From: a virus
Length of the DNA: 25,212 nt
Virus record (IMG/VR): IMGVR_UViG_3300042882_000098
Location: 1-25,212 of that record
Reading direction: 5' to 3' (one strand)
The notes under the pieces were generated by a model that saw only the letters and a list, made by a program, of their open reading frames with translations, did no database searches and was not told the origin of the DNA. Below are positions 1 to 25,212 of this stretch, piece after piece. The position numbers and the translations under genes are program-made. Every line of letters begins with the position of its first letter. Within the stretch, counting starts at the first letter, position 1.

Positions 1-1
1 C

Positions 2-208
2 AAGGCCCCCGCGAACGACGAGGCGCTGTCGACTGCCTCAAGGCGCTCGACACCGCCGCCCGCTGCGCCGGTATCCCGCGAGACGCGGGGCGGCAACGTG
101 GTCCGTCTCTCTGGCGAGGAGCGTGAGATGGCCGCGATGATGAAGATGACCCCCGAGGAGTACGCGAAGAACAAGGTCGCGCTCAAGAAGGAAGGACGGT
201 TGAACTGA
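2..208 (+). CDS. C-terminal end of probable phage scaffolding (or scaffold/protease) protein, partial
   Basis: The frame is open from the window edge to a TGA at 206-208, giving 68 residues of a protein that begins upstream. The visible part is a low-complexity Ala/Pro/Ser/Arg stretch followed by a charged helical tail with the pattern LSGEEREMAAMMKMTPEEY and a final KKEGRLN. Such a 'hydrophobic helix, TPEEYA, K-EG' tail resembles, from memory, the C-terminus of phage scaffolding or head-assembly proteins, which bind the capsid shell and leave during maturation. Its place just upstream of the capsid genes agrees with this. The stop overlaps the next start (TGATG), so the two genes are probably translationally coupled. 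The N-terminus is missing, so the function is a suggestion only. Confidence 0.6.
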   Translation, partial: KAPANDEALSTASRRSTPPPAAPVSRETRGGNVVRLSGEEREMAAMMKMTPEEYAKNKVALKKEGRLN

Positions 209-798
209 TGGACACGCTGCCCCAGACCGCCGGCCGCCGCCGCCGCGCGCGCCGCCCCGAAGAGACGGAAGAGACGGTCCTCGACACGTCTCCGCGCCCC
301 GACATGCGGCCCCCGCTGCGTGACGACGACCCTCGCGCCGCGGCCGCACGGCGCGAGGCCGAGATCCTCGGTCACCTCGGTGACATGAACGAGGGAACGG
401 ATGAGTTCTACTTCTCACCCGACATGGTTCCCGATGGCTGGACCTACGAGTGGAAGCGCCGCACGATCATGGGGCAGGAGGATCCTGCCTATCAGGTCGC
501 GCTCGCCCGCACCGGCTGGGAGGCAGTTCCCGCCCGGCGCCACCCCGAGATGATGCCCGTCAACTGGAAGGGCGACACCATCGAGCGCAAGGGGCAGGTC
601 CTGATGCAGCGCCCGAAGGCGATCACGGATCGCATCGAGGAGATGGACCGGCATCGCGCGCGCAACCAGATCAGGGCGAAGGAGCAGCAGCTCAACGCGG
701 CGCCGCCGGGCACGATGGAAGCCGAGTTCTCCGACGCGCGCACGCGCCCCGTCATCAAGAAGAGCTTCGAGGCGATCCCGATCCCGAAAGACGCATAG
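208..798 (+). CDS. Hypothetical phage protein in the head-assembly region (196 aa)
   Basis: A 196-residue soluble protein with no signal peptide or membrane segment. The first 45 residues are disordered, rich in Arg, Pro and acidic residues. A more ordered core follows (about residues 68-130) with the motifs FYFSPDMVPDGWTYEWKR and GWEAVPARRHPEMMP, then a basic helical region (MDRHRARNQIRAKEQQL). The Trp/Tyr/Pro-rich core looks like that of small proteins I recall beside capsid genes in environmental podovirus-like phages, but I cannot name a family or an experimentally known function. The start at 208 is set by its overlap with the upstream TGA. A strong terminator begins 25 bases after the stop, so this gene closes its transcription unit. 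A structural or head-assembly role is inferred from position only. Confidence 0.75.
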   Translation: MDTLPQTAGRRRRARRPEETEETVLDTSPRPDMRPPLRDDDPRAAAARREAEILGHLGDMNEGTDEFYFSPDMVPDGWTYEWKRRTIMGQEDPAYQVALARTGWEAVPARRHPEMMPVNWKGDTIERKGQVLMQRPKAITDRIEEMDRHRARNQIRAKEQQLNAAPPGTMEAEFSDARTRPVIKKSFEAIPIPKDA

Positions 799-807
799 GG
801 GTCCGTC

Positions 808-820
808 TCTCAGTCTGAGA
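808..820. repeat. Short palindrome TCTCAG-T-CTGAGA
   Basis: A perfect 6-base inverted repeat around one central base, lying between the stop of the 196-aa gene and the terminator stem. The spacer is too short for a good hairpin, so a protein-binding site is conceivable, but 6-base arms can also occur by chance. Confidence 0.3.
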
Positions 821-822
821 AG

Positions 823-849
823 GAGGGGGTGTTTTACACCCCCTCTTTT
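823..849 (+). terminator. Rho-independent terminator after the 196-aa gene
   Basis: A perfect 10-bp stem (GAGGGGGTGT at 823-832 pairing with ACACCCCCTC at 836-845) has a 3-base loop and is followed by TTTT. It would stop + strand transcription coming from the scaffold region. The stop codon of the minus-strand HNH gene (834-836 on the + strand) lies in the loop and the first base of the right arm. Confidence 0.85.
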
Positions 850-1367
850 GCGTAAACGCCGAAGTACCTGCGAGCCGCGGCCATATAGGCGTCCGAGGCT
901 TCTCTGGCGGTGTTGAAATATCCCAGATGTCTGAGCGTCCTTGAGACCCTGATGTACGCGGCGTATTTGCCTCGTTCAGGCCTAAACGACACGCCTTTGT
1001 AGCCTGACGAATTGCGCTTAGATCGCGCCGCGTTGGCTCCGTTTTCAGATTTTGACGCTTCGCGTAAATTCGACCAGCGGTTATCTTTTCTATCGCCGTT
1101 GATATGGTCGATCAACATCGGCTCATCGCCGGTCATCCATTTCCACGCTAGCCGATGCAGCGGGTAGCGGCAGTTCTGTATTTTAACTGCCTGATAGCCA
1201 TTACTATGCAAACTACCGGCGGCAGCCCCTTGTTTTGCGCGGCGGCCCATAGTTCTACGCCAACGCATTTGGCCTGTTAACGGGTCGTAGGCCAACACAG
1301 TCCGCAACGTAGACTGCGTGGGGAGGAGTTTAGGTTGCATGGCTAACTCTACCCGCCTTTTGGACAT
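834..1367 (-). CDS. HNH homing endonuclease with C-terminal AP2 DNA-binding domain
   Basis: A 177-aa free-standing homing endonuclease. The HNH nuclease core spans about residues 65-105: H71 in YPLHRLAWKWM, then the metal-site segment IDHINGDRKDNRWSNLR (D87, H88, N90, N96, N100). Residues 119-172 form an AP2-type DNA-binding domain (SSGYKGVSFRPERGKYAAY, then HLGYFNTAREASDAY). Such genes cut phage genomes lacking the insertion and are copied in by repair. It is the only minus-strand gene here and has visibly lower GC than its neighbours, as expected of a recent arrival. An in-frame ATG at 1340 (MQPKLLPTQ) may be the true start: it lies only a few residues before the conserved YDPLTGQMRW segment and has purine-rich sequence upstream, whereas the 1367 start has no clear ribosome site. 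Confidence 0.9.
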   Translation of the reverse strand: MSKRRVELAMQPKLLPTQSTLRTVLAYDPLTGQMRWRRTMGRRAKQGAAAGSLHSNGYQAVKIQNCRYPLHRLAWKWMTGDEPMLIDHINGDRKDNRWSNLREASKSENGANAARSKRNSSGYKGVSFRPERGKYAAYIRVSRTLRHLGYFNTAREASDAYMAAARRYFGVYAKEGV

Positions 1368-1395
1368 CGTGTCAAGTAGCGGCTACGCGAGATTT

Positions 1396-1404
1396 TGCTA
1401 TGCT
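1396..1404 (+). promoter_or_regulatory. Possible extended -10 promoter for the capsid block
   Basis: TGC-TATGCT at 1396-1404 resembles an extended -10 element (TGn followed by 4 of 6 matches to TATAAT). No convincing -35 box is visible at 17 bases. A start near 1410 would place the inverted repeat at 1406-1439 at or near the 5' end of the message. The capsid genes need a promoter after the terminator at 823-849, and this 132-base gap is the obvious place, but the match itself is weak. A phage-encoded polymerase with its own promoter is equally possible. Confidence 0.2.
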
Positions 1405-1405
1405 T

Positions 1406-1439
1406 GAAAATAGCCTCCTCGGTGTGAGGCCTAATTTTC
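1406..1439. terminator. Imperfect inverted repeat upstream of the decoration gene (terminator or 5' mRNA hairpin)
   Basis: GAAAATAGCCTC (1406-1417) pairs with GAGGCCTAATTTTC (1426-1439) with two single-base bulges and an 8-base loop. A/T-rich outer arms on both sides mean that either strand would carry a U-rich run after the stem, as in bidirectional terminators. Alternatively it folds in the leader of the capsid transcript and stabilises it. It lies between the HNH gene and the decoration gene. Confidence 0.4.
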
Positions 1440-1499
1440 CCTCGGCTCTTGCGACGTCTCGGGACGCCCGCGGACCCTTTCTAAAAAGGAGTTTCCGGC

Positions 1500-2129
1500 A
1501 TGGCGAACGCTAATACGCCGTTCGGTTTCCGCCAGTACTACGGCGGCTCGGGCGGTGCGCCGACTTTCGCGCAGTCGACCCGTCTGATTGCGTCCACCGA
1601 CACCACCCCCGTCTACACCGGCGACCCGGTCATGCCGGTCATCTCGACCGCGAACGGCTACATCACGCAGGCCGCGCCCGGCACCACCACGCTCGCCGGC
1701 ATCTTCGTCGGCTGCAAGTACCTCTCGGTCTCGCAGAAGCGCACCGTGTGGAACAGCTACTGGCCCGGCAGCGATGCCTCGGGTGACGTCGAAGCCTACG
1801 TCATCGACGACCCGAACGCGCAGTTCGAGGTCATGGGTGCCAGCACGACCTTCAACATCACGGGCACGCTGACCACGGTCACCAGCTCGAAGGTCGGCCA
1901 GTACGCCCAGTTCGCCATCGGCACGGGCAACTCCAGCACCGGCCAGTCCGGTGCCTACCTCGACACCGCCAACACCACGGTCACCTTCCCGTTCATCGTG
2001 CGCGGCCTGATCGTCGCCCCGCCGGGCGCCAACGGTGCTGATCCGACCTCGGCCTACAATCAGGTCATCGTCGGCTTCAACAACGAATGGCTGCGCTCGA
2101 ACGGCGCCGGCCCCACCGGCATCAGCTAA
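1500..2129 (+). CDS. Capsid decoration or stabilising protein (209 aa), structural
   Basis: A 209-residue protein rich in Gly, Thr, Ser and Ala with beta-strand patterning and no membrane segment. It opens with MANANTPFGFRQYYGGSG, an N-terminus I recognise from virion proteins encoded just before the major capsid gene in many environmental tailed phages. Its beta-rich makeup and position suggest that it sits on or between capsomers to stabilise the expanded head, but the biochemical role is inferred. A good ribosome site (AAAAAGGAG) precedes the ATG with suitable spacing. The stop TAA is followed directly by the ribosome site of the capsid gene. It is the first gene of a capsid block running to the terminator at 4421-4448. 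It might instead be a head-fibre or completion protein. Confidence 0.75.
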   Translation: MANANTPFGFRQYYGGSGGAPTFAQSTRLIASTDTTPVYTGDPVMPVISTANGYITQAAPGTTTLAGIFVGCKYLSVSQKRTVWNSYWPGSDASGDVEAYVIDDPNAQFEVMGASTTFNITGTLTTVTSSKVGQYAQFAIGTGNSSTGQSGAYLDTANTTVTFPFIVRGLIVAPPGANGADPTSAYNQVIVGFNNEWLRSNGAGPTGIS

Positions 2130-2142
2130 GGAGTAATGACCA

Positions 2143-3057
2143 ATGGCTGTTAATCTTTCCGCCATCAAGGACTTGCTCCTCCCCGGCCTGCGTGGCGTCG
2201 AGGGCAAGTACGAGATGATCCCGTCTCAGTACGACAAGATCTTCACCAAGCACGACTCGAAGATGGCTCTGGAGCGCACCGCTGAGATGCGCTACCTCGG
2301 CCTCGCCCAGCTGAAGACCGAAGGCGGCCAGACTGCCTTCGACAACGGCGCCGGCGAACGCTTCGTCTACAATCAGGAGCACACGGAAATCGCCCTCGGC
2401 TACGCGATCACTCGCAAGGCCATCGACGACAACCTGTACAAGACGCAGTTCCACCCGTCGAACCTCGGTCTGATCGAGAGCTTCCAGCAGACCAAGGAGA
2501 TCTACGGCGCGAACATCCTGAACACGGCGACCACCTACAACGCCTCCATCGGCGGTGACGGCAAGGCGCTCTGCGCTACCGACCATCCCATCGACGGCGG
2601 CACGGTCGCCAACAAGCCGGCCATTCAGGTCGACCTGAACGAGGCGTCGCTGCTGAACTCGATGATCGCGGTTCGGACGAACTTCAAGGATCAGGCGGGC
2701 CTCAAGGTCTTCGCCCGCGCCCGGAAGCTCATCGTCCCGCCGCAGCTGGAGCCGGTCGCCATCCGACTGACCAAGACCGAGCTGCGCCCCGGCACGGCCG
2801 ACAACGACGTCAACGCGATCATGTCCACCGCGGGCGGCCTGCCCGAGGGCTACATGGTCAACGACTTCCTCACGTCGGCCTTCTCGTGGTTCCTGATGAC
2901 CAACATCGACGGGCTCTCTTACATGGAGCGCATCAAGTTCGAGACGGACATGCAGGTGGACTTCGTCACCGACAACCTGTTGGTGAAGGGCTACGAACGG
3001 TATTCGTTCGGCTACTACAACTTCCGCTCGATCTTCGGATCGTTCCCGACCGCCTGA
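2143..3057 (+). CDS. Major capsid protein, Mu gpT-like (HK97 fold)
   Basis: A 304-residue protein, normal length for a major head subunit. It resembles the Mu-like major head subunit (gpT) family, which adopts the HK97 fold and forms the icosahedral shell. Visible family features are an N-terminal helical arm; ERFVYNQEHTEIALGYAITR with AIDDNLY at about residues 73-100, as in the E-loop/spine-helix region; the characteristic ATDHPIDGG at about 146-154; and a C-terminal domain containing KVFARARKLIVPPQLEP. There is no obvious N-terminal delta-domain or protease site, consistent with a separate scaffold upstream. TAAGGAG lies 9 bases before the ATG, a strong ribosome site suited to a highly expressed protein. 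It is followed 16 bases later by the beta-helix gene. Confidence 0.9.
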   Translation: MAVNLSAIKDLLLPGLRGVEGKYEMIPSQYDKIFTKHDSKMALERTAEMRYLGLAQLKTEGGQTAFDNGAGERFVYNQEHTEIALGYAITRKAIDDNLYKTQFHPSNLGLIESFQQTKEIYGANILNTATTYNASIGGDGKALCATDHPIDGGTVANKPAIQVDLNEASLLNSMIAVRTNFKDQAGLKVFARARKLIVPPQLEPVAIRLTKTELRPGTADNDVNAIMSTAGGLPEGYMVNDFLTSAFSWFLMTNIDGLSYMERIKFETDMQVDFVTDNLLVKGYERYSFGYYNFRSIFGSFPTA

Positions 3058-3073
3058 TAAGGAGCCGCTCAAC

Positions 3074-4102
3074 ATGGGTATTACGCACCTGAGCGGGCTG
3101 GCGGTAGCCGGCATTCCCACCATGGGAATGTCCGGTCTTCCGTTGACCACCGGCAGCGTCTACTTCGTTGACTACGTCAACGGAAGCGACGGCAACACCG
3201 GATCGGCAGACAGCCCCCTCCAGACGCTCTACGGAGCGCACTACAAGATGACGGCCGGTCAGAACGACGTGGCCGTGATCGTCGGCGACGGCTCGACGAC
3301 TGCCACCCAGCGCCTGTCGCTGGCCAATGCGCAGGTACTCGACCCGACGGCTACCGCCGGCACGCTCGTCTGGTCGAAGAACGCATGCCACATCGTAGGC
3401 ATGTGCGCTCCGACCGCAGTCAGCCAGCGCGCTCGCATCGCGCCGCCGACGGGCACCTACACGATGGCGACCTTCGGGTCGGGCAATTTCGTGACGGTGT
3501 CGGCGTCAGGATGCATCTTCGCGAACTTCTCGGTGTACAACGGTTTCTCGACCGGCGGCGCCAGCCAGATCGCGTGGACCGACAGCGGCGGCCGCAACTA
3601 CTACTCGAACGTCATGTTCGGTGGTGCGGGCGACGCGGCCTCGGCGCAGGCGACCACCAGCCGTTCGCTGCTGATCAGCGGCACCGGCGAGCACACCTTC
3701 GACGGCTGCGAGCTTGGCCTTGACACCGTGACGCGCACGGTAGCGAACGCCACGCTCCAGTTCTCCGGGGGCACGGCGCGCAACACGTTCAGGGGCTGCA
3801 ACTTCGCCTTCCAGACGAGTTCCGCGACGACGCTGGGCATCATCGTGGCGGCCGCGGCCGGCATTGATCGCTGGCAGAAGTTCGACCGCTGCACGTTCGT
3901 CAACAACGTCAGCTCAACCTCGACGACCATGAGCGCCCTCGCGACGCTCCCGGCGTCGGCTGGCGGCCTGCTGCTGATGAAGGACTGCACCCTCGTCGGC
4001 ATCACCGAATTCGGCACTGACGCCAATTCGTTGGGTCAGATCTACGTCGATGGCGCCGCGCCCACAGCGGCCACCAGCGGCATCGCCGTCAACCCGTCCT
4101 GA
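3074..4102 (+). CDS. Beta-helix virion protein, candidate head fibre or decoration protein (342 aa)
   Basis: A 342-aa protein with the signature of a right-handed parallel beta-helix. An N-terminal VYFVDYVNGSDGNTGSADSP segment (about residues 29-48) is typical of the entry strand of pectate-lyase-like folds (DUF1565-like). Repeated short strands with regularly spaced Asn/Cys/Phe follow, for example CIFANFSVYNGF, NTFRGCNFAF and FDRCTFVNN. Such proteins trimerise and project from virions, and some cleave polysaccharide. No catalytic acid set can be assigned. The position directly after the major capsid gene, with its own AAGGAG, argues for a head-attached fibre rather than a tailspike, the tailspike being encoded at 8385-11213. 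The preceding gene ends with a double stop (TGATAA). Confidence 0.75.
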   Translation: MGITHLSGLAVAGIPTMGMSGLPLTTGSVYFVDYVNGSDGNTGSADSPLQTLYGAHYKMTAGQNDVAVIVGDGSTTATQRLSLANAQVLDPTATAGTLVWSKNACHIVGMCAPTAVSQRARIAPPTGTYTMATFGSGNFVTVSASGCIFANFSVYNGFSTGGASQIAWTDSGGRNYYSNVMFGGAGDAASAQATTSRSLLISGTGEHTFDGCELGLDTVTRTVANATLQFSGGTARNTFRGCNFAFQTSSATTLGIIVAAAAGIDRWQKFDRCTFVNNVSSTSTTMSALATLPASAGGLLLMKDCTLVGITEFGTDANSLGQIYVDGAAPTAATSGIAVNPS

Positions 4103-4113
4103 TGGAGTAGGCC

Positions 4114-4413
4114 ATGAAGGCTCGTCATCGCAAGAATCGTGAAGCCGGCGGCGGCGTCGCCGCCTACAAGGAAGACCTCAGCCGGAAGAACGGGAAGTAC
4201 AACGGTCCCGGTGCCGACGATGTCACGGACGCCGCCGAAGAGCGCAAGCGCGGCGGCAAGACCGTGAAGATGCAGGGCAAGATGTCCAAGCTCAACGCCG
4301 GCCGCATGCCTCGCAAGAGCGGCGGCCGCACGGGCTCGAACATGAACCCGCTCTCCTCGGCCCACAGCGGCACCCCCGCTCGGGGCCGCAGCAGCAAGCA
4401 GAGCAGCTGCTGA
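4114..4413 (+). CDS. Small highly basic protein with C-terminal Cys (99 aa)
   Basis: A 99-residue, strongly Lys/Arg/Gly-rich protein with no hydrophobic segment and a Ser-rich tail ending in Cys (SSKQSSC). Segments such as RGGKTVKMQGKMSKLNAGR and PRKSGGRTG look disordered and suited to contact DNA or the inner capsid surface. I do not recognise a family with a known function. It is the last gene of the capsid block: a GGAG lies before its ATG and a strong terminator begins 7 bases after its stop. It may be an internal head protein or a small assembly factor; this is inference from charge and position. Confidence 0.7.
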   Translation: MKARHRKNREAGGGVAAYKEDLSRKNGKYNGPGADDVTDAAEERKRGGKTVKMQGKMSKLNAGRMPRKSGGRTGSNMNPLSSAHSGTPARGRSSKQSSC

Positions 4414-4420
4414 CCCACGG

Positions 4421-4448
4421 CGGGGGCCTCGGCCCCCGTCCTCTTTTT
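4421..4448 (+). terminator. Rho-independent terminator closing the capsid block
   Basis: CGGGGGCC (4421-4428) and GGCCCCCG (4431-4438) form a very GC-rich hairpin, followed after TCCTC by TTTTT at 4444-4448. It sits between the capsid/head-fibre genes and the tail genes, where partial termination would raise the ratio of capsid to tail messages. The ribosome site of the next gene (GAGGTG at 4450-4455) begins just after the U-tract, so read-through message is immediately translatable. Confidence 0.85.
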
Positions 4449-4459
4449 CGAGGTGCCTG

Positions 4460-4735
4460 ATGGCCCGCACACCGGCATGGCAGCGTCGCGAGGGAAAGAA
4501 CCCGTCAGGCGGCTTGAACGCCACCGGCCGGGCGTCCCTGCGCGCCACCGGATACAACATCAAGCCGCCCGTCACCGCGGAGCAGGCCAAAAGCAGCCCG
4601 GCGTCCGCCGCGCGCCGCGACAGCTTCCGCGCCCGCATGTGCGGGATGAAGGAAAAGCTGACATCCTCAAAAACCGCCCACGATCCGAACAGCCGCATCA
4701 ACCTTGCGCTGAAGAAGTGGGACGTGAAATGCTAG
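4460..4735 (+). CDS. Small basic phage protein, DUF6321-like (91 aa)
   Basis: A 91-residue basic protein with a pattern I recognise from many marine and freshwater phages: TPAWQRREGKNPSGGLN at the N-terminus, a GRASLRATGYN/KPPVT middle, and the C-terminal RARMCGMKEKLTSSK, DPNSRINLALKKW. From memory this corresponds to Pfam DUF6321, whose function is unknown. Three conserved blocks rich in Arg/Lys and Ser suggest nucleic-acid or virion binding, but this is unproven. The start at 4460 is preceded by GAGGTG; an ATG 7 bases earlier opens a different frame and is rejected. Like its neighbour at 4114-4413, it ends in Cys (DVKC). It is the first gene after the capsid-block terminator. Confidence 0.8.
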   Translation: MARTPAWQRREGKNPSGGLNATGRASLRATGYNIKPPVTAEQAKSSPASAARRDSFRARMCGMKEKLTSSKTAHDPNSRINLALKKWDVKC

Positions 4736-4746
4736 GAGCCTCGTAA

Positions 4747-5400
4747 ATGCGCCCGATTACTGTCACCGTTGGCCCCCTCGCCAGCGCGAGCGCCACCAAC
4801 ATCCGCACGGCGTCCGGCGTCGTCGCCGCAGGCAACCTGACGCTGAACGGTTCGTTGGTCACGGCGGGTGTCGCGATCCTCGACATGGCGCGCCGCGTCC
4901 TGTTCACGACGACGGCCGACGAGACGACGAAGACCATCCTGCTGGCGGGCACGAACTGGGCCGGCGACTTGGTTTCGGAGACGTTGACGCTGGTCAATAA
5001 CAGCACCGTCGCGTCTGTCCTCAGCTACAAGACCGTGACGAGCTCCTACTGCAGCGCGGCGCTGACCGGCAACCTGTCCATCGGAACGAACGGGGTAGCC
5101 GACAGCCCGTGGGTGCGCCTCGACGACTACGCACCCCACGGCGTCGCGATCCAGTGTACGGTCAGCGGAACGGTCAACTACACTGTCCAGCAGACCTTGG
5201 ACGATCCGAACGTATCCGGGACCACCCTGACCCCCGCGACGATGACATGGGTTTCCAGTTCCGATACGAACGTCGTGAGCGCGACCACGACGCAGCAGAC
5301 GAACTACAACTTCACGCCGGTCTTCGCGCGCGTCCTCCTGAACAGCGGCACGGGAACCGTGACGACTACGTTCTTGCAGGCGAGCGCAGTGCCGAAGTGA
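4747..5400 (+). CDS. Beta-rich virion structural protein (217 aa)
   Basis: A 217-aa protein dominated by Thr, Ser, Val and Ala in alternating beta patterns, for example TKTILLAGTNWAGDLVSETL, GVAIQCTVSGTVNYTVQQTL and the closing NYNFTPVFARVLLNSGTG. It lacks a signal peptide and membrane segments. The second half resembles proteins that I recall near capsid genes of environmental phages, with a conserved VQQTLDDPN segment, but no enzymatic activity is indicated. It is probably a small head- or tail-surface protein. TAGGAG just upstream gives a good ribosome site, and the ATG follows the previous stop by 11 bases. It belongs to the tail/fibre block between the terminator at 4421-4448 and the adaptor gene at 6518. 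Confidence 0.75.
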   Translation: MRPITVTVGPLASASATNIRTASGVVAAGNLTLNGSLVTAGVAILDMARRVLFTTTADETTKTILLAGTNWAGDLVSETLTLVNNSTVASVLSYKTVTSSYCSAALTGNLSIGTNGVADSPWVRLDDYAPHGVAIQCTVSGTVNYTVQQTLDDPNVSGTTLTPATMTWVSSSDTNVVSATTTQQTNYNFTPVFARVLLNSGTGTVTTTFLQASAVPK

Positions 5401-5409
5401 GCGTCCTGA

Positions 5410-6303
5410 ATGGTTGGCCTCTCTAACGACGGCACGGGTTTGAGCCTAGGCGGCAGCTTGTCGCTCGGCAAGAACGGGCTGGCGCTGAACACCGACGGAA
5501 CGACCTTGTACGGTCAAGGGTTGACGTTGCTGGGCGCCGTGCCCTCCGCGGTAGCCCTCTGGGCGACGGCGGTGGCCGCCAACGGTGGAAGCGTGTCGAC
5601 AGCTCGACTTGCTATTGTCAGCACTTTTGTCGTGGCGGAGCAAGCATCCGGGGCGTGGTACTTGACCGACGACTATATGCCCTTGTGGGGCGAGAACGCG
5701 CCGCAGGCGTTGACGTCGCTGAAACAGCGCCGACTTGCAGTGGCAGTCAACTCACCGACCTTCGCGGCGGATCGTGGGTACGCATTCAACGGCACGACGC
5801 AATATCTCAACACAGGCTTCATTCCGTCAACCAACGGCATCAACTGCACGGGCACGAACCAGCGCATCGGCGTCTACGAGAGGACGAACGTCAACTCGGT
5901 TGGCTTGAGCGCAGGCGTTCTGGACGCCGCAGGGCGTAATTTGACACTTAACAACCGAACAGGGACAACGGCCACCGCCCGCGCGAATGGGTTGACCGCC
6001 AGCTTCACCCTCGGAACGACTGACAGCCGGGGGCTGAAAGCCGCGAGCCGGGCCGGCGGCAGTTCGACCGTGAAGCTCTTTGACCGGGGCGTGAAACTTA
6101 CGGATGCCACCGTAGCTGCAGGGACCGCCGCGCCGACGCGCGCCATCTATGTGGGTTGCTACAACAACGCGGGCACGGCGGCCTCTTTCCGGGCGTCCTC
6201 TGTCGGCTTCGTTGTGGTCGGTGGCCCGCTTTCCGACGCGCAGGAACTGGCGCAATATAACGCCATTCAGGCGTGGGCGACATCAGTAGGAGCGAACGTC
6301 TGA
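5410..6303 (+). CDS. LamG/concanavalin-like phage fibre protein (297 aa)
   Basis: A 297-residue protein in two parts. Residues 1-45 are Gly/Leu-rich repeats (LSLGGSLSLGKNGLALNTDG). From about residue 115 a jelly-roll domain of the LamG/concanavalin type follows: GYAFNGTTQYLNTGFIPS, then RTNVNSVGL, strands around VKLFDRGVKL, AIYVGCYNN and VGFVVVGGPLSDAQ, ending with a short helix (AQYNAIQAWATSVG). This layout is common in phage proteins thought to bind carbohydrate or decorate the virion. The ribosome site is weak, so expression may depend on coupling to the preceding gene 10 bases upstream. The stop overlaps the next start (TGATG at 6301-6305). GC appears slightly lower than in the capsid genes, which may reflect exchange of host-binding modules. 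Confidence 0.75.
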   Translation: MVGLSNDGTGLSLGGSLSLGKNGLALNTDGTTLYGQGLTLLGAVPSAVALWATAVAANGGSVSTARLAIVSTFVVAEQASGAWYLTDDYMPLWGENAPQALTSLKQRRLAVAVNSPTFAADRGYAFNGTTQYLNTGFIPSTNGINCTGTNQRIGVYERTNVNSVGLSAGVLDAAGRNLTLNNRTGTTATARANGLTASFTLGTTDSRGLKAASRAGGSSTVKLFDRGVKLTDATVAAGTAAPTRAIYVGCYNNAGTAASFRASSVGFVVVGGPLSDAQELAQYNAIQAWATSVGANV

Positions 6304-6521
6304 TGCCCTACCTGATAATTTCCGCCTCTGACACCGTGCAGATCACGACGGAGCATCTTATCCCGAGGCTGCTGGCCGACGGGACATACACTGTCGGCAC
6401 TGAAGTCTTGAGCGATGCGACGCACGCCGCCGCGTGGCCTGTGCTGCTGAACTGCCCGCAGGTCGAACTTGATGTTTTGGTGTTCCCTCATGATGAGGAT
6501 CAGGTCGGGGCGAACGTATGA
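6303..6521 (+). CDS. Small hypothetical phage protein (72 aa)
   Basis: A 72-residue protein reading MPYLIISASDTVQITTEHL at the start and LDVLVFPHDEDQVGANV at the end, with no membrane segment. The start at 6303 is chosen because it overlaps the upstream TGA (TGATG); an in-frame ATG at 6273 would overlap the fibre gene by 31 bases. Its own stop overlaps the next gene through ATGA (6518-6521). I recognise no family. Sandwiched between a fibre protein and a tail adaptor, it is probably a minor structural or assembly protein, but nothing in the sequence shows a function. Confidence 0.6.
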   Translation: MPYLIISASDTVQITTEHLIPRLLADGTYTVGTEVLSDATHAAAWPVLLNCPQVELDVLVFPHDEDQVGANV

Positions 6522-7210
6522 CCTCCAGCGGCACCTACACCTTCAACCCCTCCCTCGGCGAGTTGACGCTCTACGCCTTCAATCTCTGCCAGATCCGGCC
6601 GACGTCGCTCGTGCAGGAGCACATGCAGAGCGCCCGCATGGCGACGAACATGATGCTGGCGTCGTGGGCGAACCAAGGCGTAAACCTGTGGGCCGTCGAC
6701 CTCGTGACAACGCCCGTGACGCAGGGCGTCTCGACATACGCTGTCGACGCCAACACGGTGATGATCCTCGACGCCTACATGGTGACGACAGGCGGCGGCT
6801 CGAATATCGACCGGATCATCATGCCTGTCAGCCGCACGGAGTACGCCTCGTACCCGAACAAGGCCCAGCAGGGCTTCCCGACGGTCTTCTGGTTTGACCG
6901 CCTCATCAGCCCGACGGTCACGCTGTGGCCGGTGCCGGACGGCTCCAGCACGACGACCTTGAAGTACTACCGGGTCCGCAGGATGCAGGACGCGGAGTTC
7001 TCAAGCGGCCAGACTGTCGAGGTCCCCTACCTGTGGCTTGAGGCCTTCGCCGACGGCCTCGCCTACCGCCTCGCCAAGGTCTGGAACCCGCAGATCGCCG
7101 TAGGCCTCAAGGCCGTCGCCGACGAGACGTACAAGATCGCGGCGGACCAGAATATCGAGACCGCGGCGACGTTCATTTCGCCGCAACTGTCGGGATATTA
7201 CAGGCCCTAG
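6518..7210 (+). CDS. Head-tail adaptor, P22 gp4-like/tail tubular A-like (230 aa)
   Basis: A 230-aa protein with the layout of short-tailed phage adaptors that close the portal and connect it to the tail. An N-terminal helical part (LGELTLYAFNLCQIRPTS, MATNMMLASWANQG at about residues 15-55) is followed by a central beta part with GFPTVFWFDRL and VTLWPVPDG (about 118-150), then a C-terminal helical part (YLWLEAFADGLAYRLAKVW, about 172-190). The GxP...PxP centre and Trp/Tyr-rich tail helix are typical of the P22 gp4-like and T7 gp11-like group as I know it. A second gene with the same layout lies at 12349-13074. It starts within ATGA shared with the 72-aa gene. The homing endonuclease is inserted directly after its stop. 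Confidence 0.7.
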   Translation: MTSSGTYTFNPSLGELTLYAFNLCQIRPTSLVQEHMQSARMATNMMLASWANQGVNLWAVDLVTTPVTQGVSTYAVDANTVMILDAYMVTTGGGSNIDRIIMPVSRTEYASYPNKAQQGFPTVFWFDRLISPTVTLWPVPDGSSTTTLKYYRVRRMQDAEFSSGQTVEVPYLWLEAFADGLAYRLAKVWNPQIAVGLKAVADETYKIAADQNIETAATFISPQLSGYYRP

Positions 7211-7226
7211 TGTGGTAGAATGCGTC

Positions 7227-7868
7227 ATGCCCGACACCAAAATATATTACGTATACGAGCATTGGCGCCCTGATACCGGGGCGTGTTTTTACGTCGGTAA
7301 AGGAAAGGGAAAGCGCGCGTGGGATTTGCGCCGGATGCGCAACCGGCATTTTCTCGCGGTGGTCGCAAAATTAACCCGCGCAGGTGTGGCCGTGGACGTT
7401 CGGATCGTAGCGCGCGATCTTGATGAAGTGGATGCGCTACAACTCGAAATAACACAGATCGCCGCCCGCCGTTCTCTTGCGCTGACCAATTTGACCGAAG
7501 GCGGCGACGGAATGAAGCGGCCCACGGCTGCCACACGCGCGAAAATTTCCGCGTCCCAGAAGCGCCGTTTTACGCGCCCTGACGAATTGGCGAAACTCAG
7601 TCGTCGCGCCAAAGGGCGCCCGACGTCGGAAGCGACAAAAGCAAAATTGTCAAAGGCGCTCAAAGGTCGCAAGCTGTCTGCCGAGCACAAGGTGCGCTTG
7701 TGCGCAGCTGCTAAGAAGCGCGGCGTATCTGAAGCTACTCGCGCTGCGCAAAAGGCCGCGGTGACGGGGCGCAAGCGCGCGCCGTTTTCAGCTGCGACGA
7801 TTACTAAGATGCGAGCGGCCGCATTCACGCGCGAAGCCGCGCGTCGCACCTTTCGGGAGACTGCGTAA
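7227..7868 (+). CDS. GIY-YIG homing endonuclease with NUMOD3 repeats
   Basis: A 213-aa free-standing homing endonuclease. Residues 6-90 form a GIY-YIG nuclease domain: YYVY (7-10) replaces GIY, FYVGKGKG (21-28) replaces YIG, with R30, a probable catalytic Glu at E74 (LQLEITQI) and N88 (LTNLTEGGDG). From about residue 100 several NUMOD3-type DNA-binding repeats follow (TRAKISASQ, SEATKAKLSKALKGRKLS, SEATRAAQKA). The lower GC and Lys-rich coding differ from its structural-gene neighbours. A GTG at 7212 could extend it by five residues; ATG 7227 is preferred, but both ribosome sites are poor. Its TAA overlaps the next ATG (TAATG at 7866-7870), and its last codons supply that gene's ribosome site (GGGAGA at 7855-7860). 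Confidence 0.9.
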   Translation: MPDTKIYYVYEHWRPDTGACFYVGKGKGKRAWDLRRMRNRHFLAVVAKLTRAGVAVDVRIVARDLDEVDALQLEITQIAARRSLALTNLTEGGDGMKRPTAATRAKISASQKRRFTRPDELAKLSRRAKGRPTSEATKAKLSKALKGRKLSAEHKVRLCAAAKKRGVSEATRAAQKAAVTGRKRAPFSAATITKMRAAAFTREAARRTFRETA

Positions 7869-8371
7869 TGGGATACGCATCACGGTCAGGTAGAGCGAGG
7901 ACCAGCCCCTCAAACCCGCAAGCGCATGCGATCTGTGACCGCTGCGGCTTTCGCTACAACCACATCAGCCTCGCTTGGCAATTCGATTGGCGAGGCGCGA
8001 CGCTGCAGAACACGCGCGTGCTCGTTTGCCGCAAGTGCAACGACGACCAGCAGCAGCAGCTGCGCTCTATCGTGATCCCTGCGGATCCGGTGCCGATCAT
8101 GAACCCCCGCGTTCAGGACTTCGTCGCTGCGTCCACGACGCAGCGCACGACCAGCGGGCAGGATACCGTCGACTTCTGGACGGGTATCCCGATCCCCGGC
8201 AACGACGGGCGCATCACGCAGAACGACGGCACCCGCGTCACGCAGCAGACGGGCGCGCCGCCGGGAAGCCTCAACCAGCAGCCGGGCACCGACCCCAACG
8301 CGCCGGGCAACGACGACCCGGGGCTGCCCTACAACAACACCGACGTGCCTGAAACAGGGCCGCTGACGTAG
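7868..8371 (+). CDS. Phage structural-region protein with a four-cysteine zinc-ribbon motif (167 aa)
   Basis: A 167-residue protein with a putative zinc ribbon in the N-terminal half: C23-x2-C26 (AICDRCGFRY) and C54-x2-C57 (VLVCRKCNDDQ), separated by 27 residues containing a Trp/Phe-rich beta strand (LAWQFDWRGA). The C-terminal half is disordered, rich in Pro, Gly, Asn, Asp and Gln. I recall similar 'CDRCGFRY...CRKC-D' proteins in the tail modules of environmental podovirus-like phages, but their role is not established. It may act as a small assembly or baseplate-like component. It was probably directly coupled to the adaptor gene at 6518-7210 before the homing endonuclease arrived between them. 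Confidence 0.75.
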   Translation: MGYASRSGRARTSPSNPQAHAICDRCGFRYNHISLAWQFDWRGATLQNTRVLVCRKCNDDQQQQLRSIVIPADPVPIMNPRVQDFVAASTTQRTTSGQDTVDFWTGIPIPGNDGRITQNDGTRVTQQTGAPPGSLNQQPGTDPNAPGNDDPGLPYNNTDVPETGPLT

Positions 8372-8373
8372 TT

Positions 8374-8377
8374 GGAG
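8374..8377 (+). promoter_or_regulatory. Ribosome binding site selecting the TTG start of the tailspike
   Basis: GGAG stands 7 bases before TTG at 8385. No ATG lies nearby in this frame, and the encoded N-terminus (SNIQIPNLPAAIALNG) matches a common phage tail-protein start, so the TTG is well supported. The leader is conspicuously A/T-rich compared with its surroundings. Confidence 0.65.
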
Positions 8378-8384
8378 ATTTAAT

Positions 8385-11213
8385 TTGTCAAATATTCAAA
8401 TCCCGAACTTGCCTGCGGCTATTGCCTTAAATGGCAACGAGCAACTTGAAGCCGTGCAGGCGGGGGTGTCGGTAAAAACCACAGTTGCGCAATTGGGCGC
8501 GTATGCCGTCGCGTCGTTCACCGCCACTTCACCCCTCGTGTTCGTCGGCAGCGACATACAGCTCACCACGGTCCCTGTAGTGCTCGGGGGTACGGGAGGG
8601 ACGACGCAGCAGGCCGCCGCCGAGGGCCTCGGCGCGGCCTTCCCCGTCTTGAACCTGACCGCCTTGAAGGCTCTCACGTCACGCCCTCCCGTGGTCCGCA
8701 TGAGCGGGTACGCGACCCTGAACGACGGCGGCGGGGGCGACTGGTACTGGGTAGCCGGCGACACGACCACGCCCGACGACATACTCGTCGCGCAGCCGGC
8801 GTCAGGCACGGCCGGGCGCTATTTTCGCGTCTACACAGATTTCGTGAACGTCATGTGGGCCGGCGCAGTGCCCGACGCCGTTTTTGACACCGCTACGGGT
8901 GCGTGGACGGGGACGGACAACACGGCGATGTTTCGTAATGCGTTCGTGGCTGCGGCAGCGAGCCTTTTGGATTGGTACTGCCCGGCGGGCAGCTACATCA
9001 TCACAGGCACCGTGGTGCTCGGCAACGAGACGCCAAGCAACATGGAGTTCTACGGCGACGGCGACAAGAGCGTCATCATCCCCAAGATCAGCGGTCAGGC
9101 TGGTACTTTCAGCCCGTTCGTCATTGGCCAGTCGCAGATCAACGCGAACGGCGTCACGACGGGCAGCCCGACCTACTACCTGCCGTCGTTCGTCCCCTCG
9201 GGCAGCAACCTCCTGCCGATCAGCACGACGGCGGGGCTGACGGTGGGCGTCTGGGCCCAAATGATGGACCTGACGCAGCCGATTTTGAATTTTTCCGACG
9301 GCGGCCTCGACGGCATCGGCACGGCCAAAGTATTCCTCGGTCAGGCCGTCAAGATCATCGGGCTCGACGACGGTACGGGCGACACTTTCGACATCGTCTA
9401 CGGCACGTATGACTCGGCCACGGGTGAGACGTTCATCCGCGTCACGGCGCCGACGACATTCGCCAACGGGTCCACCATCACGCTGTCGGGCCTCACAGGC
9501 ACGGGCGCGTTCGCCTCTCTCAACGGTTCGTGGACGACGTTCGCCTCAACTTTGAGCGGCCCCGGCACGACCGACTTCTACTTCACCGGAACGTCGGGCC
9601 TCGGAGCCACCACCATCACAGGCGGCACCGTAACGTGGGCGGGCGATCTCACCCCGCGCATCGTCATCAGCCCCGCCGCCGAATTCAACTACGCGGGCAC
9701 CACGACCAGCCCCGGCACCAATGCGACGTGTTTCCGCACCTACCGACCGGAAGTGGGCAACATCGTCTTCCGCGACATGCGGTTTTCCTACGACCGCACG
9801 GAGCCTCCGTTCAACGCGCAGACGGTAGTGAACGCAGCGCGGCTCAACAACACGCTGTTCACTGGGCTGTCGTTTGAGTGGCCCGCGAGGTCCATCTCTG
9901 CCAATGGCGCAATCAACGGCAGCATCTCCCAGTGCAACTTCACGAACGGCGGCGCGTTTACCTACTGCGTCGTGTTTGACGACGGCGCGAGCGGGTGGCG
10001 CATCTCCGACTGTCACGCGCAAGGGGGGCGTCACTTTATTCAAGGGGGCCTGACCGCGCAGTACTTCATGGCGTCGTGCCATGTGCGGATTGAGAACAGT
10101 CAGTTCTCGAATTTCTATCTGGCGCCCCTGACGGCGCATGGCTACGCCCGCGACTGGATTTTTGAGGGGAACGAGGTCTGGGGCGGCACGACGGACACCG
10201 GAAGCGCCGGGCTGATCCTTCGCGGCCTGCGGCTCACGTCGCGCAACAACCGCATCACGGGCTGCAACACAGGCGTGGTTTTCTCGCCCAATCAAGGCTG
10301 CATCCTCGACGGCGGCGAGATCATCAACTGCAACACGGGCGTGGCTATCGCCCGCACGTTGGAGGCGCAGATACGCAACTACCCCTTCATTCAGGGGTCG
10401 AGGGACGCACACATCTACGTGTACCCTTACGAGTACCTTCGCCCCACGTCTCCGTTCCCCGGCATCAACATCACGGCGAAGGTGGCCCCGACGCGCTACG
10501 TGTACTTCATCGATAGCGGCACCTATGACAACGCGACGGGAGCCGTCTCGATCACGCTCACGCAGCCGTTCATCTTCAACACCGGTGCCACACTGCTGCT
10601 CGACCAGTTGACGGGCACGGGCGCCGCCAGTTCGCTCAACGGCACCTACACGTCGACCTCCGGTTCTGCCGGGACCTTCATCTTCACCTTCACAGCAGCA
10701 TCCGGCCTCGGCGCAATCACGATTGACACGGGCACCGTGACGTTCCTGCAGAGGCCGACCAACGGCGACGTCATGTGGCTGACGAACAGTCCCGGCGTCG
10801 CGCCGCTCATGGCGGACACCACGCGCATCGACATCAAGTCCGACGCGCTCGCGCCGATCTTCACAACGTGGGAAGAGGATGGCACCACTCCTTTGGGAGT
10901 GCCCTTCCCGGGGGAGTTCTCCGTTGGCGTAACGACCAAGACGGCCAACTTCTCGTTCGTGCCGTATCTCTACGCCACGTACATGTTCGACACGACGTCG
11001 GGGAATGTCACCGGCACGTTGCCCAACGCCACGACGTTGATCGGTATGCGCGTGCAGGCCAAGAAGACGAACACGGGCGGAAGCACGGCCACCATAGCGA
11101 CCACCAGCTCTCAAACTATCGACGGGAGCGCCACCAAGGTTCTGACCGACAACGAGTTCGTCACATTGATCGCCGAGGGTACGAGTGTAACGGCCAACTG
11201 GTATATCGTGTAG
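8385..11213 (+). CDS. Tailspike with pectate-lyase-like beta-helix (942 aa)
   Basis: A 942-residue tailspike or receptor-binding protein. The N-terminal part (IPNLPAAIALNGNEQLEAVQ, VLGGTGGT) is a virion-attachment region of a common phage type. Around residues 145-235 comes the entry to a pectate-lyase-3-like beta-helix (MWAGAVPDAVFD, DNTAMFRNAF, CPAGSYII, NMEFYGDG). Helix rungs continue to about residue 680 (RLNNTLFTGLSF, SQCNFTN, IENSQFSNF, SRNNRITGCNTG). Two related beta modules of about 80 residues interrupt or follow the helix (339-420 and 710-789). The C-terminal domain (867-942) ends in WYIV and recurs in the 129-aa protein at 15390-15779. It probably binds and perhaps cleaves host surface polysaccharide; catalytic residues cannot be assigned by eye. 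The start is TTG. Confidence 0.85.
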   Translation: MSNIQIPNLPAAIALNGNEQLEAVQAGVSVKTTVAQLGAYAVASFTATSPLVFVGSDIQLTTVPVVLGGTGGTTQQAAAEGLGAAFPVLNLTALKALTSRPPVVRMSGYATLNDGGGGDWYWVAGDTTTPDDILVAQPASGTAGRYFRVYTDFVNVMWAGAVPDAVFDTATGAWTGTDNTAMFRNAFVAAAASLLDWYCPAGSYIITGTVVLGNETPSNMEFYGDGDKSVIIPKISGQAGTFSPFVIGQSQINANGVTTGSPTYYLPSFVPSGSNLLPISTTAGLTVGVWAQMMDLTQPILNFSDGGLDGIGTAKVFLGQAVKIIGLDDGTGDTFDIVYGTYDSATGETFIRVTAPTTFANGSTITLSGLTGTGAFASLNGSWTTFASTLSGPGTTDFYFTGTSGLGATTITGGTVTWAGDLTPRIVISPAAEFNYAGTTTSPGTNATCFRTYRPEVGNIVFRDMRFSYDRTEPPFNAQTVVNAARLNNTLFTGLSFEWPARSISANGAINGSISQCNFTNGGAFTYCVVFDDGASGWRISDCHAQGGRHFIQGGLTAQYFMASCHVRIENSQFSNFYLAPLTAHGYARDWIFEGNEVWGGTTDTGSAGLILRGLRLTSRNNRITGCNTGVVFSPNQGCILDGGEIINCNTGVAIARTLEAQIRNYPFIQGSRDAHIYVYPYEYLRPTSPFPGINITAKVAPTRYVYFIDSGTYDNATGAVSITLTQPFIFNTGATLLLDQLTGTGAASSLNGTYTSTSGSAGTFIFTFTAASGLGAITIDTGTVTFLQRPTNGDVMWLTNSPGVAPLMADTTRIDIKSDALAPIFTTWEEDGTTPLGVPFPGEFSVGVTTKTANFSFVPYLYATYMFDTTSGNVTGTLPNATTLIGMRVQAKKTNTGGSTATIATTSSQTIDGSATKVLTDNEFVTLIAEGTSVTANWYIV

Positions 11214-11246
11214 CGTGGCACCCCGGCCAACTTCCCTGAGGATTCC

Positions 11247-11810
11247 ATGAGCACGAACCGGAAGGCATTCTTCGACGGTGTTCGCCCGGACCTGTTCGGC
11301 GGCACGCTCACACAGGCTCAGGTGGACGGCATCGGAGCCATCCTCGACGAGTGGGAGGTGCGCAAGCTGACGGACCTGCGCTGGCTGGCCTACATGCTCG
11401 CGACGACCTACCACGAGACCAACATGACCATGCAGCCGGTGCGCGAGGCGTATTGGCTGTCGGAAGACTGGCGGCGCAAGAACCTGCGCTACTACCCGTG
11501 GTACGGCCGCGGCTACGTGCAGCTCACATGGGAAGAAAACTACAAGAAGATGGGCTCCCTGCTCGGCGTCGACCTGCTGGATAACCTCGACCTCGCCATG
11601 GACCCACGCATCGCCGCCGCCATCATGTTCGAGGGCATGATGGCAGGGGACTTCACCGGCAAGTGTCTCAAGAACTATTTCAACGACACGACGGACGACC
11701 CGGTCAACGCCCGGCGGATCATCAACGGCACCGACAAGGCCGAGCTGATCGCCGGGTATCACCGTGGGTTCCTGAGTGATCTCCAATACGCGCGCGGGGG
11801 GACCGTCTGA
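11247..11810 (+). CDS. Endolysin, GH19 chitinase-like lysozyme
   Basis: A 187-aa peptidoglycan hydrolase of the GH19-like phage lysozyme type, a usual length for a single-domain endolysin. The core shows H56-E57 in TTYHETNMTMQPVREAYW, where E57 is the probable general acid and E67 a candidate second acidic residue, and the family signature YGRGYVQLTWEENY (86-99). A C-terminal segment with DPRIAAAIMFEGM and ARRIINGTDK follows. No signal peptide or SAR helix is visible, so release to the wall must rely on the holin encoded directly downstream. TGAGGA before the ATG is a good ribosome site. The stop overlaps the holin start (TGATG at 11808-11812). No Rz/Rz1-type spanin pair was recognised nearby. 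Confidence 0.85.
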   Translation: MSTNRKAFFDGVRPDLFGGTLTQAQVDGIGAILDEWEVRKLTDLRWLAYMLATTYHETNMTMQPVREAYWLSEDWRRKNLRYYPWYGRGYVQLTWEENYKKMGSLLGVDLLDNLDLAMDPRIAAAIMFEGMMAGDFTGKCLKNYFNDTTDDPVNARRIINGTDKAELIAGYHRGFLSDLQYARGGTV

Positions 11811-12340
11811 TGCCTTTCCTCCCTCTCCTGCTCGGCCTCGCGCCGACCGTCGCCAGCTGGATTCTCGGCGATAAGACTGGTGCCGCGGTAACGAAGATCA
11901 CAGGCATCGCCCAAGATCTTCTGGGAACCTCCGACGCCGCCGGCATCGAGAAGGCCATCGCTGCGGACCCCAACCTCGCCCTGCAGTTCAAAATGGCGGT
12001 TATGCAGGCCGAGGCCGACGCCCGCCGGCAGGAATTCGACACCCTGCAGGCGCAGCTCGCGGACGTGCAGAGTGCCCGCAATCAGACAGTGAGGCTTGCC
12101 GAGGCTGGATCGGTGATTGCGTGGGGCGCGCCAATCATCAGCATACTGATCACGGTCGGCTTCTTTGCGATGCTGTACGTCGTGATCCGCCAAGAAATCC
12201 CCGAGAGTTCCCAGACGCTCGCCAACATCATGTTGGGCAGCCTTGGTACTTCATTCACAGCAGTGGTAGGATACTGGGTCGGCAGCTCCGCCGGCTCTGC
12301 GCAGAAAACCAACGCACTTGAAAAGCTTGCCCGCGGTTAG
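11810..12340 (+). CDS. Holin, gene-transfer-agent 3-TM type
   Basis: A 176-aa membrane protein. Hydrophobic segments lie at about 2-19 (PFLPLLLGLAPTVASWIL), 103-126 (IAWGAPIISILITVGFFAML) and 138-160 (ANIMLGSLGTSFTAVVGYW). A long amphipathic, charged helix (about 56-98) separates the first two. This matches the layout of the 'GTA holin 3TM' family known from Rhodobacter-type gene transfer agents and alphaproteobacterial phages. The holin makes the inner-membrane lesion that lets the endolysin out at a set time. Start and upstream stop overlap, so lysozyme and holin are probably co-translated. It is followed 8 bases later by a tail adaptor gene, so the lysis pair is embedded within structural genes. 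Confidence 0.85.
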   Translation: MPFLPLLLGLAPTVASWILGDKTGAAVTKITGIAQDLLGTSDAAGIEKAIAADPNLALQFKMAVMQAEADARRQEFDTLQAQLADVQSARNQTVRLAEAGSVIAWGAPIISILITVGFFAMLYVVIRQEIPESSQTLANIMLGSLGTSFTAVVGYWVGSSAGSAQKTNALEKLARG

Positions 12341-12348
12341 GGGGTAGA

Positions 12349-13074
12349 ATGACGACCGGACTGACCTACGCCACGTTCGTCACTGAGCTGGCCAACCTTG
12401 CGGTGGTGGATCCGGCGGACGTCAACTTCGTCGCCAACCTGCCGCAGTGCATCACGTACGCCGAGAACCGCATCTATCGCGATCTTGACCTGCTCTCGAC
12501 GGTCACCGCCGCTTCCGGCTTCGCTTGCGCGACAGGAAGCCGCCAGATCACGTGGCCCATGACGCAGTTCGTGACGGTGCAGGAGATCAACGTCATCACG
12601 CCGTCGAGCACGACAAACCCGGACGCGGGCACGCGCGTCACCTTGTTGCCGACGACGAAAGTCTGGATGGACACGGTCTACGCCTCGCCGACAGCTACGG
12701 GCGTCCCCCAGTGGATGGCCATGCTCAACCAGAACACCGCACTGATCGCACCATGGCCGAACGCCAACTACAGCGTCGAAATCGTCGGCACCGTCCGACC
12801 CGACTCCCTGTCGGCGTCCAACACGACGACCTTCATCAGCACGTACCTGCCGGACCTGTTCCTCATGGCCTCCATGGTCTTCGTCAGCGGCTATCAGCGC
12901 GACTTCGCGCTCGGCGCCAGCCAGCCGAACGACCCCGGCATGCCCATCAACTACGAGACGCAGTACCAGACGCTGTTGAAGAGCGCGCTGGTCGAGGAGG
13001 CCCGCAAGAAGTTCGAGGCAGGCGCGTGGTCGTCGATGGCACCGGCGGTCGCGGCAACGCCGTCGCGAGGGTAG
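12349..13074 (+). CDS. Second tail adaptor-like protein (241 aa)
   Basis: A 241-aa protein with the same overall plan as the adaptor at 6518-7210. An N-terminal helical segment (CITYAENRIYRDLDLLSTV, about residues 30-48) is followed by a beta section with RQITWPMTQFVTVQEI, GVPQWMAML and LIAPWPNANYSVEIVG, then a C-terminal helical part (YLPDLFLMASMVFVSGY and YQTLLKSALVEEARKKF). It resembles head-closure or adaptor proteins of short-tailed phages. Located directly before the nozzle gene, it probably forms the ring between portal and nozzle. AGGGGG lies before the ATG. Which of the two adaptor-like proteins contacts the portal cannot be told from sequence. Confidence 0.7.
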   Translation: MTTGLTYATFVTELANLAVVDPADVNFVANLPQCITYAENRIYRDLDLLSTVTAASGFACATGSRQITWPMTQFVTVQEINVITPSSTTNPDAGTRVTLLPTTKVWMDTVYASPTATGVPQWMAMLNQNTALIAPWPNANYSVEIVGTVRPDSLSASNTTTFISTYLPDLFLMASMVFVSGYQRDFALGASQPNDPGMPINYETQYQTLLKSALVEEARKKFEAGAWSSMAPAVAATPSRG

Positions 13075-13077
13075 CGC

Positions 13078-15390
13078 ATGCACGCCACCCTGAAGCTGAT
13101 CCCGACGGTCGACCTCAACCGGACGCCGGCTCTCAACGAGGCCGCGATCAGCTCCACTCAGCTTGTGCGCTTCATCAAGGACCGCGAGAACCTCGGGCTC
13201 GTTCAAAAACTGGGCGGCTGGTCGCGTTACTACCCCTCGGCGCTGACAGGCGTGCCGCGCGCCCTGTGGGCGTGGCGCGACAACCTCTCCAATGACTATC
13301 TCGCCGTCGGCAACGCGGGCACCCCGGAGGGCTCCCTCTACGTCATCAACGAGGGCGCGGCGCGAGACATCACGCCTCAAGTCTTCGACACTAACCCCGC
13401 CGTGGATTGCACGACAACCCTCGGCTCAAGCACCGTGACCATCGGCGACCCCGGTTTCAGCGCGGCCACGACAAGCGCATCCGGCGACGGCACGACGGCT
13501 ACGATTACCTACGCGGGCACGCATGTGTTCCCCGTCGGCGGAACCGTTGTTGTCGCTGGCGTGACGCCCGCGGGCTTCAACGCAACCGCTACTGTGACAG
13601 CCTCATCGGCAGGGTCTGTGTCATACCTGAATGCCACGGTAGGGCCTCAAACTGTCGCGGGCACCGTGGGCAGCGGCGGCAGCAACATCACCAGCTACGA
13701 CGCGGTCTACATCCCCGCGCACATCAGCGTGGGCGGCCTGATCCTGTTCGGGGTGTATCCCTGCGTCGCGGCGTCGTCCACGACATACCAGATCACGGCC
13801 CTCGACGCGCTGGGTGACCCGGCACTGGCGACGTCTTCGGTGGCTAACGGCGGCGACGTGGCCGAGTTCGACACGACAAGCGGGGCGTCAATTGTCACCG
13901 TCACCTTGAATGACCACGGTTTTGCCGTGGGTGATACCTATTCTGTGCTGATCGCGACTACGGTTGGCGGCGTTACGTTGACCGGCGACTACATTGTGCA
14001 GACGGTCCCGACCGTAAACACGTTCACCATTCAGGCAGCGCAGTCGGCCACCGCGACGACGTCAAGCTTCATCAATGGGGGCGACGCCCGCTACATCTAC
14101 TACGTGACCTACGGGCCGCTGACCGAGGGCACCGGCTACGGGACCGGGGGCTACTCGGTCGGTGGGTACTCGACGGGCGCCGATGCCGTTGCGGCGGCGG
14201 GGTTTCCCGTCGAGGCGTCGGACTGGGCCATCGACAACTGGGGCGAGATCCTCATCGCCAGCCCCGACACGTCGTCGCTGCTCACATTCGACGAGGAGCC
14301 CGGAGGACCGATCTACCAGTGGTCGCCGACCACCAGCTTCCTGAACGCCCAGATCATCCCGCAGGCGCCGATCTCGAACCACAGCATGTTCCTTGCGATG
14401 CCGCAGCGGCAGATCGTGGCTCTCGGGTCCACGTTCACGGGCGTGCAGGATCATCTGCTGATCCGGTGGTGCGACCTGAACAACTTCAATTCGTGGATCG
14501 CGACGCCTGTAAATCAGGCGGGCTCGTACCGGCTGACCAAGGGCAGCCGCATCGTTGGCGGCCTGCAGGGCCCGCAGCAGGGCCTGATCTGGACCGACCT
14601 CGCGCTCTGGTCGATGCAGTACGTCAACCTGCCGGACGTCTACAATTTCAACGAGATCGCGGTAGGGTGCGGCCTGATTGGCAAGAAGGCGATGGCTATC
14701 CTGAACAACACTGTCTTCTGGATGAGCCAGTCGCAGTTTTTTGTCTTCGCTGGCGACGGCGTGAAGCCGCTGCCGTGTACGGTGTGGGATTTCATATTTC
14801 AGGAACTGGACACGGACTACGTCGACAAGATCCGCGCGGCGCCGAACTCCCGCTTCAACGAGATCACGTGGTACTTCCCGACGCAGTCCGGCGGCGGAGA
14901 GGTCGATGCCTACGTCAAGTACTCGCTGTCGACGGGCGGGTGGGACTTCGGGTACCTGTCGCGGACTGCGTGGATCGACCAGTCGGTACTTGGGCCGCCC
15001 ATCGGCGGTGCCTCAAGCGGCCTCATCTTCCAGCATGAGACGTCGCCGAACGCCGACGGGCAGCCGATGGCTTCGAGCTTCCAGACGGGATACTTCACCC
15101 TGCAGGACGGCGACCTGCTGTCGTTCATTGATCAGGTCTGGCCGGACTTCAAGTGGGGCTACTACAACGGCGCCCAGAACGCGACGCTGTTGATGACGTT
15201 CTACGTCGCCGACTACCCGGGCCAGACGCCGCGTGTCCACGGCCCGTACTCGATGACGCAGGCGACACAGTACATCACACCGCGACTGCGCGGCCGCCTC
15301 GTGTCGATCAAGTTCGAGAGCAACGACGTCGACACGTTCTGGCGCATCGGCGCCCCCCGCTACCGCATCACACCGGCAGGAAAATTCTGA
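13078..15390 (+). CDS. Tail nozzle/hub protein, P22 gp10- or T7 gp12-like (770 aa)
   Basis: A 770-aa protein with the appearance of the beta-propeller tail hub that forms the distal tube of short-tailed phages. The N-terminus (RTPALNEAAISSTQLVRFIK, GLVQKLGGWSRYYP) and C-terminus (LRGRLVSIKFESND, FWRIGAPRYRITPAGKF) are characteristic of this group. Propeller-like blades run from about residue 380 (DWAIDNWGEILIASP, FLAMPQRQIVALGS, WCDLNNFNSW, AILNNTVFWMSQSQFFVFAG). Between about 125 and 335 there are inserted Ig- or FCCH-like beta modules (VFPVGGTVVVAGVTPAGFNA, NDHGFAVGDTYSVL) and a Gly/Tyr-rich linker (GYGTGGYSVGGYSTG). It starts 3 bases after the adaptor stop, and its stop overlaps the next start. 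Confidence 0.8.
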   Translation: MHATLKLIPTVDLNRTPALNEAAISSTQLVRFIKDRENLGLVQKLGGWSRYYPSALTGVPRALWAWRDNLSNDYLAVGNAGTPEGSLYVINEGAARDITPQVFDTNPAVDCTTTLGSSTVTIGDPGFSAATTSASGDGTTATITYAGTHVFPVGGTVVVAGVTPAGFNATATVTASSAGSVSYLNATVGPQTVAGTVGSGGSNITSYDAVYIPAHISVGGLILFGVYPCVAASSTTYQITALDALGDPALATSSVANGGDVAEFDTTSGASIVTVTLNDHGFAVGDTYSVLIATTVGGVTLTGDYIVQTVPTVNTFTIQAAQSATATTSSFINGGDARYIYYVTYGPLTEGTGYGTGGYSVGGYSTGADAVAAAGFPVEASDWAIDNWGEILIASPDTSSLLTFDEEPGGPIYQWSPTTSFLNAQIIPQAPISNHSMFLAMPQRQIVALGSTFTGVQDHLLIRWCDLNNFNSWIATPVNQAGSYRLTKGSRIVGGLQGPQQGLIWTDLALWSMQYVNLPDVYNFNEIAVGCGLIGKKAMAILNNTVFWMSQSQFFVFAGDGVKPLPCTVWDFIFQELDTDYVDKIRAAPNSRFNEITWYFPTQSGGGEVDAYVKYSLSTGGWDFGYLSRTAWIDQSVLGPPIGGASSGLIFQHETSPNADGQPMASSFQTGYFTLQDGDLLSFIDQVWPDFKWGYYNGAQNATLLMTFYVADYPGQTPRVHGPYSMTQATQYITPRLRGRLVSIKFESNDVDTFWRIGAPRYRITPAGKF

Positions 15391-15779
15391 TGGCATCGCT
15401 TGACGACGTCATTACGGTACACAAGAACGGTGTCGTCGCCATCAACGGCATCCAGCGCCTGATGGCTGATTTTCTGGCGCTGACCCAGCCGGCGCTCGGC
15501 GGGGCCCTGAAGGTCAAGTACACCCCGGTCAGCGGCACCTACACGGTCACGGCGAACGACTGCGTCGTCGACTGCACGGCCAACACGTTCACCGTGACCT
15601 TGCCGACGGCCGCCGGAATTCAGGGGCAAATATTCACCGTGAAGAACAGCGGCGCGGGCGTCATCACCGTAGCCGCCGCCGGTGGCGAATTCATCGACGG
15701 CGCAGCAACGCAGCTCCTAGTCGTGCAGTATCAGAGCATCTCGATGATCTCAACCAATACCGGGTGGCGGATCATCTGA
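15390..15779 (+). CDS. Small virion protein with tail-fibre-type C-terminal domain (129 aa)
   Basis: A 129-aa protein. The N-terminal part is a short helical segment (KNGVVAINGIQRLMADFLAL). The C-terminal residues 58-129 form a compact beta domain (CVVDCTANTFTVTLPTAAG, FTVKNSGAGVITVAA, IDGAATQLLVVQYQSISMI, ending NTGWRII). The same pattern closes the tailspike at 8385-11213 and is widespread at the ends of phage fibre proteins. The start at 15390 is chosen because it overlaps the nozzle stop (TGATG); an upstream in-frame ATG at 15153 would lie deep inside the nozzle gene. It probably attaches to the tail hub or fibres; the exact role is unknown. Confidence 0.7.
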   Translation: MASLDDVITVHKNGVVAINGIQRLMADFLALTQPALGGALKVKYTPVSGTYTVTANDCVVDCTANTFTVTLPTAAGIQGQIFTVKNSGAGVITVAAAGGEFIDGAATQLLVVQYQSISMISTNTGWRII

Positions 15780-16249
15780 TGACATACCGCCTTCCGCCCA
15801 CGCCCCACATCACGGTCTACGACACCGCGACGCAGACCATTGCCGCGACCAACACGGCGCAAGTCATCACGTTCAACACGACGGGCGCCGCCGCCGGCAT
15901 CACGCTGGTCACCACTTCGCGCATTACGCTGCCGGCCATCGGCACCTACCTGTTCTCGGTGTCGGCCGTCGTGCAGGCAGTCGCCTCGAACAAGAGATGC
16001 TCGATCTGGTTCAGGAAGAACGGCTCCGACGTCACCTACAGCAACACGAAGGTCGTCTGCCTGAACGCGGAGCCGACGATCCTCGCCGTGAGCATCAATC
16101 TTGAATGCACGGCCGCGGGCGACTATTACGAGCTGTGGATGGCGGGCACCGACACCACGGCAGGTGTCTACGCCACAGCGGCGACCGCAGGACCCCCCGC
16201 GGAGCCCGGCGTACCCTCGATCATCGTCTCCGTCACGCAGGTAGCCTGA
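15779..16249 (+). CDS. C1q/TNF-like jelly-roll virion protein (156 aa)
   Basis: A 156-aa beta protein starting MTYRLPPTPHITVYDTATQT. The strand pattern matches the C1q/TNF-like jelly roll seen in phage fibre tips: ITLPAIGTYLFSVSAVVQA (strand with the GTY-F-V motif), KRCSIWFRKNGSDV, ILAVSINLECTAAGDYYELW, and a final IIVSVTQVA. Such domains trimerise and can bind receptors. The start at 15779 overlaps the upstream TGA; a 5-codon longer in-frame ATG at 15764 lies within the preceding gene and is less likely. It is the last gene before the 64-base gap that leads into the ejection-protein block. Confidence 0.7.
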   Translation: MTYRLPPTPHITVYDTATQTIAATNTAQVITFNTTGAAAGITLVTTSRITLPAIGTYLFSVSAVVQAVASNKRCSIWFRKNGSDVTYSNTKVVCLNAEPTILAVSINLECTAAGDYYELWMAGTDTTAGVYATAATAGPPAEPGVPSIIVSVTQVA

Positions 16250-16261
16250 CATACCGTCATC

Positions 16262-16290
16262 TTCAGGGGCGACGCCGCACGCGGTACTAT
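16262..16290 (+). promoter_or_regulatory. Weak candidate promoter before the ejection-protein block
   Basis: In the only gap longer than 50 bases between 4460 and the end of the window, TTCAGG (16262-16267) and TACTAT (16285-16290) are 17 bases apart and match the -35 and -10 consensus in 3 and 4 of 6 positions. The local run GGTACTATACCCTATTAC is A/T-richer than its surroundings. The match is too poor to be more than a candidate. Confidence 0.2.
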
Positions 16291-16302
16291 ACCCTATTAC
16301 CC

Positions 16303-16306
16303 GGAG
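16303..16306 (+). promoter_or_regulatory. Ribosome binding site selecting the GTG start at 16314
   Basis: GGAG lies 7 bases before GTG at 16314. The GTG gives the conserved-looking N-terminus MPLKRGSSQATISANIRE, and no in-frame ATG occurs until well inside the protein, so the GTG start is preferred. Confidence 0.6.
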
Positions 16307-16313
16307 TGTCTGA

Positions 16314-16934
16314 GTGCCATTGAAGCGCGGTTCCTCGCAGGCCACGATCAGCGCGAACATCCGCGAGATGCTCTCGTCAGGGCGTCCGCGCGAACAGGCC
16401 ATCGCTGCCGCCTTGAACACCGCGCGCAAGCCGCGCGCCACCGGCGGCAAGGTCCATACCGGCGCGATCCACAGCGCCGTCGCCGGGCGCACCGACCACC
16501 TGCCGATGCACGTTCCCTCCGGGGCCTACGTCATTCCGGCCGACATCATCTCGGCCATGGGCGAGGGCAACACGACCGCGGGCTTCAAGGTCGCCAAGTC
16601 GATCTTCAGCTCACCCTTCTACAGCGCCTCGAAGGCGGGTGCGGGGGCGCCCTACGGCCAGTCTGGCGAGCCTTACGACGCCCAAGGCGACCAACCCTAC
16701 GTCGAGGACGTGCTGCCCTACAACGCGCCGATGCCGGGCAAGGCGGAGGGCGGCAGCGCGACGGTCCCCATCGTCGCCGCCGGCGGCGAGTACGTGATTC
16801 ACCCCGAGGACGTCGTGCGGCTCGGCAAGGGCTCGCTCGATGACGGGCACAAGATCCTCGATGAATTCGTGAAGAAGTTCCGCGCGAAGACCATCAAGAC
16901 ACTCGAAAGCCTCCCCGGGCCGAAGAAAGACTAA
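16314..16934 (+). CDS. Phage virion-region protein with a duplicated YVI module (206 aa)
   Basis: A 206-aa protein starting at GTG. Residues 1-38 (LKRGSSQATISANIREML, REQAIAAALNTARK) form a short basic helical motif that I recall from many environmental phage proteins. Two similar modules follow. The first (about 63-98) contains LPMHVPSGAYVIPADIISAM then GEGNTTAGFKV. The second (about 151-187) contains VPIVAAGGEYVIHPEDVVRL then GKGSLDDGHKIL. A Pro/Tyr/Gly-rich linker lies between them. The G-x-YVI-x-P-x-D core also recalls GEYV motifs at the ends of phage tape-measure proteins. It is the first gene of the block leading to the giant ejection proteins and overlaps the acetyltransferase gene (TAATG). 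The function is unknown; an internal virion or ejection-related role is inferred from context. Confidence 0.75.
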   Translation: MPLKRGSSQATISANIREMLSSGRPREQAIAAALNTARKPRATGGKVHTGAIHSAVAGRTDHLPMHVPSGAYVIPADIISAMGEGNTTAGFKVAKSIFSSPFYSASKAGAGAPYGQSGEPYDAQGDQPYVEDVLPYNAPMPGKAEGGSATVPIVAAGGEYVIHPEDVVRLGKGSLDDGHKILDEFVKKFRAKTIKTLESLPGPKKD

Positions 16935-17491
16935 TGAGCACGTCCGCAACCCCGTCAATGCTTGAGGCGAAGCAGATGACTGACATCCGAGTACGCGTCG
17001 GCACACCCGAAGACGTTCATCAATTTATGGATCTCTGCCTGCAAGGCAGCGAGGAGAACGGCTTCGTGCAGCCCGACGCGCAGAAGCTCCTCGCCGAGGT
17101 GTGGCCCGCGCTCAATCGCGACGGCGGCATCTGCGGCGTGATCGGCGCACCCGGCGCGGACCACTTCGAGGGCGGCATCCTGCTCCGCACCTGCAAGCTC
17201 TGGTACAGCGACCAGATCGTGCTGGAGGAGCGCGGCGTGTTCGTCCACCCGGAGTACCGCAGCGCCAAGGGCGGCCGCGCGCGCAAGCTGTGCGAGTTCG
17301 CCAAGGCGGCCGCAGCGAAACTTGAGATGCCCCTGATGATCGGCATCCTGTCGAACAGCCGGACGGAAGGGAAGGTGCGGCTCTACGAGCGCATCTTCGG
17401 GAAGCCCTCCGGTGCCTATTGGTTGTGCGGGGCCGAGACCGGGGTGACCAACAAACTGCCGCCGGGCGGCACCAACAAGGCTGAACACTGA
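16934..17491 (+). CDS. GNAT-family N-acetyltransferase (185 aa)
   Basis: A 185-aa protein of the GNAT fold, which transfers acetyl groups from acetyl-CoA to amines. Visible elements are the N-terminal strand/helix IRVRVGTPEDVHQFMDLCLQ (about 18-37), the central strand IVLEERGVFVHPEYRSAKGG (96-115), whose VHPEYRS-x-GG-x-A region corresponds to the acetyl-CoA pyrophosphate-binding motif A, the following helix ARKLCEFAKAAAAKL, and the strand MPLMIGIL, then RLYERIFGK. The motif loop deviates from the usual Q/R-x-x-G-x-G/A pattern. An in-frame ATG at 16979 (MTDIRVRVG) is a possible alternative start and gives a more typical GNAT N-terminus. It is packed between virion genes with overlapping stops and starts on both sides. 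The substrate is unknown. Confidence 0.8.
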   Translation: MSTSATPSMLEAKQMTDIRVRVGTPEDVHQFMDLCLQGSEENGFVQPDAQKLLAEVWPALNRDGGICGVIGAPGADHFEGGILLRTCKLWYSDQIVLEERGVFVHPEYRSAKGGRARKLCEFAKAAAAKLEMPLMIGILSNSRTEGKVRLYERIFGKPSGAYWLCGAETGVTNKLPPGGTNKAEH

Positions 17492-20400
17492 TGTTCTCTG
17501 AACGCAAGATATGGAACGACGGGGCCCCCTTCGAGGACTTCATGGGCCGCGACGGAGCCCCGCCGGTTGCGCGGCGGCATCTTGCGTTCGGTGGCGGCAA
17601 GGGCGGCTCGGGCGGCACGACGTACCAGACCCAGCAGACCACGATCCCGCCGGAAGTTCAGGCGCGCTACAACGCGGTCAACCAGCGTGCCGAGCAGGTC
17701 GCGCAGCAGCCGTTCAAGCCCTACGAGGGCCAGTTCGTCGCGCCGATAACGGGCACCCAGCAGGCCGGCATCAACCAGATCGCCGCGGCGGGGCAGGGCT
17801 ACCAGCCCTACCAGCAGGCGGCGACGACGGCCCTGACAGGATCCGCCGAGGCGGCCCTCCCCTACTACGGGCAGGCGGGGCAGAACATCGGCGCGGCGCA
17901 GGCGGCGGGGGCCCCCTACACGGGCGCGGCCACGATGGCGGGGCTGGCCGGCGCGCAGTCGGTTAACCCGGGGCAGCTCGACATCGGGCGGTACATGGAC
18001 CCCTACCTGCAGTCGGTAGTTGCACCGACGATGCAGGGTCTGTACCAGCAGCAGCAGCAGCAGCAGAGCCAGCTCATGGGCTCGCAGGCCATGCGCGGCG
18101 CCTTCGGCGGCGACAGAGGCTCGATTGCGGCCGCAAATCTGGCCCGCCAGCAGGGTCTGGCCGCGCAGCAGGCTCAGGGGGGCCTCCTGTCGCAAGGCTA
18201 CGGGCAGGCCCTGCAGGCGGCCCAGCAGCAGCAGGGCGTGGGCCTCGGGGCCGAGCAGGCCAACCGGGCCGCGATGCAGCAGCTCTCGCCCCAGCTCCTC
18301 CAGATCGGGCAGCAGGCCTTCCAGCAGCCCATGGCGGCTGCGCAGGCTCAGCAAGGCCTCGGGCAGGGCCTCCTCGGCTACGGGCAGAACCTGTCGCAGG
18401 GGCTGGCCGGGCTGGGTCAGCAGGGCACGCAGACGGGGCTGGCGAGCGGTCAGGCGCTGCTTGGCGCCGGCACGCTGGAGCAGCAGACCCAGCAGCAGCT
18501 CAACGCGGCCCTCTACAACCAGTACCAGCAGCAGCAGGGGTACCCGTTTCAGGTCGCGCAGTTCCTCGCGAACATCGCGATGGGCACCGGCCCGCTCTAC
18601 GGCAGCACGACATCCGGCGTCACCGGGCAGCCGACGCCGTTCTTCTCGGACGAGCGCGTCAAGGAAGACATCACCGAGATCGGCCGCACTCACGACGGCC
18701 AGAAGATCATCAAGTTCAAGTACAAGGGCTCGAACCAGCCGCAGATCGGCCTCTCGGCGCAGGACGTCGAAAAGCACCACCCGGAGGCTGTCAGCGAGAC
18801 GCCCGAGGGCATCAAGGCCGTCGACTACGACATGGCGACCGAGCATGCCGAGCGCGCCTACGGCGGCGGCGGCCTGATGCCGTCGTCGGAGGGCGGCGCC
18901 GTGCATCCCAGCATGGCGGGCCTCGGCTTTGCGAGCGGAGGCACCCCGGTGCCGGGCGCGAACCCGGAGGTGGACGAGATGCTGCGCGGGCTCGCGCCCC
19001 GTCGCGCGTTTGCCACGGCGGGGGCAGTGACGCCGGGCGTCGACGCCTACACGCAACAGCTCTTGCAGTCGTTGGTCAACCCCATGGGCGGGACGACGCC
19101 GCATGGCGCGAACGGCAAACTGCCCCACAAGCCGGGAGCGTGGTCGCCGGGTGTCGCCAAAGCGTCGCCCCTCCTCAAGGGTTCGCTTCCGTCCTTGCCG
19201 CAGCAACAGCCTACAGGGTTGTCGCAGACCATAGGCGGCGTCAAGGACGCCGTCGGGGCCTACGAAACAGGCGAAAAACTTTATAAGGGCGGCGAAAAAG
19301 CCTACAACTGGGCCAAGAAGGAACTCGACCGCCAGCCCAGCGGCGTGTCGCCTGACGGCGCTACGACTGGCGGCAACAAGATCACGCGCACCGACCTGCC
19401 TGCGCCGGCGCAGCCGGCAAGCGCCGCTCCGACGCAAACGAGCGGGCTCGGTGCCGCCACCCCGACGCGGGTTGCTGACGCAGGATCCGGGCTTGCGCCC
19501 GAAACCGCGGTAGCGTCGCTTGATGCGTTGCCGACGGAAGACATCGCGGGCCTCGGTGAGGGTCTGACAATGTTTGCCGCGCGCGGCGGCCGCATTGGCT
19601 ACGAAGGCGGCGGTCTGACGGGCAGCAACCCGGCGCTTCCGTATTCCGGTGGTGACGACAAGTCGATAATTGAAGATATCGCCGATGACCCGGTGAAGGC
19701 GCAAGAACAGAAGATCGGGCACAAGCTCGACATGAGCGATAAGGGCGGCGGAGGCCAAAAGAAGGACGGAACTGGGAAGGCCATCGGCTCGCTGGCTGGC
19801 GCAGGCATCGGCGCGATGTTTGGGCCCATGGGCATGGGCGTCGGGAGCAGCCTCGGCGGCCTGCTGGGCGGCATGTTCGCGCGCGGCGGCGCGACCGACA
19901 TCGAGCACGCCAAGGGTTTGATCTCGCGCGTCGAGAGCGGCGGCAACTACAACGCTATGGGCCCGCTGGTTCGCGGCGACCGTGCGCACGGCAAGTATCA
20001 GGTCATGGGCGCAAACATCCCGAGCTGGACCGAAGAAGCCCTCGGGCGGCGCATGACGCCCGCCGAATTCCTGAAGAGCCCGGAGGCGCAGGAGCGCGTC
20101 TTCGAGCATCACTTTGGCAAGTACCTCAACCAGCACGGCAACCTCGCCGACGCCGCCTCAATGTGGCACAGCGGGCGTCCGCTGGCGAAGGCGCGCGCCG
20201 ACGGCGCGCGCGACGTCAACATGTCGACCGAGGACTACGTCGCCAAGATCCTCGGCGGTGCGCCGCCGGCCGAGGCGCACATGCGCGCCGAGACGCCGCC
20301 GCAGCGCAGCGCGGGCCTTGCGCCGCCGCTTCATGAAGACGAAGCGCCACCGCCGCGGCCTTTCGTCGATACGAACGACGACTTCGAGATGTTCAACGAC

Positions 20401-22380
20401 TTTGAGTTACCTGTCCGCTTTGCAGCGGGCGGCCTCGTGCCTCGCCGCGGATATGAAGATGGCGGCGTGCCCGGCGCGGCACCGCCATCTGAGGAGACAC
20501 CTGAGACCATCTGGGACCGACTGAACAGGACAGTGCCGGTAAACCTCGCGACAGCGCCGAGGTCTGTGTCGTCGACCCCCGCACCGCCTGCAGCCGCTGG
20601 CGACCCCCTCGACGAACTGGCGACCGATGCCCTCCGCCGCGAGCGGCAGGAGGCGAGTGCGCCTCCCCCGTCCACTACGCCGGCCGCGCCGCCGCAGCGC
20701 CCCCCGGCAGTAGCGCCGCAGGTGGCAAGTGCAACAACCCCCGCCGCCACCACCCCCGGCGTTGCGCCGCCGCTGAAGTCGGTGGAGGTGACCCCGTCGA
20801 AGCAGGAAGATGCGCCGAAGCCGGGGGATCGCGATTTCTTCGACCGTGCGGGTGACTGGGCGGGTCGCAACCAGAACTGGCTGCTCCCGGCTGTCAGCGG
20901 CATCGGCAAGATGCTCGCGTCGCCGTCGCCGTACCTCGGCGTCGCCATCGGTCAGGGTCTCGCCGAAGGCGCGCAAACGGGCTTGGGTGCCAGTTTCAAG
21001 CAGCAGGGCCTTGATATTCAAGGAGCGCAAGCCGCGGCGGAGGTTTCTCGATACTTCACGCAAAACGTACAGGAGTATCAGGATCCGACGCGCGGCCGCA
21101 TGTACTGGGACAAACTCTCTGGCGACCGCTTGACCCCTGAAGAGTACAACCGACGCCGCCTTGACTTCATCAAACAGTTTCTGCCGCGCTTTCAAGTCCC
21201 CGGGGCCACCGGCACGTCCCCCGCAGGCGGCGGGGCCGCCGCAGGCGCAGGCGCGCCCCCCGCAAGTGGTGAAGGGCCCGTGAGGAATACAGGCGCGCCC
21301 CCCGCAAGTGGTGAAGGGCCCGTGAGGAATACAGGCGCGCCCCCCGCGGGGGTTCCCTCAGCGGCCCCGAGCGGGACGCCCGTCGGGGTGCCTCCGGGCG
21401 CCCCTTCGCCCGCGGGCGACGAACGCGCGGCCGATGCCGCCGTCGCACGCGATATCGAGCGGCCGTCGTACTTGCGCGCACAGATCGCCGACCTCGAACG
21501 GCGGCGTCTTGCGGCGCAATCAAGCGGTAACTCCGGCGAGGCGCAGCAGCTTCAACAGCAGCTCAACGACTACACCGGGAAACTTGGGCTCATCACCAGT
21601 GGCACCACTCAACCGTCGGATGCTCAAGGCAACCCGGTCACGTACTGGGCCGCCAACGAACGTCGCCGCGTCGGCGCCGAAGCGAAGTTCAAGGAAGCGG
21701 AGACGCGCGCTCAAGACGCGCGTAAGGACGCGAAGCTGGCCGCCGACACTAGCCTGCAGCTGGGACAGTTGTCGGCCAACTATAACTCGGTGCCCCAGAC
21801 GGGCTGGGGCTCACCGGGCCCCGCGGCGGATGCGCGTATCGGCCTTGTCCGCTACCTGAATACCGGCCTTCAGGTGCTGGGCGTACCGCAATCGGAGTTG
21901 GGCGCTACGTCGGCAGGAGCCGAAGCTCTGGCAAAGGATACGACAAGGCTCGCGTCCGAGATGACGAGGCTCATGGGTTCTCACGAGGCAGCGTCGGTAT
22001 TCAACAGCATCGCCGCCGCGACGCCGCGTCTCGAAAACACCCCGCAAGGGTTCAACCGGATTGTGGCCGGTATGAAGGCCGCGCTCGACTACAAGAAGGA
22101 AAAGGCGGCCTTTACAACCGCATACGTCAACAAAAACCAGACTATCGACGGGCTCGACGCTGCCTTCCAGCAGGCCCTGCCGACCGAACGGTTTATCGCG
22201 CAGGGGCTTGTTGAGGCTATCCCTGCGCAGAACCGAGAAGGGCTCACCAGACAGGCGGCGGTTGACTTCATGAAACAGAACATCGACAGCGCGGGGGCCG
22301 CAGCGCAAGTGGACCGTGAGTTCGGGCAGGGCACGGCGGCGGCCATCCGGTACATGCTGAAGAACGGGATGCTTCAATGA
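17491..22380 (+). CDS. Giant ejection-type virion protein with S74-like motif and transglycosylase domain (1629 aa)
   Basis: A multi-part 1629-aa virion protein. Residues 1-380 are Gln/Gly/Ala-rich and helical, with seven consecutive Gln. Residues 384-460 match the short Peptidase_S74/intramolecular chaperone type: S386 and K391 in FFSDERVKEDI, then IGLSAQDVEKHHPEAV and VDYDMA. Residues about 799-930 form a lysozyme-like transglycosylase domain with probable catalytic E815 in SRVESGGNYNAMG, followed by HGKYQVMGANIPSW. Pro/Ala-rich linkers, a 42-base tandem repeat (residues 1254-1281) and coiled-coil-like helices follow (DLERRRLAAQ, QQLQQQLNDY, AKFKEAETRAQDARKDAK). It probably enters the periplasm with the DNA and opens the murein, like the large internal proteins of T7-type phages. 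Overlaps at both ends couple it to the GNAT gene and the next ejection gene. Confidence 0.8.
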   Translation: MFSERKIWNDGAPFEDFMGRDGAPPVARRHLAFGGGKGGSGGTTYQTQQTTIPPEVQARYNAVNQRAEQVAQQPFKPYEGQFVAPITGTQQAGINQIAAAGQGYQPYQQAATTALTGSAEAALPYYGQAGQNIGAAQAAGAPYTGAATMAGLAGAQSVNPGQLDIGRYMDPYLQSVVAPTMQGLYQQQQQQQSQLMGSQAMRGAFGGDRGSIAAANLARQQGLAAQQAQGGLLSQGYGQALQAAQQQQGVGLGAEQANRAAMQQLSPQLLQIGQQAFQQPMAAAQAQQGLGQGLLGYGQNLSQGLAGLGQQGTQTGLASGQALLGAGTLEQQTQQQLNAALYNQYQQQQGYPFQVAQFLANIAMGTGPLYGSTTSGVTGQPTPFFSDERVKEDITEIGRTHDGQKIIKFKYKGSNQPQIGLSAQDVEKHHPEAVSETPEGIKAVDYDMATEHAERAYGGGGLMPSSEGGAVHPSMAGLGFASGGTPVPGANPEVDEMLRGLAPRRAFATAGAVTPGVDAYTQQLLQSLVNPMGGTTPHGANGKLPHKPGAWSPGVAKASPLLKGSLPSLPQQQPTGLSQTIGGVKDAVGAYETGEKLYKGGEKAYNWAKKELDRQPSGVSPDGATTGGNKITRTDLPAPAQPASAAPTQTSGLGAATPTRVADAGSGLAPETAVASLDALPTEDIAGLGEGLTMFAARGGRIGYEGGGLTGSNPALPYSGGDDKSIIEDIADDPVKAQEQKIGHKLDMSDKGGGGQKKDGTGKAIGSLAGAGIGAMFGPMGMGVGSSLGGLLGGMFARGGATDIEHAKGLISRVESGGNYNAMGPLVRGDRAHGKYQVMGANIPSWTEEALGRRMTPAEFLKSPEAQERVFEHHFGKYLNQHGNLADAASMWHSGRPLAKARADGARDVNMSTEDYVAKILGGAPPAEAHMRAETPPQRSAGLAPPLHEDEAPPPRPFVDTNDDFEMFNDFELPVRFAAGGLVPRRGYEDGGVPGAAPPSEETPETIWDRLNRTVPVNLATAPRSVSSTPAPPAAAGDPLDELATDALRRERQEASAPPPSTTPAAPPQRPPAVAPQVASATTPAATTPGVAPPLKSVEVTPSKQEDAPKPGDRDFFDRAGDWAGRNQNWLLPAVSGIGKMLASPSPYLGVAIGQGLAEGAQTGLGASFKQQGLDIQGAQAAAEVSRYFTQNVQEYQDPTRGRMYWDKLSGDRLTPEEYNRRRLDFIKQFLPRFQVPGATGTSPAGGGAAAGAGAPPASGEGPVRNTGAPPASGEGPVRNTGAPPAGVPSAAPSGTPVGVPPGAPSPAGDERAADAAVARDIERPSYLRAQIADLERRRLAAQSSGNSGEAQQLQQQLNDYTGKLGLITSGTTQPSDAQGNPVTYWAANERRRVGAEAKFKEAETRAQDARKDAKLAADTSLQLGQLSANYNSVPQTGWGSPGPAADARIGLVRYLNTGLQVLGVPQSELGATSAGAEALAKDTTRLASEMTRLMGSHEAASVFNSIAAATPRLENTPQGFNRIVAGMKAALDYKKEKAAFTTAYVNKNQTIDGLDAAFQQALPTERFIAQGLVEAIPAQNREGLTRQAAVDFMKQNIDSAGAAAQVDREFGQGTAAAIRYMLKNGMLQ
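18046..18066 (+). repeat. (CAG)7 simple sequence repeat encoding a Gln run
   Basis: Seven perfect CAG codons encode a Gln run in the N-terminal Gln-rich part of the 1629-aa protein. Uninterrupted trinucleotide runs can change length by slippage without breaking the frame. Confidence 0.8.
21250..21347 (+). repeat. Perfect 42-bp in-frame tandem repeat with a partial third copy
   Basis: Two identical 42-base units (21250-21291 and 21292-21333) are followed by the first 14 bases of a third (21334-21347). Each unit encodes GAPPASGEGPVRNT within a Pro/Gly-rich linker of the 1629-aa protein. Perfect identity, including silent positions, implies a recent duplication. Confidence 0.9.
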
Positions 22381-25145
22381 GCGACAACGATCCGGCTGAT
22401 TTTCGCTCCTTCGCGCGGCAGTACGCAACTGCCGAAGCAGAACCGCCGGCGCAATCGTTCAGGGCCTTTGTCGGCGCGCCCCCGCCCGCGCCTGATCAGT
22501 TCTCCGCTGAAGGCGCGGCAGATGTTGGAAAGGCGCTGGCCTCGGGTGTCGGTCGCGGTGTGGTCAGCACCCCCGGCATCGTAGGCGACGTCGCCTCTCT
22601 CGCGCCATATGCGGGCCCCGCGCTACGGTACGGCGTCGGCAAGGTGCGCGAATTTCTGGATAGCGGCACCGCCCGACAGGCAGACGAGGGATGGGAGGCC
22701 GACACGAAGCGCATCGAGGCCGCGAAGACGCCCGAGGAGCGTCGGGGTACTCATGCGAGAGTTCTGGGGCTTGATCTGCCGACCAGTTCAGGCATGACTA
22801 AATTCGCTACCAAGCTCGGCGTGCCGGGGCTGGAGTACAAGGCGACGACGCCAGTGGGGCGGGGCGCCGCAACGGTCGGCGAGTTCGCGGGGGGTGCCTT
22901 CGGATTTGGTCTTCCCGGCGCCGCCATGAAGGGATCGCTGAAGGGGGCGCTGCGAGAGGCCGTGTCTCCTGTCACTCTCGGGGCGGGTGTAGCCGCGGGC
23001 GCAGCGCATGAGGCGCTCCCTGATAGCTCGGTCGCGCCTATCGCTGCGGCTCTTGCGGGGGGCCTCGGTGCCGGGGCCGCGCGCCAGCGTCTGATGCCCG
23101 GCAGACAACGCGACATGGCGGAGCGGTTGGCTGCCGACGTAGCCCGCAAACACTTACCGGACGTTGGTGACGCACAACAGCGGCTTGCAAGTGCGTTGCC
23201 ACCGGCGGCCGCACCCCGAGGGCGCGTCGAACCTTCGATGACGGGGGCGCCCCCGAGTGCCGTCGGCGCGCAAGGTCGCTTCGCTCCGGGCGCAACGCCG
23301 ACCACAGCGCAGTTAGTTCCCGAACTGTCCGGGCTTACTCCGCCTGAGTTACGCCGCCCCGGCCTTGGCGAGCAAAACTTCGCCGATCAGGTTGCGGCGC
23401 TGCAGGCGCGCATCCAGCCGCCCGCGCCTTCAATGGCTGACGCCCTTGGTATACCTCTGGTCGACAACCCGATGGGCGTCTCAGCGCAACAGGCACGTCA
23501 GGTGTTCGACACTGTCCACGACGCCTACAAGGGTGCCGCCGATGCCGCGTGGGCCCACCCGGCAATTGCACAGGCGCGTTATAAGACACGCGAAGTGGGC
23601 GCGGCCGTCGATGAGGCCATAAAGAAGATGGGCCCCGCGACGTTTGAGAACATGCCTGTCGAATTGCGACGTTACGTCGAACAGCTCAAGACCTACGGTG
23701 GTGAGGGCATCCCCCTCACCGAGTTGCAGAAGGTGAAGACGTTTGCGAACAGCATGGTTCGCAATCCGATGGTCATGGACAAGTCAGGGGCCGTTGCGCT
23801 GACGACGCTGCTCGACGATGTGATGACCGACACAGCGAACGTGCTGCCTCGCTATATGTCCGGTACGGTATACCCGGAGGCTGCGGGCGCGTGGGACGCG
23901 GCGCGCAAGGCTACTTACGACTACAAGAAGTTGTTCGCCGTCGATGCCCGGACCAAGGCCAACGTGGATCTTGAGAGACTGACCGGGGTGTACCCTAAGG
24001 GCACCACGCAGGCCGGAATGCCTATCATTCCGGGCGAGGAAACGCTGAAGTTCCTCGACAGCCCCCGCGCTCTGCAGACGTATCGCGAGATGACGGCCCT
24101 CCCCGGCATGGATGTCAACGCGCTCAATCGCTCTGTAGGTGATTGGATCGTCGGCAAACTTACCAAGAACGGCGAAACGCCGATGATTGGTCAGAAAGAG
24201 ATCGCGAACTATCTAAAGAACCCCCGCAACGCTGAAATCGTCAACAGCGTACCCGGGCTGCGCGACCGGCTTGACTTGATCGCCGGGCAGAGCCGCGCAG
24301 AGAAGCTGCAGGCAGCCCTCGGCAACGTGTTGGAAGACGGCTCGCCGAAGAAGTTTCGCGCGCTGATGGAGAAGCACGGCGACGATCTTCGCGAGGTGTT
24401 CTCTGGCCCTGAACAGCGGGCGTTCCTCGACCAGATGGATCAATCGTCGCGCGTCCTGAGCCGGCTGCCGTCGGGGCCGATTTCGGAAGAGCGCCTCTAC
24501 CGGCTGCTGCAGGATGGCAACCTGTTCACGATCCTGCACGGCCACGCCTCTGGAGCCCTCGCCGCCGCTGTAGCGGGGCTTATCGCGGGCAAGGCCGTCG
24601 GCGTAGCCGCCCCGGCGCTCGCGGGATACGAGATGCTAGGAGCCGGCGCGGGCACGCTGGGTTTCTTCAAGAAGCCGACCGAGCTGTTGGCGCGGGCGTC
24701 GTATGGCCCCGTCAAAGAAGCTTCTATCGAGGCCCTCCACCGCGCGATGGCTGATCCCGAGTACATGCGGATTTTGCTGCAGAAACCTTCCATCGAGAAC
24801 ATCCTGAACCCCGCGTCAATTCCGGGGTTGAAGCAGATCCTCGGCAAGGGCGCACCGGAGGCGGCCGAACTGGGGTATCTGGCCGGGCGTCAGACGCAGC
24901 CGCAAGAGCAGCCGCAGGGCGGCCTCACAATCCCGATGCACAACACGCCGACGGGCGCCCCACGGCCGCAGCGCAAGGCCGGCGGCCGGATTGGCGGGGT
25001 CAACCACGGTGCCATCGCGATGTCGCTGATCCGCGCCGCAGAGAAGGCCAAGAAGGGCCACAACACGACGACAGAACCCCTCCTTGAGCAGCCTGATGAA
25101 GCCATCACCAAGGCGCTCGCCATTGCCGACGAGGCCCTTTCATGA
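22377..25145 (+). CDS. Large internal virion/DNA-ejection protein (922 aa)
   Basis: A 922-aa mostly helical protein. The N-terminus (DFRSFARQYATAEA) is disordered. Several Gly/Ala-rich weakly hydrophobic segments follow (about 47-85, 163-240), with a stronger one near 720-765 (GALAAAVAGLIAGKAVGVAA), suited to membrane insertion during genome delivery. The middle (about 380-700) is helical and charged (QQARQVFDTVHDAYKGAADA, FANSMVRNPMVMDKSG, ANYLKNPRNAEIVNSVPGLR). The last 60 residues carry a C-terminal pattern that I recall from large ejection proteins of environmental phages: RKAGGRIGG, AIAMSLIRAAEKAKKGHN, TEPLLEQPDEAITKALAIA. No catalytic motif is evident. It begins in an ATGA overlap with the 1629-aa gene, and the two are probably ejected together. 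Confidence 0.75.
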   Translation: MSDNDPADFRSFARQYATAEAEPPAQSFRAFVGAPPPAPDQFSAEGAADVGKALASGVGRGVVSTPGIVGDVASLAPYAGPALRYGVGKVREFLDSGTARQADEGWEADTKRIEAAKTPEERRGTHARVLGLDLPTSSGMTKFATKLGVPGLEYKATTPVGRGAATVGEFAGGAFGFGLPGAAMKGSLKGALREAVSPVTLGAGVAAGAAHEALPDSSVAPIAAALAGGLGAGAARQRLMPGRQRDMAERLAADVARKHLPDVGDAQQRLASALPPAAAPRGRVEPSMTGAPPSAVGAQGRFAPGATPTTAQLVPELSGLTPPELRRPGLGEQNFADQVAALQARIQPPAPSMADALGIPLVDNPMGVSAQQARQVFDTVHDAYKGAADAAWAHPAIAQARYKTREVGAAVDEAIKKMGPATFENMPVELRRYVEQLKTYGGEGIPLTELQKVKTFANSMVRNPMVMDKSGAVALTTLLDDVMTDTANVLPRYMSGTVYPEAAGAWDAARKATYDYKKLFAVDARTKANVDLERLTGVYPKGTTQAGMPIIPGEETLKFLDSPRALQTYREMTALPGMDVNALNRSVGDWIVGKLTKNGETPMIGQKEIANYLKNPRNAEIVNSVPGLRDRLDLIAGQSRAEKLQAALGNVLEDGSPKKFRALMEKHGDDLREVFSGPEQRAFLDQMDQSSRVLSRLPSGPISEERLYRLLQDGNLFTILHGHASGALAAAVAGLIAGKAVGVAAPALAGYEMLGAGAGTLGFFKKPTELLARASYGPVKEASIEALHRAMADPEYMRILLQKPSIENILNPASIPGLKQILGKGAPEAAELGYLAGRQTQPQEQPQGGLTIPMHNTPTGAPRPQRKAGGRIGGVNHGAIAMSLIRAAEKAKKGHNTTTEPLLEQPDEAITKALAIADEALS

Positions 25146-25212
25146 CCACACCCAACAAGGTACTCGACCAGCCCGCCTACAACTCCAACGTCAATACGTG
25201 GGGCACCGGGCC
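25142..25212 (+). CDS. Start of a tail-fibre-type protein, truncated by the window end
   Basis: The ATG at 25142 overlaps the preceding TGA (ATGA), and the frame stays open to the window end, giving MTTPNKVLDQPAYNSN then VNTWGTG. The N-K-x-L-x-QP-x-YNSN...W pattern is, from memory, a frequent N-terminus of minor tail/fibre proteins in environmental phages. Too little is present for a firm function. Confidence 0.6.
   Translation, partial: MTTPNKVLDQPAYNSNVNTWGTG

What the first reader, a model, noticed from the sequence alone, without database searches (positions are those of the whole stretch)
18625..18870. S74-like Ser-Lys motif in the middle, not at the end, of a 1629-aa protein
The segment from S386 (FFSDERVKEDI, K391 five residues later) to VDYDMA looks like the short Peptidase_S74/intramolecular chaperone family. 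In classical members (endosialidases, tailspikes) this domain is C-terminal and cuts itself off at the Ser. Here about 1170 residues follow, including a transglycosylase. If cleavage occurs at S386, the gene is a polyprotein yielding a Gln-rich N-terminal virion protein of about 385 aa and a separate enzyme-bearing ejection protein. If it does not, the motif has been repurposed as a fixed internal domain.
Basis: partly seen in the sequence, partly recalled or inferred. Interest (0 to 1): 0.65.

Follow-up and report, generated by a model that had tools for sequence, protein, structure and literature searches.

The report
Mini self-cleaving domain inside phage ejection protein
A virus of bacteria carries a shrunken copy of a known self-cutting domain in the middle of a protein probably injected into the host: it keeps every catalytic residue but has lost the helix that normally triggers the cut, so it may be a cutting point between two fused proteins or a retired one, and a simple expression test would decide.

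Summary
Residues 386-434 of the 1629-aa ORF (17491-22380) match Pfam Peptidase_S74 above its cut-off, with Ser386/Lys391 in the catalytic SDxxxK register. It is not a lone oddity. In podoviruses of the phiGT1/pCB2047 type the Gln-rich part plus S74 is a separate ~330-360 aa virion protein ending 1-13 residues after S74, followed by a peptidoglycan-hydrolase gene. The window belongs to a second lineage (~80 loci) in which the two are one ORF, so S74 is internal by gene fusion (or its twin lineage split). S, D and K are invariant in 129 distinct S74 segments, the only polar invariants. Yet the C-terminal coiled-coil helix needed for trimerisation and cleavage in MYRF is missing in all of them, while tail-fibre S74s of the same genomes keep it. 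S74 is a detachable module: lost at least six times on the tree (two further cases outside it), often ending the protein within a few residues of Ser, and present twice in 12 ORFs. Best reading: a compact S74 derivative that still self-cleaves and separates ejection protein 1 from the hydrolase (45%); main rival: an uncleaved folding module (35%). Cleavage is untested.

The parts
17491..22380 (+). 1629-aa ORF: Gln-rich N-part + mini-S74 + Gly-rich linkers + lysozyme-like domain + C-terminal part
17611..18588 (+). N-part, residues 41-366: Gln-rich, predicted mostly helical; matches PHROG 6121 (virion structural protein) and 4287 (DNA ejection protein)
18589..18645 (+). Thr/Gly/Pro linker, residues 367-385, predicted disordered, just before Ser386
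18646..18837 (+). mini Peptidase_S74 domain, residues 386-449
   Evidence: Pfam PF13884; AlphaFold2 pLDDT about 90-94
18646..18648 (+). Ser386 codon TCG, predicted nucleophile and cleavage site (Phe385/Ser386)
18661..18663 (+). Lys391 codon AAG, predicted general base
18826..18855 (+). 10-residue C-terminal helix (446-455), in place of the long coiled-coil helix of classical S74
19777..19890 (+). hydrophobic Gly-rich segment followed by a GG motif (res 763-800); 12 relatives carry a second S74 after such a helix in this linker region
19903..20205 (+). lysozyme/transglycosylase-like domain (res 805-905)
16934..17491 (+). GNAT-like gene, the conserved upstream neighbour of the S74 protein
22377..25145 (+). 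922-aa ORF in the place of the third internal virion protein

Best explanation
The 1629-aa protein is two podovirus internal (ejection) proteins in one chain: a Gln-rich protein whose natural C-terminus is a reduced S74 domain, and a peptidoglycan-hydrolase ejection protein. The reduced S74 keeps the catalytic centre. It most likely still cuts itself at Phe385/Ser386 during assembly, giving a ~385-aa virion protein and a ~1244-aa hydrolase that begins with the S74 remnant. SHOWN (by sequence): S74 homology, invariant SDxxxK, the two architectures, missing coiled-coil helix, repeated module loss and duplication. INFERRED: virion/ejection role, that cleavage occurs, and that oligomerisation comes from the N-part or is not needed.
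For: S, D, K = 129/129 distinct segments (about 80 independent at 80% identity, pairwise identity down to 25%); the other invariants are G, A, P and (bar one sequence) Y; SDxxxK is named the catalytic motif in PMC10769870. Other MYRF cleavage-site residues have counterparts: R590=R389, Y615=F409, Y617=Y411, Q639=Q424 (with PMC8326128). Full-length second copies keep the motif, and so do the truncated ones. In stand-alone relatives the N-part and the hydrolase are separate proteins, so a cut restores the usual state. S74-less sisters end where a cut would leave the protein...GASFI* in L178/L180 against ...NLIKF|SDRR in L163, a few residues before Ser. Ser386 follows a predicted disordered linker.
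Against: In MYRF, trimerisation through the C-terminal coiled coil is a precondition for cleavage, and a zipper mutant (L683A) is not processed (PMC8326128, PMC3742443). Here that helix is 5-10 residues while tail-fibre S74s of the same genomes have it. No upstream triple beta-helix is predicted. Fused proteins without S74 exist (L113, L239, L240), so the cut is not essential. The S-D could also be kept for structure. No protein-level data were available.
Confidence: 0.45

Rival explanations
1. The mini-S74 no longer cuts. It is a small autonomous beta domain kept as a cap or folding/assembly module next to hydrophobic or Gln-rich helices, and the fused protein stays in one piece in the virion.
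For: Coiled-coil helix absent throughout. The domain folds confidently as a monomer. Copies sit after short hydrophobic helices. The module is lost repeatedly and replaced by GG motifs in fused proteins. Copy 2 is truncated in L109/L110.
Against: Does not explain why the only invariant polar residues are the catalytic SDxxxK.
Confidence: 0.35
2. S74 cuts only conditionally (in the assembled virion core or during ejection), with neighbouring subunits supplying the trimer contacts the domain has lost.
For: Ejection proteins are multimeric and refold during ejection (PMC8954989); S74 acts as a folding sensor in tailspikes (PMC3742443).
Against: No direct evidence; core symmetry in this group is unknown.
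Confidence: 0.15
3. A chance similarity or an assembly artefact (misjoined contig) placed S74 mid-protein.
For: None found.
Against: Pfam match above cut-off; the same architecture in about 80 loci from many independent metagenomes and in MW202675.
Confidence: 0.01

Closest known systems
Stand-alone S74 structural proteins of phiGT1, Sulfitobacter pCB2047-A/C, EBPR podovirus 2 and Rhizobium phages (PHROG 6121)
   Same: same SDxxxK mini-S74 without coiled coil, alike in length and sequence; same gene order: GNAT, S74 protein, hydrolase, third internal protein
   Different: separate gene with S74 at the C-terminus; the window's lineage is fused to the hydrolase
Classical phage S74 / intramolecular chaperone domains (endosialidase NF 3GW6, T5 L-shaped tail fibre 4UW8, Bdellovibrio MAT fibres)
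   Same: Pfam family, SDxxxK, beta core
   Different: those follow a triple beta-helix, carry a C-terminal coiled-coil helix and sit at the end of receptor-binding proteins
MYRF / MrfA ICA domain (7DC3)
   Same: internal S74 that separates an N-terminal protein from a long C-terminal part by Ser-Lys autoproteolysis; profile match E = 1.5e-4 from the stand-alone relatives
   Different: MYRF has the long coiled-coil helix (670-705), a longer alpha-1 region and a beta-helical stalk
T7 internal virion proteins gp14/gp16
   Same: early ejection protein and transglycosylase-bearing ejection protein encoded close together; the hydrolase half of L026 matches PHROG 342, internal virion protein with endolysin domain
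   Different: separate proteins, no S74

Membership tests
Peptidase_S74 (PF13884) | profile match above the gathering score | tested here: met
   25.4 bits against 22; 53 of 53 stand-alone relatives match
Peptidase_S74 (PF13884) | SDxxxK catalytic motif | tested here: met
   129/129 distinct segments
Classical intramolecular chaperone/ICA domain | C-terminal coiled-coil helix for trimerisation | tested here: not met
   5-10-residue helix, then Gly linker or stop; tail-fibre S74s of the same genomes have the helix
Classical intramolecular chaperone/ICA domain | upstream triple beta-helix to fold | tested here: not met
   helices plus disordered linker predicted upstream, at low confidence
Classical intramolecular chaperone/ICA domain | located at the protein's C-terminus | tested here: not met
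   internal in the window lineage; C-terminal in the sister lineage
Self-cleaving S74 peptidase | autoproteolysis N-terminal to Ser | not testable with these tools
   needs expression or virion mass spectrometry
Podovirus internal (ejection) protein | homology and gene context | tested here: met
   PHROG 6121 and 4287 matched by 60/60 relatives; gene order
Podovirus internal (ejection) protein | present in the virion and ejected | not testable with these tools

The most novel reading that the evidence does not exclude
A trimerisation-free (or core-assembled) S74 autoprotease that matures a phage ejection polyprotein, cutting once or, in relatives with two S74 copies, twice, to release a pore-type protein and a peptidoglycan hydrolase from one chain.
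Probability: 0.38. Interest if true: 0.75.

Novelty: new variant of a known kind. Interest (0 to 1): 0.5.

Why it matters
S74 domains are known as trimerisation-coupled scissors at the end of tailspikes, and in MYRF. A widespread form in injected proteins that keeps the catalytic residues but lacks the trimerisation helix would either break the rule that cleavage needs the coiled coil or show a catalytic motif kept for a non-catalytic role. Either result is informative and cheap to test. It would also bear on how podoviruses mature their internal proteins, about which little is known.

Tried and rejected
Plain sequence search of the segment against PDB gave only a spurious ThreeFoil hit; family profiles reach S74 structures. 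Foldseek on both models gave no match at E <= 0.001, because the low-confidence helical part dominates; MyRF 7DC3 appears only weakly, E about 0.8-1.4. RecA and OmpA hits were judged compositional or chance. NCBIfam gave nothing for this protein. The Ser codon test was uninformative: all TCN, no switch between codon families. The phiGT1 virion paper (PMC10386132) does not discuss the S74 protein in its text and its mass-spectrometry supplement could not be read. L188 looked like an S74 loss but is an in-frame stop with S74 continuing downstream. Chance match and misassembly were rejected.

Full report
OBSERVATION. The 1629-aa ORF (17491-22380, +) exists as described. Pfam Peptidase_S74 matches residues 386-434 with E = 1.8e-5, above its curated cut-off. 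Ser386 (TCG, 18646-18648) and Lys391 (AAG, 18661-18663) are five residues apart, the spacing of the S74 catalytic dyad (S587/K592 in mouse MyRF and S911/K916 in endoNF, PMC8326128). The domain is about 64 residues (386-449, 18646-18837).

WHERE THE INTERNAL POSITION COMES FROM. Two PHROG profiles of 392 positions (6121 virion structural protein; 4287 DNA ejection protein) match residues 174-452 and 40-451 and end with the S74, so in other phages the N-part plus S74 is a whole protein. Annotated podoviruses confirm it. In Sulfitobacter phages pCB2047-C and phiGT1, EBPR podovirus 2 and Rhizobium phages I3_18 and N2 the order is GNAT gene, S74 protein, hydrolase or second internal protein, third internal protein. 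The window has GNAT (16934-17491), the 1629-aa ORF, then a 922-aa ORF: the first two internal proteins are one chain. MW202675 has the same fused form, 1185 aa, annotated internal virion protein D. The lysozyme-like domains of the two lineages look related but weakly (33% over 76 aa, E = 0.004 in a tiny search).

FAMILY SURVEY. Two scans of viral contigs gave, with the earlier loci, 191 related ORFs, 173 with S74 in the same ORF. All N-part relatives of the window type are fused (S74 followed by a Gly-rich linker and 700-1600 aa where the contig is long enough); all of the phiGT1 type are stand-alone, with S74 ending 1-13 residues before the stop. On a tree of the N-part the two types are separated by a long, fully supported branch; the only exceptions are two very long-branched, unsurely placed stand-alone rows, L029 and L024. 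One fusion, or one split, explains the pattern; the direction is not determined. Seven further loci in MAG contigs, mostly of proteobacteria, repeat the fused pattern.

CATALYTIC CENTRE KEPT. Among 129 distinct segments (about 80 effective at 80% identity, mean pairwise identity 50%, minimum 25%) S, D and K of SDxxxK never vary; the other invariant columns are G, A and P, with Y broken in one sequence. PMC10769870 calls SDxxxK the catalytic motif. From the profile alignment to MyRF and the residues listed around the MyRF cleavage site (PMC8326128), R590, Y615, Y617 and Q639 correspond to R389, F409, Y411 and Q424 here (my mapping).

TRIMERISATION HELIX LOST. AlphaFold2 (59 sequences) gives the S74 segment pLDDT of about 90-94 as a small beta fold with one internal helix and a 10-residue C-terminal helix, followed by disorder; the linker before Ser386 is below 50. 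The stand-alone relative ends in a 5-residue helix. In MyRF the C-terminal helix (670-705) forms the trimeric coiled coil, cleavage needs the trimer (PMC8326128), and a zipper mutant is not processed (PMC3742443). Tail-fibre S74s in the same genomes have such helices, e.g. NIAPLVAVLTKAIQELSAEVSALSKELDAVKSKLP (L226) and KLAPLALQGVKELKALILKQAKRIDDLEQQLASKST (L231). The spacing from Lys to the first Tyr/Phe is also five residues shorter than in MyRF, and no helix is predicted there. This reduced S74 is therefore a distinct sub-type.

A DETACHABLE MODULE. Nine complete ORFs of the first survey have no S74; on the tree this needs at least six changes. L178/L180 sit inside a clade of S74-bearing relatives and end ...GASFI* where L163 reads ...NLIKF|SDRR: the natural end is within a few residues of the predicted cut. 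In the fused lineage L113, L239 and L240 lack S74 and continue from the Thr-rich linker into a GG motif, e.g. L239 TTTTTQPMSIFGNARGGSVRSKYASGGLIPSSMGGAV. Conversely 12 fused ORFs carry two S74 copies, the second in the linker after a short hydrophobic helix; full-length copies keep SDxxxK, and copy 2 of L109/L110 is truncated after 31 residues but also keeps it.

MECHANISM. Shown by sequence: S74 homology, invariant catalytic motif, fused and stand-alone architectures, missing coiled coil, repeated loss and duplication. Inferred: virion location and ejection (from PHROG annotation, gene order, and homology of the hydrolase half of L026 to T7-type internal proteins); cleavage. I weigh cleavage at 0.45 for constitutive and 0.15 for conditional cutting, because catalytic residues are the first thing a retired enzyme loses and here they never are. 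Against it stand the missing trimerisation helix and the apparently intact fused relatives without S74. An uncleaved folding module is put at 0.35.

NOVELTY. S74 proteins in this genome position are already annotated in phage records, and internal self-cleaving S74 is known from MYRF. In the held literature I found no description of the coiled-coil-less form, the fusion to the hydrolase, the double copies or the replacement by GG motifs; subscription papers were not searchable. I file it as a new variant of a known kind.

Noticed in passing
L035, L036, L067, L070, L086, L090, L099, L106, L108, L109, L110, L237: Two S74 copies in one internal protein; copy 2 follows a short hydrophobic helix in the linker. 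In L109/L110 copy 2 is truncated after 31 residues.
   Followed up: partly
window 19777-19890; also residues 457-485, 694-720, 977-990 of the ORF; L026, L113, L239, L240: Recurrent Gly-Gly motifs (FAxGGxV, GGRxGYxxGG) stand where relatives carry S74, after hydrophobic or Thr-rich segments, as if S74 and the GG motif were interchangeable. Function unknown.
   Followed up: partly
L239, L237, L238, L240: Long near-identical internal repeats expand the Gln-rich N-part (in L239 units of roughly 55 aa).
   Followed up: no
L188 4682-4684: In-frame stop inside the N-part with the rest of the protein, including S74, continuing downstream in the same frame: sequencing error, pseudogene or readthrough.
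   Followed up: no
window 8385-11213: 942-aa ORF between structural genes with no PHROG or NCBIfam match.
   Followed up: no
window 16934-17491: A GNAT-like gene directly precedes the S74 protein in both lineages; its stop overlaps the start of the 1629-aa ORF (TGATG).
   Followed up: no
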